DNA of 64,000 nt from Actinacidiphila cocklensis (lineage in GTDB: Bacteria > Actinomycetota > Actinomycetes > Streptomycetales > Streptomycetaceae), in contig NZ_CAJSLV010000046.1 of the NCBI RefSeq assembly GCF_907177275.1, positions 1 to 64,000 of the forward strand, read 5' to 3'. Of this stretch, positions 1 through 64,000 are shown piece after piece. Positions within the stretch are counted from its first letter, which is position 1. Each line of letters starts with the position of its first letter. The position numbers were made by a program, and so were the translations under genes. The notes beneath the pieces are model-generated. The model made no database searches and was not told the origin of the DNA. It saw only the letters and a program-made list of their open reading frames with translations.

Positions 1-1577
1 GGTCGGCGCAGCCCGAAGCGGCGCCCGGTGCCGGGCTCCGCGGGGTGCAGGACGACGCCGAGGACGGCGGCGCCGGCGGCGTCGACCAGTTCGCGTACGC
101 GTTCCAGGTCGGCGCGGTGCACGGCCCGCGGGTCGCACACCACGACGACGCCGTCGACGCGGTCGGCCAGCGCGACGGCGTCGGCGTAGGCCAGGACGGG
201 CGGCGCGAGGACGACGACGACGGAGCCGGGCTCGTCGGCCTCGGCGAAGAGCCGTCCGGCCGGGGAGGAGGTCAGCGCGCGGGCGACGTTGCGCACCCGG
301 CGTCCCGGCACCAGGTCGAAGGAGCCGGACTCCCCCGCGTCGATGGGGATCTGCAGCCCCGCGGGCCAGCCGCCCTCGCCGAGGCCCGGCGCCCTGGCCC
401 AGCCGGGCCGGGCGCCGTCCGCGGTGCGCAGCCGGGCGGACAGCGCGGGGGTGCGCAGGTCGGCCTCGACGAGCAGCACCTCCATGCCCATCTCGGCGAA
501 GGAGGCGGCCAGGTTGACGGCGACGGCCGCGGGCGTCTCGCCGGTGCCGCGCGGGGCGACGACCAGCAGGCGGCGGCTCTCGGAGAAGCGCTTGTCGTGG
601 GTGAGCCGGAAGGCGACCGCGCGGTACTCCTCGGCGAGCCGCCCGTCGCCGCGCCCGCCGGCGAGCAGGGTGCCGGTGCCGTTCGCGGCGGCCCGGCCGC
701 GCAGCCGGGGCAGGGTGCCGAGCACGGGGGCGCCCAGCGCGCGGGTGACCTCGGCGTCGCTGCGCACGGTCGGGTCGAAGACCAGCCGCACCCAGGCCAG
801 CAGCAGGCCGAGCGCGATACCGACGCCGCCGCCGAGGCCGAGCATCATCGACAGCCCGGGTCCCGAGGGCGCGGAGGGTGCGATGCCCGGCTTGATGACC
901 ACGCCGGGCGTGGTGTCCAGGGCGCGCAACCCGCTGATGTCGGAGTTGAGCTGGGTGATCCGGCTGAGCAGGTTGGTCTGCGAGGAGACCAGGGTGCCGA
1001 CGACCTGGCTGCTCTTGGCGCGGGCGATCTGGTCGAGCAGGTCGTTGCGCTGGGTGACCATCGGGTCCAGCTGGGACTGGTAACTGGTCACCATCCGCGC
1101 GACGGTGGCCTTCGTCTGCGCCTGCCGGTCGTCCAGGTAGGCCTTGGTGAAGGCGTTCACCCAGTCCGCGGCGTGCTCTGCGGTGCCGGCCGTGCAGGTG
1201 AAGCGCAGCACGAGGGTGTTGGGCGGGTTGGTCACCTGGAGGCACTTGGACATCGTGGTGACCGGCGACCCCGCGGTCTTCGCCGCCGCGGCGGCGACGG
1301 TGCTGCTCAGCGCGCTCTGCCGCTCGGTGCCGATGTCGATGTTCTTGTCGGCGGTGGCCCCGGCCACGAAGGGGTCCTCGATGGCGGCCCTGACCCGCAC
1401 CTCGCTGGTCGCCGTGTAGCTGTCGGCGCCGCTGAAGGCGAGGTAGGCGCCGCCGAGCAGGCCGATCAGCAACCCGGTCACCAGCAGCGCCCGGTAGCGG
1501 ATCAGCTGGCGGAACTGGTCGCGCAGCAGGTCGGGTTCGTCCTGCGACGGCTGCTCTGCCCGCGTCACGTCGGTCAC
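1..1577 (-). CDS. Wzz / BY-kinase-like polysaccharide chain-length protein (3' end cut by window edge)
   Basis: The reading frame opens at a GTG whose first four bases overlap the stop of the upstream glycosyltransferase (GTGA overlap) and is still open at base 1, giving about 525 residues. Seen: a first membrane segment near residues 30-50 (LLVTGLLIGLLGGAYLAF), a Wzz-type periplasmic part with coiled-coil character, a second membrane segment near residue 255, then a P-loop ATPase of the CpsD/BY-kinase class. The Walker A equivalent reads RGTGETPAAV, so the expected lysine is Glu; Walker A-prime reads LLVEADLR and the Walker B region reads VVVLAPP without the usual acidic residue. Family role: control of exopolysaccharide chain length and export. 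The degenerate ATP site suggests weak or absent kinase activity. The C-terminal tyrosine cluster, if present, lies outside the window. Confidence 0.85.
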   Translation of the reverse strand, partial: MTDVTRAEQPSQDEPDLLRDQFRQLIRYRALLVTGLLIGLLGGAYLAFSGADSYTATSEVRVRAAIEDPFVAGATADKNIDIGTERQSALSSTVAAAAAKTAGSPVTTMSKCLQVTNPPNTLVLRFTCTAGTAEHAADWVNAFTKAYLDDRQAQTKATVARMVTSYQSQLDPMVTQRNDLLDQIARAKSSQVVGTLVSSQTNLLSRITQLNSDISGLRALDTTPGVVIKPGIAPSAPSGPGLSMMLGLGGGVGIALGLLLAWVRLVFDPTVRSDAEVTRALGAPVLGTLPRLRGRAAANGTGTLLAGGRGDGRLAEEYRAVAFRLTHDKRFSESRRLLVVAPRGTGETPAAVAVNLAASFAEMGMEVLLVEADLRTPALSARLRTADGARPGWARAPGLGEGGWPAGLQIPIDAGESGSFDLVPGRRVRNVARALTSSPAGRLFAEADEPGSVVVVLAPPVLAYADAVALADRVDGVVVVCDPRAVHRADLERVRELVDAAGAAVLGVVLHPAEPGTGRRFGLRR

Positions 1578-2866
1578 TTGGCCTCTGCCCCCTCGTCTTC
1601 CCCGGCCCCGGGCTCGCCCGCGGCCGCCCTGCGCGGGTGTTCGCCCAGCGCCTCGGCGAGCAGCGCGTCGATCCGCGCCAGGCCCGCCTCGCGACTCAGA
1701 TGCTCGCGTACGTAGACCGGTCCGCGCGCCCCCAGCGCGTCGGCCCTGCCAGGATCATCGGACAGTGCGCGCACCGCGTCCAGCAGGGCGCGCGGGTCTT
1801 CCGGGGCGACCACGAGGCCGGCGCCCGAGCGCTCGACCTCCGCCGCGGTGCCGCCCGCCGCCGCGACCGAGGCGAGCACCGGGCGCCCGGCGGCGAAGTA
1901 GGAGGTGAGCTTGGACGGGATGCTCATGTCCAGCACCGACGCCCGCTGGGTGACCGCCAGGACGTCGGCGGCGGCCAGCACATCGGGGAAGTCCGCGTCG
2001 TCGGCGGGTGGTGCGAACTGCAGGTTGGGCAGTCCGCCCGCCAACTCCCGCAGCACCGAACGCTGGTTGCCGTCGCCCATGAGCACGACGAGCAGGTCCG
2101 GGTCCAGCCGGGCGGCCTCGACCAGGACTTCCAGGCCCTGCTTGAGGCCCATGTTGCCCGAGTGCAGCAGCACGGTCCGCCCGGGCCGCCAGCCGAGCCG
2201 GGCGCGCATCTCCTCCCGGGGGCGCGAAGGGCTGCGGACGTGCGACCAGTTGGGCACCAGCCGTATTCGCTCCTCGGGCACCCCGAGGGCGGCGACCTTC
2301 GGGACGAACGTCTCGTGTATCACCCCGACCAGGGTGGCCCGGCGCAGGGCGTACGACTCCGCGGCCCCGGCCGCCGCGGCGACCCGGCCGCCGCCGCGTA
2401 TCCCGCTCTGCCTGGCCGCCGCGCCCATCAGGTCCTGCACCACGGGGACGTACGGCACGCGGTACCGGCGGGCCAGCCGGGCGCCGAGTATCCCGCCCGC
2501 CAGACTGGGGAGTTGGGCGACGACCGCGTCGGGCCTGCCCATCGCGGGCGGGGCGTAGACGCCGTGCGCGAGCACCGACGCCTCGAACAGCGCCCGGCGC
2601 ACCGCGGTCTGCCGCGGCGGGACGGTGTGCCGCCGCCGGTGCACCCGTACCCCGGCGCGCTCCTCCTCCGCACGCCACACCCCCGCGTAGGCCGGATCGA
2701 CCCGCCACGCCGGGTAGTGCGGCATCCCGGCGAGCACGTGCACCTCGGCGCCGCCAGCCGCCCAGTGCTCGGCGATCTGGGTGGCGTAAGGGCCTATTCC
2801 GGCGTGCTCGGGCGCGTAGTTGGTGGAGACCAGCAGCAGTCGGCGGCGCGTGCCGGAACCGGCCAC
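1574..2866 (-). CDS. GT4-type glycosyltransferase (WcaI-like)
   Basis: A 430-residue protein with the two-Rossmann-domain GT-B layout. The N-terminus reads LLLVSTNYAPEHAGIGPYA, the acceptor-side signature of WcaI/colanic-acid-type transferases. The C-terminal half has the donor-binding strand (LLHSGNMGLKQG) and a helix with SIPSKLTSYFAAGRPVLAS, where nucleotide-sugar glycosyltransferases carry their conserved acidic/serine patch. The frame is open to an ATG at 2917, but GTG 2866 is preferred because GGAAGG lies about eight bases upstream. It is translationally coupled to the Wzz-like gene, so it probably adds a sugar to a lipid-linked exopolysaccharide intermediate at the inner membrane face. 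The sugar cannot be read from the sequence. Confidence 0.88.
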   Translation of the reverse strand: MAGSGTRRRLLLVSTNYAPEHAGIGPYATQIAEHWAAGGAEVHVLAGMPHYPAWRVDPAYAGVWRAEEERAGVRVHRRRHTVPPRQTAVRRALFEASVLAHGVYAPPAMGRPDAVVAQLPSLAGGILGARLARRYRVPYVPVVQDLMGAAARQSGIRGGGRVAAAAGAAESYALRRATLVGVIHETFVPKVAALGVPEERIRLVPNWSHVRSPSRPREEMRARLGWRPGRTVLLHSGNMGLKQGLEVLVEAARLDPDLLVVLMGDGNQRSVLRELAGGLPNLQFAPPADDADFPDVLAAADVLAVTQRASVLDMSIPSKLTSYFAAGRPVLASVAAAGGTAAEVERSGAGLVVAPEDPRALLDAVRALSDDPGRADALGARGPVYVREHLSREAGLARIDALLAEALGEHPRRAAAGEPGAGEDEGAEAK

Positions 2867-3069
2867 GGCGTGTTCCTTCCCCCCAGACGAACAACCCACA
2901 GACGAACAACTGCCCACACTAGCCGTTCACCGGGGCATCACGCCCGGTGTTGCCAAGCGTTGGACTTTGGCAAATCGCCGCTTGACCGCGCGGCGGCCCG
3001 GCTATCGTCTGAGACTCCGCAACGCCGGGGAGCGTTGTACGGTTTTTCGTGCGACTGGGGGGTCGTGTC

Positions 3070-3531
3070 ATGACACAGCGGATCGGTACGCACCGGGTCG
3101 GCTACGCACCGGGGGTCTACGACCTCTTCCACGTCGGGCACCTCAACATCCTGCGGCACGCCCGCAGCCAGTGCGACTACCTCGTGGCGGGCGTCGTCTC
3201 CGACGAGATGGCCCAACTCGCCAAGGGCCGGAGCCCGGTGGTGCCGCTGGTGGAGCGGCTGGAGATCGTCCGCAGCGTGCGGTTCGTGGACGCCGCCTTC
3301 GTGGAGACGGTGCCCGACAAGGTCGAGACCTGGCGGCAGGTCAGGTTCGACGTGCTGTTCAAGGGCGACGACTGGCGCGGCACGGACAAGGGCCTGCGGC
3401 TGGAGCGGGACTTCGCGGCGGTGGGGGTGGAGATCGTCTACTTCCCCTACACCGTGCACACGTCGAGCACCCAGCTGCGCCGGGCGCTCGACGTGCTGAC
3501 CGAACCGGTCAGACCCTCCGAAGCTCTCTGA
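3070..3531 (+). CDS. cytidylyltransferase, glycerol-3-phosphate cytidylyltransferase (TagD)-like
   Basis: A 153-residue single-domain nucleotidyltransferase. It opens with GYAPGVYDLFHVGHLN: the HVGH is the HxGH nucleotide-binding motif. Later elements are KGRSPVVPLVERLEIV, the substrate-binding arginine segment, and a C-terminal HTSSTQLRR in place of RTxGISTT. Length and motifs match TagD and the cytidylyltransferase domain of ethanolamine-phosphate enzymes, so the product should be a CDP-alcohol. ATG 3070 is chosen over GTG 3049 because a G-rich Shine-Dalgarno sequence sits seven bases ahead. It converges on the CDP-alcohol phosphotransferase gene and overlaps it by 23 bases; the pair plausibly makes and then uses the same activated alcohol. 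The exact alcohol is inferred only. Confidence 0.85.
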   Translation: MTQRIGTHRVGYAPGVYDLFHVGHLNILRHARSQCDYLVAGVVSDEMAQLAKGRSPVVPLVERLEIVRSVRFVDAAFVETVPDKVETWRQVRFDVLFKGDDWRGTDKGLRLERDFAAVGVEIVYFPYTVHTSSTQLRRALDVLTEPVRPSEAL

Positions 3532-4300
3532 ACCACTTCGTGAGGAAGGCCGCCAGGAAGACCGCGTGCACGGCGAACAGCGCGAGGTAGGCGTACCGGA
3601 AGGCGTCCTGGCTGCCGAGCAGCAGGAAGACGGCGCAGAAGACCCCGTAGTCCACGGGGAGCAGGGCGACGGCCCGCAGCCGTGACGGCACCGGGGCCGC
3701 CCCCGGGGCCGCCTTCGGCTTGAGCTTGTCGGTGAGCAGGCCACCGAAGAAGATCATGACTGCGGCGAGTTGGAAGCCGAGCGGGAGCAGGAGCCAGGTG
3801 TCGCCCGGGAGGGCGAAGTGGCGGTAGAAGGTGATCAGCACGGCCGCGTGCACCGCGGTGATCTTCGCGCAGTCCACGACGTGGTCCAGCCACTCGCCCG
3901 CAGGGCCGCCCGTGCCGAGCAGCCGGGCGAGCTGGCCGTCGGCCGAGTCGAAGGCGAAGCCGAGGGCCAGGGCGGCGTAGACCGCGGCCGCCAGGCCCCA
4001 CGACGGTGCGGCCACCGCGAGCGCGGCGATGCCGCCGCCGCTGAAGGCCGCGCTCACCAGGGTGACCTGGTTGGGCGTCATCCCGGCGCGGTACGCCCCC
4101 GCCGCGAGCACCCGCCCTGCGGGCCGGTTGACGTACCGCGAGTACAACGACACGCCTTTGGCCGCTTTCTGCGCCGCCGCCAGGCGCCTCAGCGCCTGGC
4201 GATACGTCATCGCCTCCGCTGCGGACGCCGCGGACGCCGCGGACGCCGCGGACGCCGCCTGCGGCGCCGGGTCAGCCGGTGTCGTCACCTGATCCCCCAC
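3509..4300 (-). CDS. CDP-alcohol phosphatidyltransferase family membrane protein
   Basis: The diagnostic CDP-alcohol signature is complete: DSADGQLAR, eight residues, G, three residues, D, three residues, D (within DHVVD). The Asp residues bind the metal and drive transfer of the phospho-alcohol. About six membrane segments follow the usual plan. The first ~30 residues are a low-complexity Ala/Ser run (AAS repeated), encoded by a tandem nonamer near 4215-4262. GTG 4300 is chosen because GGAGGAG stands just upstream; GTG 4288 is the alternative. Substrates cannot be assigned; the neighbouring cytidylyltransferase suggests a CDP-alcohol made locally rather than CDP-diacylglycerol. The frame stays open far upstream, but that stretch is the repetitive spacer and is not coding. 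Confidence 0.85.
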   Translation of the reverse strand: MGDQVTTPADPAPQAASAASAASAASAAEAMTYRQALRRLAAAQKAAKGVSLYSRYVNRPAGRVLAAGAYRAGMTPNQVTLVSAAFSGGGIAALAVAAPSWGLAAAVYAALALGFAFDSADGQLARLLGTGGPAGEWLDHVVDCAKITAVHAAVLITFYRHFALPGDTWLLLPLGFQLAAVMIFFGGLLTDKLKPKAAPGAAPVPSRLRAVALLPVDYGVFCAVFLLLGSQDAFRYAYLALFAVHAVFLAAFLTKWFRELRRV

Positions 4301-5003
4301 TCGCTTCTCCTCCCACCCCACCGCCGCGTTGCGGCGGGCCTCCACCACCACTGGGCGCGGCCCTTTGCGCACCCAGCTCCCCCACCGGCCGGTGGCCCGT
4401 CTCCGGCAGAAGCAGCCCCCTTCGGCCGGAGACGACCCGCGCCCCGGTCGGCGCTGGTCGCGCAGTCCCGCCCCCAGAGCCTCGCCTGGGGATACCCCCA
4501 GCGCCGCCTGACAAGCACCGCCCTCCGCAGAGGCACCCCCCACCACCCCGAAAACCGCCGCCCTCGGCACGAGAGGGCAACCACCAGGGGCGCGACGAAC
4601 TGCGCGACCAGCCCACCACTCGCCGGTGGTCCGGCACGAACCGAACAGCCCCCTTCGGCCGGAGACGACCCGCACCCCGGTCGGGGCTGAGCGCGCCGTT
4701 CCTCCCCCAGAGCCTCGCCTGGGGGTACCCCCACCCGAGCTTCGCCTGGGGCCACCCCCAGCGCCGCCTGAAAACGCTCACCCTCTCCGTCAGAGGGCAG
4801 CCCTCAGGGGCGCGGGGAACTGCGCGCGCAACCCGCCACCAGCCGGTGGTCCGGCACAGACCGGGCAGCCCCCCCGGGTCGGGGACGACCCGTGCGCCCA
4901 CGATGGGCAAAATCATGATGCCAGGGGCACGGCCCCTGGCGATGCGGCATTCGTGGGATCGTGCGGCCCCATCGGTCGGATAAATAAGACATTAGGCCCT
5001 AAA
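4301..5003. repeat. Intergenic tandem-repeat region (about 233-bp unit)
   Basis: No credible gene lies here; the open frames are GC artefacts. Two long copies are offset by 233 bases: CCCCCTTCGGCCGGAGAC at 4416 and 4649, and CAGAGCCTCGCCTGGGG at 4475 and 4708. The second copy has an extra ~27-base internal duplication. A third, shorter and more diverged copy starts near 4845 (shared GGTGGTCCGGCAC). Each unit ends with a version of the dispersed GGGGCGCGGGGAACTGCGCG element (4808). Only the last ~60 bases before the deacetylase gene are AT-richer (GGATAAATAAGACATTAG, about 4978-4994) and could hold its promoter. Confidence 0.75.
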
Positions 5004-5012
5004 GTGACGCCG

Positions 5013-5810
5013 ATGTCGATCTCTCGCCGCAACCTCCTCCAGGTGACCGCCTCCGAGGCGCTGCTGTCCGGCTGCACCGGCGGCAGGGCCGCCTCCACGG
5101 GGCCGGATCCCGCGACGCCGCCTGCCGCGGGTGCGCCGTCGGCCAAGAGCGGTGGCACGCCCGTGCCCGGCAGCACGACGGCGGGCCCGCTGCCGCCGCT
5201 GCCGCCCGGACTGCCCGACCAGATCGAGCACGGCCCGCGCACCCGGCCGCAGCTGGCCCTCACCTTCCATGGGCAGGGCGACCCCGCCCAGGCCGAAGCG
5301 CTGCTGAAGGCCGCCGAGCGGGCCGGCGCGCGGATCACCGTGCTGGCCGTCGGCAACTGGCTCGACGCGTATCCGCAGCTCGCCGCCCGCGTCCTGGCCG
5401 GCGGGCACGAGTTGGGCAACCACACGCAGACGCACGGCGACATCGGCGCCATGGACGCGGCCGCGGCCACCGCGGAGATCGAGGGCTGCGCCCGCCGGCT
5501 GCGGAAGCTGACCGGCACGCCGGGCCGCTGGTTCCGGCCCTCGCAGGCCCGGCTGACCACCGCGCTGGTGCTCTCGCTCGCGAAGAAGGCGGGCTACCCG
5601 CACCTGCTGTCGTACGACGTGGACCCGCTGGACTACACCGACCCCGGCCCGGAGGCGGTCCGCTCGGCCGTGGCCGAAAAAGCAGGACCCGGCTCGGTGG
5701 TCTCGCTGCACTTCGGGCACGCCGGCACCGTCGCCGCGCTGCCGGGAATCCTCGACGACCTGCACCGCCGCGGCCTGCGCGCGGTCACGACCTCGGAGCT
5801 GCTGACCTGA
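5013..5810 (+). CDS. Tat-exported lipoprotein with degenerate polysaccharide deacetylase (NodB) fold
   Basis: The 265-residue protein begins with SRRNLLQ, a twin-arginine motif, and then LLSGC, a lipobox, so it should be a Tat lipoprotein on the outer face of the membrane. After a Pro/Ala-rich linker it has a NodB-like domain. Motif 2 is intact (GNHTQTH, metal-binding HxxxH), but motif 1, normally TFDDG, reads TFHGQGD, and motif 3 reads FRPSQAR. The catalytic-base Asp is therefore missing or displaced, and activity is doubtful. ATG 5013 is chosen; GTG 5004 is in frame and also possible. No clear Shine-Dalgarno is seen. It is coupled to the next gene by a one-base stop/start overlap. Confidence 0.8.
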   Translation: MSISRRNLLQVTASEALLSGCTGGRAASTGPDPATPPAAGAPSAKSGGTPVPGSTTAGPLPPLPPGLPDQIEHGPRTRPQLALTFHGQGDPAQAEALLKAAERAGARITVLAVGNWLDAYPQLAARVLAGGHELGNHTQTHGDIGAMDAAAATAEIEGCARRLRKLTGTPGRWFRPSQARLTTALVLSLAKKAGYPHLLSYDVDPLDYTDPGPEAVRSAVAEKAGPGSVVSLHFGHAGTVAALPGILDDLHRRGLRAVTTSELLT

Positions 5811-7036
5811 TGCGCCGTCACTTCAGTCCCCTGCGCCGCGCGGCCGTCACCGCCGCGGTCACCACCGCCGCCGTCCTGGCCGCAGGGTGCGGCGACACCG
5901 GCACCCGGTCGCCGGCCCCCGCCCCCGCCGTGGCCGCCGTCGTCGCGCAGGCCTCCGCCGCCGCGTCGGCGGCCAAGGCGCAGCGGCTGGCCGCCGCCGC
6001 GCACCCGGGGCTGGCCGGCATGCCGCCGCTGGTCGACCAGCGCGACGTCTACGCCGCCGACCGCCCCAACGCGCTGTCCCCGGTGGTCCGGAACTTCCCC
6101 TCGCTGGTCTACGTGCCCAACAGCGAGTCCAACACCGTCTCGGTGATCGACCCGAAGACGTACAAGGTGGTCAGGACCATTCCGGTGGGCCTGCAGCCGC
6201 AGCACGTCGTGCCGTCGTGGGACCTGAGGACCCTGTGGGTCAACAACGACGTCGGCAACAGCCTGACCCCGATCGACCCGGCCACCGGCAGGGTCGGCGA
6301 GCCGGTCGACGTACACGACCCGTACAACCTGTACTTCACCCCGGACGGGAAGTACGCCATCGTGATGGCCTCGCTGGACCGCCAACTGGTCTTCAGGGAC
6401 GCGCACACCATGGCGGTCAGGAAGGTCGTGCCGGTGAGCTGCTACGGCGTCAACCACGCCGACTTCTCGCCGGACGGCCGCTACTTCATCGTCTCCTGCG
6501 AGTTCTCCGGCGAGCTGCTGAAGGTCGACACCGCCGCGATGAAGATCGTCGGCCAGCAGCGGCTGCCGATGGAGGGCGCGATGCCGCAGGACGTCAAGAT
6601 CTCGCCGGACGGCAGCACCTGGTACATCGCCGACATGGTCGCCAACGGCGTCTGGACGATGAACGGCGACACCTTCTCCAAGCCGGTGCTGCTGCCCACC
6701 GGCAAGGGCGCGCACGGCCTGTACGTCTCGCGCGACTCGAGGTACCTCTACGTCACCAACCGCGGCGAGGGCTCGGTCTCCCTGCTGGACTTCGCGACCG
6801 GCAGGCTCGTCACCAAGTGGCACATCGACGGCGGCGGCAGCCCCGACATGGGCGGTGTCTCCGCCGACGGCAAGGTGCTGTGGCTCACCGGCCGCTACAA
6901 CGCCGAGGTCTACGCCCTGGACACCGCCACCGGCCGCACCCTGGCCAAGATCCCGGTCGGCTCGGGGCCGCACGGGCTGGCCGTCTACCCGCAGCCGGGC
7001 CGCTACTCCCTGGGCCACACCGGCATCTTCCGCTGA
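5810..7036 (+). CDS. YVTN-type beta-propeller lipoprotein
   Basis: 408 residues. The N-terminus AAVLAAGCGD is a lipoprotein signal with the lipobox Cys near residue 27. From about residue 95 the sequence is a run of seven-bladed-propeller repeats of the YVTN/surface-antigen class: YVPNSESNTVSVIDPKTYKVVRTIPVG, then blades with YNLYFTPDGKYAIV, VNHADFSPDGRYFIV, YLYVTNRGEGSVSLLD and VYALDTATGRTLAKIPVG fragments. Such proteins are extracellular binding scaffolds with no predictable ligand. Its ATG overlaps the last base of the deacetylase stop, so the two lipoproteins are made together and may work as a pair at the cell wall. Confidence 0.88.
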   Translation: MRRHFSPLRRAAVTAAVTTAAVLAAGCGDTGTRSPAPAPAVAAVVAQASAAASAAKAQRLAAAAHPGLAGMPPLVDQRDVYAADRPNALSPVVRNFPSLVYVPNSESNTVSVIDPKTYKVVRTIPVGLQPQHVVPSWDLRTLWVNNDVGNSLTPIDPATGRVGEPVDVHDPYNLYFTPDGKYAIVMASLDRQLVFRDAHTMAVRKVVPVSCYGVNHADFSPDGRYFIVSCEFSGELLKVDTAAMKIVGQQRLPMEGAMPQDVKISPDGSTWYIADMVANGVWTMNGDTFSKPVLLPTGKGAHGLYVSRDSRYLYVTNRGEGSVSLLDFATGRLVTKWHIDGGGSPDMGGVSADGKVLWLTGRYNAEVYALDTATGRTLAKIPVGSGPHGLAVYPQPGRYSLGHTGIFR

Positions 7037-7058
7037 GCCGGCGAGGGGCCGCGCGCGG

Positions 7059-8153
7059 TCAGATCCCGGCGGGCAGCGCCCGGGCCAGCCGGGTGGCCGC
7101 GGCGGCCCGCGGCGCGCTGCCCTGGGTGTGCCGGACCGGGTGGACGGTGTTGGCCAGCAGCACCAGGAAGGCGCCGGACGCCGGGTCCAGGACCAGGCAG
7201 GTGCCGGTGAAGCCCGTGTGGCCCAGGGCGCCGCGCCCCGCGAGCTCGCCCATGAACCAGGGCTGGTCGGTCTCGAAGCCGAAGCCGGGCGTCAGCGGCA
7301 GGGTGCCGTCGAGCAGGGCGGCGGCGAAGAGCGCCAGGTCCCAGGCGGTGGAGAAGAGCCCGGCGTGGCCGGCGACCAGGCCCATGGCGTACGCGTTCTC
7401 GTCGTGGACGGTGCCGCGCACCATGCCGCGGTCGAGCTTGCCCCAGGGCCGCCGCTGGTCCTCGGTCGCCGCGGTGCGGCGCTGCCAGGACGGCGGCGGC
7501 GCGAAGCGGGTGGAGCGCATGCCCAGCGGCCTGGTGATGCCGTCGGCGACCAGCCGGTCCAGCGGGCGGCCGGTGACCTGCTCCAGCACGGTCTGGGTGA
7601 GCAGCAGGTTGAGGTCGGAGTAGCAGCGCTGCTCGCCGGGCGGGGTACGGGGCTGCTCGGTGGCCAGCGCGGCGAGCCGCTCCGCGGGGCCGGGGAGGTC
7701 GTAGAGCGGCAGCTCGGGTTGCAGCCCCGAGGTGTGGGTGAGCAGGTGGCGCAGGGAGATGCCGGGCTGCAGACCGGGGACGTACGCGCTGACCGGGGCG
7801 TCCGGGTCCAGGGCGCCGGCCTCGATCTGCTGGACGGCCACGGTCGCGGTGAAGAGCTTGGTGAGCGAGGCCAGGTCGAACACCGTTCCCTGCCGCATCG
7901 GCACCCGCTGCCCGGCCGGCAGCTCCACTCCCCGGCCGGACGGCGCGTCGTACGACCCGTAGCGCACCGCCCAGCCGACCGCCTCGTGCAGCGCGACGAC
8001 ACGGCCGCGCCCGGCGAGCACGACCGCGCCCGCGCACCACGCGGGGCCGGCCGCCGTGTCCAGCGCGGCGGTCAGCTCGGGGACGATCCTGCCGATCTCG
8101 TCGGCGTCGAGACCCGCCTCAGGGCAGGTACCTCTCGACAGCGGCGGGGCCAT
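7059..8153 (-). CDS. Serine hydrolase, beta-lactamase class C / penicillin-binding family
   Basis: 364 residues. The catalytic SxxK motif is DLASLTKLFTAT near residue 98; the second motif is CYSDLNLLL (YxN-type) near residue 182; the third, usually KTG/HxG, reads LGHTGFTG near residue 300. This is the layout of D-Ala-D-Ala carboxypeptidase/esterase-type class C proteins. No signal peptide or membrane anchor is visible, so it is probably cytoplasmic. The ATG at 8153 lies inside the end of the small upstream gene (35-base overlap), and no usable later start precedes the first strand of the fold, so this start is kept with some doubt. The natural substrate is unknown. Confidence 0.85.
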   Translation of the reverse strand: MAPPLSRGTCPEAGLDADEIGRIVPELTAALDTAAGPAWCAGAVVLAGRGRVVALHEAVGWAVRYGSYDAPSGRGVELPAGQRVPMRQGTVFDLASLTKLFTATVAVQQIEAGALDPDAPVSAYVPGLQPGISLRHLLTHTSGLQPELPLYDLPGPAERLAALATEQPRTPPGEQRCYSDLNLLLTQTVLEQVTGRPLDRLVADGITRPLGMRSTRFAPPPSWQRRTAATEDQRRPWGKLDRGMVRGTVHDENAYAMGLVAGHAGLFSTAWDLALFAAALLDGTLPLTPGFGFETDQPWFMGELAGRGALGHTGFTGTCLVLDPASGAFLVLLANTVHPVRHTQGSAPRAAAATRLARALPAGI

Positions 8154-8313
8154 GCTCCTCCAGATCCTTGCGGGCCTTCTCGATCAGTTCCGGGGTGATG
8201 TCCCGGCCGGAGGCCATGACCAGGTCCTCCGGATCGACGGTGCTCTCGGCGCCGGTGTGCAGTGAGCTGTCGGCTGTCTTGAACGCCCAGGTGCGTTCGT
8301 CCGGATCGGACAT
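8119..8313 (-). CDS. Small conserved-looking hypothetical protein
   Basis: 64 residues: an acidic N-terminal half (MSDPDERTWAFKTAD) followed by a charged helix (ITPELIEKARKDLEEHG). No signal peptide, membrane segment or metal motif. The start is ATG with GGAGGA shortly upstream, a good ribosome binding site. It overlaps the serine hydrolase start and is likely co-transcribed with it. Codon use is as GC-biased as the neighbours, which supports real coding. I do not recognise a function. Confidence 0.65.
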   Translation of the reverse strand: MSDPDERTWAFKTADSSLHTGAESTVDPEDLVMASGRDITPELIEKARKDLEEHGPAAVERYLP

Positions 8314-8353
8314 CGCTTCCTCCTGATGGCCTCAGGCCGTTCCCCGCGTCGGC

Positions 8354-9658
8354 CTACGATCCCTCCACCGTACGTCGGCGCGGGACGCAGAGCCCGACGA
8401 AGGCCGCGCAGGCGATAAGTGTGCAGGTCAGCTGCGTGACGGCCATCGGGACCGCGGTGTCGTCGCCGGCGATCCCGGCGAGCGGCGCGATGAGCGCGCC
8501 GATCAGGAACGACGACGTGCCGATCAGCGCGGAGGCGGACCCGGCGTTGCGCTTGGTACGCAGCAGCGCCTGGGTGTTGGTGGTGGGCAGCACCAGGCCC
8601 ATCGACGCCATCAGGACGAACAGCGCGGCGGCGACCTCGGCGAGCGAGGCCCTGCCGAAGACGCCGGTGGTCAGCAGCACCAGAGCCACGGACGCGGCGG
8701 TGATCAGTGCCAGGCCGACCGCGAGCACCCGGTCCATGGGGACCCGGCCGACCAGCACCTTGCCGTTGAGCTGGCCGATGCCGACGATACCGATGGAGTT
8801 CAGGCCGAACAGCAGGCTGAAGGTCTGCGCCGAGGCGCCGTAGATGTCCTGCACGACGAAGGACGACGCGGACACGTAGGTGAACAGGGCCGCGAAGCCG
8901 AAGCTGCCCGCGACGACGTAGCCGGTGAAGACCCGGTCGGCGAGCAGGCTGCGGAAGGCGCTGAAGGTGCCGGCCAGCTCGCCGGAGTGCCGCTCCTCTG
9001 GCGGCAGCGTCTCGCCGAGCCAGCGCCACACCACCGCGGTGAGCAGGATGCCGATGGCGGTGCAGACGACGAAGACGCCGCGCCAGTCGGTGAGCCGCAG
9101 GATCTGGCCGCCGATGACCGGGGCGACGATCGGGGCCACCCCGGAGATGAGCATCAGGGTGGAGAAGAAGCGCGCCATCTCCACCCCGTCGTAGAGGTCC
9201 CGCACGATCGCCCGGGAGATCACGATGCCGGCCGCGCCGGCCAGGCCCTGCAGCAGCCGGAAGCCGACCAGCAGCGGGGCGGTGGGCGCCAGGGCGCACA
9301 CGGCGGTGGCCAGGACGTAGACGACCATGCCGATCAGCAGCGGGCGGCGGCGCCCGAAGCGGTCGCTGAGCGGGCCGACCACGAGCTGGCCGAGCGCCAT
9401 GCCGGCCAGGCAGGCGGTGAGGGTGAGCTGGACGGTCGAGGAGTTGCTGTGCAGGGCGTCGGTGACCTGGGGCAGCGCGGGCAGGTACATGTCCATGGAC
9501 AGCGGCGGCAGCGCGGTGAGACCGCCGAGGACCAGGGTGACGAGCAGGCCGACGCGGGCCTGGCGGCCGGCGGCGGGGGTGAGGGTGGCGGAAGCGGTCG
9601 GGGCGTTGGCCTGAGCGGGGGTTCTCGGCCCGGCGTCCTGCACGGTGGCACTCTCCAT
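8354..9658 (-). CDS. Bcr/CflA-family MFS drug efflux transporter
   Basis: A 434-residue, 12-segment major facilitator. Diagnostic stretches are the first-helix PPLSMDMYLPALPQV, typical of Bcr/CflA/drug-proton antiporters, the motif-A loop GPLSDRFGRRRPLL, and motif C-like GFRLLQGLAGAAG. Family members export small hydrophobic compounds (bicyclomycin, chloramphenicol, sulfonamides) using the proton gradient. ATG 9658 has no good Shine-Dalgarno; GTG 9643 has GGAGAG seven bases upstream and may be the true start, costing five residues. It is divergent from the oxidoreductase gene, with only ~70 bases between them for both promoters. Confidence 0.88.
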   Translation of the reverse strand: MESATVQDAGPRTPAQANAPTASATLTPAAGRQARVGLLVTLVLGGLTALPPLSMDMYLPALPQVTDALHSNSSTVQLTLTACLAGMALGQLVVGPLSDRFGRRRPLLIGMVVYVLATAVCALAPTAPLLVGFRLLQGLAGAAGIVISRAIVRDLYDGVEMARFFSTLMLISGVAPIVAPVIGGQILRLTDWRGVFVVCTAIGILLTAVVWRWLGETLPPEERHSGELAGTFSAFRSLLADRVFTGYVVAGSFGFAALFTYVSASSFVVQDIYGASAQTFSLLFGLNSIGIVGIGQLNGKVLVGRVPMDRVLAVGLALITAASVALVLLTTGVFGRASLAEVAAALFVLMASMGLVLPTTNTQALLRTKRNAGSASALIGTSSFLIGALIAPLAGIAGDDTAVPMAVTQLTCTLIACAAFVGLCVPRRRTVEGS

Positions 9659-9727
9659 CAGGGTCGTTGAATCGTTGCCTATTCTTTCAGTGATCGGGGA
9701 CGCCGAGACCACGTTTATGAGGCATCG

Positions 9728-10741
9728 ATGAGTGACGTGCAGCGCACAATCCGCTGGGGCATCCTGGCGACCGGCGGTATCGCCGCGACCTTCACCGAGG
9801 CGCTGGCCACCGTGCCGGGCGCCGAGGTCGTCGCGGTCGGCTCGCGCAGCCAGGAGGGGGCCGAGGCCTTCGCCGAGCGGTTCGGAATCCCCCGGGCGTA
9901 CGGCAGCTGGGCAGAACTGGCCGCGGACGACGCCGTGGACGTCGTCTACGTGGCCACCCCGCACTCCGCGCACCGGGCGGCGGCCGGGCTCTGCCTGGAG
10001 GCGGGCAAGGCGGTGCTGTGCGAGAAGGCGTTCACCATCAACTCGCGCGAGGCGCGCGAGTTGGTGGAACTCGCCGAGGAGCGCGGGCTGTTCCTGATGG
10101 AAGCCATGTGGACGTACTGCAACCCGCTGATACGGCACCTGGCCGCGGTCATCGCCGACGGGGTGATCGGCGAGATCCGCAACATCTCGGCCGACTTCGG
10201 CTTCGGCGGCGACTTCCCGCCCGACCACCGGCTGCGCGACCCCGCGCAGGGCGGCGGCGCGCTGCTGGACCTGGGCGTCTACCCGGTGTCCTTCGCGCAG
10301 CTGCTGCTCGGCGAGCCGGACACCGTGCAGGCCTGGGCGCACCTGACGCCCGAGCGCGTCGACGACAACACCGGGATACTGCTCGGCTGGAACGACGGTG
10401 CGCTGGCCACCTTGACCTGCACCTTCGCCGCGGACACCGGGGCGCCGGCGACGATCACCGGCACCCGGGGGCGGATCGAGATCCCCGAGGGCTTCTTCAA
10501 CCCCGACCGCTTCACCCTGCACCGGCAGGGCGAGGCACCGCACACCGTGCACTTCGCCGACGTCACGGACGACGGCCTGGCCCGCGGCACGATGCGGTAC
10601 GAGGCCGCCGAGGTCACACGCTGCCTCCAGCAGGGGCTGACGCAGTCCCCGCTGGTGCCGCTGGCCGGCTCGCTGTCGGTGATGCGCACGCTGGACGCGG
10701 TGCGCGAGCAGATCGGGGTCCGCTACCCCGGGGTCGACTGA
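9728..10741 (+). CDS. Gfo/Idh/MocA family NAD(P)-dependent oxidoreductase
   Basis: 337 residues. N-terminal Rossmann fold: WGILATGGIAATF is the dinucleotide-binding glycine segment (here GxxGGIA). The family EKP-type motif appears as VLCEKAF near residue 99, supplying the catalytic-domain lysine. The C-terminal alpha/beta domain has GGGALLDLGVYPV, a conserved substrate-site stretch of trans-dihydrodiol and sugar dehydrogenases in this family. The closest functional comparisons are glucose-fructose oxidoreductase-like and dihydrodiol dehydrogenase-like enzymes. Substrate cannot be assigned. It stands alone, divergent from the MFS pump and convergent with the dehydratase gene. Confidence 0.88.
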   Translation: MSDVQRTIRWGILATGGIAATFTEALATVPGAEVVAVGSRSQEGAEAFAERFGIPRAYGSWAELAADDAVDVVYVATPHSAHRAAAGLCLEAGKAVLCEKAFTINSREARELVELAEERGLFLMEAMWTYCNPLIRHLAAVIADGVIGEIRNISADFGFGGDFPPDHRLRDPAQGGGALLDLGVYPVSFAQLLLGEPDTVQAWAHLTPERVDDNTGILLGWNDGALATLTCTFAADTGAPATITGTRGRIEIPEGFFNPDRFTLHRQGEAPHTVHFADVTDDGLARGTMRYEAAEVTRCLQQGLTQSPLVPLAGSLSVMRTLDAVREQIGVRYPGVD

Positions 10742-10750
10742 CCCCCGCTC

Positions 10751-11059
10751 CTACTGCGCGCCGTGGCCCGGCGCGACGGCGTCGATGCGGGCGGCCAGAC
10801 CGAAGTCCTTGTCGGTCAGCCGTCCGCCGGCGGCGTGCGTGGTGATCGCCACGTGCAGCGTGTCGTAGCCGAGGGTGAGGTCGGAGTGGTGGTTCAGCTC
10901 CGCCTGGATGCCGGCGATGTGCACGGCGAAGATCGCCGCGGGCAGGTGCGCGAGCCGGTACGTCCGCTGCAGCGTCCGCCCCTCCTCCACCTCCCACCCG
11001 GGCAGCTGCCCGAGCCGCTCCTCGATCTCTTCCGCACTCAGCGCATCCGCGTATGCCAT
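10751..11059 (-). CDS. 4a-hydroxytetrahydrobiopterin dehydratase (pterin-4a-carbinolamine dehydratase)
   Basis: A 102-residue protein, the usual length for the family. The catalytic signature is AELNHHSDLTLGYDTLHVAI: the paired His residues bind and dehydrate the 4a-hydroxy pterin formed by aromatic amino acid hydroxylases, regenerating the cofactor. The N-terminus reads LSAEEIEERLGQLPGWEVEEG, also typical. ATG 11059 is used; the frame is open further upstream only because the adjacent repeat region lacks stops. No aromatic amino acid hydroxylase gene lies in the window, so it may serve a hydroxylase elsewhere or another pterin reaction. Confidence 0.92.
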   Translation of the reverse strand: MAYADALSAEEIEERLGQLPGWEVEEGRTLQRTYRLAHLPAAIFAVHIAGIQAELNHHSDLTLGYDTLHVAITTHAAGGRLTDKDFGLAARIDAVAPGHGAQ

Positions 11060-11473
11060 GCCTTCATCGTCCCACGCCCCCACGGACCTGCCACTTGCGC
11101 CGACAGCGCGCCCTCCGCCCGGTGGCCGTGCAGAGGCCCTGAGCGCAGGCGGACGCAGGCCAACAGGGGCGCGAGGAACTGCGCGCGCAACCACCACGCA
11201 CCGAAAGGTGCAAGCCCACCGCAAGGGGCAGCCCCCCAGGGGCGCGGGGAACTGCGCGACACGCCACGACGGCGCAGTAGGCAAGCAACCCACCGCAAGG
11301 GGCAGGACCTGAAGGGGCGCGAGGAACTGCGCGCCCAACCACGACGCACCGAAAGGTGCAAGCCCACCGCAAGGGACAACCCCCAGGGGCGCGAGGAACT
11401 GCGCGCCCAGCCCGGACGGCGGGAAGGAGGCGACGCCACCGCAGGCGGCACCGGTCCCCCGGAAGGAGGAGAG
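11060..11473. repeat. Four tandem copies of dispersed intergenic repeat
   Basis: GGGGCGCGAGGAACTGCGCG-type cores begin near 11165, 11238, 11313 and 11385, spaced 72-75 bases apart. Between cores are related segments such as CACGCACCGAAAGGTGCAAG and CCCACCGCAAGGGGCAG. GCACCGAAAGGTGC can fold into a small hairpin. Open frames across this area translate to monotonous Arg/Pro/Ala/Ser sequence and are rejected as genes. The same core appears in inverted orientation near 53.5-53.6 kb and in related form near 4.6-4.8 kb. Function unknown; it sits between a convergent-side dehydratase 3' spacer and the P450 3' end. Confidence 0.85.
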
Positions 11474-12688
11474 CTATTCCTCCGCCGGAGGCGGTGGCTT
11501 GGGCGCCCACGGAGTGAAGTGCACCGGGAGGGTGGTCAGGGAGCGCTGGAAGGGACCCGGGCGCCATGGCAGCGTCGTGGCCGGGCGGCCGAGCCGCATG
11601 TCGCACAGCCGGCTGGTGAGCTGCTCGACCGCCGAGATGGCGATGAGAAGGGCCGGCTGCCGCGCCGGACAACTGTGCGGCCCCGCGCTCCACGCGAGAT
11701 GCGCACTCTCGCTCGCCCCCCACGCGTCGGTCGCACCGCCCGGCGAGGACTGCCCGTTGGCCGCCGCGTAGGAGACCAGCACCAGCTGGCCCGCCTCCAG
11801 GGCCACCCCGTGGAAGGTCGTGTCGTACCGCACGTAGTAGCCGGACGACGTGGACTGCGGCGGGTTGCGCCACAGCACCTCGTTGATGGCCTCGTGCGCG
11901 GTCATGGCGCCGGCGTAGACGGAGCCGTCGTACCGCGGGTCGGCGAGCATGTGCAGCAGCGTGTTCGCGATGAGGTTCGCGGTGAACTCGTAGCCCCCGC
12001 TGAAGGTGACGGCGATCTGCATGACGGCCTCGGCGTCGTCGAGGCCGGCCGGGTGCTGCAGGAAGTACGAGGTCAGGTCGCGCTGCGGGCGGCGGCGCCG
12101 GTCGGCGACGAGGGCGCCGATCATCTCGTTCAGCTCGGCGGTCGCGGACTGCGCGTCCGCGCCGGAGGCGAACATCGACGCGAGCCGGTCGGCGAGCACC
12201 TCGCCCTCCGCGTCGGGCACGCCGAACCAGGTGTTGAACACCCGCAGCGGCACCTGCCTGGCGTACCCGGTGACCAGGTCGGCGCTGCCCGCGGCGGCGA
12301 ACCGGCCGATGAGGGTGGCGGCGGCGTCGGCGACCTGGTTCTGCAGCAGGTGCGGGCCGAGCAGGCCGAGGCTCTCGCCGATGACCTTGCGGTGCCGCGC
12401 GTGGGTGTCGCCGTCGGAGAAGACGACCGAGGGCCGGTAGGCGAGCACCGAGCGGACCGGCGAGTCCTCCGGGATGGTGTCGGGCCAGGGCCGCGGGTCC
12501 TTGGAGAAGGTGTGCGTGTCGCGCAGCACGTCGAGTGCCGCCTGGTAGTCGGTGACGAGCACCGCCTCCGCGCCGGGGGCGATCTCGACCCGGGCCAGCG
12601 GCCCCTGCAGGCGCAGCTGTTCGTAGTGGCGCCCGGGATCGGCGGCGAAGTCCTCGCCGTACAGCGCGGGCAGCGTACCGGCGGTCAT
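11474..12688 (-). CDS. Cytochrome P450 of conservon type, EXXR motif altered (CYP157-like)
   Basis: 404 residues. The heme-ligand segment reads WSAGPHSCPAR, with Cys near residue 340. The I-helix reads SGGYEFTANL. The K-helix, where nearly all P450s have ExxR, reads INEVLWRNPP: aligning the following prolines puts Trp where Arg belongs. Loss of EXXR is known for the CYP157 family of Streptomyces, whose genes lie in conservons. The ATG overlaps the cvnD stop (ATGA), so this is the fifth gene of the operon. Substrate and redox partners are unknown; it may be a regulated or even non-classical P450. The family call is inference from motif and context. Confidence 0.85.
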   Translation of the reverse strand: MTAGTLPALYGEDFAADPGRHYEQLRLQGPLARVEIAPGAEAVLVTDYQAALDVLRDTHTFSKDPRPWPDTIPEDSPVRSVLAYRPSVVFSDGDTHARHRKVIGESLGLLGPHLLQNQVADAAATLIGRFAAAGSADLVTGYARQVPLRVFNTWFGVPDAEGEVLADRLASMFASGADAQSATAELNEMIGALVADRRRRPQRDLTSYFLQHPAGLDDAEAVMQIAVTFSGGYEFTANLIANTLLHMLADPRYDGSVYAGAMTAHEAINEVLWRNPPQSTSSGYYVRYDTTFHGVALEAGQLVLVSYAAANGQSSPGGATDAWGASESAHLAWSAGPHSCPARQPALLIAISAVEQLTSRLCDMRLGRPATTLPWRPGPFQRSLTTLPVHFTPWAPKPPPPAEE

Positions 12689-13350
12689 GGCGCGTCCTGG
12701 GTCAGTCGGGACAGTACGTACTCGCCGAGCGCGATGAGCGTGCCGATGCTGTCGCGTCGGTTGCGGGCGTCGCACTGCACGAGCGGCGTCTCGGGCGCCA
12801 GGTCGAGATGCCGGCGCAGCACCTCGTCGCTGTGCGCGGGTGCGCCGGGGAAGCGGTTGACGGCGACGGCGTAGGGCAGGCCCTGCTCCTCGACCATGTC
12901 CATCACCGGGAAGGAGTCGGCGAGCCGCCGGGTGTCGGCCATCACCAGGGCGCCCAGCGCGCCGCGGGCGATGTCCTGCCACAGCGGGAAGAAACGCTCC
13001 TGCCCGGGCGTGCCGAACAGGTAGAGCACCAGGTCGCCGGGGACGGTGAGCCGGCCGAAGTCGACGGCGACGGTGGTCGTGGCCTTCTCCGGCAGGCCGC
13101 GCAGGTCGTCGAGCCCCGCGCTGGAGGTGGTCATCACCTCCTCGGTGTGCAGGGTGGGGATCTCCGAGAGGGTGCGGATCAAGGTGGTCTTGCCCACGCC
13201 GAAGGGGCCGGTGACGACCAGCTTCATCAGGGTCTGCCCGGTCGAGGGCAGGTACCGGACCGTTCCGGGGCCCGGCTCGGGTCTCGACTCGGTCCGCGGC
13301 TCTGGCCGCGGTGCTGCGACCGGCGCGGTCGCCGGTTCAGGGGAGGGCAC
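12685..13350 (-). CDS. cvnD: Conservon small GTPase CvnD
   Basis: About 221 residues: a Pro/Glu-rich N-terminal tail and a Ras-like GTPase domain. Walker A is GPFGVGKTT near residue 48, the switch II region is LFGTPGQERF, and a G4-like AVNRF follows near the C-terminal third. This is the MglA/CvnD type found in every conservon, believed to work at the membrane with the Roadblock partner CvnB. GTG 13350 is used; TTG 13359 is also in frame. Either overlaps the end of cvnC. Neighbours cvnABC and the P450 form one tightly coupled operon read leftward. Confidence 0.93.
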   Translation of the reverse strand: MPSPEPATAPVAAPRPEPRTESRPEPGPGTVRYLPSTGQTLMKLVVTGPFGVGKTTLIRTLSEIPTLHTEEVMTTSSAGLDDLRGLPEKATTTVAVDFGRLTVPGDLVLYLFGTPGQERFFPLWQDIARGALGALVMADTRRLADSFPVMDMVEEQGLPYAVAVNRFPGAPAHSDEVLRRHLDLAPETPLVQCDARNRRDSIGTLIALGEYVLSRLTQDAP

Positions 13351-13750
13351 GGAGTCCAACGAGCAGCCTCTCGATGAGCGTTCGGTCGATCGCCTCGGCC
13401 TTGGGGACCGGGGACCGCGCGAGCAGGTGACCGCCGCCGACCAGGTCGGCGGCCAGGAAGACGGTGGCGCTGACCGGCAGGCCCAGGTGGGCCGCGCACT
13501 CCACCACGGTCAGCGCGCCGGGGCGCAGCAGTGTCCACAGCCTGCGGTGTTCCGGCCCGAAGTCCATCTCGGGCGGCCGCTGGTCGGTGGACACCAGCAC
13601 GGTCAGCCGGTCGAAGTCGGCGGTCCCGCGCGGGCGTTCGCGGCCGCCGGTGGCCAGGTACGCCGGGACCAGGCGGCGGCCACGGCCGCCTGGCGTCCCG
13701 GGTTCCGGCGCGGCGGCAGCTCCTGAGGTGCCGGGCCTGCCGGGTGTCAT
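13337..13750 (-). CDS. cvnC: Conservon protein CvnC (DUF742)
   Basis: 137 residues. The body reads RLVPAYLATGGR..., then LRPGALTVVECAAHLGLPVSATVFLAADLV, the winged-helix-like core of DUF742, ending with LIERLLVGLRALP, close to the family's usual RVLxGLRAL ending. The function of DUF742 is not established; it always sits between CvnB and CvnD. Its ATG overlaps the cvnB stop by four bases and its 3' end overlaps cvnD, which argues for fixed stoichiometry of the four proteins. Confidence 0.93.
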   Translation of the reverse strand: MTPGRPGTSGAAAAPEPGTPGGRGRRLVPAYLATGGRERPRGTADFDRLTVLVSTDQRPPEMDFGPEHRRLWTLLRPGALTVVECAAHLGLPVSATVFLAADLVGGGHLLARSPVPKAEAIDRTLIERLLVGLRALP

Positions 13751-14172
13751 GGCCGGCCGGCTGCGTCCGGCTCGCGGGCGGGTGCGCTCATCGCCCTGGC
13801 CAGCGCGGCGACCTGCACCTGCATCTGGTAGGCGATGTTGCCGAGTTGGGTGTCGGGTGCCGCGAAGACCGCGAGCGAGGTGTTCTGGCCCGCGGGCACG
13901 ACGATGGCGAAGCCCTGCTCGGACTCCACCACGGTCTGCGCCAGGCGCGGCGCCTCGATCTCGGTGAAGGCGGTGGTGAAGGCGCGGGCCGAGGCGTGCA
14001 GGGTGGCGGTCATCGCGGCCACCCGCTCGGCGGCGGCCCGGTCCAGGCCGGGTGAGGACCCTTCCAGCAGGCCGTCGCCGGTGGCGATCAACGCGTGCTG
14101 GACGCCCGGGAGTTCGAGCAGCGGTTCCAGCACCCAGGCCAGGTCCTCGGCCATGGGTCGGCGGGTGGTCAT
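13747..14172 (-). CDS. cvnB: Conservon Roadblock/LC7 protein CvnB
   Basis: 141 residues with a single Roadblock/LC7 domain: DLAWVLEPLLELPGVQHALIATGDGLLEGSS at the N-terminus and FAIVVPAGQNTSLAVFAAPDTQLGNIAYQM in the second half. Roadblock proteins dimerise and act as GTPase-activating partners, so its expected partner is CvnD two genes downstream. Start and stop both overlap neighbouring genes by four bases (ATGA), a strong sign of translational coupling. Confidence 0.94.
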   Translation of the reverse strand: MTTRRPMAEDLAWVLEPLLELPGVQHALIATGDGLLEGSSPGLDRAAAERVAAMTATLHASARAFTTAFTEIEAPRLAQTVVESEQGFAIVVPAGQNTSLAVFAAPDTQLGNIAYQMQVQVAALARAMSAPAREPDAAGRP

Positions 14173-15521
14173 GAAGGGTTGTCTCCTTGCTTGTCTGCTG
14201 CGGCGGTTCCCCCGGCCGCGGTCGTGCCGCTCCCTGCTGCGGACCTGCCGCTGCGGGTGCCGTCCTGGAGCGCGCCCCACAGCGCGCCCGCCTGCTCTGG
14301 TGTGCGCGCCACGGGCGCCTCCGCGGCCGGCGGCACCGGTGCGACGGGGCGTGCGGCGGCGGTTCTCGGGCTGCGGCGGCGGCGCGAGGGCAGCGGAGTG
14401 GCCTCGACCACCGTTCCCTCGTCGTCCGCCGGGTCCTCGGCGGGCCTGGCCGGGGCCGCGGTCTCGGCCGGGGCGGGCACCAGCACGGACAGCGTGTGCT
14501 CCTCGTCGAGTACCGTCAGCAACTCGGCTGGCACCCGCAGCATCGCGCGGACCCCGCCGTAGGGCGAGGACTCGACGTGGCAGGAGAAGCCGTACTGCCG
14601 CACCAGCCGGCCCACCACGGCGAACCCGGCCTGCGGCGGGTTGCCCAGTTCGGTCAGCAGCAGCACCTCGGGGCCTGCCAGCAGCCGCCGGGCGCGGGAC
14701 AGCGTCTCCTCGTCCATGCCGATGCCGCCGTCGTCCACCACGATCAGCGCGCCGCGCCCACCGCTCTGCTGGATCGTCACCGGCACGGCGGTGTCGGGGT
14801 GCGAGTACGAGGTCGCGTTGGCGAGCAGTTCCGCGACCGCGATGGCCAGCGGTTCCGCGGCCCGTGCGACCACCGCCAGGCGCTGCTCGCGCAGGTGGTT
14901 GGACATCTTGATGCGGGCGTAGCCGGCCACCCGGGACTGCGCGCCGATCACGACCTCGGCGAGCGGCGAGTCGCTGCGGGCCAGTCCCGGCCAGGCCTCG
15001 CAGAGCACCGCGGTGGCCTGAATACGCCGTAGCGCCAGCTCGTTGCGGAAGTCGAGTTCGAGCAGCCGGGGGTCGTCCAGCTCGTGCTGGAGGTCCTGCA
15101 GCACGCTCTGCGTCTGGTAGAGCAGCGACTGCACCTTCGCGGTGGCGCCGCGCATCGCGGCCCTGGCGGCCGCGTCGACCCGGTCGCGCTCGCCCGCCGC
15201 GGCGGCGCCGGTCGCCGACAGCACGTCCCGCATCGCCTTGGCCAGCGTGGCGTTGGCCTCCTGCGGGTGCAGCAGGCCGGGGACGGGGGCGTGCTCGTGG
15301 GTCAGCGCGAGCACGGCGGCCGGGATGCGGTCGGTGGCGAGAAAGCGCAACTCCTCGATGGCGACCCGCAGTTGCTCCTCGGCGTTCTTGGCCCGCACCT
15401 CGGCGGTCTGGACGGTGGTGCGCGCCATCCGCACCAACTGGCGGTCCCGCACGTGTCTGAGGCCCGACCAGATGCCACCGACCACGGCGGCGACGAGAAC
15501 ACCGATGAATGCATAGAGCAC
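14169..15521 (-). CDS. cvnA: Conservon sensor kinase-like protein CvnA
   Basis: 450 residues starting at GTG. One N-terminal membrane segment (AFIGVLVAAVVGGIWSGL), a coiled-coil stretch to about residue 60, a helical dimerisation region, and a GHKL ATPase domain: N-box IAVAELLANATSYSHP, G1 box VVDDGGIGM, G2-like GFAVVGRLV. The C-terminal ~110 residues are a disordered Ala/Pro tail. In the helix where the phosphoacceptor His would be expected the sequence reads ELDFRNELALRRIQ, with Phe after LD rather than His, so autophosphorylation is uncertain. It heads the operon and should sit in the membrane, passing a signal to CvnB/CvnD. Confidence 0.92.
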   Translation of the reverse strand: MLYAFIGVLVAAVVGGIWSGLRHVRDRQLVRMARTTVQTAEVRAKNAEEQLRVAIEELRFLATDRIPAAVLALTHEHAPVPGLLHPQEANATLAKAMRDVLSATGAAAAGERDRVDAAARAAMRGATAKVQSLLYQTQSVLQDLQHELDDPRLLELDFRNELALRRIQATAVLCEAWPGLARSDSPLAEVVIGAQSRVAGYARIKMSNHLREQRLAVVARAAEPLAIAVAELLANATSYSHPDTAVPVTIQQSGGRGALIVVDDGGIGMDEETLSRARRLLAGPEVLLLTELGNPPQAGFAVVGRLVRQYGFSCHVESSPYGGVRAMLRVPAELLTVLDEEHTLSVLVPAPAETAAPARPAEDPADDEGTVVEATPLPSRRRRSPRTAAARPVAPVPPAAEAPVARTPEQAGALWGALQDGTRSGRSAAGSGTTAAGGTAAADKQGDNPS

Positions 15522-15786
15522 GACGCGACCCCACCCTGGAACAGTCTTGAAGCGTGATTATGCCGTGGCGAAATCCCGCCACAAGGTTTGGCGTCAAAAT
15601 TCGTCGCAGATTCGTGTGGTTCCGAAGGGTGGGGCACCAGGTCCGGATACCGGACGGTCACCGATCGACACGAAGGCGCCAAGAGGTGTCAAGAACGCGT
15701 GTAGATCGGGTAAGTTGGCTTGCGGTGTGCCGGGAAGTCTGGTCGGCGATGCGAGAGAGCTCTCTTCGTCGGCGGAAGGCGGTCCC

Positions 15787-17085
15787 ATGCACGACTGGCA
15801 CTCCTGGGCGGCCGTCGCCGTCTTCGCCGGCAGCTACGCGCTGATCATCAGCGAGCGGATACATCGGGTCGCCGCGGCCCTGGGCGGCGCGGGACTGATG
15901 CTGCTGGTGGGTGCCACCGACGACACCTCGGCCTTCTACTCGGTGGACTCCGGCATCGACTGGAACGTCGTCTTCCTGCTGATGGGCATGATGATGATCG
16001 TCGGAGTGCTCAGGCGCACCGGGCTGTTCGAGTACCTGGCGATCTGGTCGGCGAAGAGGGCCAGGGGGCGGCCCTTCCGGGTGATGGTGATGCTGGTGGT
16101 CATCACGGCCGTCGCGTCCGCGCTGCTGGACAACGTCACCACGGTGCTGCTGGTCGCGCCGGTCACCCTGCTGATCTGCGACCGGCTGGCGCTGCCCGTG
16201 GCTCCGTTCCTGATCGTGGAGGTCTTCGCCGCCAACATCGGCGGCCTGGCGACCCTGGTCGGCGATCCGCCGAACGTCATCATCGGCAGCCGCGCCGGGC
16301 TGACCTTCAACGACTTCCTGGTCCACCTCGCCCCGCTGGCCGCCGTGCTGGTGCTGGTGCTGATCGCGCTGGCCCGGGTGCTGTTCGGGCGGGAGCTCAC
16401 CCATGACGCCGACCTGACCGCGGCGGTGATGGCCATGGACGAGCGCGCGGCCGTACGCGACCCGCGGATGCTCGCCCAGGGCCTGGCCGTACTGGCCCTG
16501 GTCGTCGCGGCGTTCGCGCTGCACCCGGTGCTGCACCTGGCGCCCAGCGTGGTGGCGCTGCTCGGCGCGGGGCTGCTGGTGGCGATCACGACCGTCGACA
16601 CCGGCGAGGTCCTGGCCGAGGTCGAGTGGCCCACGCTCGCCTTCTTCGCGGGGCTGTTCGTGATGATCGGCGGCCTGACCGGGACCGGCGTCATCGCGCA
16701 GGTCTCCGACGCCCTCGCGAGCGCGGTCGGGGACCGGGAGGCGGGCGGTTCGATGCTGGTGCTCGGAGCCTCGGGGGTGCTGTCGGGGGTGGTGGACAAC
16801 ATCCCCTACGTCGCCACCATGGCCCCGGTCACCGCCGACCTCGTACGGCACCTCGGCGGCGGCTCCGGCGACGCCATGTGGTGGGCGCTGGCCGCCGGCG
16901 CGGGCCTGGGCGGGAACGCCACCGCGATCGGCGCCTCGGCCAACGTCGTCGTCCTGGGCATCGCGGAACGCGCGGGCAGGCCCATCTCCTTCTGGCAGTT
17001 CACCCGTTACGGCCTGGTCGTCACCGCCGCCACCCTCGGGGTGTCCGCGCTCTACCTGTGGCTGCGCTACTTCGCCTTCACCTGA
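15787..17085 (+). CDS. SLC13/ArsB/NhaD-type anion or Na+/H+ permease
   Basis: 432 residues and roughly eleven membrane segments, the length of the ArsB/NhaD branch of the ion transporter superfamily. Conserved stretches are WNVVFLLMGMMMIVG, ALLDNVTTVLLVAPVT, and the re-entrant-loop signature NIGGLATLVGDPPNVIIGS; a second loop reads GVVDNIPYVATMAPV and a third GLGGNATAIGASANVV. These loops bind the transported ion. Candidate ions are arsenite, citrate-like anions or Na+; sequence alone does not decide. ATG 15787 has GGAAGG seven bases upstream. No arsenic genes are nearby. Confidence 0.88.
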   Translation: MHDWHSWAAVAVFAGSYALIISERIHRVAAALGGAGLMLLVGATDDTSAFYSVDSGIDWNVVFLLMGMMMIVGVLRRTGLFEYLAIWSAKRARGRPFRVMVMLVVITAVASALLDNVTTVLLVAPVTLLICDRLALPVAPFLIVEVFAANIGGLATLVGDPPNVIIGSRAGLTFNDFLVHLAPLAAVLVLVLIALARVLFGRELTHDADLTAAVMAMDERAAVRDPRMLAQGLAVLALVVAAFALHPVLHLAPSVVALLGAGLLVAITTVDTGEVLAEVEWPTLAFFAGLFVMIGGLTGTGVIAQVSDALASAVGDREAGGSMLVLGASGVLSGVVDNIPYVATMAPVTADLVRHLGGGSGDAMWWALAAGAGLGGNATAIGASANVVVLGIAERAGRPISFWQFTRYGLVVTAATLGVSALYLWLRYFAFT

Positions 17086-17096
17086 GGGCCGCGCCC

Positions 17097-18308
17097 TCAC
17101 GCCAGGGGCCGGCCCGAGCCGAGCGGGTCGTCGAGCAGCGGGGCCATGGCCAGTTCCGCCGCACCGACCAGCGGGGCGCGGTGGGCGAGCGCGGACCTGC
17201 GGTGGGTGTAGGGGGCGCGGCTGCGGGCCAGCCCTGTGGTGGCGCTGTACAGCTCGATCTGGTCGAAGGTGGCCTCGTAGATGTCCTGCAGCCCGCCGCC
17301 GAAGATCACCAGCCGGGGGCTCAGCACAGCGGCCAGGTTGCCGAGCCCGATCGCCAGCCAGCGGGCCGCGTCGTCCAGAGCGCGCACCGCCCGCTCGTCG
17401 CCGCCGGCCGCCGCCTCGACGACACCGGACAGCGAGTGGTCGTAGGGGACCTGGAGGCCGGCCGCCTCGATGATGACGTCGGTGCCGATCTCGGTCTCCC
17501 AGCAGCCGCGGGCACCGCAACGGCACTGCCGGCCCCGCGGGTTGACGATCATGTGGCCGATCTCGCCCGCGTAGCCGCGCTGCCCCGGCACCGGCCGCCC
17601 GCCGCAGAACAGGCCGCCGCCGACCCCCACGTTGGCCGAGATGTAGACGAAGTCGTCGTAGCCGCGGGCCGCTCCGCGGGCGTGCTCGCCGAGCGCGCCC
17701 AGGTCCGCGTCGTTGCCGACGGCGATCGGCACCTGTGACCAGGGCTGGGGCAGCCGCTCACTGAGGGCCGCGGCGAGCGGCTCGTCGGTCCACTGCAGGT
17801 TCGGCGCGAAGCGCACCAGGCCGTCCGCCCGCCGCACCAGGCCCGGCACGGCGATGCCGATCCCTGTGCAGTTCCCCGCGGCGGCGGCCGGCTCACCCAG
17901 CGATTCGACGAGGCCGGCCAGCCGGGCGACGGTCTCCTCGAAGGCGGCGGGGCCGTCGGTCGGCGGCAGCAGGGTGTGCTCGGCGAGCACCGTGCCGCCC
18001 AGGCCCACCCGCTCGGCCCTGATCCGCTCCACGCCCACCTCCAGGGCGATCACCTGGGCGCGCTCGGGAACGGGCAGCACCATCGGCGACGGGCGGCCGG
18101 CGGAGCGGTGGGTGCGCGGGATCTCCTCGCGCACCAGCCCCGCCCGGGCCAGGGCGGCGACCAGCGCGGCGGTCGTGCTGCGGTTGACGCCGGTGGCCCG
18201 GGTCAGCTCGGAGCGCGAGACGGCGCCTTCGGTGTGGACCCGGCGCAGCACCACGCTCAGGTTGTGGTGCCGCACCTCGGCCTGCGGAGGACCCGCGGGT
18301 ACGGACAT
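17097..18308 (-). CDS. ROK family transcriptional regulator
   Basis: 403 residues. N-terminal winged helix (LRRVHTEGAVSRSELTRATGVNRSTTAALVAAL), then a ROK sugar-kinase-like domain. The zinc motif reads CRCGARGCWE with an upstream GEIGHM, the ROK signature. The phosphate-binding glycines of active kinases appear as IGIAVPGLV and ISANVGVGGGLF. Repressors of this family (XylR/NagC type) bind a sugar in the kinase-like domain and release DNA. ATG has GAGGAGG five bases upstream. No sugar operon is immediately adjacent; the nearest sugar-related gene is the GH92 enzyme at 19.4 kb. Confidence 0.92.
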   Translation of the reverse strand: MSVPAGPPQAEVRHHNLSVVLRRVHTEGAVSRSELTRATGVNRSTTAALVAALARAGLVREEIPRTHRSAGRPSPMVLPVPERAQVIALEVGVERIRAERVGLGGTVLAEHTLLPPTDGPAAFEETVARLAGLVESLGEPAAAAGNCTGIGIAVPGLVRRADGLVRFAPNLQWTDEPLAAALSERLPQPWSQVPIAVGNDADLGALGEHARGAARGYDDFVYISANVGVGGGLFCGGRPVPGQRGYAGEIGHMIVNPRGRQCRCGARGCWETEIGTDVIIEAAGLQVPYDHSLSGVVEAAAGGDERAVRALDDAARWLAIGLGNLAAVLSPRLVIFGGGLQDIYEATFDQIELYSATTGLARSRAPYTHRRSALAHRAPLVGAAELAMAPLLDDPLGSGRPLA

Positions 18309-18390
18309 GGCGGCCTCCTCGCCGTGGGGGGTCGCGCGCGGACGCGGGTCGGGCGGCGGGGCCGCGGGGTGGCGCGGTCGGGCGGGGCGC

Positions 18391-19011
18391 TCAGGCGGGC
18401 GCGGGGCCGGCGAACTCGGCCCAGGCGAGGGTGCCCGTGGGGCCGACGTGGCGGCCGTGGGCCTGCGCGAGTGCCTGGACCAGCGCGAGGCCGCGCCCTC
18501 CGTCGCCGGGGTCGCGCTGCAGCGGGGACGCGCACGGGCCGCCGTCGGTGATCTCGACCCGCACGGTGCCGCAGGGCAGCCGCGACATGTGCAGGCAGAC
18601 GGCGGGCAGCGCGTGGTTGAGTGCGTTGGTGACCAGTTCCGATATCACCAGCACGACGTCGGAGGCGGTCTCCTCCGGCAACTGCCAGCGGTCGAGCACG
18701 GCCTGCGCGGACCTGCGGGCGTCGCCGCCGGCCTCGGGGCGGTGCGGTAGCGGAAGGCAGCCGATCCCGGAGTCGGTGTCGGTGTCGGTGTCGGTTCCGG
18801 AGTCGTGGTCCGTTCCGGAGTCGGTGTCCGTTCCGGGGTCTGCGGCGGATTCCGTTCCGGCGCCGGATTCAGTGCCGCTGCGAGCGGGGTGCGGTACGCC
18901 GCCCCGGGAGCCGGCCGGCCACGCGAGGTGTGCCTGGCCGCGACCGGCCCACTTCGGCGAGGAAGCCGAGCGGACGGCCGAGGGTGCTGATTCGGGAGAA
19001 AGGATGCGCAT
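18391..19011 (-). CDS. ATP-binding (HATPase_c) anti-sigma-like regulator with Thr/Asp/Ser repeat insert
   Basis: 206 residues. The C-terminal ~120 residues are an RsbW/SpoIIAB-type GHKL fold: VVLVISELVTNALNHA is the N-box, VEITDGGPC the D-box and GRGLALVQAL the G-box. Streptomyces has many such orphan proteins, thought to bind anti-anti-sigma or sigma factors. The first ~80 residues are unusual: a run of Thr-Asp-Ser-Gly units (TDTDSGTDHDSGTDTDTD) encoded by GTCGGT-type tandem hexamers at 18771-18840. This insert is probably disordered and length-variable. No sigma factor gene is adjacent. Confidence 0.85.
   Translation of the reverse strand: MRILSPESAPSAVRSASSPKWAGRGQAHLAWPAGSRGGVPHPARSGTESGAGTESAADPGTDTDSGTDHDSGTDTDTDTDSGIGCLPLPHRPEAGGDARRSAQAVLDRWQLPEETASDVVLVISELVTNALNHALPAVCLHMSRLPCGTVRVEITDGGPCASPLQRDPGDGGRGLALVQALAQAHGRHVGPTGTLAWAEFAGPAPA
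18771..18840. repeat. GTCGGT / GTTCCGGAGTCG tandem microrepeat inside a CDS
   Basis: Four consecutive GTCGGT hexamers followed by three imperfect copies of TCCGTTCCGGAGTCGGTG. On the coding (minus) strand they spell Asp-Thr-Asp-Thr and Ser-Gly-Thr units. All units are multiples of three or preserve frame, so copy-number change would lengthen or shorten the protein without breaking it. Confidence 0.85.
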
Positions 19012-19405
19012 GTCGGGTACCTGGGCATGTAGGCGGGTCCCGGTCCGCCGCCGGTCGGCGGTGGCTCGGCACTGGATGCGTGACGCTCTGCGTCGGAGCC
19101 GGTTTCGTCACCTCGTACGGGCGCGGTGGCGGCACATGGCCACGGGCGCGTACCACTACTGCTTCCGCCTGCGGCCTGATTTGTTGTCGATCACCACAAT
19201 ACGACTAATTACGAAAAACACACCCGCCTGACTGCCCGAATGTTCCGATCGAGCGCCCGAAAGGGCATCACCGCAGGTCAGCTCGGTACGGGCAGGCACG
19301 AAAGACAGCCGGCCCCCGCGTACCGGTGGGTATGTCCGTCCGGTACGCGGGGGCCGTCGGTCGCTGTCGGTGACCGCCCGCTGCGGTGGGTTCACCGCGA
19401 CGCGG
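19012..19405. other. Intergenic region between GH92 3' end and ATPase gene 5' end
   Basis: No gene recognised. The part near 19165-19225 is markedly AT-richer than its surroundings (TACGACTAATTACGAAAAAC at 19200) and is the best place for the promoter of the leftward ATP-binding gene. The right part holds the strong hairpin at 19311-19355. Confidence 0.6.
19311..19355 (-). terminator. Terminator hairpin downstream of GH92 gene
   Basis: A perfect 16-base inverted repeat (GGCCCCCGCGTACCGG and its complement) separated by a 13-base loop, about 50 bases past the GH92 stop. There is no T-run, as is usual in high-GC actinobacteria. It should end leftward transcription before the ATP-binding gene. 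Confidence 0.8.
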
Positions 19406-22400
19406 TCACCCGGCGTCCTCCGGGCACAGGTGCAGCGCCAGGACGTTGCCGCCGGTGACGGTCACGTGGACGCGGCCCAGCGTGCCGACGTCCCCGCTGT
19501 TGGCGACCCGGAAGTCGCTGCCGGCGTTCTCCCCGTTGTGGAAGGCCGCGTCGTCCAGCGTGAAGGTGGCGGTCTTCCAGGTGTCGGTGCCGGTCTTGGC
19601 CACCGAGGGCGACTGCTTGTACGCACCCGAGGTCGCGTCGTACTGCAGGCTCCAGCTGCCGGTGCCGTGGTCGTAGTAGTCGATGGTGACGGTCGCCTGG
19701 TAGGCGCCGCCGGGGACGATGGTGTTGTCGACGTCGAAGTACTCGAAGGGCGAGCCGTCGGTGGTGGAGCGCCCGCTGCGGCCGCCGAGGGTGACCGGCA
19801 CGGTGTGCCCGTCGCCGTTGTCCCGGAAGCGCAGCCCGCACTCGGTGTCGGTGGCGCCCAGCGTGTCGCAGGCCGTCGCGGCGCCGTCCGCGGCCGGCAC
19901 GGTCACCACGACCGCGCCGCCGGGCAGCGCCGTGCCGTCCGCCGCACGGAAGGCGACCTTCACCGGGTGGTAGCCCGAGGGCGTGTCCGCCGCGACCGCG
20001 ACGGCGACCGGCACGGTGGCGCGGTCGGCGTGCCGCAGGTCGAGGGTGCCCGACGACGGGGTCACGGTGACCCCGGGCACGTCGGAGGAGGCGGTCCAGC
20101 GCACCGTGCCCGCGTGCCCGGCGAGGCCGGAGACGCCCACCGTCGCGGGCAGGCTGCTGCCGCCGGCCAGCACCTGCGTGCCGGTCGGAGTCAGGTAGCC
20201 GACCGCGGGCACCTCACCGGTGCGGTACGACGGCGGCGCCGCGTCGGCGCCGGTGGCCCAGCGGGTGTCGGGCCGGGTGGACAGGTCGACGTCGAGGGAG
20301 CCGCCGCGGGTCGCGAAGGACGCGGGCAGCGCGGTGGACTCGAAGTGCCGCCCGTCCAGCCGCATCCCGGTGACGTAGGGCGCGTCGTCCGCCGCCTTCG
20401 GCGCGTCGATCGTGATCCGGTGGCCGTTGCCGAGGCTGATCACCGCCCGCTTGACCAGCGGGCTGTTGAGCGCGAGCGTCGGGGTGCCGGGGGTGGCCGG
20501 CATCATGCCGAGCGCGGCCCACACGTATTCGGAGGACAGCGCCCCGTTGTCGTCGTTGCCGGGCAGCCCGTCCGGCGCGGTGGTGAACAGCTCGGTCTCG
20601 AACCGCCGGGTGACCTCCTGGGTCTTCCACGGCCGGCCGACGTAGTCGTACATCCACGGGGTGGTGGTGTCGATCTCGTTGCCCGCCCAGTCGTAGGGCG
20701 CGTTGCCGCCCGCGTTGAGCTGACCGAAGTAGTCGTCCAGGCGCGCGGCCACCCTGTCCTTGCCGCCCATCGCGGTGACCAGGCCGGCGATGTCCTGCTG
20801 CGCCGAGAAGTTGTACTGCGCCGCGTTGCCCTCGTCGTAGCCGTCCTGGCCGAACGCGCCGGCCGGCGGGGCCTGGAAGCCCGGTCCCGCGGGGAAGGCG
20901 CCGTTGTCGTCGCGCGGGCGCAGGTAGCCGGTGGCCGGGTCGAAGATGTTCTGCCAGTTGTTGCCGCGTACCGCGTACTCGGCAGCCGTCGCGCGGTCGC
21001 CGATCCCGGCGGCGAGCCGGCTGATGGTGAAGTCGTCGGTGGCCCACTCCAGGGTCTCCGAGGCGCCCTGCAGGCCGTGGTCGCCTTGCGAGGCGCTGTT
21101 GTTGGGCGCGTAGCCGAGCCGTACGTAGTCCTCGATCCCGGGGCGCTCCACCCAGCCCCAGCCGACCTTCTGCGACTGCGTCGCACCCTTCTTCATGATC
21201 GGCAGCGCATCCTTGACGTCCACACCGGTAGCGCCGAAGGCGACGTACTGCGCGAACAGCGGGACGCCGTTGTCGCCGTTCATGACGTTGCCCGTCATGT
21301 TCTGCGACGGCCACTTGGGCCACCAGCCGCCCTGCTGCTGGGCGTCCCGCAGCAGGGAGTTGGCCATGTCGCCGGCCTTGTCCGGGTAGAGCATCGTCTG
21401 CAGCGGGGCCAGCGAGCGGTAGATGTCCCAGTCGGAGAAGGTGGCGTACTGGGTGTGGCCGCGCGGGACCTGGTGGATGACGTCGTCGAACCCGATGTAG
21501 CGGCCGTCCACGTCGTTGAAGACACTCGGCGACTGCAGCGAGCGGTACAACGACGTGTAGAAGGTGGTCAGTTCGTCGTCGGAAGCACCGCCGACGGACA
21601 CCTTGCGCAGGGCGTCGCGCCAGGCGTTCCCGGTCTGCGCCTGGACCTTGCCGACGCTCCACCCCGGTATCTCGGCCTCGGCGTTGGCCGCGGCACCGGA
21701 CGTACTCACGTACGACATGCCGATCTTGGCGGTCACGCTGCGGTCGGTGCCGGTGTCGAAGGTGAGGTAGGCGCCGGAGCCCGAGCCGGTCGCGGTGCCC
21801 GCGCCCGGCGTGACGGCCGTGGCGCCGCTGCCGGTGCCGCCGCCGCGCTGCCAGGTGCCGTGGGCGGTGAACGGGCGGTCGAAGGTGATGTCGAAGTACA
21901 TCGTGTACCGGCTGTTGTTGCACAGGCCGTGCGGTGTGGTGGTGCCGGAGATCTCGTGGTCGCTGACCACGTTCACCTCGGCGGCGTAGTCGCCGCCCAG
22001 GTTCGTCCCCGACTTGACCAGCACCTGGGCCGGCCCGCCGCCGGCCGGGTAGCCGAAGGTCGCGATGCCGGTGCGGGCGGTGGCACCGATGTCGACCTGC
22101 ACGTCGGAGTCCTGCAGATGCACGTCGTACGAGCCGGGCGCCGCCTGCTCGTCGTCGTGCGAGAAGTGCTCGGTGCGCGCGGCGGGGTCACTGCCGACGT
22201 CGCCGGTCACCGGCAGCAGCGGGATGTCGCCGAAGGACGAGCAGCCGCCGGAGAAGTGGTCGAGGCTGAAGCCCTTGATGGCGGTGTCGGTGTATCCGTA
22301 CCCGGTCGGCGCGGAGGTGGTGTCCGGGCTGAACTGCATCATCCCGAAGGGCGCGGTGACGCCGGGGAAGGTGTTCTCCCAGTCCACGCCCTTCTGGGTG

Positions 22401-22594
22401 CCGATGAACGTGTTGACGTAGGCGGTGGGGTCCGCCACGAGGGCGGTGCCGCCCCCGCCCCCGCCGGTCGGCCCCGCGGCCAGCGCCGACGGTACGGCCA
22501 GCAGGCCGAGCGCGGTCGCCGCCGCGGCGACGACGGCCAGGCGCCTGCGGCCGGGGCTGGCGGTGTCGCGGTGTTTCTCTCGGTGTCGGTACAC
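19406..22594 (-). CDS. Secreted GH92 family alpha-mannosidase-like glycoside hydrolase
   Basis: 1062 residues starting at GTG with GGAAGG six bases upstream. Signal peptide about 1-40 (AVVAAAATALGLLAVPSALAA). Residues ~55-270 are the GH92 N-terminal beta-sandwich (YVNTFIGTQ, ENTFPGVTAPFGMMQFSPDT); residues ~280-760 are the catalytic (alpha/alpha)6 barrel with YDEGNAAQYNF and GNDDNGALSSEYVWAALGM, both typical of calcium-dependent exo-alpha-mannosidases. After it come a NEW3-like Ig domain (~790-880) and a C-terminal beta-sandwich (~900-1060) with FEYFDVDNTIVPGG, probably carbohydrate-binding. Expected substrates are alpha-mannosides of N-glycans or fungal/yeast mannan. A LacI-type operator stands upstream. 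Confidence 0.92.
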   Translation of the reverse strand: MYRHREKHRDTASPGRRRLAVVAAAATALGLLAVPSALAAGPTGGGGGGTALVADPTAYVNTFIGTQKGVDWENTFPGVTAPFGMMQFSPDTTSAPTGYGYTDTAIKGFSLDHFSGGCSSFGDIPLLPVTGDVGSDPAARTEHFSHDDEQAAPGSYDVHLQDSDVQVDIGATARTGIATFGYPAGGGPAQVLVKSGTNLGGDYAAEVNVVSDHEISGTTTPHGLCNNSRYTMYFDITFDRPFTAHGTWQRGGGTGSGATAVTPGAGTATGSGSGAYLTFDTGTDRSVTAKIGMSYVSTSGAAANAEAEIPGWSVGKVQAQTGNAWRDALRKVSVGGASDDELTTFYTSLYRSLQSPSVFNDVDGRYIGFDDVIHQVPRGHTQYATFSDWDIYRSLAPLQTMLYPDKAGDMANSLLRDAQQQGGWWPKWPSQNMTGNVMNGDNGVPLFAQYVAFGATGVDVKDALPIMKKGATQSQKVGWGWVERPGIEDYVRLGYAPNNSASQGDHGLQGASETLEWATDDFTISRLAAGIGDRATAAEYAVRGNNWQNIFDPATGYLRPRDDNGAFPAGPGFQAPPAGAFGQDGYDEGNAAQYNFSAQQDIAGLVTAMGGKDRVAARLDDYFGQLNAGGNAPYDWAGNEIDTTTPWMYDYVGRPWKTQEVTRRFETELFTTAPDGLPGNDDNGALSSEYVWAALGMMPATPGTPTLALNSPLVKRAVISLGNGHRITIDAPKAADDAPYVTGMRLDGRHFESTALPASFATRGGSLDVDLSTRPDTRWATGADAAPPSYRTGEVPAVGYLTPTGTQVLAGGSSLPATVGVSGLAGHAGTVRWTASSDVPGVTVTPSSGTLDLRHADRATVPVAVAVAADTPSGYHPVKVAFRAADGTALPGGAVVVTVPAADGAATACDTLGATDTECGLRFRDNGDGHTVPVTLGGRSGRSTTDGSPFEYFDVDNTIVPGGAYQATVTIDYYDHGTGSWSLQYDATSGAYKQSPSVAKTGTDTWKTATFTLDDAAFHNGENAGSDFRVANSGDVGTLGRVHVTVTGGNVLALHLCPEDAG

Positions 22595-22642
22595 GTGAGA
22601 CCTTCCCTGTCACCCTGCACGGCTCTCTCACGAGGGCGGATG

Positions 22643-22673
22643 TTGTCAAATAACTCTCTTGACAACGTTGTCA
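22643..22673. promoter_or_regulatory. LacI-type operator cluster upstream of GH92 gene
   Basis: TGACAACGTTGTCA at 22660-22673 is a perfect 14-base palindrome with central CG, the classical LacI-family shape. Immediately next to it, TTGTCAA (22643) and TTGACAA (22659) form a second inverted repeat with a nine-base spacer, so three half-sites share one face. The cluster is 50-80 bases from the GH92 start codon, where repressor binding would block the promoter. Confidence 0.8.
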
Positions 22674-22833
22674 CCCCCACGCGCCCCGAGTGTTCCCCCA
22701 CCCCTGAACCCCGTCAACCCCCCTCGCCCCACCCCGCGGAAGGCGTCTCCGGAGACCCACGCCGTAACCGCGGCCCCGCCCGCGCGAGGAGGCGCGGACG
22801 GCGCGGGCGGGGTGGCAGGACCGGGGCGGGCGG

Positions 22834-23718
22834 TCAGGTCGACGCCGCACGGCGGGAGCCGGAGTGCCTGCGTTCCAGGACGACGACCGGGCAGTTCAAC
22901 GCCCGGGCGATCCTGGCCAGGTCGGCGGGGGTGGCGCTGCGCCGGCCGGACTCGACCTCACCCATCAACTGCTCCGAGATGCCGACCAGTTCGGCAAGCC
23001 GCCGCTTCGTCAGGCCGCTCTTCTCACGCGCCCAGGTCACGGCCTCCGGCTCCTGGTGCAGGCTGCGCGGACGCTCCCGCCTCCGCCCGCCCCGACCCGC
23101 ACCGGACACCTCGTCACTGTCACCCTCGACCGCACACTCGGCCCACACGAGTTTCCCGACCCCCTCACGGCCGCTCACTCCCCAGCTCCCGCCGGTGAGC
23201 GCATCCACCAACGCCAGGCCGCGCCCGGACTCGGCGTCCGACGACGGCTGCCGCAACTCCGGCCTGCGGCTGCTCGCGTCATGCACCTCGATGAGCAGTC
23301 CGCCGTCGGGCAACGGCCGGAACCACGTCTCGACCAGGGTGTCCTCCGGGCCGTGCGCATGCCGCACGGCGTTGGTGACCAGCTCCGACACCACCAGTTC
23401 CGCGACGCCCGCCAGCCTGTCCATGCCCCACGCCTCCAGGTGCCACAGCAGCAGCCGCCGCGCCCAGACCACGCTGCGCGGGTCACGACGCCACCGGTAC
23501 ACCCGAGTTAGCGGCACGGCGCCCTGAACGCATTGACCACCACCCGTCGGAGCACCCACGAACTCGGTTGACTCTCCCGCCAATTCGAGAGCATCAGCCA
23601 GACGCGAGATGAACGAGTTCCCGCCGTCGGTGCTCAAGTAGCACGGCTTGCCGTCCTCACCCGTCCACGGCAGCGCCCGCAGCGGTTCCGGCCCGACTCC
23701 TCCCCTACCGCCGCTCAC
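22834..23718 (-). CDS. Fusion of GHKL ATPase (anti-sigma-like) domain with C-terminal XRE DNA-binding domain
   Basis: 294 residues starting at GTG. Residues ~85-205 form an RsbW-like ATPase fold: AELVVSELVTNAVRHAHG (N-box), LIEVHDASSR (D-box), GRGLALVDAL (G-box). A basic linker (GAGRGGRRRERPRS) leads to a Cro/C1-type helix-turn-helix at ~225-285: AVTWAREKSGLTKRRLAELVGISEQLMGEVESGRRSATPADLARIARAL. In Streptomyces these two modules are normally separate genes sitting side by side in WhiJ-like loci; here they are one chain. A divergent XRE gene begins 160 bases away. The combination suggests a self-contained regulator in which nucleotide or partner binding alters DNA binding. That mechanism is inference. 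Confidence 0.85.
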   Translation of the reverse strand: MSGGRGGVGPEPLRALPWTGEDGKPCYLSTDGGNSFISRLADALELAGESTEFVGAPTGGGQCVQGAVPLTRVYRWRRDPRSVVWARRLLLWHLEAWGMDRLAGVAELVVSELVTNAVRHAHGPEDTLVETWFRPLPDGGLLIEVHDASSRRPELRQPSSDAESGRGLALVDALTGGSWGVSGREGVGKLVWAECAVEGDSDEVSGAGRGGRRRERPRSLHQEPEAVTWAREKSGLTKRRLAELVGISEQLMGEVESGRRSATPADLARIARALNCPVVVLERRHSGSRRAAST

Positions 23719-23877
23719 GTCGTGCTCCCGCGGGGTTCCTCACTGCATCGCATCGCTCATACCCCTAGACTGACGCCGAAATGTCGCCTCACGTAACGTC
23801 ATTGGCGGTGTCGGAACGGCGACATCGGGGGCGTCATTTCGGTGCCATTGCCGCCGTCAGAGAGCTAGCGTGAACCC
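23719..23877. promoter_or_regulatory. Divergent control region with inverted repeats
   Basis: Between two divergent XRE-containing genes. CCGAAATGTCGCC near 23777 has an imperfect inverted partner GGCGACATCGG near 23819, and GACGCCGAAATG has another partner CATTTCGGTGCC near 23836. Both copies of CCGAAATG could be operator halves for one or both regulators. No promoter hexamers are obvious. Confidence 0.45.
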
Positions 23878-24639
23878 ATGGCCACACCCAACAGCGCCCT
23901 GCGGGCGACCCGCATGGGCCTCCTCATGTCCCAGGACGACTTCGCCCGTGCCCTGCGCGAGGCCGGCCAGCGCGCAGGGGAGCCCAACGACGCGTCCAAG
24001 CGGCTCGTGCAGCGCTGGGAGGCGGGGATCTCCCTCTCGCCGCGACCGGCGTACGCGCGTGCCCTCGAAACCATCACCGGCCTGCCCATAGAAGCCCTCG
24101 GATTCGCACTCGCCGTTCCCCAGGCCCGCGTGAGCAGCGACGGCAACGGCGGCTACGACCTGGACAACCCGCCCACCGGGATAGCAGCCGTCCACGGCAT
24201 GCCGACCACGCAACCGGCCCCACGGGGCAACTACTCAGGGATATGGCTCTCCCGCTACGAGTACGTCTCCTCCAGCAGGGACAACCAGGTCTTCACCGGC
24301 CTGCACCACGTGGTGATCCTCCAGCACGCCAACCGCCTGACCGTACGCAGCCTGCCCGGCTCGTCGGACTCACCGCTCACCATGGACCTCACCGCCGACG
24401 GCAACGTCGTCACCGGCACATGGGTCGAGCAGACGGCGGAGGAAGGCCACTACCGCGGCGCCCGCTACCACGGCGCCGTCCAGCTCCTCGGCGAACCCAC
24501 CGGGCGCCGACTGACCGGCAAGTGGGTCGGCTTCGGCACGGAGATGGATGTCAACACCGGCCCCTGGGAGCTGATCTTCCATGACGCCTCCACCAACAAG
24601 GCCAGCATGGACAGGTACAACCGCCCCCCGAGCGCGTGA
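23878..24639 (+). CDS. XRE-family regulator with C-terminal beta-barrel-like sensor domain
   Basis: 253 residues. Residues 5-80 are a helix-turn-helix (LRATRMGLLMSQDDFARALREAG, then SKRLVQRWEAGISLSPRPAYARALETITG). Residues ~120-235 form an all-beta domain: NYSGIWLSRYEYVSSSRDNQ, VVILQHANRLTVRSLPG, MDLTADGNVVTGTWVEQT, YRGARYHGAVQLL, LTGKWVGFG. Alternating strands with Gly-Thr-Trp turns resemble a small lipocalin-like barrel, so it may bind a ligand. Proteins of this plan occur in Streptomyces but their signal is not known to me. No Shine-Dalgarno is evident before ATG 23878. It faces the ATPase-XRE fusion gene across a shared control region. Confidence 0.8.
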   Translation: MATPNSALRATRMGLLMSQDDFARALREAGQRAGEPNDASKRLVQRWEAGISLSPRPAYARALETITGLPIEALGFALAVPQARVSSDGNGGYDLDNPPTGIAAVHGMPTTQPAPRGNYSGIWLSRYEYVSSSRDNQVFTGLHHVVILQHANRLTVRSLPGSSDSPLTMDLTADGNVVTGTWVEQTAEEGHYRGARYHGAVQLLGEPTGRRLTGKWVGFGTEMDVNTGPWELIFHDASTNKASMDRYNRPPSA

Positions 24640-24660
24640 CCGCCCGTTACCGTGGAACCC

Positions 24661-25188
24661 ATGAGCGAACTGGCCGAGTTGGAGGAGTGGGTCACGCTCA
24701 TCGATGCATGCGTCGAACCGCTCGCGAAGAGGCCGGTGGATCTCACCGACCCCGGCTGGGCCGAGAAGATGAGGAAGCGTCCGCATCCGCTGGACGAGGC
24801 CGGGGTCCGGCCGGAGGCCGAGGCGGCACTGCGGGAGGTGCTCTCCCGGTACGAGGAGGGCGGCGAGGACGCAAGGGTCGCGCTGCGTGCGCTTCTTGAC
24901 CGGTGCGGCTCGTTCCGCTGGGCCACCTCGCTGCCCTACGAGCCCACGCAGCGGGGCTTCCGGCAGCGGCTGCTGGAGATCTCCGTCGAGGACCAGGGCA
25001 TCGACGGGCGGGACATGATGGTCGGCCTGAACGGCCTGTCCGGGAAGGCGCGGGACGCCGGGGTCGACATCCGGCCGCTGCTGCGCGAAGTGGCCGCGCT
25101 CTCCAGTGACGTCGACGTCCAGGGGATGGGCTCCACGCGGAGCATCCTGCTCCGGGCCACGGAGATGGAGCCCCCCGCGCTGTGGTGA
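24661..25188 (+). CDS. Hypothetical cytoplasmic helical protein
   Basis: 175 residues, all-helical by eye and acidic: ELAELEEWVTLIDACVEPLAKR, EAEAALREVLSRYEEGGEDARVALRALLDRCGSFRW, and IRPLLREVAALSSDVDVQGMG. No signal peptide, membrane helix or known active-site motif. GTG 24652 is an in-frame alternative start. It begins 22 bases after the XRE regulator stop and is likely co-transcribed with it, so it may belong to the same regulatory unit. I do not recognise the family. Confidence 0.65.
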   Translation: MSELAELEEWVTLIDACVEPLAKRPVDLTDPGWAEKMRKRPHPLDEAGVRPEAEAALREVLSRYEEGGEDARVALRALLDRCGSFRWATSLPYEPTQRGFRQRLLEISVEDQGIDGRDMMVGLNGLSGKARDAGVDIRPLLREVAALSSDVDVQGMGSTRSILLRATEMEPPALW

Positions 25189-25246
25189 GCGTGCCGCACG
25201 GTGTGGGCCGGATGCCGTCGCGGAGCCGGTGCGTAGGATCGCCCGC

Positions 25247-25993
25247 ATGGCGCTGCGACTTGTCCAGGTGAACATCAAGGCCGTCGACCACGCGGCGGTC
25301 GGGCGGTTCTGGGCGGACGCGCTCGGCTGGAGCGTGTTCAGCGGGGAATCGGGCCCGACGACCTACGCCGCCCCCGCGGGGGACCTCGTCTGGCCGCACC
25401 CGGAGGCCGTCTGCGTCGACGTCGTCGGCGTCCCGGAGGCCAAGACAGCGGTGAAGAACCGCGTGCACCTCGATCTGGCCAGCACCTCCGCGGCCCATCA
25501 GGCGGAGCTGGTCGCGCGCCTGAAGACGCTCGGTGCGACGCCCGCCGACGTGGGCCAGGGCGACGTGCCGTGGACGGTGCTCGCCGACCCCGAGGGCAAC
25601 GAGTTCTGCGTGCTGGAGCCGCGGGAGGTCTACCGGGACACCGGGCCGATCGCCGCGGTGGTGGTCGACTGTGCGGACCCGCGGGCCATGGCCCGGTTCT
25701 GGGGTGCGGCGGTGGACTGGACCGTGCAGGAAGTGGCCGACGATTACGCCTCGTTGCGCTCCGCCAAGGGCACAGGCCCGTATCTTGAGTTCCTCCGCAA
25801 GTCCGACGGGAAGACCGTGCCGGACCGCGTCCACCTCGACCTGCTGCCGTACCCGGGGGACGACAAGGCGGCCGAGGTGGCCCGGATGCGCGCCCTCGGG
25901 GCCACCGACCTCGACATCGGCCAGGGCGACGTCCCGTGGACGTGCCTGACCGACCCGGACGGCCACGAGTTCTGCGTCCTCGCGCTGCCCTGA
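25247..25993 (+). CDS. Two-domain VOC (glyoxalase/bleomycin resistance-like) protein
   Basis: 248 residues consisting of two similar halves: residues ~1-125 and ~128-248. Each ends with the same phrase, GDVPWTVLADPEGNEFCVLE and GDVPWTCLTDPDGHEFCVL, and each starts with a strand-helix unit around RFWADALGW and RFWGAAVDW, as in vicinal oxygen chelate domains. The second half keeps H and E positions that could bind a metal. Members include dioxygenases, glyoxalases and drug-binding proteins; which applies here cannot be told. ATG 25247 is the first start that includes strand one. Confidence 0.85.
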   Translation: MALRLVQVNIKAVDHAAVGRFWADALGWSVFSGESGPTTYAAPAGDLVWPHPEAVCVDVVGVPEAKTAVKNRVHLDLASTSAAHQAELVARLKTLGATPADVGQGDVPWTVLADPEGNEFCVLEPREVYRDTGPIAAVVVDCADPRAMARFWGAAVDWTVQEVADDYASLRSAKGTGPYLEFLRKSDGKTVPDRVHLDLLPYPGDDKAAEVARMRALGATDLDIGQGDVPWTCLTDPDGHEFCVLALP

Positions 25994-26040
25994 GGCGAAG
26001 CCCGAAGAGCCCCCGCGAACTCACAGGAGCCCGCGGGGAC

Positions 26041-26350
26041 TTACCCGCGGCGCCCCGCCGAATGGATCGCCGCCAAGCCGCGGGGGAGCGCCGCCTCCTG
26101 CGGGCTCAGCGCGGCACAGAGTTCCGCCACCCGCCGTGCGATCTCCGCGGCACCGGGGTCGGTGACGCGGTGGCCCTCGTCCGTGAGGCTCACCAGCACC
26201 CCGCGCCCGTCGTGCGGCGACCGCCTGCGTACGAGCCCCGCTTCTCCGCGCGGGCCACGTGCCCGGTCAGCACGAGAGCGTCGACCGCGTCCAGCTCCCC
26301 GCCGGGCCACCGCGTCGTGCTCACGCCCGCAGGCCGACCGCGCCGCTTGA
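26041..26350 (-). pseudogene. Decayed MarR-family regulator fragment
   Basis: On the minus strand, RSPHDGRGVLVSLTDEGHRVTD is the wing and following helix of a MarR repressor, then AALSPQEAALPRGLAAIHSAG its C-terminal helix. Upstream in another frame, GGELDAVDALVLTGHVARAE looks like earlier helices of the same protein but with a frame change, and the N-terminal third is absent. The remnant therefore has at least one frameshift and a 5' truncation, which ends at the promoter of the divergent TetR gene. Possibly the ancestral regulator of this site. Confidence 0.55.
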
Positions 26351-26377
26351 CAGAGCTAAGACGACTGGTCATATTGG
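26347..26377 (+). promoter_or_regulatory. TetR gene promoter with overlapping operator
   Basis: TTGACA (26347-26352), a 17-base spacer and CATATT (26370-26375) form a near-consensus vegetative promoter. TAAGACGACTGGTCATAT (26357-26374) lies across the spacer and -10 hexamer. Its twin stands upstream of the alcohol dehydrogenase gene, so it is the likely TetR operator and implies autorepression. GGAGG at 26395 serves ATG 26407. Confidence 0.8.
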
Positions 26378-26406
26378 AGGAGTACCCGAGAACCGGAGGC
26401 GGGCCG

Positions 26407-26991
26407 ATGGCCAGGCAGAGCATGCGCGAGGAGATCGTCGAGGCGGCGGCCGAGCGCTTCCACACGCACGGCTACAACGCGGCCGGCGTCAAGGACATCA
26501 CCGCGGACGCCGGGGTGCCCAAGGGCTCGTTCTACAACCACTTCGCCAGCAAGGAAGCCCTCGCGCTCACCATCCTGGAGCGGTACGGCGCCTCCCGGCG
26601 GCTGGCCGAGCTGGCCGACCCCGCCGTCCCCCCGGTGGAGCGCCTGCGCCGCCACTTCACCTTCCTGCGCGACGAGCAGCAGGAGTACGGCTACAGCCGC
26701 GGCTGCCTGCTCGGCAACTTCGGCGCCGAGATCGCCGACCACAGCGGCACGCTGCGCGACGGGGTGGAGCACGGCTTCGACGGCTGGTCCCAGGCACTGA
26801 GCCGTGCGGTCGCCGACGCGGTCCGCGACGGCTCCGCCGACCCGGGCCTCGACCCGGACGACACCGCGCTGTTCCTGCTCTGCGCCTGGGAGGGCGCGAT
26901 CCTTACGGCCCGGGCCGCCCGCTCCGACCGGCCCTTCACCGTCTTCTTCGCGCAGACCTTCGACCGCCTTCTCGCCGCCCCGCAGCGCTGA
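26407..26991 (+). CDS. TetR/AcrR family transcriptional regulator
   Basis: 194 residues. The N-terminal helix-turn-helix is clear: IVEAAAERFHTHGYNAAGVKDITADAGVPKGSFYNHFASKEAL. The C-terminal ligand domain includes YSRGCLLGNFGAEIADHSGTLRD and LFLLCAWEGAILTARAARSDRPF, characteristic of the TetR_C branch often found next to alcohol dehydrogenases, NADH:flavin reductases or nitrilase-type genes that handle reactive electrophiles. It is followed by a zinc alcohol dehydrogenase carrying the same operator, so the regulator very probably represses itself and that gene. The inducer may be an aldehyde or quinone-like compound, by analogy only. Confidence 0.93.
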   Translation: MARQSMREEIVEAAAERFHTHGYNAAGVKDITADAGVPKGSFYNHFASKEALALTILERYGASRRLAELADPAVPPVERLRRHFTFLRDEQQEYGYSRGCLLGNFGAEIADHSGTLRDGVEHGFDGWSQALSRAVADAVRDGSADPGLDPDDTALFLLCAWEGAILTARAARSDRPFTVFFAQTFDRLLAAPQR

Positions 26992-27033
26992 CCCCTCCCC
27001 CGGGAACCCCCAGCGGTTCCTTGCGGCCATTTT

Positions 27034-27054
27034 TAAGACGACCGGTCATATAGG
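27034..27054 (+). promoter_or_regulatory. Second TetR operator, upstream of alcohol dehydrogenase
   Basis: TAAGACGACCGGTCATAT matches the site at 26357 in 17 of 18 positions and here contains the perfect core GACCGGTC. CATATA at 27047 can serve as the -10 element. It ends 30 bases before the dehydrogenase start codon. Confidence 0.8.
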
Positions 27055-27083
27055 CCGGACCCCACCACGAGACGAGGACACCC

Positions 27084-28100
27084 ATGTCTGACTACCGAGC
27101 CCTCCAGGTCACCGGCTCCCACAACTTCGCCGCCGTCCGCCGCAGGCGCCAGGAGCCCGGCGCAGGCGAAGTGCGGCTGCGGGTCGAGGCCTGCGGCGTC
27201 TGCCACACCGACGTGCTCGCCGCGGAGGGCGTGCGTGCCGACCCGGCACACCCGATCGTGCCGGGCCACGAGATCGTCGGCGTCGTCGACGCCGTGGGCG
27301 CGGGCGTGACCGCGTGGCGCGAAGGCGACCGGGTGGGCGTCGGCTTCCTCGGCGGCCACTGCGGCGAGTGCCGCAACTGCCGCCGCGGGGACTTCGTCAA
27401 CTGCGAGAACCAGCCGCAGACCGGCACGACCGTGGACGGGGGCTACGCCGAGTCGGTCGTCACACGGGCCACCGGCCTCGTCCGCATCCCCGACGGGCTG
27501 TCCTCCGTCGACGCCGCGCCGCTGCTGTGCGCGGGGCTGACCTCGTACAAGGGCCTGGCAGCCGTCGACGCCGAGCCCGGCGCCCTGGTCGCGATCCAGG
27601 GCATCGGCGGGCTCGGGCACCTCGCCCTGCAGTACGCCCACCGGCTCGGCTACCGCGTCGCCGCCATCGCGCGGGGCGGCGAGAAGGCCGAGCTGGCGCG
27701 GGCGCTGGGCGCCGACCACTACATCGACAGCCTGGCCACCGACCCCGGCGAGGAGCTGCGCGGGCTCGGTGGCGCCGCCGCCGTCATCGCGACGGCCGCG
27801 AGCGGGGCCTCGATGACGCCGCTGATCTCCGGCCTGCGCGCCCGCGGGCAGCTGATCGTGCTGGGCGCCGCCCCCGACCCGCTCTCCGTGCAGACCGCCG
27901 ACCTGATCTTCGGCACCCGCCGGATCAGCGGCAGCCTCACCGGCACGCCGATCGAGAACGAGGACAACCTGCAGTTCTGCCTGGCGCAGGGCATCCGCCC
28001 GAGCGTCGAGGTGATGCCGCTGTCCGCGGCGCCCGAGGCGTACGCGCACATGCTGTCGGGCCGCGCCCGCTTCCGGGTGGTCCTCGACGCCGCCGCGTGA
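27084..28100 (+). CDS. Zinc-dependent alcohol dehydrogenase (AdhP-like)
   Basis: 338 residues, the length of bacterial AdhP enzymes. Catalytic zinc ligands are in CGVCHTD (Cys) and GHE (His); the structural zinc site is complete, CGECRNC with a fourth Cys in FVNC. The Rossmann fold is present as IQGIGGLGHLALQYA, followed by a basic/neutral residue pattern that does not clearly choose NAD or NADP. It interconverts primary alcohols and aldehydes in the cytoplasm. Control by the upstream TetR regulator is supported by the shared operator, suggesting a detoxification role. It ends at a bidirectional terminator. Confidence 0.92.
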   Translation: MSDYRALQVTGSHNFAAVRRRRQEPGAGEVRLRVEACGVCHTDVLAAEGVRADPAHPIVPGHEIVGVVDAVGAGVTAWREGDRVGVGFLGGHCGECRNCRRGDFVNCENQPQTGTTVDGGYAESVVTRATGLVRIPDGLSSVDAAPLLCAGLTSYKGLAAVDAEPGALVAIQGIGGLGHLALQYAHRLGYRVAAIARGGEKAELARALGADHYIDSLATDPGEELRGLGGAAAVIATAASGASMTPLISGLRARGQLIVLGAAPDPLSVQTADLIFGTRRISGSLTGTPIENEDNLQFCLAQGIRPSVEVMPLSAAPEAYAHMLSGRARFRVVLDAAA

Positions 28101-28114
28101 GGCGGGTCCCCGGC

Positions 28115-28178
28115 GGATCGCCGCCTCAGTGAGACGGCGATCCCCCGCCGCCCGACGGCTCGGGCCGAGCGGCGGGGG
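28115..28178. terminator. Bidirectional terminator between convergent genes
   Basis: Two adjacent hairpins: 28115-28143 (GGATCGCCG paired with CGGCGATCC, plus an inner CTCA/TGAG pair) and 28142-28178 (CCCCCGCCGC paired with GCGGCGGGGG). They fill the 85-base gap between the dehydrogenase and GH16 stops and can end transcription from both sides. Confidence 0.8.
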
Positions 28179-28185
28179 CCGGCGG

Positions 28186-29583
28186 CTAGCCGCTGTAGGT
28201 GTACGTGAAGTGCGGGGTGTCGTACTGCGGCCCGCTCTTCTCGTACGTGAACCAGTACGTGACGACGCTGCCCGACGCCAGCCCGTTGATGCTCTGCGTC
28301 CAGGTGCCTCCGCTGTTGGCCATCCGGAAGTTCTGCTGGCCCGCGCCGTTGACCAGGTAGTGCACGTCCACGTAGGCGGCGGGCGTCGTCGGCACGAAGG
28401 TGAGCCGCACCTGCCCGGAACCGGTGGTCGCGGCGCTCGCGGTGTAGTCGGGCCCGGTCGTACTCCCGCCGCTGGAACCGCCGTTGGTGGTCCCGGTGGA
28501 GGTGCCCGTCGACGTACCGGTGGACGTGCCGGTGGACGTGCCGGTGGAGGTGCCCGTCGACGTGCCCGTCGACGTGCCCGTGGACGTACTGCCGCTGGTG
28601 GTCCGGTTGACGGCGATCCAGTCGACCGTCATGGCGGCGCCCGAGCTGATGTCGGCCGACGGCGAGGTGCAGCCGCAGACCTTGTTGGGGTACGAACCGC
28701 CGATCGCCACGTCGAAGATGGCGAAGAAGCCGTGGTCGACGGCCGCCTGCCAGGTGCCGGTGGAGACCTGGTTCTCGTTGACCGTGTACGTCACCTGGCC
28801 GTCCAGCAGGAACCGCAGCTGCTCGGCGGCGGTGTTGGTGCGGTCGATGACCACCGAGTACGTGTGGAAGCCGCTCTGGCAGCCGGAGCAGGCCTGGAGC
28901 CCGCTGCTGATGCCGTCGGGGTCGTGGCACTCGCCGGCCCACACACCGCAGTGGAAGGTGGTCGAGTGCTGGCTCAGCGCGTTGACGTCCTCCATGATGT
29001 CCAGCTCGCCGATGCTCGGCCAGTTGGTCGCGCCGACCGGCCGGGCGTCGGCGCCCATCGCCCAGAACGCGGGCCAGTAGCCGAGGCCCTGGGCCGGCGC
29101 GGGCTGCTTGAGCGACGCGCTGATCTCCAACTGGCCGCCCGCGGGTGCCGCGAAGTCCGTGCGCTGGGTCTCGATCCGGCCCGAAGTCCAGTGCCCTGAC
29201 GCGTCCTTGATCGGCTTGATCACCAGGTGGCCGGAACCGTCCTGGTAGACGTTGGCGGTCGAGTCGGTGGCCGTCTCGATCTCGCCGGTGCCCCACATGG
29301 TGGCGGCGCCCGGGTAGCCGTAGCCCGTACCGGTGTCGTAGAGCCAGTCGGACCGGTTCAGGCCGCTGCCGGACGCGCCGTTGAAGTCGTCGCTGAAGAT
29401 CGTGGTCCAGCCGGCCGGCGGCCCCGGCACCGCCGCCGCGGCCGAGCCGCCGGTGACCGAGAGCCCCAGGGCGCCGGCGAGAAGCAGCAGCAGCGCGCCG
29501 ATCACGGCCGGAAGGGCGCGCCGGCTCCGGGGCGGGGCGCCCGGGGAGGCGGCGCTGGGATGTGCGTTCTTACTCATGGGCAT
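28186..29583 (-). CDS. Secreted GH16 endo-beta-1,3-glucanase with C-terminal CBM56
   Basis: 465 residues. Signal peptide ~1-51 (VIGALLLLLAGALGLSV). The GH16 domain spans ~55-328 with the catalytic ExDxxE motif GELDIMED: E193 nucleophile, D195, E198 acid/base. A linker of repeated Ser-Thr-Gly-Thr (~329-372) follows, then a CBM56 module (~378-465) ending YDTPHFTYTYSG, which binds beta-1,3-glucan. The enzyme should cut laminarin-type fungal or plant glucans outside the cell. ATG 29583 has AAGG five bases upstream; the frame runs on to 29634 without a better start. A CebR-like operator lies ~180 bases upstream. Confidence 0.92.
   Translation of the reverse strand: MPMSKNAHPSAASPGAPPRSRRALPAVIGALLLLLAGALGLSVTGGSAAAAVPGPPAGWTTIFSDDFNGASGSGLNRSDWLYDTGTGYGYPGAATMWGTGEIETATDSTANVYQDGSGHLVIKPIKDASGHWTSGRIETQRTDFAAPAGGQLEISASLKQPAPAQGLGYWPAFWAMGADARPVGATNWPSIGELDIMEDVNALSQHSTTFHCGVWAGECHDPDGISSGLQACSGCQSGFHTYSVVIDRTNTAAEQLRFLLDGQVTYTVNENQVSTGTWQAAVDHGFFAIFDVAIGGSYPNKVCGCTSPSADISSGAAMTVDWIAVNRTTSGSTSTGTSTGTSTGTSTGTSTGTSTGTSTGTSTGTTNGGSSGGSTTGPDYTASAATTGSGQVRLTFVPTTPAAYVDVHYLVNGAGQQNFRMANSGGTWTQSINGLASGSVVTYWFTYEKSGPQYDTPHFTYTYSG
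28489..28600. repeat. 12-bp tandem repeat encoding (Ser-Thr-Gly-Thr)n linker
   Basis: Eight or so imperfect 12-base units of the form GTGCCGGTGGAC, on the minus strand coding for STGT repeats between catalytic and binding domains. Near-identical DNA units make this site prone to slippage in frame. Confidence 0.85.
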
Positions 29584-30079
29584 GAGGACCTTTCTCCGAT
29601 GGTGGGGGTTGGCCGAAGAGGTCAGAACGGGCACTGCGCGGGAAAACCCGAGGGAATCCCTTCCGTTCAGGAAGTGAACGAGATGTGCGGTCCGTACAGA
29701 TCACGCCTACACGCCTCAATCGACGACAAGCGTCCTCCGTCGAGGAAACCTTCGAGTCAGCGGCTTGGAAGCGCTCTCACCCAACAGGATCGAGATGGAG
29801 TCTCAGTGCGTGACGCGCACTCGTCAATAACTTGAACAAGATCAACTTAACAACGCACGCCGACCTGCCCGTTTCCGCCGGCGGCGGCAACGGCGGCGAC
29901 GGCGCACGAAACCCGGTCCAGACCTTTTCGGTCGGCGCTCTTGACCCGCCCACCGGCGGGGTCGCACATTGTCCGCACAGCACGACCTGAGAGCGCTCTC
30001 AATGTTCACGCCGAGAGCGCCGGCGCCGCCGGCCACGGCGCCGGCGCTCCCTCATCCGACCCCGCGCGGAAGGGCACCC
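29584..30079. promoter_or_regulatory. Divergent control region of GH16 and GH64 genes with two CebR-like operators
   Basis: No gene recognised in about 500 bases. TGAGAGCGCTCTCA at 29988-30001 is a perfect palindrome and differs from the canonical CebR box TGGGAGCGCTCCCA at two symmetrical positions; it serves the rightward GH64 gene. TGGAAGCGCTCTCA at 29766-29779 differs at two positions and lies on the GH16 side. The middle (29820-29860) is AT-richer than its surroundings. Confidence 0.8.
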
Positions 30080-31609
30080 ATGACTCCCCCCACCTGGCTC
30101 ACCCCGGCACGGCGCAGGCTGCTCGGCGCGCTCCTCACCGTTCTGGCCGTTCTCGGCCTCGGGCTGACCTGCGTGTCCGGTGCGCACGCCGCCGACGATT
30201 ACACGCAAGGGGTCGTGCAGACCGGCAGCGGCTCGGTCCAGATCTGGTTCACCCCCACCACCCCCGCGTCGCTCGTCGACGTCCACTACCTGCCCGGCGG
30301 CGGCCTCGGCGAGCAGGACTTCCGGATGGCAGCCAGTGGCGGCACCTGGCGGCAGAACGTCGCGGGGCTGGCCGCGGGCTTCAGCCTCGAGTACTGGTTC
30401 ACCTACGAGAAGGCCGGCCCGCTCTACGACACCCCGCACTTCCGCTACACCGTCGGGACCGGCGGCACAGGGGGGACCGGCGGCACAGGCGGCACAGGGG
30501 GCGGTGGGACCGGGAGCTTCCCGATCGCGTTCCAGAACAACACCCGCGGTACGTTCAGCGACTCGCAGGTCTACGTCACCGTGCTGGGCCAGGTGACGCC
30601 CGGCCAGTGGTCGTACATGAAGCCGGACGGGTCGATGGCCCACATCAACCACCTGGACGCCACCGCCCCCGGCCATCTCACCAAGAACGGCGTGAACTAC
30701 CCCGCCATGTCCTTCACGTTGGCCCAGGCGCACACCGTCGCCTCCCCCGGCCAGATCCGCGGCGGGCGGATCTACATCTCCCTCGGCTCGCCGCTCTACA
30801 TCCCGGTCTCCCCGGACGACCAGGGGTGGGGCGGACCCGACCTGCGCAATCCGGCCGACCCCAACAGCGATGTCCCCTACGACTGGTACGAGTACACCTA
30901 TGTCGCCGGCCAGGTGGCCTTCGGCGGTAACACGACCCAGGTCGACCAGTTCGGCTTCCCCATGACCTCCCGGCTGCAACAGACCTCCAGCGGCTACGAC
31001 AACACCGCCGGCATCACCCTCACCCGGGCACAGGTGATGTCGCAGTACGCCGCGTCGGTCGGCGCCCCGTTCAAGGCGCTGCAGAACACCTACCGGATCG
31101 TGGCCCCCCGCTCGTCCGGTGCGTTCCTCGCCGGCGGTTCGCAGGCGAACTACCTGCAGCCCGCTGTCGACCAGGCCTGGTCCTACTACACCTCGCACCA
31201 GTTCACCCTCACCAGGCTCGGCGAGACCTTCACCGGGCGGGTCAGCGCCACCACCCTGACCTTCACGAAGAACGGCGTCGGCCCGTTCCGGCTCGACAAG
31301 CCCACCTCACCGGACGTGATGGCCTGCGCCGGCACCCTGGCCTCGGGCAGCGACACGGAGAAGCAGCTCGGCGCCGAATTCTGCGCCGCGTTCAACCGCG
31401 GCGTCGCACTCGACACTTCGCAGTGGTACACCCCGTCCGCCTACTACACGGGAAGCGTGAAGAACGACTACGCCGGCTTCTTCCACACGATCAGCCTCAA
31501 CAGCCGCTCTTACGGCTTCCCTTACGACGACATCAACGACCAGTCGTCCGTGCAGATCCTCGCTGACGCCAACGCGCCGACGAGTCTGACCCTCGGTATC
31601 GGCTGGTGA
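30080..31609 (+). CDS. Secreted GH64 beta-1,3-glucanase with N-terminal CBM56
   Basis: 509 residues; ATG has GGAAGG six bases upstream. Signal peptide 1-37 ending SGAHA. Residues ~40-124 are a CBM56 closely resembling the GH16 enzyme's module (EQDFRMAASGGTWRQNVAGL, YDTPHFRYTV). A Gly-Thr linker (~125-146) leads to the GH64 catalytic domain: FPIAFQNNTRG, GRIYISLGSPLYIPVSP, DWYEYTYVAGQVAFGGNTTQVDQFGFPM (the acidic Asp/Glu pair of laminaripentaose-producing enzymes lies in this stretch), and AAFNRGVALD. These thaumatin-like-fold enzymes release laminaripentaose from beta-1,3-glucan. It should act together with the divergent GH16 enzyme. Confidence 0.93.
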   Translation: MTPPTWLTPARRRLLGALLTVLAVLGLGLTCVSGAHAADDYTQGVVQTGSGSVQIWFTPTTPASLVDVHYLPGGGLGEQDFRMAASGGTWRQNVAGLAAGFSLEYWFTYEKAGPLYDTPHFRYTVGTGGTGGTGGTGGTGGGGTGSFPIAFQNNTRGTFSDSQVYVTVLGQVTPGQWSYMKPDGSMAHINHLDATAPGHLTKNGVNYPAMSFTLAQAHTVASPGQIRGGRIYISLGSPLYIPVSPDDQGWGGPDLRNPADPNSDVPYDWYEYTYVAGQVAFGGNTTQVDQFGFPMTSRLQQTSSGYDNTAGITLTRAQVMSQYAASVGAPFKALQNTYRIVAPRSSGAFLAGGSQANYLQPAVDQAWSYYTSHQFTLTRLGETFTGRVSATTLTFTKNGVGPFRLDKPTSPDVMACAGTLASGSDTEKQLGAEFCAAFNRGVALDTSQWYTPSAYYTGSVKNDYAGFFHTISLNSRSYGFPYDDINDQSSVQILADANAPTSLTLGIGW

Positions 31610-31629
31610 CGCGAGGCACTGTCACGTTC

Positions 31630-31672
31630 GCCCGCGGCCGGGCCGCGCGCGGTCGGCGTGGCCGCCGCGGGC
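31630..31672. terminator. Hairpin between convergent GH64 and PP2C genes
   Basis: GCCCGCGGC at 31630 pairs with GCCGCGGGC at 31664. It lies in the 139-base gap between the two stop codons and could act in both directions. Confidence 0.6.
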
Positions 31673-31748
31673 AGCCTCATCGACCTGGACGGGCAGGGCC
31701 GCAACCGGGCTGCTGACCCGCGGGCAACCGCCGCGGCGGGGCCGGGGC

Positions 31749-32999
31749 TCAGAGCCGGGTCACCATCAAGGAGATGTCGTCCTGCTGGCCGTCGGGGTTG
31801 GCCAGGGCGTGCAGCAGGCCGTCGGCCAGGTCCTCGGGCGGCAGGTCGCGGAGTTCCTGTGTGACGGCGACCAGGCGGTCCAGGCCCGCGTCGATGTCCT
31901 CGCCGCGGCGTTCGATCAGGCCGTCGGTGTACATCACCAGCAGGTCGCCCCGGCTGTATTCGACGGAAGCCTGCGGCCTCGGGACGTGTTCGATCCGTAC
32001 GCCGAGCGGCGGGTCGGTGGCGCCGTCCAGCAGGTGGTGCGTGCCGTCGGCGTGCATCAGCACGGGCGGGGGGTGGCCGGCGTTGCTGTAGGTCAGCAAC
32101 CGGCTGACCGGGAAGATCTGGCAGGCGAAGGTCGTGGTGGCCGTCGCGCCGTCCAGGGAGCGCGAGTACAGTCCCAGCGCCTCCAGCGCACCGCTGGGCC
32201 CGTCGGCGACCCGGATGGCGGCGCTGAGCGCGCTGCGCAGCATGCCCATGGTGCTGGCGGCGTTCACCCCGTGGCCCACCACGTCGCCGACGGTCAGGCC
32301 GAGCCGCCCCTCGGGCAGGTCCACCACGTCGTACCAGTCACCGCAGGCGTTCATTCCGCGCATCGCCGGCCGGTAGCGCACCGCGATCTCGGGGTGCCCC
32401 CTCAGGTCGGGAGTGGCGAGCATGGCCTGCTGGAGAGTGAGCGCCACGTCGTGGCTGTGGGCCGTCGACCTCTGCAGCCGGGTGTGGGCCTGCCCCAACT
32501 GCTCTGCCCGGCTGAAGAGTTCCGCATGCGGCGCGGCTGCCCGCTCCCCGTCGGGCGCGGGTCCGGCAGTCACGCGCTCGGACCTGACGAAGGCGGTGAC
32601 GTCCTCGACGCGGTGGATGATCAGATCGACCTGCCCGTCGGCCCCGATGAGCGGCCGGTTCACCACGTTCCACCAGCGCGGCTCGAACTCACCCGCCCGG
32701 CCGGCCCGGGGAATCGCGAAGCGCTGCAGGAGCAGCATGTTGCCACGCCGCGAGGCCAGCACCGCTTCGAGCGAGTCGCGCTGGGCCTCGACTCCACGCG
32801 CCGTCGGGTCACCCGGATCGGGCGGGAAGGCGTCGAAGAAGGACCGCCCGGTCAGTTCGGCCGCCGGGCGCCCGGTGACCTCGGTGTACGCGTCGTTGGT
32901 GGCGACGATCGTCAGTTCGCGGTCGAGCACCACGCAGGCCGCGGGCACCGCGGCGAAGAGGGCCGCGTAGTCCAGCCCGGCACCCTCGCGTCCCGCCAC
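31749..32999 (-). CDS. PAS-PP2C (SpoIIE/RsbU-type) serine phosphatase
   Basis: 416 residues starting at GTG. Residues ~10-140 are a PAS domain (LFAAVPAACVVLDRELTIVATNDAYTEVTGR...). A short coiled coil leads to a PP2C_SIGMA domain from ~190: NACGDWYDVVDLPEGRLGLTVGDVVGHGVNAA carries the Asp residues for the Mn/Mg pair, and GDLLVMYTDGLIERR and QQDDISLMVTRL complete the metal-binding set. Such phosphatases reactivate anti-anti-sigma proteins in partner-switching pathways. The orphan ATPase-fold proteins at 18.4 and 22.8 kb are the kind of kinase these oppose, but no direct link is shown. Confidence 0.9.
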   Translation of the reverse strand: MAGREGAGLDYAALFAAVPAACVVLDRELTIVATNDAYTEVTGRPAAELTGRSFFDAFPPDPGDPTARGVEAQRDSLEAVLASRRGNMLLLQRFAIPRAGRAGEFEPRWWNVVNRPLIGADGQVDLIIHRVEDVTAFVRSERVTAGPAPDGERAAAPHAELFSRAEQLGQAHTRLQRSTAHSHDVALTLQQAMLATPDLRGHPEIAVRYRPAMRGMNACGDWYDVVDLPEGRLGLTVGDVVGHGVNAASTMGMLRSALSAAIRVADGPSGALEALGLYSRSLDGATATTTFACQIFPVSRLLTYSNAGHPPPVLMHADGTHHLLDGATDPPLGVRIEHVPRPQASVEYSRGDLLVMYTDGLIERRGEDIDAGLDRLVAVTQELRDLPPEDLADGLLHALANPDGQQDDISLMVTRL

Positions 33000-33174
33000 C
33001 CCTGGCCCCCTCCCTTGCGCTCACCCGCCCGCGGGTACTCGTGTGACGGCCAGTCAACCCCGCCCGCGCGGCCGCCCTCCGCAGGCACACGCGCAACTCG
33101 TCCGTACAGCCGATACGGACGTAACTCTTGCCACGTGCCCGGCGGCCGCCTATCGTCCCGTGCTCGGAGCGGTG

Positions 33175-33188
33175 TGGGAGCGCTCCCA
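33175..33188. promoter_or_regulatory. Canonical CebR operator upstream of cellulase
   Basis: TGGGAGCGCTCCCA is an exact match to the CebR box known from Streptomyces cellulose/cellobiose genes. It lies 86 bases before the GH12 start codon. Cellobiose or cellotriose binding to CebR would lift repression. Confidence 0.92.
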
Positions 33189-33273
33189 TAATCGAATTCG
33201 TCGAAACCGAATGGGACAACTCCTCCCAACGCTTGCACATCCCCCCACCTCCGTGCCTGTCGAAAGGGACAGC

Positions 33274-34476
33274 ATGAAGTCTCTGCAGCAAGCTCTCAGA
33301 TCCACCCGCAAGGCCGCCGTCGCAGCCCTGGCGGCCCTCGGCCTCGCCGTGGGCGGCCTGATCACGCTGACCGCGGCGCCCGCGGCCCACGCCGACACCC
33401 AGATCTGCACGCAGTACGGCAGCACCACGATCCAGGGCCGCTACGTCGTGCAGAACAACCGCTGGGGCACCAGCGAGGCCCAGTGCATCAACGTCACGAG
33501 CACCGGCTTCCAGGTCACCCAGGCCGACGGTTCCGTGCCCCTCAACGGCGCCCCCAAGGCGTACCCGTCGATCTTCAACGGCTGCCACTACACCAACTGC
33601 TCCCCGGGCACCAACCTGCCCGCCCAGCTCAGCGCCATCGGCAGCGCCCCCACCAGCATCTCGTACGGCTTCGTCGGCAACGCGGTCTTCGACGCGGCGT
33701 ACGACATCTGGCTCGACCCGACGCCCAAGAAGGACGGCGTCAACAAGACCGAGATCATGGTGTGGTTCAACCACGTCGGCCAGGTCCAGCCGGTGGGCTC
33801 GAAAGTGGGCGCCGCCAGTGTGGGCGGGCGTAGTTGGGACGTGTGGACCGGCAACAACGGCGGCAACGACGTCATCTCCTTCGTCGCGCCCTCGGCGATC
33901 GACAGCTGGAGCTTCGACGTCAAGGACTTCGCCAACGAGACGATCAACCGGGGCCTGGCCCAGAACTCCTGGTACCTCACCAGCGTCCAGGCCGGTTTCG
34001 AGCCCTGGCAGAACGGCGCGGGCCTGGCCGTCAACTCCTTCTCGTCGACGGTGAACATCGGCGGCGGTTCGACCAACGGCGGGACGACGAGCGGCGGGAC
34101 GACGAACGGCGGAACCACCAACGGCGGCACCACGACCGGCGGCACCACCGGCGGCTCCGGCTCGTCCGGCTGCAAGGTGACCGTCACCCCGCAGAGCTGG
34201 TCGGGCGGCTTCACCGCGAACGTCACCGTGGCCAACACCGGTTCCAGCGCCGTCAACGGCTGGAAGCTCGGCTTCACCCTCCCCTCGGGCCAGACGATCA
34301 CCAGCGCCTGGAACGCCACCGTGACGCCGTCCTCCGGCGCCGTCACCGCCTCCGGCCTGTCCTACAACGCCCAGATCCCGGCCGGCGGCTCCCAGTCGTT
34401 CGGCTTCCAGGGCAACTCCAGCGGGGCGTACGCGGCCCCGACCGGCTTCACCCTGAACGGAACCACCTGCTCCTGA
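33274..34476 (+). CDS. Secreted GH12 endo-1,4-beta-glucanase (cellulase) with CBM2
   Basis: 400 residues; ATG with AAAGGG upstream. Signal peptide 1-40 (TAAPAAHA then DTQ). GH12 domain ~41-262: CTQYGSTTIQGRYVVQNNRWG at the start, nucleophile E160 in KTEIMVWFNH, acid/base E243 in QAGFEPWQNG. A Thr-Asn-Gly-Gly repeat linker (~263-298) joins a CBM2 (~300-400) beginning CKVTVTPQSWSGGF and ending TLNGTTCS, with the disulfide-forming terminal cysteines. It closely matches the CelB-type endoglucanases of Streptomyces, and cuts amorphous cellulose outside the cell. CebR control is indicated by the exact operator upstream. Confidence 0.95.
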   Translation: MKSLQQALRSTRKAAVAALAALGLAVGGLITLTAAPAAHADTQICTQYGSTTIQGRYVVQNNRWGTSEAQCINVTSTGFQVTQADGSVPLNGAPKAYPSIFNGCHYTNCSPGTNLPAQLSAIGSAPTSISYGFVGNAVFDAAYDIWLDPTPKKDGVNKTEIMVWFNHVGQVQPVGSKVGAASVGGRSWDVWTGNNGGNDVISFVAPSAIDSWSFDVKDFANETINRGLAQNSWYLTSVQAGFEPWQNGAGLAVNSFSSTVNIGGGSTNGGTTSGGTTNGGTTNGGTTTGGTTGGSGSSGCKVTVTPQSWSGGFTANVTVANTGSSAVNGWKLGFTLPSGQTITSAWNATVTPSSGAVTASGLSYNAQIPAGGSQSFGFQGNSSGAYAAPTGFTLNGTTCS

Positions 34477-34492
34477 CCGCTGAGCCCGCGCG

Positions 34493-34521
34493 ACGCCGCC
34501 CACCCACCGGGCGGGCGGCGT
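34493..34521 (+). terminator. Terminator hairpin after cellulase gene
   Basis: ACGCCGCCC at 34493 pairs with GGGCGGCGT at 34513, starting 16 bases past the stop codon. No T-run. Confidence 0.7.
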
Positions 34522-34619
34522 TCGCGTTCCGGTCCCGCCCCGGGTGAGGGGCGGGGCCGTCACCCGGGGCCGGGAATTTGACGTGAGGTCAGCAGGGGGG
34601 CGTCATAGACTCCGCTGCC

Positions 34620-35540
34620 ATGCGCATAGCACCGAGAACTCCTGGCAGTCCCGCTCACGCCCATACCCCCGCCGTTGCGGCCGTCGCGGCCGTCGCGCTC
34701 CTTGCCGCCGTCGCCGGTTGCTCGTCGGGTTCCGGCGGTGGGACGGAGTCGCTGAAGGCACTGCGGCACATGGCCGACGCCACCGCCTCGAAGCAGGTGA
34801 CGTACGTCGACGGCGTCCAGGTGCGGAAGTTGCGGGGGGTCGACGCGAAGCGCTTCACGACCATAGGGGACCCGGCCAGCTCGGTGCTGAACACCTACCG
34901 GGCCGCGCCGTGGGAGGAGAGCCTCAAGCTGAGCCAGATCGACACCGCGGTCGACACCAGCGACGCGGGGCACTGGGACGGCACGTTCGACCCGGCGGCC
35001 ATCACCGCGACGCTGAAGAAGAACGGCTACACGTCGGGCAAGCAGGACGGCAAGGAGGCCTGGAAGGCGCCGGACGGCTCCGGGCCGATCTTCGTCATCA
35101 CGAAGGACGAGATCAGGTACGCAACGGAAGCCAAGGGGTTCTCCCCGTCCGACCCCGGCCACGGCGACTCGCTGGCCGACACCGAGGAGTACAAGCTCGT
35201 CGCGAACTGCATGGGCGAGGTGTACCGCGCCGACTTCAACCCGCTGTCCACCGGCAAGCCGGTCCGGCTGTCGGCCCTCGGCCAGCAGGCGGACGACGCG
35301 GGCAAGAACACCGAGGTGCTGTGCGTGGCCGTCAAGGACCAGGCGACCGCCGACAAGCTGGCGGCCAAGCTCCGTGCCGTCGTCAAGGACAAGGCCCCGC
35401 GGTTCGCCGGTACGGAGGTGACCGTGGCCAAGGGCGACCGGCCGGTCGTGCGCGCGTCCGTCCCCGACACCTCCTCCCAGCGCCCGGGCCGGCTGATGGT
35501 CTCCGACGTCCAACTGTGGATGGCCATAGGCGACATGTGA
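34620..35540 (+). CDS. Hypothetical secreted lipoprotein
   Basis: 306 residues. Lipoprotein signal: AVALLAAVAGCSSGSGGG, lipobox Cys near residue 34. The mature part is a mixed alpha/beta domain with two pseudo-similar halves, each containing a strand-helix set (KQVTYVDGVQVRKLRGVDAKRF; and later FAGTEVTVAKGDRPVVRAS). Two cysteines (NCMGE and EVLCVAV) may pair. No enzyme motif recognised. It stands alone between the cellulase terminator and a decayed stretch. Confidence 0.8.
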   Translation: MRIAPRTPGSPAHAHTPAVAAVAAVALLAAVAGCSSGSGGGTESLKALRHMADATASKQVTYVDGVQVRKLRGVDAKRFTTIGDPASSVLNTYRAAPWEESLKLSQIDTAVDTSDAGHWDGTFDPAAITATLKKNGYTSGKQDGKEAWKAPDGSGPIFVITKDEIRYATEAKGFSPSDPGHGDSLADTEEYKLVANCMGEVYRADFNPLSTGKPVRLSALGQQADDAGKNTEVLCVAVKDQATADKLAAKLRAVVKDKAPRFAGTEVTVAKGDRPVVRASVPDTSSQRPGRLMVSDVQLWMAIGDM

Positions 35541-35922
35541 CCCGGCCGGTAGCCGGCGGTTTTACGGGACGCGCCGTCGGCGCGGGCCAGGAGGGCGTCC
35601 GTACCGCGGCGGTACGTACCGCTGCCGGCGCCGGGACGTAGGAGGTCTCCTCGAAGATGGCCGGCGCGGCGCGGTGGTCCACCAGGCCCTGCGCGTACTC
35701 ATGCTGCTCGTCGGCGAGGTGGCCGAGTGCCCGCGACAGTGCCGGGTCGGGCTCCTCCACCGCCCGCTGCTGGCGCACCGCGAACCCGACGGTCACCGGC
35801 GCCGGCACGGCCACCAGCGGCCATGCCCACCCCCCACCCCCGCAGCCGGACAACCGGCCCGGGGAGTGACGAGGCGGTCTTCGCCGCGCCGGCCGTGGCC
35901 TCGGCACGACCCGGGCGGCGCG
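35541..35922 (-). pseudogene. Decayed stretch with fragments of two gene families present elsewhere in the window
   Basis: Two remnants abut. Bases ~35575-35650 (GCCAGGAGGGCGTCCGTACC, GCGGCGGTACGTACCG) are near-identical to 42178-42260, the C-terminal part of the NAD(P)-binding gene. Bases ~35810-35868 (CAGCGGCCATGCCCACCCC, GACAACCGGCCCGGGGAG) match 45340-45390, the membrane-segment part of the frameshifted TPR gene. On the minus strand the latter reads GWAWPLVAVPAPVTVGFAVRQQR then HLADEQHEYAQGLVDH. Neither fragment has a start or complete domain. Confidence 0.6.
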
Positions 35923-37824
35923 TCAGGAGCCGGTGGCGATCCAGCTGACCGACGTGGCCGTGGTGTTGGTGCGGGTCAGCCAGATGTCGACCTGGGTCGG
36001 GGTGCGGCTGCCGATGCCCACTCCGGTGACCTCGTTGCCGGGGAGGCTCGTCTCGGCCGTGGCGACGACGACCGGGGCCACGGTGAACAGCCCGGCCGGG
36101 AAGGTGACGGTGACCTTCGTGGGGGTGTTCGCCGCACTGGGGGTGATCACGATTCTTCCGCCGGCGGTGACCGTCGCCACTCCGACCGGTGTGCCGTCCA
36201 CGAAGTTGTCGCCGCACGTGGTCGGGGCGGCGCCGGTGAAGTCGTGGAAGACGGCCGCCTGCCCCTGCGGTGCGGAGATGGCCAGCTCGCACAGCGGGTT
36301 GGAAGCGGGGTCGACGCCCAGCCACGTCGAGGCGACCAGGCCGCTGCCGGCGGTCCCGGTGACGCTGCTGGCGCAGTCGTTCTGCGAGATGACCGTCCGC
36401 GCGACGTCCCGGCACGAGAAGGCGTTCGTGAAGGACGTGCCCATGATCTTGTTGCCGGTCAGCACGCACGCGGAGGCCCCGTTGAGCCGGATCGCGGAGG
36501 TGACGTCGGAGTACACCCTGTTGTCCTTCACGGTGACGGACTCGACGGCGTACTTCGCGTCCGCCGAACTCTCGCCGATCTGGATGCAGTGGTTCGCCGC
36601 GGTCTGGACCTTGATGACCTCGTTGTTCGAGATGCTGCCGACGAGGCAGGCCGAGAGGTAGATCCCGTTGGAGGACGACCCGTAGATCTGGTTGCCGTCG
36701 ATGTCGACGTAGGACCAGCTCCCGCTGCTGGCCGGGCCGTCCGTGGTGACCGGGTCCACGCGGATACCGCCGCGGGCCGCGTTCTTGACGATGTTGTTGC
36801 GGACGATGAGCCGGGAACCGGACACGCTGGGTCCCAGCCCCGCGTAGATGCCGTGGCCCCCCGGACTCTCGACGAGGTTGCCTTCGATGATCGACTCGGA
36901 CCAGGAGTAGGCGTGGATCGCCGAGTCCAGAACGTTGTCGGCGACGTTGTCGAGTACGCGGATACGGCTGTGCGGTCCGGTTCCCTGCGTGTGGCAGTCC
37001 ACCAGCCGCCCCCACGGCCCCGACTCCCCGGCGACCGGTGAGGCTCCGGCATAGCAGTTCTGGATCGTGACGTCGTCGCACGGGTTCGCGTCGCCCGACT
37101 CGGTGCCGCTGTCGATCTGGACCGGGCCGCGGGGGAAGGTGCTGCTGCCCTGCACGTAGCCTTCGAACCGGCAGTTCTCGACCCGTATGTGCTGGATGCC
37201 CTGGATATCGATCGCGTGGAAGGACGCGATGTTGCGGATCGTGACATCGCGGAACAGGTAGTTGCGGCCGTGGTTGATCGTGAAGCCCTGCGTCGCGGTG
37301 GACTTGCCGTCCCACGTGCCGCCGACCACCCCGATGTCCCGGTGGGCGGTGTAGCCGCTGTAGGAGCCGTAGCCGCCGTCACCGGAGTCGTTCATCAGGG
37401 TCGCCGTCTTCCCGCCCCCCATGAACAGGTAGGCGCCGTAGGCGACGACCGTGGTGCCGGAGAAGACGGCCAGCGTGGCGGACAGCTTGTACGAGTACCC
37501 ACCGGGAATGAGCACGATCCCGCCGTGCGCGGCTTTCGCGGCGTTCAGCGCCCCCTGGATCGCCGCCGTGTCGTCGGCCGACCCGTCACCCACCGCCCCG
37601 TAGTCGAACGGGTTGAACAGCCCGGACTGGCTGCCGGTTGCGGCGTCCGCGTGCTGCTCGCTCAGCGCGCCGAGCACGCCGACGCCGGCGGCGGTGGCGA
37701 GCCCGCCGCGCCACAGCATCCCGCGCCGGCTGAGACCGGCCGTGTTCCCGTCCTCCCCCGACGGTCCCGCGGACGCGCGGTCGGTGGGGGTGGTGTGCTT
37801 CGAACTCTCATGACGACGGCTCAC
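35923..37824 (-). CDS. Tat-exported parallel beta-helix (pectate lyase-like) protein
   Basis: 633 residues starting at GTG with GGAGGAG nine bases upstream. The N-terminus contains LSRRGMLWRGGLATAAGVGV, a twin-arginine signal. The mature start FNPFDYGAVGDGSADDTAAIQGALNAA is the Pectate_lyase_3/phage tailspike-type beta-helix opening. From ~100 to ~500 comes a long ladder of strands with VTIRNIASFHAIDIQGIQHIRVENC, VRNNIVKNAARGGIRVD and VTVKDNRVYSDVTSAIRLNG phrases, i.e. right-handed helix coils. The last ~120 residues form a separate beta domain. A polysaccharide lyase or hydrolase role is likely, but catalytic residues cannot be assigned. Confidence 0.87.
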   Translation of the reverse strand: MSRRHESSKHTTPTDRASAGPSGEDGNTAGLSRRGMLWRGGLATAAGVGVLGALSEQHADAATGSQSGLFNPFDYGAVGDGSADDTAAIQGALNAAKAAHGGIVLIPGGYSYKLSATLAVFSGTTVVAYGAYLFMGGGKTATLMNDSGDGGYGSYSGYTAHRDIGVVGGTWDGKSTATQGFTINHGRNYLFRDVTIRNIASFHAIDIQGIQHIRVENCRFEGYVQGSSTFPRGPVQIDSGTESGDANPCDDVTIQNCYAGASPVAGESGPWGRLVDCHTQGTGPHSRIRVLDNVADNVLDSAIHAYSWSESIIEGNLVESPGGHGIYAGLGPSVSGSRLIVRNNIVKNAARGGIRVDPVTTDGPASSGSWSYVDIDGNQIYGSSSNGIYLSACLVGSISNNEVIKVQTAANHCIQIGESSADAKYAVESVTVKDNRVYSDVTSAIRLNGASACVLTGNKIMGTSFTNAFSCRDVARTVISQNDCASSVTGTAGSGLVASTWLGVDPASNPLCELAISAPQGQAAVFHDFTGAAPTTCGDNFVDGTPVGVATVTAGGRIVITPSAANTPTKVTVTFPAGLFTVAPVVVATAETSLPGNEVTGVGIGSRTPTQVDIWLTRTNTTATSVSWIATGS

Positions 37825-38218
37825 TCCGGTGCTCCTCCTCGAAGGCGAACGTTCATCGCGACCGCGGCACGCGCGACGAGGAGAAGGCCGGCCGCGCTGC
37901 GAGCGCGCCGGATGGTGCCGGTGAACGCCTACCGGAGAACGACCAGGCCGGTGCTGTGCGGGGCACGCAGCGCAGAGCCCGCCGCGACCGCAACTCCCCC
38001 TGTCTTCGCGCCGCCCCCTCCGATTCCCCCGCCCGCCCCGCCCCCCTCGCCGCACAGCACATCTGACGCCACGACATGCTCAACGGACTCGTACATCCGT
38101 ACCACCGCGGTTGCCCGCCGAAACCAGCCGCGGACTCACCGAGACCAAGGCGTGCGCGGAACCGGGCGGCCGTGCCCCTCCCCAGGGTGGTGGGTGCCGG
38201 GGTACGGCGACCGGGCGG
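37825..38218. other. Intergenic region, nothing recognised
   Basis: About 390 bases between the beta-helix gene start and the epoxide hydrolase 3' end. Open frames here are low-complexity Arg/Pro-rich GC artefacts. The beta-helix promoter must lie in it; no clear hexamers or operators were seen. Confidence 0.5.
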
Positions 38219-39448
38219 TCACCGTAGCTTGCGGTAGGTGGTGCGGAGGTCGTGGATCCAGGCTTCGGGGTTCTCGTAGGGCCCGAAGTGGCCGCCTTTG
38301 TCGTGGACGTTGACGTCGCGGATGTCGGCGTAGAACTGGGCGCCGCCGGCTTTGAAGATCGCGATGCGTTCTTCGGCGGTCTCGGCGCCGGGCGAGGCGT
38401 CGCCGAGCAGGAAGGTGAAGCCGGCAGGGGCCTGGACGTAGGGCTTCAGGTCGTTGACAGGCTTCGGCGGGTAGAGGCTGGCGTTCTTGTAGGCGCGGAT
38501 GGAGGAGCCGATGGCCTGGTTGACCCAGTAGATGGTGGCGAAGGTGAGGATGTCGTCGGCGGGCCAGGTGGCGTCGAAGTCGGCGTTCCGGTCGCTCCAG
38601 GTCTTCCAGCGCTTGAGGACCCATGCCAGCATGCCGGCCGGGGAGTCGTTCAGCCCGTGGGTGATGGTCTGGCCGTCGAGCAGGTGTGCTGCCACGTGGG
38701 AGACGTAGGTCTTGTTGCGGCGCAGGATCCGGGCCCTGGCGGCCTCGGGCAGGTCCTCGGTGCGCTGACCGCCGGTCAGGTCCCAGAAGCGGTCGCCCTG
38801 GAACATCGCGGGCGGCATCTCGTTGCCGAGGTGGATGCCGTAGAGGGAGTCGGCGTACTTGTGTCCGAGCCGGGCGCCGACGAGTGCGCCGTAGTCGGCC
38901 GCGCCGACGCCGTACCTGCCGTAGCCGAGCACGTCGGTCATCAGGGTGTGGAAGCGGTCGGCCATGTCGGCGTAGTTCTCGCGGGGGTTGGCCAGGGGGG
39001 TGGAGAAGCCGAAGCCGGGCAGGGAGGGGATGATCACGTCGAAGGCGTCGGCGGGGTCGCCGCCGTGTGCTGCGGGGTCGGTGAGCGGGCCGATGACCTT
39101 GTGCCAGTGGTGGTGGGTCCACGGCCAGCCGTGCATCAGGAGCAGCGGGATCGGCGCCGGGCCCTTGCCCCGTTCGTGGATGAAGTGCACCGGGCTGCCG
39201 TCGACGTCCAGGCGGTGCTGGTTGAAGGCGTTCAGTTTCGCCTCGGCGGCCCGCCAGTCGTAGCCGTCGGCCCAGTACTCGATCAGGGGCCTGAGGTAGG
39301 CGGTGCTCAGACCGTAGGTCTCGTCGTCGTTCTCCGGGTCGGACGCGAAGCGGGTGGCCTTCAGCCGGGCACGGAGGTCGTCCACGACCTCCTGCGGGAC
39401 GTCGACGACGAACGGCTCCAGATCACGGGGGGAATGGGTGCTGCTCAC
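38219..39448 (-). CDS. Epoxide hydrolase (EHN domain alpha/beta hydrolase)
   Basis: 409 residues. N-terminal EHN domain (~8-115): FVVDVPQEVVDDLRARLKATRF. Alpha/beta hydrolase core: oxyanion motif LLMHGWPWTHHHW, nucleophile region GVGAADYGALVGARLG where family members have GGDWGS (nucleophile Asp kept), a lid with paired Tyr candidates, and the catalytic His in HDKGGHFGPYENPEAW. This is the juvenile-hormone/microsomal-type soluble bacterial epoxide hydrolase, opening an epoxide to a diol. It lies 57 bases downstream of the SnoaL-like gene on the same strand, probably one operon under the TGGAC-N6-GTCCA operators. Confidence 0.92.
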   Translation of the reverse strand: MSSTHSPRDLEPFVVDVPQEVVDDLRARLKATRFASDPENDDETYGLSTAYLRPLIEYWADGYDWRAAEAKLNAFNQHRLDVDGSPVHFIHERGKGPAPIPLLLMHGWPWTHHHWHKVIGPLTDPAAHGGDPADAFDVIIPSLPGFGFSTPLANPRENYADMADRFHTLMTDVLGYGRYGVGAADYGALVGARLGHKYADSLYGIHLGNEMPPAMFQGDRFWDLTGGQRTEDLPEAARARILRRNKTYVSHVAAHLLDGQTITHGLNDSPAGMLAWVLKRWKTWSDRNADFDATWPADDILTFATIYWVNQAIGSSIRAYKNASLYPPKPVNDLKPYVQAPAGFTFLLGDASPGAETAEERIAIFKAGGAQFYADIRDVNVHDKGGHFGPYENPEAWIHDLRTTYRKLR

Positions 39449-39505
39449 GATGGCGATTCCTTCTTTCGGGGATGATCGGCCCCGGCAACGGGGCCGGTGG
39501 TCTTG

Positions 39506-39964
39506 TCAGTACTCGAGGTCCATCCGGACCCGGGTCAGTACGAGCTCGGCGATCTTCCAGACCCCGTCGACCTTGGCGAACCGGGGGCGGTAGTGCCCGA
39601 AGCCGTGCATGGAGGTGAACCGCGGCCTGCCGTCGGGCCCGGTACTCGCGGGGCGTTCGATCAGGTCCTCCATCGCCCACACCCCGCGGGCGGAGGTCTC
39701 GGACTCGACGTCGATCTCGTCGGAGAACAGGTGGTGGACCACCACTGCCTCGGGGCCGACGTTCGCCGGAATCGACTCGGCGATCTGCGACCGGCCCTCC
39801 ATGCGGGCCGCGACGGAACCGTCGACGTTGTGCGGGGTGAACGTGCCGTCGGCGGTGAAAAGCGACGCCAGGTCTTCCCAGCGCTGCAGGTCGGCGTTGT
39901 AGACGTAGCGCGCCATCAGGCGGCGCAGGTCCTCAATCGTGCTCAGGCGTTCGATGACATCCAT
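39506..39964 (-). CDS. SnoaL-like / NTF2-fold protein
   Basis: 152 residues with the cone-shaped NTF2 layout: IEDLRRLMARYVYNADLQRWEDLASLFTADGTF at the N-terminus, GRSQIAESI, VVHHLFSDEIDVE and a final strand HYRPRFAKVDGVWKIAELVLTRVRMD. The family includes ring-opening cyclases, scytalone dehydratase-like and limonene-epoxide hydrolase-like enzymes. ATG 39964 is chosen because GGAGG stands eight bases upstream; an upstream ATG (39988) lacks one. Sitting next to an epoxide hydrolase and an exporter, it may help process or detoxify a small molecule. Confidence 0.87.
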   Translation of the reverse strand: MDVIERLSTIEDLRRLMARYVYNADLQRWEDLASLFTADGTFTPHNVDGSVAARMEGRSQIAESIPANVGPEAVVVHHLFSDEIDVESETSARGVWAMEDLIERPASTGPDGRPRFTSMHGFGHYRPRFAKVDGVWKIAELVLTRVRMDLEY

Positions 39965-40067
39965 CGGTCGTACCTCCGTCGTTCTCATCACCCTGCGGCC
40001 GTCCTCGGCATGGATCGGTGCTCTTCCACGTTGAAAGGGCGGTGAGGCCACCCAGGGAGCTCATTTC

Positions 40068-40122
40068 TGGACTTGCCGGTCCATTGAAGTGTGTACCGCT
40101 TGTGACTGGACCGTCAAGTCCA
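40068..40122. promoter_or_regulatory. Operator pair A (TGGAC-N6-GTCCA)
   Basis: TGGACTTGCCGGTCCA (40068-40083) and TGGACCGTCAAGTCCA (40107-40122) are both perfect TGGAC-N6-GTCCA palindromes, 39 bases apart centre to centre, i.e. near integral helical turns. They lie between the SnoaL gene start and the TetR remnant and would control leftward transcription and possibly the regulator itself. Confidence 0.8.
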
Positions 40123-40195
40123 ATCTTGGGCCGTACCGCGGCGGGATCTTTGACAGAGAGCACCCTGCGGCCCGTACGGCCCCGCGGGGCGGTCA

Positions 40196-40544
40196 CGGAC
40201 GATCCGACTTGCTCATCGCCGTGGCCGAGCACGAAGCCGAACAGGTCCTTGAGGCTCAGCAGCCGCACCTCGGCGGCCTGACGGCCTGGGAGTCCTGGCA
40301 GAAGTGGCGTGAGGCCGTGATCAACCGCCTGATCAACCGCTACGCGGAACCGGGACAGCGCTGCCCGCCGGGCAGTCTCACGTCCGAACTCGGAAAGTCC
40401 TCACCCCAGGCGCGCGCGGTGGCATCCAAGCCGTACGACGCATGGAAGGAGGCGCCGCTGCGCGGCGTGGAGGCGCTCACGTCCGCACGCCGCCTCGCCC
40501 GGAGGGCGGCACATACCCGGCCTCGGCGGCTAGAATGGACTTGA
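40196..40544 (+). pseudogene. TetR-family regulator remnant lacking the DNA-binding domain
   Basis: Readable part: SDLLIAVAEHEAEQVLEAQQPHLGGLTAWESWQKWREAVINRLI, then RCPPGSLTSELGKSSPQARAVASKPYDAWK. This is the start of helix 4 onward in TetR proteins of the kind with a C-P-x-GSL ligand pocket. The ~55 residues before it, which should contain the helix-turn-helix, are replaced by unrelated GC-rich sequence within ~75 bases of the operator, so an internal deletion is likely. The C-terminus also stops ~50 residues early after PLRGVEALT. It cannot bind DNA as it stands. Confidence 0.75.
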
Positions 40545-40584
40545 CGGTCCTATTTTTGTAGGCATCATTGGACTATGAAGTCCA
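40536..40584 (+). promoter_or_regulatory. Operator pair B and leaderless promoter of MFS gene
   Basis: TGGACTTGACGGTCCT (40536-40551, one end mismatch) and TGGACTATGAAGTCCA (40569-40584, perfect) repeat the TGGAC-N6-GTCCA design, 33 bases apart. TTGACG (40541-40546), a 17-base spacer and ATCATT (40564-40569) form a promoter whose transcript would begin at about the ATG (40575), which itself lies inside the second palindrome. Repressor on either site would block transcription. Confidence 0.75.
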
Positions 40585-42059
40585 TTCTAGCGGCCCCGAA
40601 CAACTCCGTGCCGACGCCTGAGCCCCGCGCGCGCAGCGCAGGAATCACGCTCGCCACTCTGTCCATTGCGACCGTGTCCTACGCGCTGGTGCAGTCGATG
40701 GTGAATCCCGGGCTGGAGGCGCTGCGCGGACGCGTGCACACCGACCAGGTCGGAGTGAGCTGGGTACTCACCGCGTTCCTGCTGTCCAGCGCTGTTCTCA
40801 CTCCCGTGCTGGGGCGGCTGGGAGATCGGGTCGGCAAGCGCAGCACCATGATCGCCATGCTCGGGGTCCTGGCGGCCGGCAGCGTGATCGCGGCGCTGGC
40901 CACCAGCCTGCCGGTGCTGGTCGTCGGCCGTGTGGTCCAGGGCGCGGGAGGTGCGACACTCCCGCTGGCTTTCGGCATCGTCCGTGACCTGGTGCCCCGG
41001 GCGAAGGTCGGGGCCACCGTCGGGATGATCGCGGCGACGAGTTCGGTGGGCGGCGCGATCGGCGTGCTCGTGACGGGCCCGATCATCACCCATCTCGGTG
41101 TGCCCTGGCTCTTCTGGCTTCCGGCCATCGCCAACGCCATCGTGGCCCTTGCCGTCTTCCTGTTCATCCCCCGCACCGGGTCGACGGCCGAGGGGCGGAT
41201 GAACTGGCCGGCGGCCCTCGCACTCGCCGCGGCGCTGGTTCTGCTGCTGCTTCCCCTGAGCCTCGGAGAGGAGTGGGGCTGGGGATCGGCCAGGACGCTG
41301 GTCCTGTTCGCCGCCGCGATCGTGGCCGGAGGAATCTGGGCCACGGTGGAGACCCGCTCCCGCCACCCGCTGATCGACATGCGGGTGTTCCGGCTTCGAC
41401 CGGTGTGGACCGCGAACGTCGCCTCGTTCCTCTTCGGCGTCACCCTGTACTCGTCCTTCGGCTTCATCCCGTCGTTCCTGCAAGTCCCGACCAGTACGGG
41501 CTACGGACTCGGCAAGTCGATCGCGGTCTCCGGCCTGTTGTTCCTGCCGATCACGGTGACCCAGTTGATCAGCGGCTTCGCCGCCGGCCCCCTGGCCAGG
41601 ATCATTCCGACGAAGATCCTGCTCATCCTGGGATCCGTCCCCGTGATCGTCTCCTTCTCACTGATCTCGGCATTTCATGAGCAGGTGTGGCAGATCGTTG
41701 TCGCGACCTCCATAGGCGGGATCGGGTTCGGTATCGGGCTCTCCGCCCTCTCGGCGGTGGTGGTCCACGCCGTCCCCGCCGAACACACCGGCGCGGCCAG
41801 CGGGATGAACGCGAACATCCGCACCATCGGCGGTGCGGTCGGCGCCGCCCTCGTCTCCAGCGTCCTCACCTCCAGCACCACCAGCGGGGGATTCCCCAGT
41901 GACGGCGGATACACCGCGGCATTCGCACTGCTGGCCGTGGCCGCGGTCGCCGGACTGGCCTCCTGTCTGCTGATCCCGGGCCGCAGGCCCACGGTGCACA
42001 GCCAGGGCACCCCCGCGCAGCGCGTCGCCGAACCCACTGACCAGCGCAGCCCCTTCTGA
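40575..42059 (+). CDS. MFS exporter, DHA2/14-segment type
   Basis: 494 residues with about 13-14 membrane segments. Motif A loop GRLGDRVGKRSTM follows segment 2; motif C-type VGGAIGVLVTGPII is in segment 5; WLFWLPAIANAIVALAVFLFIP and the paired central helices match the EmrB/QacA-like branch, exporting drugs or antibiotics with protons. No Shine-Dalgarno precedes the ATG and the predicted transcript start coincides with it, so translation is probably leaderless. The operator overlapping the start codon and the neighbouring broken TetR gene point to a former TetR-regulated efflux unit. Confidence 0.9.
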   Translation: MKSILAAPNNSVPTPEPRARSAGITLATLSIATVSYALVQSMVNPGLEALRGRVHTDQVGVSWVLTAFLLSSAVLTPVLGRLGDRVGKRSTMIAMLGVLAAGSVIAALATSLPVLVVGRVVQGAGGATLPLAFGIVRDLVPRAKVGATVGMIAATSSVGGAIGVLVTGPIITHLGVPWLFWLPAIANAIVALAVFLFIPRTGSTAEGRMNWPAALALAAALVLLLLPLSLGEEWGWGSARTLVLFAAAIVAGGIWATVETRSRHPLIDMRVFRLRPVWTANVASFLFGVTLYSSFGFIPSFLQVPTSTGYGLGKSIAVSGLLFLPITVTQLISGFAAGPLARIIPTKILLILGSVPVIVSFSLISAFHEQVWQIVVATSIGGIGFGIGLSALSAVVVHAVPAEHTGAASGMNANIRTIGGAVGAALVSSVLTSSTTSGGFPSDGGYTAAFALLAVAAVAGLASCLLIPGRRPTVHSQGTPAQRVAEPTDQRSPF

Positions 42060-42086
42060 CCGGCACCCCGGTATCTAGCCGGCGGT

Positions 42087-42719
42087 TCAGTAGCCGACGG
42101 TGAAGTGCCGCTCGCCGCCCGGGCGTTCGATCTCGTCCAGGACCGCCACCGCCAGGTCCTCCGCCGAGATACGGGACGTGCCGTCGGGGCGGACCAGGAG
42201 GGCGTCCGTGCCGCGGCGGTACGTGCCGGTGCGGGCGCCGGGTTCGAGGAGGGCGGGCGGGCTGAGGTAGACCCAGTCGGCCATGTGGGCGCGGCAGGCG
42301 TCGAGTTGGGCGGCGCTGGCCGCAGCGGCTGCGCGGTACTCCGCCGGTACGTACACCGGGCTGTCGGCGACCAGCCGGCCGGAGTCCCCGGGTATCCGCA
42401 GCGGTGCCGCGCCGCCGACGACGAGGATGCGCGCGCCGGCGGCATCGGCCGCGTCGAGCAGCGCGGTCGTGGTGGCGACGAGGGTGGGTTCCCGGCCGGC
42501 CGGCGGGCGGGTCGCGGCAACGACGACGTCGGTACCGTCGAGCAGCCGGCCCATGCGGGCGGGGTCGTCCGCGTCGCCCTCGACGGCGGTCGCACCCGGC
42601 GGCAGGGCGCCGGGCCGCCGCGTGCGGAAGACCGCGACGAGGTCGTGGCCCCGGCGGGCGGCCTCGGCGAGGACACGCGAGCCGACCATGCCTGCGGCTC
42701 CGACGACGGTGATCCTCAA
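42087..42719 (-). CDS. NAD(P)-binding (NmrA/atypical SDR-like) protein
   Basis: 210 residues from TTG 42719, which has AGAGGA about eight bases upstream. Rossmann motif VVGAAGMVGSRVLAEAARRGHDLVAVFR near the N-terminus; then VEGDADDPARMGRLLDGTDVVVAAT and LVVGGAAPLRIPGDSG, as in the YwnB/BlvR-type atypical short-chain dehydrogenases. The C-terminus ends ISAEDLAVAVLDEIERPGGERHFTVGY. The frame continues upstream with GTG codons inside EVTRPA repeats, so a longer start (GTG 42782) cannot be excluded. It probably shares a transcript with the EamA gene. Reaction unknown. Confidence 0.85.
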   Translation of the reverse strand: MRITVVGAAGMVGSRVLAEAARRGHDLVAVFRTRRPGALPPGATAVEGDADDPARMGRLLDGTDVVVAATRPPAGREPTLVATTTALLDAADAAGARILVVGGAAPLRIPGDSGRLVADSPVYVPAEYRAAAAASAAQLDACRAHMADWVYLSPPALLEPGARTGTYRRGTDALLVRPDGTSRISAEDLAVAVLDEIERPGGERHFTVGY

Positions 42720-42757
42720 CGGGGTGTCCTCTTCCGTTCTGTTGGCTTCAGCGAGTT

Positions 42758-42812
42758 GGTTCACTTCGGCGGGTCTGGTCACTTCAGCGGGTCTGGTCAC
42801 TTCAGCGGGTCT
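42758..42812. repeat. Three tandem 18-bp repeats at the EamA / NAD(P)-binding gene junction
   Basis: GGTCACTTCAGCGGGTCT occurs exactly at 42777-42794 and 42795-42812, with a diverged copy at 42758-42776 and further half-copies either side. It spans the EamA stop codon and reads as EVTRPA repeats in the downstream frame. Repeat number therefore changes the spacing or the possible N-terminal extension of the NAD(P)-binding protein. Confidence 0.85.
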
Positions 42813-43759
42813 GTTCGCTTCGGTGAGCGGGTGGGTGCGGGGAGCTGCCCCGCGACGAGGGCGGCCAAGGCCAGGGCGAACCCGAGGAGTTGGACCAGCC
42901 CCAGGGTCTGGCCGAGCACGGCGGCGCCGAGGACGGCGGCGACCAGCGGCGAGAGCAGGCCGAGCAGCGCCGCGGAGGTGACCGGCAGCGTGGTGACGCC
43001 CTGGAACCACAGGACGTAGGTGATCAGCCCGCCCACCAGCCCCAGCCACAGGTAGCCGAGGGCGGCCTTCGGGCCGATCTCCGGCGGCGCCCCCTCGACG
43101 AGGAAGGTGACGGGCAGCAGGAAGAGGCCGCCCGCGGTGAGCTGCCAGCCGGCGAAGGCGGTGGGGCTGACGCCGGCCGGGCGCCCCCAGCGCCGGGTGA
43201 GCGTCACGCCGAGCGCCATCGTGGCCGCGCCGGCCAGGCCCGCGGCGATGCCGACGCCGTCGAGCGCCGCGTTCGGGCCGATCACCACCAGGCCGACGCC
43301 GGCAACGCCGACCACCCCCCACAACAGCCGCCGGCCGGAGAGGCGTTCACCGAGCACGGCGACGGCCAGGAAGGCGACGACGAGCGGCTGCGCGGCCCCC
43401 AGGGTCGCTGCCACGCCGCCCGGCAGCCGCTCGGCGGCGGTGAACAGCAGCGGCAGGAAGAGCCCGATGTTCAGCACCCCGAGGGCGGCGGCCTTCCCCC
43501 ACCACGCGCCGCGCGGCAGCGTCCTGGTGAAGGCGAGCGCGATCAGTCCCGCGGGCAGCGCCCGCAGCAGGCCCGCGAACAACGGGTGCCCGTCGGGGAG
43601 GAATTCGGTCGTGACGATGTAGGTCGTGCCCCACACCGAGGGCGCGAGGGCGGTCAGCGCGATACGCGGCAGGTTCGCGGGGCGGGCCGCCCCGCCGCTT
43701 CCGCGGACCCCGCCGCCCCCACTGCCCCCGCCGGCCCGCTGGAATGTCTGGCTTGTCAT
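42797..43759 (-). CDS. EamA-family DMT transporter (drug/metabolite exporter)
   Basis: 320 residues with ten membrane segments in two EamA repeats: first ALAPSVWGTTYIVTTEFLPDGHPL..., ending ATLGAAQPLVVAFLAVAVLGERLSGRRLLWG; second GVTLTRRWGRPAGVSPTAFAGWQL..., ending SPLVAAVLGAAVLGQTLGLVQLLGFALALAAL. The N-terminal tail is Gly/Arg-rich. Such carriers export amino acids, purines or other metabolites. It is divergent from a LysR gene with an 87-base gap, the standard arrangement of an exporter and its regulator. Confidence 0.9.
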   Translation of the reverse strand: MTSQTFQRAGGGSGGGGVRGSGGAARPANLPRIALTALAPSVWGTTYIVTTEFLPDGHPLFAGLLRALPAGLIALAFTRTLPRGAWWGKAAALGVLNIGLFLPLLFTAAERLPGGVAATLGAAQPLVVAFLAVAVLGERLSGRRLLWGVVGVAGVGLVVIGPNAALDGVGIAAGLAGAATMALGVTLTRRWGRPAGVSPTAFAGWQLTAGGLFLLPVTFLVEGAPPEIGPKAALGYLWLGLVGGLITYVLWFQGVTTLPVTSAALLGLLSPLVAAVLGAAVLGQTLGLVQLLGFALALAALVAGQLPAPTRSPKRTDPLK

Positions 43760-43812
43760 GGGCACAAGTCTCTTCGCCCGGTGATCGATGAGTCCAACAC
43801 ATCCTTGTCACG

Positions 43813-43835
43813 CCATCGATCGCGATACGTGATGG
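43813..43835. promoter_or_regulatory. Candidate LysR binding site between EamA and LysR genes
   Basis: CCATC at 43813 and GATGG at 43831 form an inverted repeat around GATCGCGATACGT, i.e. an ATC-N-GAT dyad with the T-N11-A spacing style of LysR sites. It lies just ahead of the LysR start and within the shared control region. Confidence 0.5.
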
Positions 43836-43846
43836 ATGATGGACCC

Positions 43847-44755
43847 ATGGAGCTCCAGCAGATGCGGTACGTCGTCGCCGTGGCCGAGACGAACAGCTTC
43901 ACCCGGGCCGCGGAGCGGTGCCTGGTCGTCCAGTCCGCCCTGAGCCACCAGGTCGCCCGGCTGGAGAAGGAGTTGGGCGCGCGGCTCTTCGAGCGGACCA
44001 GCCGCCGTGTACGGCTGACCCCGGCAGGCGAGGCCTTCCTGCCGGCCGCCCGCCAGTGCCTGGACGCCGCGGAGCGGGCCGCCGCCGAGGTCGCGGCGGC
44101 CGTCGGCGAGGTGCGGGGCCGGCTCGTGGTGGGGCTGATCCCCACGGTCACCGCCGTCGACGTCCCCGCGGCGCTGCGCGACTTCCACGAGCGCCACCCG
44201 CAGGTGCGCATCAGCCTGCGGGTGGGAGCGAGCGACGACCTCGTCGAGCAGACCGCGGAGGGAGCCCTCGACGTGGCCTTCCTCGGGCTGCCCACCACCA
44301 AGCAGCCGCGCGGCGTCGCCGCCCACGAACTGGCCCGCGGCAACCTGCTCGCCGTGGTCGCCCCCGACCACCGGCTGGCCGGCCGGCCCTCGGTCAGCCT
44401 GCGCCGCCTGTCCCGCGAGGTGTTCGTCGACTTCCCGGCGGGCACCGCCGGCCGTGCCCAGTCCGACCAGGCCTTCGCCGCGGCCGGTTTGACCCGCGAC
44501 GTCGCCTACGAGGTCACCAACGCGGACTTCATCACCCGCCTCGTCGGCCCCGGCCTCGGCGTCGCCCTGCTCCCCTCCGCCTACACCCCGTACCTGACGG
44601 GCGTGTCCACGATCGAGGTCACCGACGCCCCGGCCCGCGTCGAGTACGTCGTCTGGAGCCGCACCGCCCCCACCCCGGCGGCCACCGCCTTCCTCACCCT
44701 CCTGGCCAGGGACGCGCCCGGCATCCCGACGCCGGGCGCTACCGTCACGCCGTGA
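43847..44755 (+). CDS. LysR-family transcriptional regulator
   Basis: 302 residues. The N-terminal winged helix reads MELQQMRYVVAVAETNSFTRAAERCLVVQSALSHQVARLEKELGARLFERTSRRVRLT, the family signature. The effector domain begins GRLVVGLIPTVTAVDVPAALRDFHERHPQVRISLRVG and has the two-lobe periplasmic-binding-protein fold. ATG 43847 is the typical LysR start; ATG 43832 is in frame but less likely. It most likely controls the divergent EamA exporter. Its stop overlaps the next small gene (GTGA). Confidence 0.93.
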   Translation: MELQQMRYVVAVAETNSFTRAAERCLVVQSALSHQVARLEKELGARLFERTSRRVRLTPAGEAFLPAARQCLDAAERAAAEVAAAVGEVRGRLVVGLIPTVTAVDVPAALRDFHERHPQVRISLRVGASDDLVEQTAEGALDVAFLGLPTTKQPRGVAAHELARGNLLAVVAPDHRLAGRPSVSLRRLSREVFVDFPAGTAGRAQSDQAFAAAGLTRDVAYEVTNADFITRLVGPGLGVALLPSAYTPYLTGVSTIEVTDAPARVEYVVWSRTAPTPAATAFLTLLARDAPGIPTPGATVTP

Positions 44756-44961
44756 CCGCGACCGGCCCGGCCCCCCGCTGCCCGTCCTGCGACGGGCCGG
44801 TGACCTTCACCGCCCTGGTCCTCGCCCACAGGGAGGAGGACGGCAAGCGCGTCTGCCGCGGCGTGTGGCAGTGCGCCGACCGCCACCTCTGGTGGAGCTG
44901 GGCAGACCGCCCGGGCGACCCCCTGGAGCCCTGCCCCTACCCCGACCTCTTCGGAGCCTGA
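44752..44961 (+). CDS. Small CxxC zinc-ribbon-like protein
   Basis: 69 residues starting at GTG, overlapping the LysR stop by four bases. It contains CPSC near residue 10 and two further cysteines (VCRGVWQC), enough for one zinc site, and ends in an aromatic stretch HLWWSWADRPGDPLEPCPYP. No function recognised. Translational coupling to LysR supports expression as a unit. Confidence 0.7.
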   Translation: MTATGPAPRCPSCDGPVTFTALVLAHREEDGKRVCRGVWQCADRHLWWSWADRPGDPLEPCPYPDLFGA

Positions 44962-44986
44962 CAGCCCACATCATCGGCTGAACGCT

Positions 44987-45483
44987 TCAGGGAGAGGGCG
45001 ACGGCAGTAGTGCCCGGACCTCCTCCGCGTCCGGGAGGTCGATGCCGGCGAGGATCGTCTCGGCCTCGGCGCGGCAGGCCGCGGCCTCGGCGGCCTGGTG
45101 GGCGGCGACGCCTCCAAGTGCTCCGCGGCCTCGTCGTAACGGCCGCCGTCACGCAGGAGGTTGCCCAGTTCGCGGCGGGCGTCGGCGCTCCGGTCCGGGT
45201 CGCCCACCGCCTCCCACAGCGCGACGGACTGCCGCAGCAGCACGACCCCGCGCTCGACGCGGCCTTCGTGGTCGTAGCTCTGCCCCAGCCTGAGCAGGGC
45301 GTCCGCGGTCGCCCGGTCGTCACCCAGGGGCTGTACTGCCACGAGCGGCCATGCCCACCCCCGCAGCCAGACAACCGGCCCGGGGAGCGTGCCCCCGGTC
45401 GCCACGTTCACCGCCACCGCGAGCAGCACCGAGAACACGCTTGATGCCGATGCCAGCACCATCACCACATGACGCCGCCGCAC
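44987..45483 (-). pseudogene. TPR-containing membrane protein, frameshifted
   Basis: From GTG 45483 the frame gives a membrane segment (MVLASASSVFSVLLAVAVNV), GTLPGPVVWLRGWAWPLVAV, then two TPR-like units (ADALLRLGQSYDHEGRVERGVVLLRQSVALW; ADARRELGNLLRDGGRYDEAAEHLEA). Near 45110 the frame shifts: continuing gives an Arg/Pro artefact, while the +1 register restores AAHQAAEAAACRAEAETILAGIDLPDAEEVRALL and a stop at 44987. The membrane part joins the TPR part abruptly (LVAVQPLGDD), hinting at an internal deletion as well. A sequencing error could also explain the shift. Confidence 0.65.
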
Positions 45484-45709
45484 GATCCCCCCTCTCCCCG
45501 GCGTCTTCAGTGTGGCAGTGGCATCGCCACCGTGGCCGAGCCCGGCAGGCGCGAACCGCGGATCGCTTCCGGAGTTCCAGCGCCGGTGCCGCAGCAGCGA
45601 CCCGAGTGCCAGGCCGGCGCCCAGGCGGACCAGGGCGCCGGCCGATGTCCGCCGTGCGGGCGACGACAAGGGCGACGGCACCGGAGCCGTGCCCCGGCAG
45701 CCGAGCGGC

Positions 45710-46285
45710 TCAGCCGATTCGTGAGCACAGCTCGTCGGTCGAGCCGTGCACCATGGTCAGGGTCTTGTATCCGGTGGGGCTGAACTCCAGCGTGTACACG
45801 CCGTCGATGGTGTACAGGCCTCGGGCCAGGGTGCCGCTGTTCTCGCCGAACCCGATCAGCACCGGCCCGAGCACGTACCAGAGCTGGGAGCCGTCGGTGC
45901 GGTAGTCGACGACGGCCGTGCCGCCGGCGTCGGCGTCGTAGAAGGCGCCGGTATCGGTGTTGGTGAGCCGTACGACCAGGTCGCCCTTGTACGCGATCCG
46001 CTTCGCGGTGCCGTCGGGATACGTGTCGAGGACGCGCTGTACGACGTCGTCGACGACGGGTTCGCCGTGGACGGGGAAGTCGCACCGAAGACCGGCCGCC
46101 TTGTCCCACGGCGCCGACGGCGCGGGGACCCAGCCGGCAGCGGCGTCCCCGGCGTTCAACGCGGGCGTGGGCGCTTTCGCGGGAGCGGATGCGGATGCGG
46201 ATGCGGATGCGGATGCGTTGGAAACGGGTGCCGCGCCGATGGCGACGGCGGCAAGTACCGACAGGGCAATGGAAGTTCGTCGCAT
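45710..46285 (-). CDS. Hypothetical secreted protein
   Basis: 191 residues from ATG 46285 with GGGAAG upstream. Signal peptide ~1-30 (IALSVLAAVAIGAAPVSNASA) followed by an SASASASA run encoded by GCGGATGCG-type hexamers at 46187-46220. The mature domain is a beta-rich NTF2-like or lipocalin-sized fold: VQRVLDTYPDGTAKRIAYKGDLVVRLTNTDTGAFYD, then QLWYVLGPVLIGFGENSGTLARGLYTIDGVYTLEF. Two cysteines (LRCDF, ELCSR) may form a disulfide. I do not recognise a function. Confidence 0.8.
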   Translation of the reverse strand: MRRTSIALSVLAAVAIGAAPVSNASASASASASAPAKAPTPALNAGDAAAGWVPAPSAPWDKAAGLRCDFPVHGEPVVDDVVQRVLDTYPDGTAKRIAYKGDLVVRLTNTDTGAFYDADAGGTAVVDYRTDGSQLWYVLGPVLIGFGENSGTLARGLYTIDGVYTLEFSPTGYKTLTMVHGSTDELCSRIG

Positions 46286-46380
46286 GCTTCTTCCCGGGTG
46301 AGGTGGTGGAGTTCCGGGCCTCATCCTCACCCTCGCCGCTGACCGGATTCTCACCACGGCGCCCTAGGATGAGGCCAGCC

Positions 46381-47724
46381 ATGGAGTTCCAGTTGCTCGG
46401 ACCGTTCGAGGGCCGCCACGAGGGCGAGCGCGTCATGCTCGGCGAGCGCCGCCAGGAACGCTGCCTGCTGGCGATCCTGCTGCTGGACGCCGGCCGCGTG
46501 GTGACGACCGCACGCCTCATCGACCTGCTGTGGAACGGCTCCCCGCCCGTCTCTGCCCGCGGCACCGTGCACACGTACATCGGCAGGGTGCGGGCCCGGC
46601 TCAGGGCGTACGGGCTTCTCATCGAGACCCGCCACGACGGCTACGTGCTCGACCCCGGCCACCACACGATCGACGCACAGGAGTTTCTGAAGTTCGTCGG
46701 GGAGGCGGCCATGGCCGGCGATCCCGAGGAACAGACGCGCTGGAACGACCGGGCGCTGGCACTGTGGCACGGCCCGCTGCTCGCCGACGTCATCGACGAT
46801 GAGCTCCGCGGCCGGCTCGGCGGCCGGCTCACCGAGTTGCGGTTGTCCGCTCTGGAGCAGCGGGCGGAGGTACGGCTCACCATGGGCCTGCACGAGCGGG
46901 TCCTGGCGGATCTGGCGCCCCTGGCCCACGAACTCCCCTCGCGGGAGCGGCTCGTCGTCGCCCGGATGACCGCCCTGTACCGAAGTGGCCGTCGGGCGGA
47001 GGCCCTTGAGGTCTACCGGCATGCGCGCCGCGTGCTGGTGACCGAGCTGGGCATCGAGCCGGGCCCCGCGCTGGCCACGCTGCACGACCGCATACTCCGG
47101 GCCGACCCGCGGCTGGACCGCCCGCCTGCCCCCTTGTACGCCGTGCGGGTGGGCGAAGAGTGGCTGCCGTGGAGCACCAGCGGGCATCCGGCTCTGGAGT
47201 TCTGCAACACGTACGCGGGCTGGGGTAACCCGGGGCTTCCCGGTGCGGAGTGGTTGCGCCGCTACTCCACCCTCGCCGTGTGGGCGGGCCACATGGACCT
47301 GGCGGACGACCCGGTCGTCGACCGGCTGCTCCAGCGGGCGCGGGAGTTTCCCGAGGAGGCCACCGCCGCGTTGGAGGAGGCCCGGCTCTTCCGCAAGCAG
47401 CTCTACGCCTGCCTGACCGACCCGCACGACGCCCGCGCGTTCAACGCCGTGGCCGCCGTCGTGCAGGACGCGGCCGGCTCCGCGGTCTTCACCCTGGGAG
47501 ACGACGGCCTGGGCCGATGGCGGCTGTCCCCGGCCGCAGGCCTGCGGCTGCCCGTGCTCGCCACCGCCCGCGGTGCCGCGGAGCTCCTGGCCGACCCGCG
47601 GCGCTTCACGATCCGCTCCTGCGCCAGTGACGACTGCGGTTGGGTCTTCCTCGACCACAGCGGTCGCCGTCGCTGGTGCAGTCTTGCGACCTGCGGCAGC
47701 CGCCGGGCGCCGGCCGGGGGCTGA
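46381..47724 (+). CDS. SARP-type regulator fused to ABATE and CGNR zinc-finger domains
   Basis: 447 residues. Residues ~1-95: OmpR-like winged helix of SARPs (MEFQLLGPFEGRHEGE..., LLWNGSPPVSARGTVHTYIGRVRARL). Residues ~96-245: bacterial transcriptional activation domain of TPR-like helices, ending VYRHARRVLVTELGIEPGPALATLHDRIL. From ~258 the sequence changes to PWSTSGHPALEFCNTYAGWG, the start of an ABATE stress-response domain, and the end is a CGNR zinc finger: CASDDCGWVFLDHSGRRRWCSLATCGSRR. ABATE-CGNR proteins are usually stand-alone regulators. The chimera would have two DNA-binding ends. Target genes are unknown; no biosynthetic cluster is adjacent. Confidence 0.88.
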   Translation: MEFQLLGPFEGRHEGERVMLGERRQERCLLAILLLDAGRVVTTARLIDLLWNGSPPVSARGTVHTYIGRVRARLRAYGLLIETRHDGYVLDPGHHTIDAQEFLKFVGEAAMAGDPEEQTRWNDRALALWHGPLLADVIDDELRGRLGGRLTELRLSALEQRAEVRLTMGLHERVLADLAPLAHELPSRERLVVARMTALYRSGRRAEALEVYRHARRVLVTELGIEPGPALATLHDRILRADPRLDRPPAPLYAVRVGEEWLPWSTSGHPALEFCNTYAGWGNPGLPGAEWLRRYSTLAVWAGHMDLADDPVVDRLLQRAREFPEEATAALEEARLFRKQLYACLTDPHDARAFNAVAAVVQDAAGSAVFTLGDDGLGRWRLSPAAGLRLPVLATARGAAELLADPRRFTIRSCASDDCGWVFLDHSGRRRWCSLATCGSRRAPAGG

Positions 47725-48108
47725 GCGGGGCGCCCCCGGTACTCGCATCGAGCCGACTCATCTGTCTTCTCCTCAGGCCTCTGTGCGCCTGGCCGCTCCC
47801 CCAGCGGTCCACTTCAGCCGCCTGCAAGGCAGCCAGAGGGAGCCGAGCACCGTCACTCCCCACGGCTCTCACTCACCCCAGCGGCCGCGGCCGCACTGGC
47901 CATCGGCACCGCCTTGCCTTCCGCGGCGGACGCGGCCGAACCGGCGGCGGCGCCGGGCACGGCAAAGCGTCCGCGGCCGGCCGACAGCGGCTGATTCGGG
48001 GAGGTCGGGGCCGCCGCCGTCAGGTGGGGCTGAAGGGCAGCGTGTAACGCTCCGGCCGCAGGACGCCAAGAGGAGTGAAGGCAACGCAAGAGACCAGAGG
48101 GAGTCGAT
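47725..48108. other. Intergenic region upstream of ECF sigma gene
   Basis: About 380 bases with no convincing gene on either strand. TGTAAC near 48043, in the last 70 bases, could be a -35 element for the ECF operon, but no matching -10 could be fixed. Confidence 0.45.
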
Positions 48109-48705
48109 GTGAGGCATCCGCCGGGCAGTTACGAGGTGGCGCGGATCGGTGAGGATCCGGAGGCGTTCGAGGCGTTCTACCGAGAGCACATGGAGGCGGT
48201 GCTGAGGTACGCGACCCGCCGCAGCCGTGATCCGCACGCCGCGGCAGACCTTGTGGCCGACGTATTTCTCGCGGCGATCTCCGCGGCGGCCGGTTACCGG
48301 GAGGAGCTGGGCAGCCAGATCGCGTGGCTGCACGGCATCGCCCGCAACGTCGCGGCGGCCGAGAACCGACGAGCCGCCCGAGCGCGGGTGGCCGAAGGCC
48401 GGATCTCCGGCCGTCGGTATTTGGACGCCGACGACATCGCCCGGCTGGAAGAACGCATCGACGCCGAACGGGAGGGCCGCGCGCTGATCGAGCGCATGGC
48501 CTCGCTGCCGGCCGGCCAGCGTGCCGTGCTGGAACTGGTCGCAGTGGACGGCCTGACCGTCGCGGAGGCCGCCACGGCGCTCGGCATCAACGGGGTGGCC
48601 GCCCGGGTGCGCCTGCACCGCGCCCGGTCTGCCCTGAAGGACACAGCGGTACCGGTGGTCCCTGAAACCCTCCCGCCCTTCCCGTCCCTGATGGAGGTCC
48701 GATGA
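48109..48705 (+). CDS. ECF-type RNA polymerase sigma factor
   Basis: 198 residues starting at GTG, with GGGAG five bases upstream. Region 2: FEAFYREHMEAVLRYATRRSRDPHAAADLVADVFLAA. Region 4: RMASLPAGQRAVLELVAVDGLTVAEAATALGINGVAARVRLHRAR, with the recognition helix clear. This places it in the sigma-70-like ECF class. The ATG of the following membrane protein overlaps its stop (ATGA), so the two are coupled and the second may act as anti-sigma factor. Signal and regulon are unknown. Confidence 0.92.
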   Translation: MRHPPGSYEVARIGEDPEAFEAFYREHMEAVLRYATRRSRDPHAAADLVADVFLAAISAAAGYREELGSQIAWLHGIARNVAAAENRRAARARVAEGRISGRRYLDADDIARLEERIDAEREGRALIERMASLPAGQRAVLELVAVDGLTVAEAATALGINGVAARVRLHRARSALKDTAVPVVPETLPPFPSLMEVR

Positions 48706-49412
48706 ACACCGAAGGCTTTGAGGATCGGTTGATGCACGAGCTGAAGGACCATGTCCGGCAGAGCGCCCAGCATGTGAATACCGAAGAGACCGACGGCGCC
48801 CGCCCGGTCCGCAGCCGCCGGGTGCGCTGGGTACCGGTCGGGCTTGTCGCCGGGCTGGCCGCCACGGTGGCGGCCACCACGCTCATCGTCGGCCAGTCCG
48901 CCTCCCCGGGCGCTCCCGGCGGCCTGACGGCTTCCGCAGACGGCGGTCGTTCTCTGAACCGGATCACGAACGCCGCCTACACCCTGGAAAAGGAGCCGGC
49001 CGGTGGGGTCAAACTGACCATCGAGAACTCGTCGGGCAAGCCGGACATCGAGGGCATGCGGAACGACCTGGCCCGCATGGGCGTGCGCGCCAAGGTACTC
49101 GCGGGAGACCCGAGCTGCTCCGCTGATAGTGGTGCCTCGGGCGATCCGATTCCCGAACCGTCCAACGGGCACGCGGGGGAGGTCGCTCCCTATTTCCACC
49201 TCAGGGGTGCGGCTGGCAGGCTCGTTGCCTACATCTACCCTGCCAAGGTGCCGGCCGGCAGCACGCTCACGCTCGGGTTTCCGTTCGCTGAGGTTCGCCC
49301 GGACCACGCTCTGGATGTCTTGGTGATCAGCGCGTCCAAGGGCGACGGCCCGAAGTGCATCCCGGCGGGGACCGAAGACGACATCCGCCACGAACCTACG
49401 GCAGTGCGCTAG
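48702..49412 (+). CDS. Single-pass membrane protein, probable anti-sigma partner of the ECF factor
   Basis: 236 residues. A ~40-residue cytoplasmic N-terminus (FEDRLMHELKDHVRQSAQHVNTEE) precedes one membrane helix near residues 43-65 (VPVGLVAGLAATVAATTLIVG) and a ~165-residue outer domain with two cysteines. Topology fits an ECF anti-sigma factor, but there is no zinc HxxxCxxC motif, so it is not a classical ZAS protein. Genes of this plan regularly follow such ECF factors in Streptomyces. Role inferred from coupling and topology. Confidence 0.75.
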   Translation: MNTEGFEDRLMHELKDHVRQSAQHVNTEETDGARPVRSRRVRWVPVGLVAGLAATVAATTLIVGQSASPGAPGGLTASADGGRSLNRITNAAYTLEKEPAGGVKLTIENSSGKPDIEGMRNDLARMGVRAKVLAGDPSCSADSGASGDPIPEPSNGHAGEVAPYFHLRGAAGRLVAYIYPAKVPAGSTLTLGFPFAEVRPDHALDVLVISASKGDGPKCIPAGTEDDIRHEPTAVR

Positions 49413-49426
49413 GCCTGTTGTGACAT

Positions 49427-49470
49427 GCGGACGGGACGGACGAGGTGATGCCCAGGTCCGGCCCGTCCGC
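49427..49470. terminator. Hairpin between ECF operon and GNAT gene
   Basis: GCGGACGGG at 49427 pairs with CCCGTCCGC at 49462, filling the gap between two convergent stop codons. Confidence 0.65.
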
Positions 49471-49476
49471 TCGTCT

Positions 49477-50355
49477 CTACAGGTCGAGCTGGTACTGCAG
49501 TGTCGTGTGCGTGGGCAGGTAGCCGAGGCTGTCGCTGATGTGTCTCATGTGCGTGTTGCTGTCGGCGGTGTCGGTCAGGAGGCCGCCGAGGTCCGGGTAG
49601 TGCCCGTGGGCTTGTCGGATCGACTCGGCCTTCATCCAGCGGCCGAGCCCGTGTCCGCGGTGCTCGGGAAGCACGCCGGTGCCGTAGTGCTGGGCATCAC
49701 CTGTGCCGCCGCCGGGCACGACGAGTTCGGTGAACCCGGCGATCGAGCCGTCGGAGGTGTCGATGGCGACGACGGTGTGCAGGTGGTCGCCGCGCTGTTC
49801 GACGGCCTTCGCCGCAGCCCGGACCCGGTCCACGTCCCAGGTCGTGGTGCCGTGGTCGGTGTCCTCCATGGGCATGTCGTCCATGGCGCGACGTGAGTCG
49901 GCGAAGGTCTGGGCGAGATCGTCCGGGACGGTTCCCTGCCAGGATGCCAACCGGTAGCCGGAATACGGACCTTCAATGATCTCTGCCAGGGAGGGGATGT
50001 CCACATCGGCCAGGGGCAGGCGGGAGTACCTCAGGGTGAGGACCTTGCGGAAGCCGCGGGCCGGCAGGAAGTGGTCGCCGGGCGATCCCGCCCCGGCCTG
50101 CGCTACGACGCAGCGCCGGGTGTTGTCCCGGGCGGCGGCCACGGCAGTGTCGAGTAGCCGGGAGCCGACGCCCTTGCGGCGCTCCACGGGATGGACGTGG
50201 AGGTTCAGTTCGGCCAGGTGCTTTTGCCCGCCATCGAACAGGCGCAGAAAGGCCGTCCCGACAGGGATGGAATCGGCGTCGGACGCCAGCCATGCAAGAC
50301 GTCGGCTGTGCGCACCGTGAGCGGGGTCGGTCAGTGGGGTGATGCGGAGCGACAA
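49477..50355 (-). CDS. Two-domain GNAT acetyltransferase
   Basis: About 292 residues in two GNAT-like halves. The first has LNLHVHPVERRKGVGSRLLDTAV, with the RxxGxG acetyl-CoA loop (RRKGVG). The second has YGTGVLPEHRGHGLGRWMKAESIRQA, again an acetyl-CoA loop (RGHGLG), and ends MRHISDSLGYLPTHTTLQYQLDL, typical of tandem GNAT proteins. TTG 50355 has GGAGA just upstream; the frame also opens at TTG 50382. Acceptor substrate unknown. Third-position GC is lower here than in neighbouring genes, a hint of different origin. Confidence 0.85.
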   Translation of the reverse strand: MSLRITPLTDPAHGAHSRRLAWLASDADSIPVGTAFLRLFDGGQKHLAELNLHVHPVERRKGVGSRLLDTAVAAARDNTRRCVVAQAGAGSPGDHFLPARGFRKVLTLRYSRLPLADVDIPSLAEIIEGPYSGYRLASWQGTVPDDLAQTFADSRRAMDDMPMEDTDHGTTTWDVDRVRAAAKAVEQRGDHLHTVVAIDTSDGSIAGFTELVVPGGGTGDAQHYGTGVLPEHRGHGLGRWMKAESIRQAHGHYPDLGGLLTDTADSNTHMRHISDSLGYLPTHTTLQYQLDL

Positions 50356-50692
50356 GGTGTCTCCGTCGTGAGGAGGTGGCAAAGGTCAGTACGCGGGCTC
50401 AACTGCTGGGCACTCCTGCGCATGTGCTCCACACCTCCTCGTCGACAGAGCCGGTCCGGATCAACCTGGACGGCTGGGAGAACGTAGCTCGTCCATCGGC
50501 TCCTCGGCAAAGGGTTAACTGAAAGCTGCTGCGGCCGCGGGGTCACACGGGATATCCGCAGGTCAGCCGCTGTCATGCGAAGGGTCTCCGCACCGCGCGA
50601 CGGAACAAATTCGCCGCTAGATTCGACCCAGATTCGACCCGGGCAGATTCGAGACGAGTGAGAAGGTGCTCTGACCTGGGGCGGAAGGTGAG
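50356..50692. other. Gap between GNAT gene and rnpB
   Basis: A 48-codon open frame on the plus strand (50376-50522; contains LHTSSSTEPVRINLDGWENV) is possible but has weak codon bias and no proper ribosome site, so it is not called. AGATTCGA occurs three times (50619, 50630, 50645) just beyond the rnpB 3' end. Nothing else was recognised. Confidence 0.4.
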
Positions 50693-51106
50693 CGGCAGAC
50701 GAGTCGGGCTGTAGGCCGGGTTCTGTACCCGGGGGCCTCGCGGCCCGCCGGGTGGCGGCCATCCATCTAGGGCTGCCGTTGCCGGCAGCCTCGTGCGGTC
50801 TACCCGCGGACTCGGGCGGGCAGCCCTCGAACGTCCGCGCGGGCGGCGTATCGCTACGACGCCCTCTTGACCTTGCTCCGGGTGGGGTTTACCTAGCTGC
50901 CCAGGTCGCCCTGGGCACTGGTGGTCTCTTACACCACCGTTTCACCCTTACCGGGGACCGAGATCCCCGGCGGTCTGTTTTCTGTGGCACTGTCCCGCGG
51001 GTCACCCCGGGTGGCCGTTAGCCATCACCCTGCCCTGTGGAGCCCGGACCTTCCTCGGCAGGACCCTGGGGTCCTGACGCGGTCGCCCGCCCGGCTCGTC
51101 TGCCGT
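50693..51106 (-). ncRNA. rnpB: RNase P RNA (bacterial type A)
   Basis: Read on the minus strand, the ends pair as helix P1: CGGCAGACGAG at the 5' end (51105-51095) with CTCGTCTGCCG at the 3' end (50703-50693). Conserved core sequences are present in order: GAGGAAGGTCCGGGCTCC near the 5' end, GGCTAACGGCCACCCGGGG, ACAGAAAACAGACCGCC, GGTAAGGGTGAAACGGTGG, GTAAACCCCACCCGGAGCAA, and AGATGGATGGCCG near the 3' end. About 414 nt, right for actinobacteria. It is the catalytic RNA that trims tRNA 5' leaders. Its promoter must lie in or near the 3' end of the RNB gene. Confidence 0.97.
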
Positions 51107-51123
51107 AGGGCCATCGTAGTGGA

Positions 51124-52569
51124 TCAGGCGGGGGCGAAGAGCACGCCGGGACGGGCCGGGTCGGCCTCGGTGAGGCGGACCCGCAGGTGGTGGCCGAGCG
51201 GGAGGGGCGGGGCGCCGGGGGGCGACTCGACGGGGGCCACGACCGCCGGGGCGTCGAGGTGGACGGTGCCGGCGGTGGGGCGGGCGTCCCTGACGTCGAT
51301 GACGACGGCGTCGAAGACCTCGCCGACCCGGTCCCTGAGCAGCGCGGCCTCCACCAGGTCCAGGCTCGCCCGTTCCGCCTGGGCGGCCCGCCGGAAGCCG
51401 CCGGCCATCTCGGCCGGCAGCGCGTCGAGCGCGCCGAGTGCCCAGCCGGGCGGCGGCGTACCGGCGGCGGCCGCCACGCACAGCTCGCCGGCGTAGCGGT
51501 CGACGAGCCGCCGCAGCGGGGCGGTGACGTGCGTGTACGGGGCCGCGACGGCGGCGTGCACCGCGTGGTCGGGGACGTGGCCGTCGCGGAAGACGGTGTA
51601 GCCGGCGCCGCGCAGCAGCGTCGTGCACTCCTGCGCGAAGGCGGCGTCCCGGGTGCGGCGCGGGTCGAGGGCGCGGACGACGGCGGAGTACGGGGTGCCG
51701 TCCGGCCAGTCCACGCCGAGCGCGTGCGCGACCCGGCGCAGCCGGGCCACCGAGCCGTCGGGGGCGCTCGGCAGCGTACGCAGGATGCCGGTGCCGGAGC
51801 GCAGCATCAGGTCGGCCGCGGCCATGCCGGTGAGCAGCGAGACCTGGGCGTTCCAGGCGCCGGCGGGCAGCGGGGCGCGGTAGCCGAGGACGTAGCTGCC
51901 GCCGCTGCGGGTGATCTCCTGCTCGGGGACGCTCAGCGAGATGCCGCCGCGGGCGGCCTCCAGGGCAGCTCGCCGCACGCCGATGTCCCTGAGCAGGGCG
52001 ACCGGTTCCTCCGCAGTGCCGTCGTCGACGGTGCGCTGCACGGTCGCGTAGTCCAGCCGGGCGCGGCTGCGGACCCTCGCGCGGCGGACGTCGGCGGTGA
52101 GCAGGTCGCCGTCCTGGTCGAGGTCGAACCGCCACAGCAGCGCCGGCCGCACCTCGCCCGGCAGCAGGCTCGCCGCGCCCTCGCCCAGCACCGGCGGGTG
52201 CAGCGGGACGCGGCCGTCGGGGAAGTACAGCGTCATCGCCCGCCGGTGCGCCTCGTCGTCCAGGGCGGCGCCCGGGGTGACGAAGGCGGCGACGTCGGCG
52301 ATGGCGTAGTGCACGCGGTAGCCGCCGGCGGTACGGGCCAGGTGCATCGCCTGGTCCAGGTCGCGGGAGCCGGGCGGGTCGACGGTGAACAGGGCCAGGC
52401 CCGTCGCGTCCTCCTCCGGCATCCGGGGCGCCCGGACCGCCGCGTCGGCCGCCGCCAGCACCTCGGGCGGGAAGTCACCCGGTACTCCCGGGGCGGTACG
52501 CAGCGCGGCCAGCGCGGTCCGCAGCGCGGTGGCGTCTTGCACGGGAACGTGCAGGTGGCGGCGGGGCAT
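51124..52569 (-). CDS. RNB-domain ribonuclease (RNase II/R family)
   Basis: 481 residues. The catalytic core is DPPGSRDLDQAMHLA near residue 64, giving the Asp cluster that binds Mg for 3'-5' exonuclease action; YRVHYAIADVAAFV and TLYFPDGRVPLHPP follow as in the family. PYTHVTAPLRRLVDRYAGELC is the conserved exit-channel segment. It lacks the full N-terminal cold-shock domains and C-terminal S1 domain of RNase R, as is usual for the short actinobacterial type. It lies directly beside rnpB on the same strand, but the two are probably expressed separately. Confidence 0.92.
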   Translation of the reverse strand: MPRRHLHVPVQDATALRTALAALRTAPGVPGDFPPEVLAAADAAVRAPRMPEEDATGLALFTVDPPGSRDLDQAMHLARTAGGYRVHYAIADVAAFVTPGAALDDEAHRRAMTLYFPDGRVPLHPPVLGEGAASLLPGEVRPALLWRFDLDQDGDLLTADVRRARVRSRARLDYATVQRTVDDGTAEEPVALLRDIGVRRAALEAARGGISLSVPEQEITRSGGSYVLGYRAPLPAGAWNAQVSLLTGMAAADLMLRSGTGILRTLPSAPDGSVARLRRVAHALGVDWPDGTPYSAVVRALDPRRTRDAAFAQECTTLLRGAGYTVFRDGHVPDHAVHAAVAAPYTHVTAPLRRLVDRYAGELCVAAAAGTPPPGWALGALDALPAEMAGGFRRAAQAERASLDLVEAALLRDRVGEVFDAVVIDVRDARPTAGTVHLDAPAVVAPVESPPGAPPLPLGHHLRVRLTEADPARPGVLFAPA

Positions 52570-52668
52570 GCGGCGACCCTACGGCCGCCCGCCCGGTGCG
52601 CAGGGGCACCACACCGCCGGGCCGCGCCGCGTAGGCTGGCGCGGGTCCGTCCGTGTGAAGGAGATGCC

Positions 52669-53445
52669 GTGCTCGTCCTGCTGCCGCCGTCCGAAGGGAA
52701 GGCCACCGCCGTACGCGGGCGGCCGGTCGCGCTCGACGGGCTGTCGCTGCCCGGGCTGAGCGCGGCGCGCGAGGCGCTGCTCGACGAACTCGTCGCCCTG
52801 TGCGCCGCGGACGAGGACAAGGCGGCGGACGTGCTGGGGCTCAGCCCCGGGCTGCGCGGCGAGGTCGCCAGGAACGCCGGGCTGCGCGCCGCCCCCGCGA
52901 TGCCCGCCGGGCGGCTCTACACGGGTGTCCTCTACGACGCGCTCGGCCTCGCCACGCTGGACGCCGCCGCCAAGCGGCGGGCCGGGAAGTCGCTGCTGGT
53001 CTTCTCCGGGCTGTGGGGTGCGGTGCGGCCGGCCGACCGCATTCCGGCCTACCGCTGCTCGATGGCGGTACGGCTGCCGGCCGCCGGGGGGCTCGCCGGG
53101 TACTGGAAGCCGCACATGGAGCGGGTGCTGCCGGAGGCGGCGGGGGGCGGGCTCGTGCTCGACCTGCGCTCTTCGGCTTACGCCGGGGCTTGGCGGCCGC
53201 AGGGCCAGGTCGGGGCGCGCACCGCGACGGTGCGGGTGCTTCAGGTGGCGGTGGTCGACGGGGTCGAGCGGCGGAGCGTGGTGTCGCACTTCAACAAGGC
53301 GACGAAGGGGCGGCTGGTGCGGGCGCTCCTCACGTCCGGGGCCTCGCCCCGGACCCCGGAGGCGCTGGCCTCCGACCTCCGTGACCTCGGTTTCACCGTC
53401 GAGGCGTCGGGCTCGCGCCTCGACGTCCTGGTGCGCGAGGTCTAG
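52669..53445 (+). CDS. yaaA: Peroxide stress protein YaaA (UPF0246)
   Basis: 258 residues starting at GTG with AAGGAG five bases upstream. N-terminus LVLLPPSEGKA is the family signature (PxSPAK in E. coli). Other conserved stretches are RLYTGVLYDALG, LLVFSGLWGAVRPADRIPAYR and the C-terminal VSHFNKATKGRLVRAL. In E. coli YaaA limits Fenton damage by lowering free iron under peroxide stress, and its fold binds DNA. It is divergent from the RNB gene and followed by a repeat-rich spacer. Confidence 0.92.
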   Translation: MLVLLPPSEGKATAVRGRPVALDGLSLPGLSAAREALLDELVALCAADEDKAADVLGLSPGLRGEVARNAGLRAAPAMPAGRLYTGVLYDALGLATLDAAAKRRAGKSLLVFSGLWGAVRPADRIPAYRCSMAVRLPAAGGLAGYWKPHMERVLPEAAGGGLVLDLRSSAYAGAWRPQGQVGARTATVRVLQVAVVDGVERRSVVSHFNKATKGRLVRALLTSGASPRTPEALASDLRDLGFTVEASGSRLDVLVREV

Positions 53446-53800
53446 CGACTGCCCCTTGCGGTTCCCCGCGCCCCCGGGTGATTGCCCCTTGCGGCCGGCT
53501 CGCACCCTCCGGTGCGTCGTGGTTACGCGCGCAGTTCCCCGCGCCTCTTCAGGTCCTGCCCCCTGCGGTGGGCGGTCACCTTCCCCGCCGTCCCGGCTGA
53601 GCGCGCAGTTCCCCGCGCCCCTATAGGTTGCCCTCTGCGCGGAGGGTGGGCGTTCTTCAGGCGGCGCTGGGGGCGGAACTGCGCGCCAGCCCCCCACCCG
53701 GCGCGGCCGGGGATTCGTGTGCTGGCCCCGGGGGGGAACGCGCGTTGCGCGGAGTGCAATGGGCGTTGCAGGGGGTGGTCCGGGGGGACAGGATGGGGGG
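53446..53800. repeat. Spacer with inverted copies of the dispersed repeat
   Basis: The element seen at 11.2-11.4 kb is here in opposite orientation: CGCGCAGTTCCCCGCGCC at 53528 and 53602, with further partial copies near 53460 and 53680 and companion segments such as CACCCTCCGGTGCGTCGTGG and TGCCCCCTGCGGTGGG. No gene recognised. The G-rich stretch just before 53801 provides the ribosome site of eda. Confidence 0.8.
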
Positions 53801-54433
53801 ATGGACTCCGTGCTTGGCCTCACGCCAGTGATACCTGTCGTCGTCGTCGAGGACGCCGACGACGCCGTACCGCTCGCGCGAGCGCTGCTCGCCGGCGGGC
53901 TCGGCGCCATCGAGATCACGTTGCGGACGCCGGCCGCCCTGGAGGCGATCCAGGTCGTGGCGCACGAGGTGCCGGACGCGGTGGTGGGCGCCGGGACCGT
54001 GCTGACGCCGGACCACGCGGCGGCAGCCGCCGCCGCGGGGGCGCGGTTCCTGGTCAGCCCGGGGTGGACGGAGCGGCTGCTCGACGCGATGTGCGGTACG
54101 GGGCTGCCGTATCTGCCGGGCGTCTCGACGCCGTCCGAAGTGATCGACCTGCTCGAACGCGGCGTCACCGACATGAAGTTCTTCCCCGCGGAGGCCGCCG
54201 GCGGCGTACCGTTCCTGCGGTCGCTGGCCTCGCCGCTGCCGCAGGCGCGGTTCTGCCCGACCGGCGGGATCGACGCGGCCCGGGCGCCGGAGTATCTGGC
54301 GTTGCCGAACGTCGCCTGCGTGGGCGGGAGTTGGATGCTGCCCAAGGAGCTGCTGGCGGCCCGGGACTGGGAGGGCGTCACCGCGCTGGCCAAGGAGGCC
54401 GCGGCGCTCAGGCCAGGTGCGCGGTGGAGTTGA
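53801..54433 (+). CDS. eda: 2-dehydro-3-deoxyphosphogluconate (KDPG) / 4-hydroxy-2-oxoglutarate aldolase
   Basis: 210 residues, typical of Eda. Class I aldolase TIM barrel with the catalytic Glu in GAIEITLRTPAALEAI (~E38), the phosphate site GAGTVLTPDHA, and the Schiff-base lysine in VTDMKFFPAEAAGG (~K127). GGIDAARAPEYLALPNVACVGGSW is the C-terminal phosphate loop. It splits KDPG to pyruvate and glyceraldehyde-3-phosphate, the last Entner-Doudoroff/uronate step. No kinase or dehydratase gene is adjacent. Its 3' end overlaps the convergent histidine phosphatase gene by 26 bases. Confidence 0.93.
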   Translation: MDSVLGLTPVIPVVVVEDADDAVPLARALLAGGLGAIEITLRTPAALEAIQVVAHEVPDAVVGAGTVLTPDHAAAAAAAGARFLVSPGWTERLLDAMCGTGLPYLPGVSTPSEVIDLLERGVTDMKFFPAEAAGGVPFLRSLASPLPQARFCPTGGIDAARAPEYLALPNVACVGGSWMLPKELLAARDWEGVTALAKEAAALRPGARWS

Positions 54434-55028
54434 GGAACCGCACGGACGCGTTGCCGTCCGCGTAGTGCGCCACCGCCGAGAGGGACGCGGGGGCGAGGTC
54501 CATCCGGAAGACGGCCTCGTGCGGCGCGCCCAGCGCGAGGCGTACCAGCGTCTTGACCGGGGTCACATGGCTGACCAGCAGCACCGTACGCCCGCGGTGC
54601 GCGGCCAGCAGCTCGTCACGGGTGCGGGCCACCCGGGCCGTGACGTCGTCGAAGCTCTCGCCGCCGGGGGGTGCGGCGGCCGGTGAGGCGAACCAGGCGT
54701 CCAGCTCGGCGGGGAAGCGCGCCCGCACCTCGGCGAAGGTCAGGCCTTCCCACGCCCCGAACGCCGTCTCGCGCAGCCCGTCCGCGACCTCGACCGGCAG
54801 GCCGAGCCGGTCGGCCGCCGCCTGCGCGGTCTGCCGGCAGCGGGCCAGCGGCGAGGTGACGACGGCCTGGACCGGGCCGAGCGAGGTGGCGGCGGCCGCC
54901 TGCCGGGCCTGCTCGCGGCCGCGCTCCGACAGCGCGGGATCGGCCCCGCCGCTGCCGGAGAAGCGCCGCTGCTCGGTGTGCGCGGTCTCGCCGTGCCGCA
55001 GCAGCACCAGGACGGTCGCGTCCGCCAC
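54408..55028 (-). CDS. Histidine phosphatase (phosphoglycerate mutase-like), without RNase HI domain
   Basis: 206 residues from GTG 55028, three bases after the zinc-ribbon gene stop. The catalytic LLRHGETAHTEQRRFSG has the RHG phospho-histidine motif near residue 11; partner residues are in SPLARCRQTAQ, LRETAFGAWEGLTF and the second His in VLLVSHVTPVKTL. In many actinobacteria (Rv2228c, SCO2299 type) the gene at this spot, after Nif3 and the zinc-ribbon protein, encodes an N-terminal RNase HI fused to this phosphatase. Here only the phosphatase half exists, and there is no room for the other half. Substrate unknown; alpha-ribazole phosphate is one family possibility. Confidence 0.92.
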   Translation of the reverse strand: MADATVLVLLRHGETAHTEQRRFSGSGGADPALSERGREQARQAAAATSLGPVQAVVTSPLARCRQTAQAAADRLGLPVEVADGLRETAFGAWEGLTFAEVRARFPAELDAWFASPAAAPPGGESFDDVTARVARTRDELLAAHRGRTVLLVSHVTPVKTLVRLALGAPHEAVFRMDLAPASLSAVAHYADGNASVRFLNSTAHLA

Positions 55029-55031
55029 CGG

Positions 55032-55772
55032 CTACAGTCCGGAGTCCGCCGTACGCACCAGGATGCGGCGGCAGTTCTCGCAGCGCACGACCTGGTTGGC
55101 GGGGGCGGCCCGCACCTCGTTCAGCTCGGTGATGTTCAGCTCCAGGCGGCAGCCCTCGCAGCGCTTCTGGTAGAGCCGCGCGGCGCCGACGCCGCCCTGC
55201 TGGGCGCGGAGCTTGTCGTAGAGCTTGATCAGGTCCTCGGGCACGGTGCCGGCGAGCACCTCTCGCTGCTTGGCCGCGGTGAAGCCCTCCGCGTCGATGC
55301 CTTCCAGGGCCGCGGACTTGCGGGCCTCGGCCTCCGCGGACTCGGCCTGCAGCGCCTCGACCCGGCCGGCCAGCTCGGTGGCCCGCTCCTGGGCGGCCTC
55401 GCGGCGCTCCATGACGTCGAGCACGACGTCCTCCAGGTCGGACTGCCGCCTGGCCAGCGAGGTCAGCTCGCGCTGCACGTTCTCCAGGTCCTTCGCACCG
55501 AGGGCGCCGGAGTCGAGGCGCTGCTGGTCGCGTACGGCACGCTGGCGGACCTGGTCGACGTCCTGCTCGGCCTTGGTCTGCTCGCGTGCGGTGTCGCTCT
55601 CCTCGGTCTGCGCGGCGACCAGCAGGTCGCGCAGCTGGGCGAGGTCGGCGCCGAGCCGTTCCAGCTCGGTGTGCTCGGGAAGGGTCCTGCTTTTGTGGTC
55701 CAGCTGCGCGATGCGCGCGTCGAGTGCCTGGACTTCGAGGAGGCGGATCTGGTCGGCGGGCTCGGCGTTCAG
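55032..55772 (-). CDS. C4-type zinc-ribbon coiled-coil protein (Rv2229c/CT398-like), probable CTG start
   Basis: 246 residues. A long antiparallel coiled coil (~10-185: DQIRLLEVQALDARIAQLDH..., VQRELTSLARRQSDLEDVV...) is followed by a zinc ribbon with two pairs of cysteines, CEGC and CENC, near the end. Homologues lie beside Nif3 in most actinobacteria. No ATG, GTG or TTG fits the start: the codon before NAEPADQIRLLEV is CTG (55772) with AGGAG seven bases upstream. A GTG ~60 bases further up (inside the Nif3 gene) is the only alternative. Function unproven; an adaptor or nucleic-acid-binding role has been proposed for relatives. Confidence 0.88.
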   Translation of the reverse strand: MNAEPADQIRLLEVQALDARIAQLDHKSRTLPEHTELERLGADLAQLRDLLVAAQTEESDTAREQTKAEQDVDQVRQRAVRDQQRLDSGALGAKDLENVQRELTSLARRQSDLEDVVLDVMERREAAQERATELAGRVEALQAESAEAEARKSAALEGIDAEGFTAAKQREVLAGTVPEDLIKLYDKLRAQQGGVGAARLYQKRCEGCRLELNITELNEVRAAPANQVVRCENCRRILVRTADSGL

Positions 55773-56641
55773 CGGGGGGCTCCTGGGCTGCTGGAAGGGA
55801 CGGGAGAAGCGGAGGGTGCGTGCGCCGTCCACGGGTCGGTGACGGCGTGCGAGACCTGGGTGCTCAGCGCCCAGCCGTACTGCTCGGCGAGCGCGTCGAC
55901 CTCGCGGGCGGCCTGCGGGCACCACGGCCACTCGGTGGCCCAGTGCGCGGCGTCGAGCAGCGCGGGCGGTCCTGCCTGGCGGGCCTCGGACGCCGGGTGG
56001 TGGCGCAGGTCGGCGGTCAGGTACGCGTCCACGCCGGCGGCCCTGACCTGCTCGAAGAGGCTGTCGCCCGACCCGCCGCACACCGCGACGGTACGGATCG
56101 GCGCCGCCGGGTCGCCGGCGATGCGCAGGCCGGTGGCGGTGGCGGGCAGCCCGCGGGCGGCCTGCGCGGCGAACTCGGCCAGGCTCAGCGGGGGGTCGAG
56201 GGTGCCGATGCGGCCGAGGCCGCGGCGGCCCTCGGGGTCGGCGGGGTCGGGCACCAGCGGTCCGGTGACCCGCAGGCCCACCGCGGCGGCCAGGGCGTCG
56301 GAGACGCCGGGGTCAGCGCGGTCGGCGTTGGTGTGCGCGACGTAGAGGGCGACGCCGCCCCGGATGAGGTCGTGGACGACCCGGCCCTTGAAGCCGGCCG
56401 GGCCGACCGGTGCGACGGTCGTGGTGCCGCGCAGATACAGCGGGTGGTGGGTGACCAGCAGGCCGGCGCCGGCCGCGACCGCCTCGTCCACGACCTCCTG
56501 TACGGGGTCGACGGCGAAGACGATCCGGCCGACCTCGGCGTCAGGGTCGCCGCACACCAGGCCGACGGCGTCCCAGGACTCGGCCAGTGCCGGGGGCCAC
56601 AGGGCGTCGAGGGCGGCGATGACGTCGGAAAGGCGGGGCAC
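55769..56641 (-). CDS. Nif3-like dinuclear metal center protein
   Basis: 290 residues from GTG 56641. N-terminal half: LSDVIAALDALWPPALAESWDAVGLVCGD, then the metal-binding LLVTHHPLYLRG with adjacent His residues, and ALYVAHTNADRADPGV. C-terminal half: VAVCGGSGDSLFEQVRAAGVDAYLTADLRHH and LLDAAHWATEWP, giving the remaining His/Glu ligands. Family: YbgI/Nif3, hexameric rings with two metals, suggested GTP cyclohydrolase 1 type 2-like, but unproven. It shares a compact operon with the zinc-ribbon and phosphatase genes; its stop overlaps the zinc-ribbon CTG by four bases, i.e. classical coupling. Confidence 0.92.
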   Translation of the reverse strand: MPRLSDVIAALDALWPPALAESWDAVGLVCGDPDAEVGRIVFAVDPVQEVVDEAVAAGAGLLVTHHPLYLRGTTTVAPVGPAGFKGRVVHDLIRGGVALYVAHTNADRADPGVSDALAAAVGLRVTGPLVPDPADPEGRRGLGRIGTLDPPLSLAEFAAQAARGLPATATGLRIAGDPAAPIRTVAVCGGSGDSLFEQVRAAGVDAYLTADLRHHPASEARQAGPPALLDAAHWATEWPWCPQAAREVDALAEQYGWALSTQVSHAVTDPWTAHAPSASPVPSSSPGAPR

Positions 56642-56711
56642 GTATGAAGGTTACCCGGGATGCCGGCCGGGCTGCCGCGCCCCGGCCCCCGCCCCGGCCC
56701 CGCCCGCGGCG

Positions 56712-57764
56712 TCAGCCCGCCAGGTAGTGGGTCAGGTCGGCCACGACCTGGTCGGCGGCGGTGACGCCGAGGCCCAGGTACCAGGTCTCGTCGGGGACGT
56801 CGAAGGCGTGGCCGGCCTTGACGGCGCGGAGGTTCTTCCACAGCGGGTTGGCCTGGGCGCGGGACTTGTCCGTGGTGCCGGGGTCGCCGTAGACGCCGGT
56901 GAAGATGTAGTCGCCGTCGGCCTTGTCGATGTTCTCGGCCGAGATCTCCGCCGCGAGGTCGTCGATGTCCTGGATCTTGGGCCGCGGGATGCCGGCGTCC
57001 TTGAGGATCGTGCCGATGAAGGACGCGTTGCCGTAGAGCCGGGTCTTGCCGTCCTGCATGTAGCGGACCATCGACACGACGGGCTTGTGCGCGCCCAGCT
57101 TCGCGTCCAGCGCCCTGATCCGGGTGTCGTAGTCGGCGAGCTTCGCCTTCGCCTCCGCGGTCTTGTCCAGGGCGGCGGCGTTGAGCAGGTAGTTCTGCTT
57201 CCACGTGAAGCCGGGGCGGATGGAGAAGACGGTCGGCGCGATCTTGCTGAGCGCCGCGTACTGCGGGGCGGCACGCAGCTGGCTGCCGAGGATGAGGTCG
57301 GGGTGGAGGCCCGCGATGGCCTCCAGGTTGAGGCTGTTGATGGTGCCGACGCTCTTCGGCTGCCCCCCGTCCTTCTTCAGGTACGAGGGCAGCTCGGGCG
57401 ACCCCTCACTGGGCGCGAAGCCGACCGGCTTGACGCCGAGGGAGACGACGTTGTCCAGCTCGCCGACGTCCAGGACCACGACCCGGGTGGGCTGCGCCTT
57501 GATGACGGTGGTGCCCATGGCGTGCGTGATGGTCCGCGGGAACTGGCCGGGCTTGGCGTCGGTGCCCATCGCTGCGGTCTTCTCGGCGGCCGAACCGAAG
57601 TCCTTGCCGCCCTTGGCGACGGACTGCTTGTCCTTGCCCTTGGCGGCGGTGCCGTTGCCGCTGCCGCTGCCCGCGCCGTCGGAGGAGCTTCCGCAGGCGG
57701 CGAGGGACAGGCCCGCCGCGACGGCGAGGGCGACGACGGCGGTGTAGCGGCGCCGATGAGACAT
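56712..57764 (-). CDS. Siderophore ABC transporter substrate-binding lipoprotein
   Basis: 350 residues. Lipoprotein signal ALAVAAGLSLAACGSSS, lipobox Cys near residue 24, then a Ser/Gly linker. The body is a FepB/FhuD-type two-lobe binding protein: TTVIKAQPTRVVVLDVGELDNVVSLGVKPVG, EAIAGLHPDLILGSQL, SKIAPTVFSIRPG in lobe one and LYGNASFIGTILKDAGIPR, AVKAGHAFDVPDETWYLGLG in lobe two. No permease or ATPase gene is adjacent, so it must use a transporter encoded elsewhere. An iron box upstream indicates repression by a DtxR/DmdR-type regulator when iron is plentiful. Confidence 0.93.
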   Translation of the reverse strand: MSHRRRYTAVVALAVAAGLSLAACGSSSDGAGSGSGNGTAAKGKDKQSVAKGGKDFGSAAEKTAAMGTDAKPGQFPRTITHAMGTTVIKAQPTRVVVLDVGELDNVVSLGVKPVGFAPSEGSPELPSYLKKDGGQPKSVGTINSLNLEAIAGLHPDLILGSQLRAAPQYAALSKIAPTVFSIRPGFTWKQNYLLNAAALDKTAEAKAKLADYDTRIRALDAKLGAHKPVVSMVRYMQDGKTRLYGNASFIGTILKDAGIPRPKIQDIDDLAAEISAENIDKADGDYIFTGVYGDPGTTDKSRAQANPLWKNLRAVKAGHAFDVPDETWYLGLGVTAADQVVADLTHYLAG

Positions 57765-57797
57765 GGGAGCACTCCTGGAACGGTTCTCAGCAATTTC

Positions 57798-57816
57798 TTA
57801 GGTGAGCCTAACCTGA
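57798..57816. promoter_or_regulatory. Iron box (DmdR/DtxR operator)
   Basis: TTAGGTGAGCCTAACCTGA matches the 19-base palindromic iron box TTAGGTTAGSCTAACCTAA of actinobacterial DtxR-family repressors with two or three differences. It ends ~35 bases before the siderophore-binding lipoprotein start codon. Confidence 0.92.
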
Positions 57817-57935
57817 GTGCCCGGAGGGGTGTGCCCCACCCCCCTCCCGCCACCCCCTCGGGAGCACAAGAGCCCCGCCCCCGCGGCGAAATCACGTGAA
57901 CCGGCACCCTTACGTGTGAACTGCCCCCACTCGCG

Positions 57936-57965
57936 TTGATCGTCCGGACGTACGAAAAGTACGGT
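57936..57965 (+). promoter_or_regulatory. Probable vegetative promoter of propeller-like gene
   Basis: TTGATC (57936-57941), an 18-base spacer and TACGGT (57960-57965). The start codon follows 25 bases later, with GGAGG at 57976. Confidence 0.55.
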
Positions 57966-57990
57966 CCTGAGCCGGAGGTGGACAATTCAT

Positions 57991-59190
57991 ATGACCGTCA
58001 GTGCAGTTGGCGCCATGAGCGCGCTCCGTACGGCGGGTGCACCGCGTACGGTGCGCCGGTCGGGATTCACCATCGCCGCGGACGGCTCGTACGCGGCCTG
58101 CCTCGCGGAGACCGTCCTGCCCGAGGAGGGGCTCGGCGGCGGGCTGCTCGCCGAGCGGTGGACGCTCGGCGGACCCGAGCCGTACGCCGTGCCCCTGCCG
58201 GGGGCGCAGCCGGAGGAGCCCGGCACCCAGGTGCTGCCGCTGACCGACGGGCGGGTGCTGATCAGGCGCCGGGTCGCCGACCGGCACGACCTGGCCCTGC
58301 TCTACCCCAGCGGTCCCGACACCGGGTCGCTGGCGGTGGGCTCGCTCATCGGCGCGGACGTGCGGTTGCTGCCACCCGCGCCGGGCGGCTGCGCGTACGC
58401 CCTCGCATACGACGAGGACGGCGACCAGACCGGGGTCTGGCGGGTGCACGGCACGTCCGGCGGCCTGCCCGAACCCGTCATGGCGGTGCCGGGGCGCTGT
58501 ACCGGCGGGGTCTGGCTGGACCGTGCCGGGCGGCTGCTCGCGGTGGACCGCGAACTCGACGGGCGGACGAAGGCGGTCGCCGCCGACCTGCACACCGGGC
58601 GCACCAGCCCGCTGCTGCAGATCACCGACGACAGCGACGACCGGCTGCTGCTCTCCGAGCCCGACAGCGGACTGCTGCTGCTGCGCAGCGACGCCACCGG
58701 TGAGGCGCGGCTCGGCTGGGGGGTGCTGGGCAGCAGGCTCCCGGTGCGCTTCCCCGACGCGCTGCGGGTGCCGGGCGTGCTGCTCACCCCGGTCGCCGCG
58801 CAGCCCGGGCAGATCCTGACGCCCGAGGCGTCGGTGGTGGCGCTGCGGGCGGAGGTGCCGGGCGGGGCGGAGTCGCTGGCGCTGTGGCGGCCGGGCGAAC
58901 GCCGGCTGCACTGGCGGGCGTCGCCGCCCGGGTGGCTGGGGGCGGCCGGGATGTGGCTGCCGCGGGACGAGCTGCGGCTGCCGTACGCCGAGGGCGACCA
59001 CCTGTGCGGGCTCGCCGCGTACGACCCGCCGGCGAGCTGGCCCGAGCGGCGCACCGCCGCTGCGGGGGTCGTGGTCCACGGGCAGGCCCGGGCGCTTCCC
59101 GCGCTGCCGGCTCGACCCGCGCTGCCCGCCCTGCCCGCTCGCCGGGAGTGGTGCGTGCTGCCCTTGCAGCAGGCGCCGCTCGCGGGGTGA
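57991..59190 (+). CDS. Hypothetical beta-propeller-like cytoplasmic protein
   Basis: 399 residues, no signal peptide. Repeated strand-turn-strand units with Asp/Gly turns suggest a WD40-like propeller: GFTIAADGSYAACLAET, VLPLTDGRVLIRRR, CAYALAYDEDGDQTGVWRVHG, GGVWLDRAGRLLAVDREL, LLLSEPDSGLLLLRSDATGEARLGWG. The C-terminus has a Pro-Ala-Leu repeat (ALPALPARPALPALPA). It is preceded by GGAGG 11 bases from the ATG and a clear promoter. Function not recognised; such proteins are usually scaffolds. Confidence 0.75.
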   Translation: MTVSAVGAMSALRTAGAPRTVRRSGFTIAADGSYAACLAETVLPEEGLGGGLLAERWTLGGPEPYAVPLPGAQPEEPGTQVLPLTDGRVLIRRRVADRHDLALLYPSGPDTGSLAVGSLIGADVRLLPPAPGGCAYALAYDEDGDQTGVWRVHGTSGGLPEPVMAVPGRCTGGVWLDRAGRLLAVDRELDGRTKAVAADLHTGRTSPLLQITDDSDDRLLLSEPDSGLLLLRSDATGEARLGWGVLGSRLPVRFPDALRVPGVLLTPVAAQPGQILTPEASVVALRAEVPGGAESLALWRPGERRLHWRASPPGWLGAAGMWLPRDELRLPYAEGDHLCGLAAYDPPASWPERRTAAAGVVVHGQARALPALPARPALPALPARREWCVLPLQQAPLAG

Positions 59191-59327
59191 CCCGCATGAC
59201 GGGGGTGCTGCGCCCGTCAGTAGACTCGCCACTCGCCGTCGCGGGCCGGGGTACCCGACGTGACCACGGGTTCTTCCTGCTCGCACGCTTTCGGCGGCGC
59301 CATCGCTTTTCCACGGGGAGTACGACC

Positions 59328-59450
59328 ATGTCCGACAGCACCGCCGCCGAGCAGCAGCCGGGCCGCCACCGCGGCCCCGCCTCCGCCGAGCCCCAGGACG
59401 CCCCTCCCCCGCCGCCGCCCGGCCGCCACCGCAGGCCCGCGGAGGACTGA
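59328..59450 (+). CDS. Small Pro-rich protein with two Gly-Arg-His-Arg motifs
   Basis: 40 residues from ATG 59328 with GGGGAG seven bases upstream. The sequence has PGRHRGPASAEP and, after a run of prolines, PGRHRRPAED at the end, so the same GRHR phrase appears twice. Codon bias and a good ribosome site support real coding, although the ORF is too short for statistics. No function known. It lies alone between the propeller-like gene and an ATPase remnant. Confidence 0.55.
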   Translation: MSDSTAAEQQPGRHRGPASAEPQDAPPPPPPGRHRRPAED

Positions 59451-59512
59451 CCCGGCCGCCCCTCCCGCCGCACGGCGCCCTTCCACTGACCGGGCAGGGC
59501 GAGCCCCTCTGA

Positions 59513-60136
59513 GGCGGCAGGCAGAGCGGGCTCGCCTCGGGGGCACTGTCTCCGCTGCTGCACCGCCTGGTGGCCGAGAAGCGCGTGCTCTCGGTCGACC
59601 TGCCACTGTCCACCAAGCCGGGAAAACCCGCCCTCTACCGAGTGGCGGACAGCAATCTGCGCCTCTACCTTGCGGCTCTTCGCTCCGCCCAGGAGCAGGC
59701 CCGCCGGGGCAGGCCGGACTCCGCCTTCGACGTGGTGCTGCGCCGTTGGCCGGCCTGGCGCGGCCGGGCGGTCGAGCCGCTGGTCAGGGAATCCCTGGAG
59801 CCGGCGGCCATCGCAGGCGATCTGCCGTGGGCGGACACCGAGGCCGTCGGCGGGTGGTGGAACCGCCGTTTCGACCCCGAGGTCGACCTCGTCGGCGCCG
59901 ATCGCCCGCCCGTCGCCGGCAGCGTGCACTTCGCCGGTTCGATCAAGTGGCCGGACTCCGCCTTCGACGCCCACGACCTCGCCGCCCTCACCCGGGCCGC
60001 GCCCCAGATCCCCGGCTTCGTCCCGGGGACCAGCGGCCTGGTGGTCGCCTCCCGCTCGGGCGTCGCTCTGCCACCGGGAGCGGTGGACGTGGTCTGGTCC
60101 CCGGCCGATGTCCTCGCAGCCTGGCCCGCCGGTTAG
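59513..60136 (+). pseudogene. C-terminal remnant of an AAA ATPase with DUF234 nuclease-like domain
   Basis: The readable protein starts ALSPLLHRLVAEKRVLSVDLPLSTKPGKPALYRVADSNLRLYL, the winged-helix/DUF234 junction of archaeal-type ATPases, and continues with FDPEVDLVGAD and HFAGSIKWPDS, an ExDLV...K pattern like PD-(D/E)XK nucleases. The whole N-terminal ATPase (about 250 residues with Walker motifs) is missing and stops are found upstream. A short product from GTG 59570 is possible but would be only the C-terminal domain. Confidence 0.7.
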
Positions 60137-60145
60137 CGTGGGGCC

Positions 60146-60589
60146 ATGACGAACGGAGCGGGGCTGGACCTCGCGGGGCTGGACAAGGCGCAGTTCGGGT
60201 TTCCCGGGGAGCTGCGGGATCAGCTGGTCGGGGCGGTGCTGGACGGGAGCAAGACGTCGACCACCGGGGTCGTGGCGGACTACGAGCACCACGACGAGGC
60301 GCTGCCCGAGGCCGGGGAGCGCCTCGTCGTGGTGGATTCCGGCGACCGGCCGGTCGCCGTCATCGAGACGACCGAGGTGCGGGTGGTGCCGCTGCGGGAG
60401 GTGGACCTCGCGCACGCCGTGGACGAGGGCGAGGGCTACGACAGCGTCGCCGCCTGGCGTCGCGGCCACGAGGAGTTCTGGCACAGCCCCGAGATGCGGG
60501 CCGCGATGGACGACCCGGATTTCACCGTGGACGACGACACCCCGCTCGTCCTGCAGCGCTTCCGGATGATCGCCGACCTCAGGGCCTGA
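60146..60589 (+). CDS. ASCH-domain protein
   Basis: 147 residues. The ASCH fold signature is present: LVGAVLDGSKTSTTGVVADYE (the G-x-KT-x-T loop), LVVVDSGDRPVAVIETTEVRVVPLREVDLAHAVDEGEGYDSVAAWRRGHEEFW, and a final strand PLVLQRFRMIADL. ASCH proteins have a PUA-like beta-barrel; some bind RNA, others (YqfB) hydrolyse N4-acylcytidines. It begins ten bases after the ATPase remnant. No partner genes. Confidence 0.9.
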   Translation: MTNGAGLDLAGLDKAQFGFPGELRDQLVGAVLDGSKTSTTGVVADYEHHDEALPEAGERLVVVDSGDRPVAVIETTEVRVVPLREVDLAHAVDEGEGYDSVAAWRRGHEEFWHSPEMRAAMDDPDFTVDDDTPLVLQRFRMIADLRA

Positions 60590-60595
60590 CCGCGG

Positions 60596-61819
60596 TCAGC
60601 CGTCCTCGCCCACCGGCAGCACCGCCGCGACCCGGAAACCGCCCGCGGGCGAGGGACCCGAGGTCAGCGAGCCGCCGGCGGCGGCGAGGCGCTCGGTCAG
60701 GCCGCGCAGCCCGGTACCGGTCCTGGTGGACTGGAGCGTCGCCGTCGTACCGGAGGCAGCAGAAGCGGCAGGACCCTGGCCGTTGTCGGTGATCGTGAGG
60801 TGCACCAGGCCCTCGGCGCACCGCAGTTCGATGCGGGTCAGGGTCGCGCCGCTGTGGCGTACGACGTTGGTGACCCCCTCGCGTACCACCCAGCCCAGCA
60901 GCGCCTCGGTCTGCGGCGGCAGCGGCGGACCCGACTCCTGGAGGACGACCTCGATGTCGGAGGCGGCCAGCGCCGAGCGCGCCCGGTCCAGCTCGGTGGA
61001 CAGGCTGCCCTCCCGGTAGCCGGTGACGGCCTCGCGGATCTCGGTGAGCGCCTGCCTGCCGACCGACTCGATGTCGCCGACCTGCGTGAGTGCCGCCTCC
61101 AGGTTGCGCGGCGCCAGCCGCCGTGCGGCCTCGGCCTTCACCACGACCACCGACAGCGTGTGGCCCAGCAGGTCGTGCAGGTCGCGGGAGAACCGCAGCC
61201 GCTCCTCGGCGACGGCGTTGCGGGCCAGCTCCTGCCGGGTGGACTTGAGCTGGTCCACCGCGTGGAAGAGCGTGATGATCACCGAGACGACGAGACCGGA
61301 CAGGAACGTGCCGTACGACAGGCTCGCCGTGCTCCAGAAGCCCTCGTGGTGCAGTCCCGACACGATGCCGGCCGCGGCGCTGAGCGGGATCAGCATCAGG
61401 CCCAGCGCGCGGCGGCTGCGCGACACGCAGCCCGCGCACAGCGACACCAGCACGAACAGCAGCATGAAGTTGCCGCCGTAGCCGATCGACAGCGACAGCA
61501 CGAGCGCCGCGAGCGCGCCCAGCAGCTCGTAGGGCAGCCGGCCGGTCCGCCACCGCGGGCTGAACGCGGCCTTGATCGTGGACACGTACAGCCCGCAGAA
61601 GGCGGCCAGGCCGGACGCGGCCAGCCACGGCATCGGCACCTCGCCCTTGATCACGTCGGTGGCCGGGCCGAGGACCATCAGCATCCACGGGATCAGCGCT
61701 CCGCCGTCCGGCGCCTTGAGATTCTCGATCTCCTGCTCGAACTCGTTCGGGCCGCGTTTCCACCACGCCCTGCGGCACTGTTCCTCGGCCGGATCGTCCT
61801 TCGTCGCCTTCTTCGCCAT
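60596..61819 (-). CDS. DesK-type sensor histidine kinase
   Basis: 407 residues from ATG 61819 (ATG 61852 also in frame). About six membrane segments occupy ~55-200 (ALIPWMLMVLGPATDVI, LLGALAALVLSLSIGY, FMLLFVLVSLCAGCV, GTFLSGLVVSVIITLF). The HisKA_3 phosphoacceptor is in ERLRFSRDLHDLLGHTLSVVVVKAEAA. The ATPase domain has GWVVREGVTNVVRHSGA (N-box), LTITDNGQGP (D-box) and GTGLRGLTERLAAAGG (G-box). Kinases of this class pair with LuxR-type response regulators; the only candidate nearby is divergent at 62965, beyond an unrelated gene. Confidence 0.92.
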   Translation of the reverse strand: MAKKATKDDPAEEQCRRAWWKRGPNEFEQEIENLKAPDGGALIPWMLMVLGPATDVIKGEVPMPWLAASGLAAFCGLYVSTIKAAFSPRWRTGRLPYELLGALAALVLSLSIGYGGNFMLLFVLVSLCAGCVSRSRRALGLMLIPLSAAAGIVSGLHHEGFWSTASLSYGTFLSGLVVSVIITLFHAVDQLKSTRQELARNAVAEERLRFSRDLHDLLGHTLSVVVVKAEAARRLAPRNLEAALTQVGDIESVGRQALTEIREAVTGYREGSLSTELDRARSALAASDIEVVLQESGPPLPPQTEALLGWVVREGVTNVVRHSGATLTRIELRCAEGLVHLTITDNGQGPAASAASGTTATLQSTRTGTGLRGLTERLAAAGGSLTSGPSPAGGFRVAAVLPVGEDG

Positions 61820-62102
61820 GTCGGTCCCCGTCCCCGTCGGCACTGCGTCCATCGCGCGCCCGCCGGGGAGCGGAGGCCTCACGCCGTCCGTGCGCTCCGC
61901 CGGTGGGAGAGCACAGCGTAACCGGCGAAAAGTGTCGGCCAAAGGCCCGGCACACGGACCGTGACAGGCCCGGGAGTGCGTGGTCCGGCACGCTCCGGCC
62001 CAGGTCACCGAAGCGGTTGGCCGGTGCCGAGCGGGAGACCGCGGCCGGCCGGCGCGGGAAGACGTCGCCCCTCCGCGACACCGGTGGAGCGTCGCCGCCA
62101 CG

Positions 62103-62843
62103 CTAACCCGCCTCGGCGCCGACCCACTCGTCGAAGGTGGTCTTCCCGCGGGGGCCGGGGGCCGTGGGCAGGAGCGCGCCGCCGACCATCTCCCTGCCGA
62201 CCTTGCCGGGCAGCTTCAGCGGCAGGACGGGACGGCGGCCGCCGCGCGCCCGGTGCAGTTGCCTGACCATCTGCACCATGTCGCGCTCCTCGGGGCCGGC
62301 GAGGTCGGGGGCGAGGCCCTGGGGGGCGCCGAGGGCCAACTCCACCAGCGCGTCGGCGACTTCCCTGGCCGCCACCGGCTGGCAGCGCATCCGGGGGGCG
62401 ATGGCGAACGGGCCGCCCCGCGCCAGCATCTGCGCCGCGAACTCGTGGAACTGCGTGGCGCGCAGCACGCTGGAGGGCACGTCGGAGTCGGCGGCGAGGG
62501 ATTCCTGGGCGCGCTTGCCGGCGTAGTAGCCGTAGTCGACCCGGTCGATCCCCACGATGGACAGCACCACGTGGTGGCTGACTCCCGCCGCCTGCCCCGC
62601 GCGCAGCAGATGGGACGTGGCCGCCTCGAAGAAGGCCACCGACCTGGAGCGGCCGGTGGTCACGATGTTGCTTGCGTCGATGACCCGCTCGACGCCGTCC
62701 AGGGCACGTTCGAGACCGCGCCCCGTGGTGAGGTCGACGCCCTCGGAGCGCGAGATCACCCGCGGTTCGTGCCCGGCCTCCCTGACGGCCGAGACGACCA
62801 GCTTCCCGACCCATCCGGTACCGCCTGCGACTGCGATGCGCAT
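62103..62843 (-). CDS. NAD(P)-binding NmrA-like protein
   Basis: 246 residues. N-terminal Rossmann motif MRIAVAGGTGWVGKLVVSAVREAGHEPRVISRS; then VDLTTGRGLERALDGVERVIDASNI, VLSIVGIDRVDYGYYAGKRAQE with a YxxxK-like pair, and a substrate lobe ending KTTFDEWVGAEAG. It belongs to the atypical SDR group (NmrA/HSCARG/ycf39-like) that may sense or use NAD(P)H. Ligand unknown. It lies between the sensor kinase and the response regulator and is transcribed with the kinase strand. Confidence 0.9.
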   Translation of the reverse strand: MRIAVAGGTGWVGKLVVSAVREAGHEPRVISRSEGVDLTTGRGLERALDGVERVIDASNIVTTGRSRSVAFFEAATSHLLRAGQAAGVSHHVVLSIVGIDRVDYGYYAGKRAQESLAADSDVPSSVLRATQFHEFAAQMLARGGPFAIAPRMRCQPVAAREVADALVELALGAPQGLAPDLAGPEERDMVQMVRQLHRARGGRRPVLPLKLPGKVGREMVGGALLPTAPGPRGKTTFDEWVGAEAG

Positions 62844-62964
62844 TTCCTTGTGCCTTTCGTCTCGGATCTCCGGCATGGGGACGCCGCGGCACCGGAAAGT
62901 GTGACACCACCGCGTGGGCGTCGCCCGCGCCGAGGGACGCCACCTGGCTGGATACGCTGGGCGG

Positions 62965-63588
62965 GTGACGGATGAGGGCAAGGCGGTGCGGGTGCTGCTC
63001 GCCGAGGACCAGGGGATGCTGCGGGGGGCGCTGGCGCTGCTGCTCGACCTGGAGGACGACATGGAGGTCGTCGCGCAGGTCGCCGCGGGCGACCGGATCG
63101 TCGAGGAGGCGCTCGCCGCCCGGCCCGACGTGGCGTTGCTCGACATCGAACTGCCGGGGCGCAGCGGGCTGGACGCCGCCGCGGAGCTGCACGAGCGGCT
63201 GCCGGAGTGCCGGGTGCTGATCCTGACGACGTTCGGGCGGCCGGGCTATCTGCGGCGGGCGATGGAGGCGGGGGCGGCGGGCTTCCTGGTGAAGGACGGG
63301 CCGGTGGAGGAGCTGGCCGGGGTGATCAGGCGGGTGCTGCGCGGGGAGCGGGTGATCGACCCGGCGCTGGCCGCCGCGGCGCTCAGCGCGGGGCCGAGCC
63401 CGCTCACCCAGCGCGAGCAGGACGTGCTCAACGCCGCGGGGGACGGCGCCACCGTCGCCGACATCGCGGGGCGGCTGTTCCTGTCGGAGTCGACGGTACG
63501 GAACTACCTGTCGGCCGCGATCGGCAAGACCGGCACCCGCAACCGCATGGAGGCACTGCGGGCCGCCCGGCAGAACGGCTGGCTCTGA
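62965..63588 (+). CDS. NarL/FixJ-type response regulator
   Basis: 207 residues from GTG 62965. Receiver domain: VRVLLAEDQGMLRGALALLL with the acidic pair, phosphoacceptor D60 in VALLDIELPG, Thr in ILTTFGRPG and Lys in GFLVKDGPVEEL. LuxR helix-turn-helix: LTQREQDVLNAAGDGATVADIAGRLFLSESTVRNYLSAAIGKTGTRNRMEA. It matches the DesR-type partners of HisKA_3 kinases, so the kinase at 60.6-61.8 kb is the obvious partner although the two genes are divergent and separated. Such pairs often sense membrane state or cell-wall stress in actinobacteria. Confidence 0.93.
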   Translation: MTDEGKAVRVLLAEDQGMLRGALALLLDLEDDMEVVAQVAAGDRIVEEALAARPDVALLDIELPGRSGLDAAAELHERLPECRVLILTTFGRPGYLRRAMEAGAAGFLVKDGPVEELAGVIRRVLRGERVIDPALAAAALSAGPSPLTQREQDVLNAAGDGATVADIAGRLFLSESTVRNYLSAAIGKTGTRNRMEALRAARQNGWL

Positions 63589-63604
63589 GGTCGGGTGAAC
63601 GGCC

Positions 63605-63886
63605 TCAGGAGGCGGGCCGCGGGGCCCGCTTCGGCAGCAGCGCCACCAGGCACGTACCGACCGCGAGGAAGCCCGCGCAGATCAGGAACGCCAGGCCGTA
63701 GCCCGCGGACAGCGCGTCGGCGGGAGCGGCGCCGCCGGCCGCGCGGTCGGCCATCCGGGACGCGGCGGCCGTCGCCAGGACCGTCAGGCCCAGGGCGCCG
63801 CCGAGCTGGCGTGCGGTGTTGAGCAGGCCGGAGACCAGGCCCTGTTCGCCGCGGCCGGCCGGGCCGGCGGGGTGGGTGGTGGCGGT
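63605..63886 (-). pseudogene. Fragment of a 14-segment (EmrB/QacA) MFS transporter
   Basis: GLVSGLLNTARQLGGALGLTVLATAAASRM and ALSAGYGLAFLICAGFLAVGTCLVALLPKR are the last two or three membrane segments of a DHA2 drug exporter, followed by a normal stop. Upstream, where earlier segments should be, the open frame instead gives NEILGQRSPTATTHP and non-membrane sequence to the window edge. It is therefore a 3' fragment, unless a frame change or rearrangement lies beyond 64000. Confidence 0.6.
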
Positions 63887-64000
63887 GGGGCTGCGCTGTC
63901 CGAGGATCTCGTTCACGGCCCTCATGCTTCCGTGGCGGCCGCCGCCGGGGCATCGGGATTTCGCCCTACGACCTGCGGCCCCGTCCCGGCGGCCCACGTC

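Follow-up and report, generated by a model that had tools for sequence, protein, structure and literature searches.

Operators around a TetR remnant in Actinacidiphila cocklensis and a paralogue that might act on them

What regulates a set of genes whose operators persist, yet whose local repressor gene has lost its DNA-binding domain? This question is raised by a 64,000-nucleotide stretch of Actinacidiphila cocklensis DNA (hereafter the window), in which a broken TetR gene lies between two pairs of palindromic sites. The initial annotation offered two answers: either the genes are now expressed constitutively, or another TetR protein has taken over the sites. We have found a candidate for such a takeover, a full-length paralogue encoded on another contig, and constitutive expression stays as its rival.

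Operators and the genes they precede

Four sites that match TGGAC-N6-GTCCA surround the TetR gene, all of them listed without strand. The two on the left, TGGACTTGCCGGTCCA at 40068-40083 (the downstream member of the pair) and TGGACCGTCAAGTCCA at 40107-40122, are exact and precede the operon for a SnoaL-like protein and an epoxide hydrolase. The two on the right precede the gene for an MFS exporter and comprise TGGACTTGACGGTCCT at 40536-40551, which has one mismatch at its last base, and TGGACTATGAAGTCCA at 40569-40584, which is exact. The motif search agrees with the initial annotation, which counted four palindromes with one mismatch among eight half-sites, and the positions of open reading frames and domains bear out its placement of one pair before each operon. 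Exact copies of the motif within the window occur at 40068, 40107, and 40569 only, and the SnoaL-side pair (40068 and 40107) was also retrieved by the tandem-composite search described below.

Sites with at most one mismatch number four in a 601-bp segment, whereas a first-order Markov null gives a mean of 0.022 (20,000 simulations; largest count 2). When two mismatches are allowed, the whole window contains 88 matches versus 35 in shuffles, which indicates that shuffles understate the background. Other half-sites also form clusters elsewhere in the window (4-7 inverted copies within 520 bp); nearly all of these half-sites are composed of G+C only, and TGGAC is joint ninth by cluster size. The case for operators is built on position and comparison rather than on the motif count. 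We also rejected operator survival as proof of selection: at a rough rate taken from the decay of the TetR remnant, 2.9 changes are expected in 40 half-site bases and one is seen (P(<=1) = 0.21).

Domain searches identify the SnoaL-like protein (SnoaL_4; 39506-39964, minus strand), the 409-aa epoxide hydrolase (EHN plus alpha/beta hydrolase; 38219-39448, minus strand), and the 494-aa EmrB/DHA2-like MFS exporter (40575-42059, plus strand). The probable SnoaL start, ATG at 39964, was placed by comparison with a relative in genome G224, which begins with MDAIERLSTIEDLRRLMARYV, versus MDVIERLSTIEDLRRLMARYV in the window. On the minus strand, operator 40107 reads TGGACTTGACGGTCCA and contains a TTGAC -35-like box that points at SnoaL. 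Also present in the window are a long minus-strand frame at 35923-38055, secreted-looking and labeled by eye as beta-helix/pectate-lyase-like from its motif FDYGAVGDGSADDTAAIQGAL, and short tandem repeats at 42745-42815 with a unit like CACTTCAGCGGGTCTGGT, likewise seen by eye.

The MFS-side pair is predicted to be an operator-promoter. A sigma-70-type promoter-like site, TTGACG-16-CATCAT, lies at 40541-40568 on the plus strand; this is a consensus match and no proof. It is the only one found in 39950-40620 (shuffles give a mean of 0.1), and the scan of the same interval gave no promoter-like match on the SnoaL-facing minus strand. The TTGACG box falls within operator 40536, the ATG of the MFS gene forms bases 7-9 of palindrome 40569, and the transcription start predicted from the promoter-like site coincides with this start codon. 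The -10 candidate CATCAT, at -12 to -7 with TTGACG 16 bp upstream, keeps AnnnT but not the first T. Leaderless expression is described in PMC3160421 as common in Actinobacteria, with a -10 box resembling TANNNT some 12 bp upstream of the start codon. Judged from its sequence, the layout of the MFS operator-promoter would be compatible with leaderless expression. The presence of this start codon and -35-like box inside operators goes beyond what the initial annotation had described, as does the point decay of the TetR remnant reported below. Operator 40536 and its T-run can also be read as a weak terminator-like hairpin at 40537-40559 (5 pairs; shuffles mean 0.3).

Among 13 tandem operator pairs from the window and related loci, eight have a start codon at this same position that opens a long frame (the MFS side of the window, L086, L087, L088, L090, L091, L097 with GTG, and G017). 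It is absent from four (L089, G297, G237, and the SnoaL side of the window). At the L093 pair of S. spinoverrucosus the start codon is there and the frame is broken, and this MFS gene is not counted as leaderless because it is frameshifted. The frameshifts that break this orthologue (L093 5001-6394) might be error or real. The first palindrome carries TTGAC in 8 of these 13 pairs (the exceptions are L087, L090, L093, L097, and G237), and therefore the box is not universal. At locus L211 (G017:C23), the ATG of a tandem operator on the reverse strand (~7594-7610) opens a frame, MSSNPEPAHV..., that leads straight into an epoxide hydrolase near residue 60. The N-terminus of this hydrolase seems to have been replaced by an exporter-like start, perhaps by a deletion that joined a truncated hydrolase gene to this promoter and start codon.

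The TetR remnant

Only the core of the ligand-binding domain is left of the TetR gene between the operator pairs (40195-40485, plus strand, ends approximate). In blastn comparisons, DNA homology to intact TetR loci begins at ~40195-40218 and in most cases ends at ~40466-40492, and upstream of ~40195 blastn shows no homology to intact TetR genes. The start, the helix-turn-helix (HTH), and the C-terminus are missing by this DNA-level comparison, as had been proposed earlier for the latter two. At the protein level, the remnant aligns to residues 57-158 of a 198-residue paralogue encoded on contig C85 of the same genome (61% identity, E 9.1e-32; 61-65% across the protein middle), and the alignment halts ~40-51 residues short of the paralogue's end. 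The frame from GTG 40089 to 40544 matches no Pfam or NCBIfam model, neither upstream homology nor a Pfam match points to an HTH, and the LmrA/YxaF-like C-terminal domain PF21993 was not found in the remnant. A shifted-frame HTH was considered and rejected, as inspection by eye of all six frames of 40051-40560 revealed nothing HTH-like.

The open frame runs to 169 codons, and 91 remnant residues are free of stop or frameshift. The core has also been mutated. The remnant differs at 5 of 30 columns that are invariant among 14 close relatives, and two of these changes are leucine to proline; in a leave-one-out control on the relatives, 0-3 invariant columns (of 30-33) are changed. A wider-family test on columns conserved at 95%, which is a weak test, finds the remnant to deviate at 1 of 17. 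Furthermore, a near-perfect 12-bp tandem duplication (40317-40340, plus strand) adds four residues that, by alignment, are not in any of the 14 closest full-length relatives.

Comparison with other loci indicates how much has been lost. The TetR gene of G237, which has the same divergent TetR/SnoaL-epoxide hydrolase layout, carries its own operator ~250 bp from the SnoaL pair. The remnant in the window begins only ~72 bp past operator 40107, which argues that the start, the HTH, and probably the gene's own operator were removed. On the other side, the distance from the conserved core to the MFS-side operator is ~120 bp shorter in the window than in S. albicerus. The spacer beside the deletion point holds a 9-bp inverted repeat, GGGCCGTAC, at 40128-40136 and 40174-40182, which may have arisen by chance or be left over from the deletion. 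A tree with the remnant and the paralogue has poor resolution (of its 17 inner branches, 5 are starred), and neither is firmly placed.

A TetR subfamily and its operator motif

To which regulators does the motif belong? We pooled 85 loci with TetR relatives, or 70 without duplicates, and included the C85 paralogue. Near-full-length relatives were defined by E < 1e-20 and an alignment that starts by residue 30 and reaches residue 150. All 1024 five-base half-sites, inverted and with a 6-bp gap, were then scored in the 200 bp upstream of these relatives. Exact TGGAC-N6-GTCCA precedes 53 of the 70 and ranks first, whereas the next-best half-site scores 6 and the mean over all half-sites is 0.09. 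With one mismatch allowed the count is 55, versus 21 for the next half-site. Among relatives of at least 60% identity, 11 of 14 have the exact motif and 12 of 14 have it with one mismatch. Of all 70, 15 lack a site: L007, L191, and 13 that are more distant. Although the relatives are not independent of one another, their inner six bases vary widely while the half-sites are constant. Because of this constancy and the count of 53, we conclude from sequence comparison that the motif belongs to this LmrA/YxaF-like TetR subfamily.

Our searches of the open-access literature, whose coverage leaves out most subscription journals, gave no match for the IUPAC motif string, nothing directly on a TGGAC-N6-GTCCA operator, and nothing seemingly relevant on TGGACTTG with TetR and Streptomyces, which does not prove the motif to be new to the literature. 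With this motif, a large actinobacterial subfamily of LmrA/YxaF-like TetR proteins, encoded near exporters and detoxifying enzymes, has a well-supported operator that should help to predict regulons and to build biosensors.

The strict tandem composite of operators is found in 5 of 394 family genomes, compared with 0 of 394 for the reversed control. A close TetR (E <= 1e-58, with the best 8 first-look candidates per genome scored) is present in 6 of the 394, and these include 4 of the 5 composite genomes (hypergeometric P 7.6e-8, rising to 4.0e-6 when the own genome is left out). This overlap owes much to the adjacency of composite and TetR gene, and therefore it shows pairing rather than trans action. 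The close-TetR genomes without a strict composite, G024 and G177, have near-miss composites. In the fifth composite genome, G224, the best TetR relative is 39% identical, lies ~2.3 kb from the composite, and has its own copy of the motif.

TetR genes stand beside SnoaL, epoxide hydrolase, and/or MFS genes in Streptomyces albicerus (L086), S. spinoverrucosus (L093), Saccharopolyspora soli (L097), Actinoplanes solisilvae (L090), Paractinoplanes maris (L087), G237, and G297. Like the window, these loci have related exporters and/or enzymes and the same operators, with tandem pair starts ~31-37 bp apart (39 bp for the SnoaL-side pair of the window). Unlike the window, they keep a full-length TetR gene next to the targets.

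The closest MFS orthologues come from eight genomes, each of which carries a TetR of 66-76% identity; L092, a 52% Sphingomonas relative without operators, was left out of this set. The TetR gene is beside the unit in five. In the other three, NRRL S-340, P. deccanensis, and S. dioscori (L088, L089, and L091), the operators are kept and the close TetR lies beyond the 5-kb flanks. NRRL S-340 (G396) is no clean trans case because a 45% TetR relative is encoded ~3 kb from its MFS gene. S. dioscori is the cleanest case of operators without an adjoining close TetR. As in the window, its epoxide hydrolase (78% identity) and MFS (66%) genes diverge around kept operators at L091, and no TetR gene lies between them. 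It differs from the window in that we saw no TetR remnant in the gap, and its close TetR is at G399:C4:232506. A second operator pair in S. dioscori (L091 955-1017), located before another epoxide hydrolase that is 56% identical, suggests a multi-operon regulon.

Candidate regulators of the unit

A genome search for an intact TetR homologue, which the initial annotation had proposed, gives one close full-length protein (E <= 1e-8) in this draft assembly of 134 contigs, encoded at G000:C85:961-1587. There are 85 first-look TetR candidates in the genome, and the next best that was scored, C58, has 30% identity. The C85 protein contains a TetR_N helix-turn-helix (PF00440, 29.5 bits; cut-off 24) and an LmrA/YxaF-like C-terminal domain (PF21993, 30.3 bits; cut-off 27), and matches no NCBIfam model at its cut-off. 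Its HTH, TSTSKSQLFHYFP, is nearly the same as the TATSKSQLFHYFP of relatives encoded next to the same targets. The recognition region SKSQLFHYFP is common to much of the wider subfamily, and therefore it is no proof of C85 specificity for the window sites.

Palindromic operators are located at the paralogue's own gene and at a neighboring gene, an arrangement characteristic of LmrA/YxaF-like regulators. One exact site, C85:962, falls just before the probable TetR start, and the other, C85:1596, precedes an SDR gene. The latter reads TGGACTTGCCAGTCCA, which differs by one base from window site 40068 and is letter-for-letter the SnoaL-promoter operator of G237. Both exact sites are single, with a one-mismatch site 67 bp before C85:962; within its own genome, the strict tandem composite is confined to the window.

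The bare motif shows no enrichment across the genome, with 51 places versus 52 for a reversed control. Fifty of the 51 exact places were examined, and five of these are the three in the window and the two at C85. Of the other 45, 40 fall within coding-like frames that stay open for 100 codons or more, and one further place lies inside a 648-aa ORF, which makes 41 of 45 coding-like; the other four (L220, L233, L245, and L251) are ambiguous. The coding-frame test is blunt: operator C85:962 also scored as coding-like, with a frame open upstream of the TetR start, and therefore start-proximal operators elsewhere could be missed. A second site (at most 2 mismatches, within 70 bp) accompanies 7 of the 45 places, none of which has a TTGAC box. 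With one mismatch, TGGACTTGNNNGTCCA gives 22 strand matches in the genome and 22 in the control; three extra TGGACTTGNNNGTCCA sites at C1, C80, and C34 were rejected, being inside open frames. From these genomic places we put forward no further regulon member, and further members are neither claimed nor excluded.

We lean toward the explanation that the C85 repressor controls the SnoaL/epoxide hydrolase/MFS unit in trans, and consider it reasonably probable. The ancestral unit would have been self-contained and probably ligand-inducible, serving detoxification and export, with an LmrA/YxaF-like TetR protein as its repressor. The local gene for that repressor has been destroyed, through loss of its 5' part (start, HTH, and probably its own operator) and 3' end and through mutation of its core, and the four operators would have stayed usable. 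We infer that the C85 protein binds these sites and represses both operons in trans, in addition to its own gene and the SDR gene. On the MFS promoter, both the -35 box and the +1/start codon would lie under a pair of TetR dimers. A ligand that is probably aromatic, and polyketide- or flavonoid-like, would release the operons when bound by C85, and the SDR, SnoaL, epoxide hydrolase, and exporter might thereby be joined into one response. Because the MFS-side sites double as -35 box and start codon, part of their sequence may be kept for these roles.

It is also tempting to speculate, with somewhat more doubt than conviction, that a regulator takeover is in progress. The operator-promoter module would have outlived its local repressor and been captured by a divergent paralogue, such that the ligand of the C85 SDR cluster would now control the unit. 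Loci of the S. dioscori type might represent the finished state of this process, in which the targets no longer have a TetR gene next to them.

Perhaps the unit is instead constitutive, with the local repressor gone, nothing bound to the operators in vivo, and the sites merely uneroded. The remnant's decay looks recent, given its 91 residues without stop or frameshift and its 5 changed columns of 30, so intact operators are unsurprising (P = 0.21, as above), and a promoter-like site persists at the MFS gene. However, the paralogue that the genome encodes is full-length, has a near-identical HTH, and shares the operator motif, and some relatives retain operators with a close TetR beyond the 5-kb flanks. 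Constitutive expression is unlikely in our view, but it deserves to be taken seriously. Binding of the palindromes by a less closely related TetR, or by a regulator of another kind, is an improbable alternative. The genome's many first-look TetR candidates would provide for it, as would the 39% relative that accompanies the same composite in G224, but C85 is the sole close relative in the own genome and the motif tracks the subfamily.

The break in the TetR gene might also be due to sequencing or assembly error or to a laboratory mutation, as the assembly is a draft; this is very improbable given that two lost ends, a tandem duplication, and several invariant-site replacements are atypical of error. 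Least probable is a remnant that is still produced from its open frame and either sequesters ligand or interferes with the paralogue as a dominant-negative partner, because it lacks the HTH and the C-terminal end that in TetR proteins carries the dimerization helices, has two prolines in place of invariant leucines and a 4-residue insertion, and would have to begin, at the earliest start listed, from GTG 40089, which falls between operators 40068 and 40107 in a frame without a Pfam match.

With control by C85 as the preferred reading, these orphan operators offer a testable case in which one genome holds a broken repressor with its four old sites and a full-length paralogue with two sites of its own. 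The closest known parallel is provided by LmrA and QdoR (YxaF) of Bacillus subtilis. In work attributed to Hirooka in 2007, LmrA and YxaF reportedly control one regulon jointly, as paralogous repressors with common operators. An MFS exporter is reportedly among the targets of that regulon. The C85 paralogue shares the Pfam C-terminal family PF21993 with LmrA/QdoR, and the YxaF structure 1sgm is among 7 PDB matches, although the similarity is low (31.4 bits). PMC8481877 describes two QdoR operators at the qdoI promoter and one at qdoR, and the release of QdoR from DNA by quercetin. A target promoter with two operators is thus common to qdoI and the window unit, and here, too, the same operator motif is found for both regulators. 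The systems differ in that only one repressor can be functional here, the window gene being broken and hence a pseudogene, in that the operator is TGGAC-N6-GTCCA, and in that the MFS target is actinobacterial and possibly leaderless.
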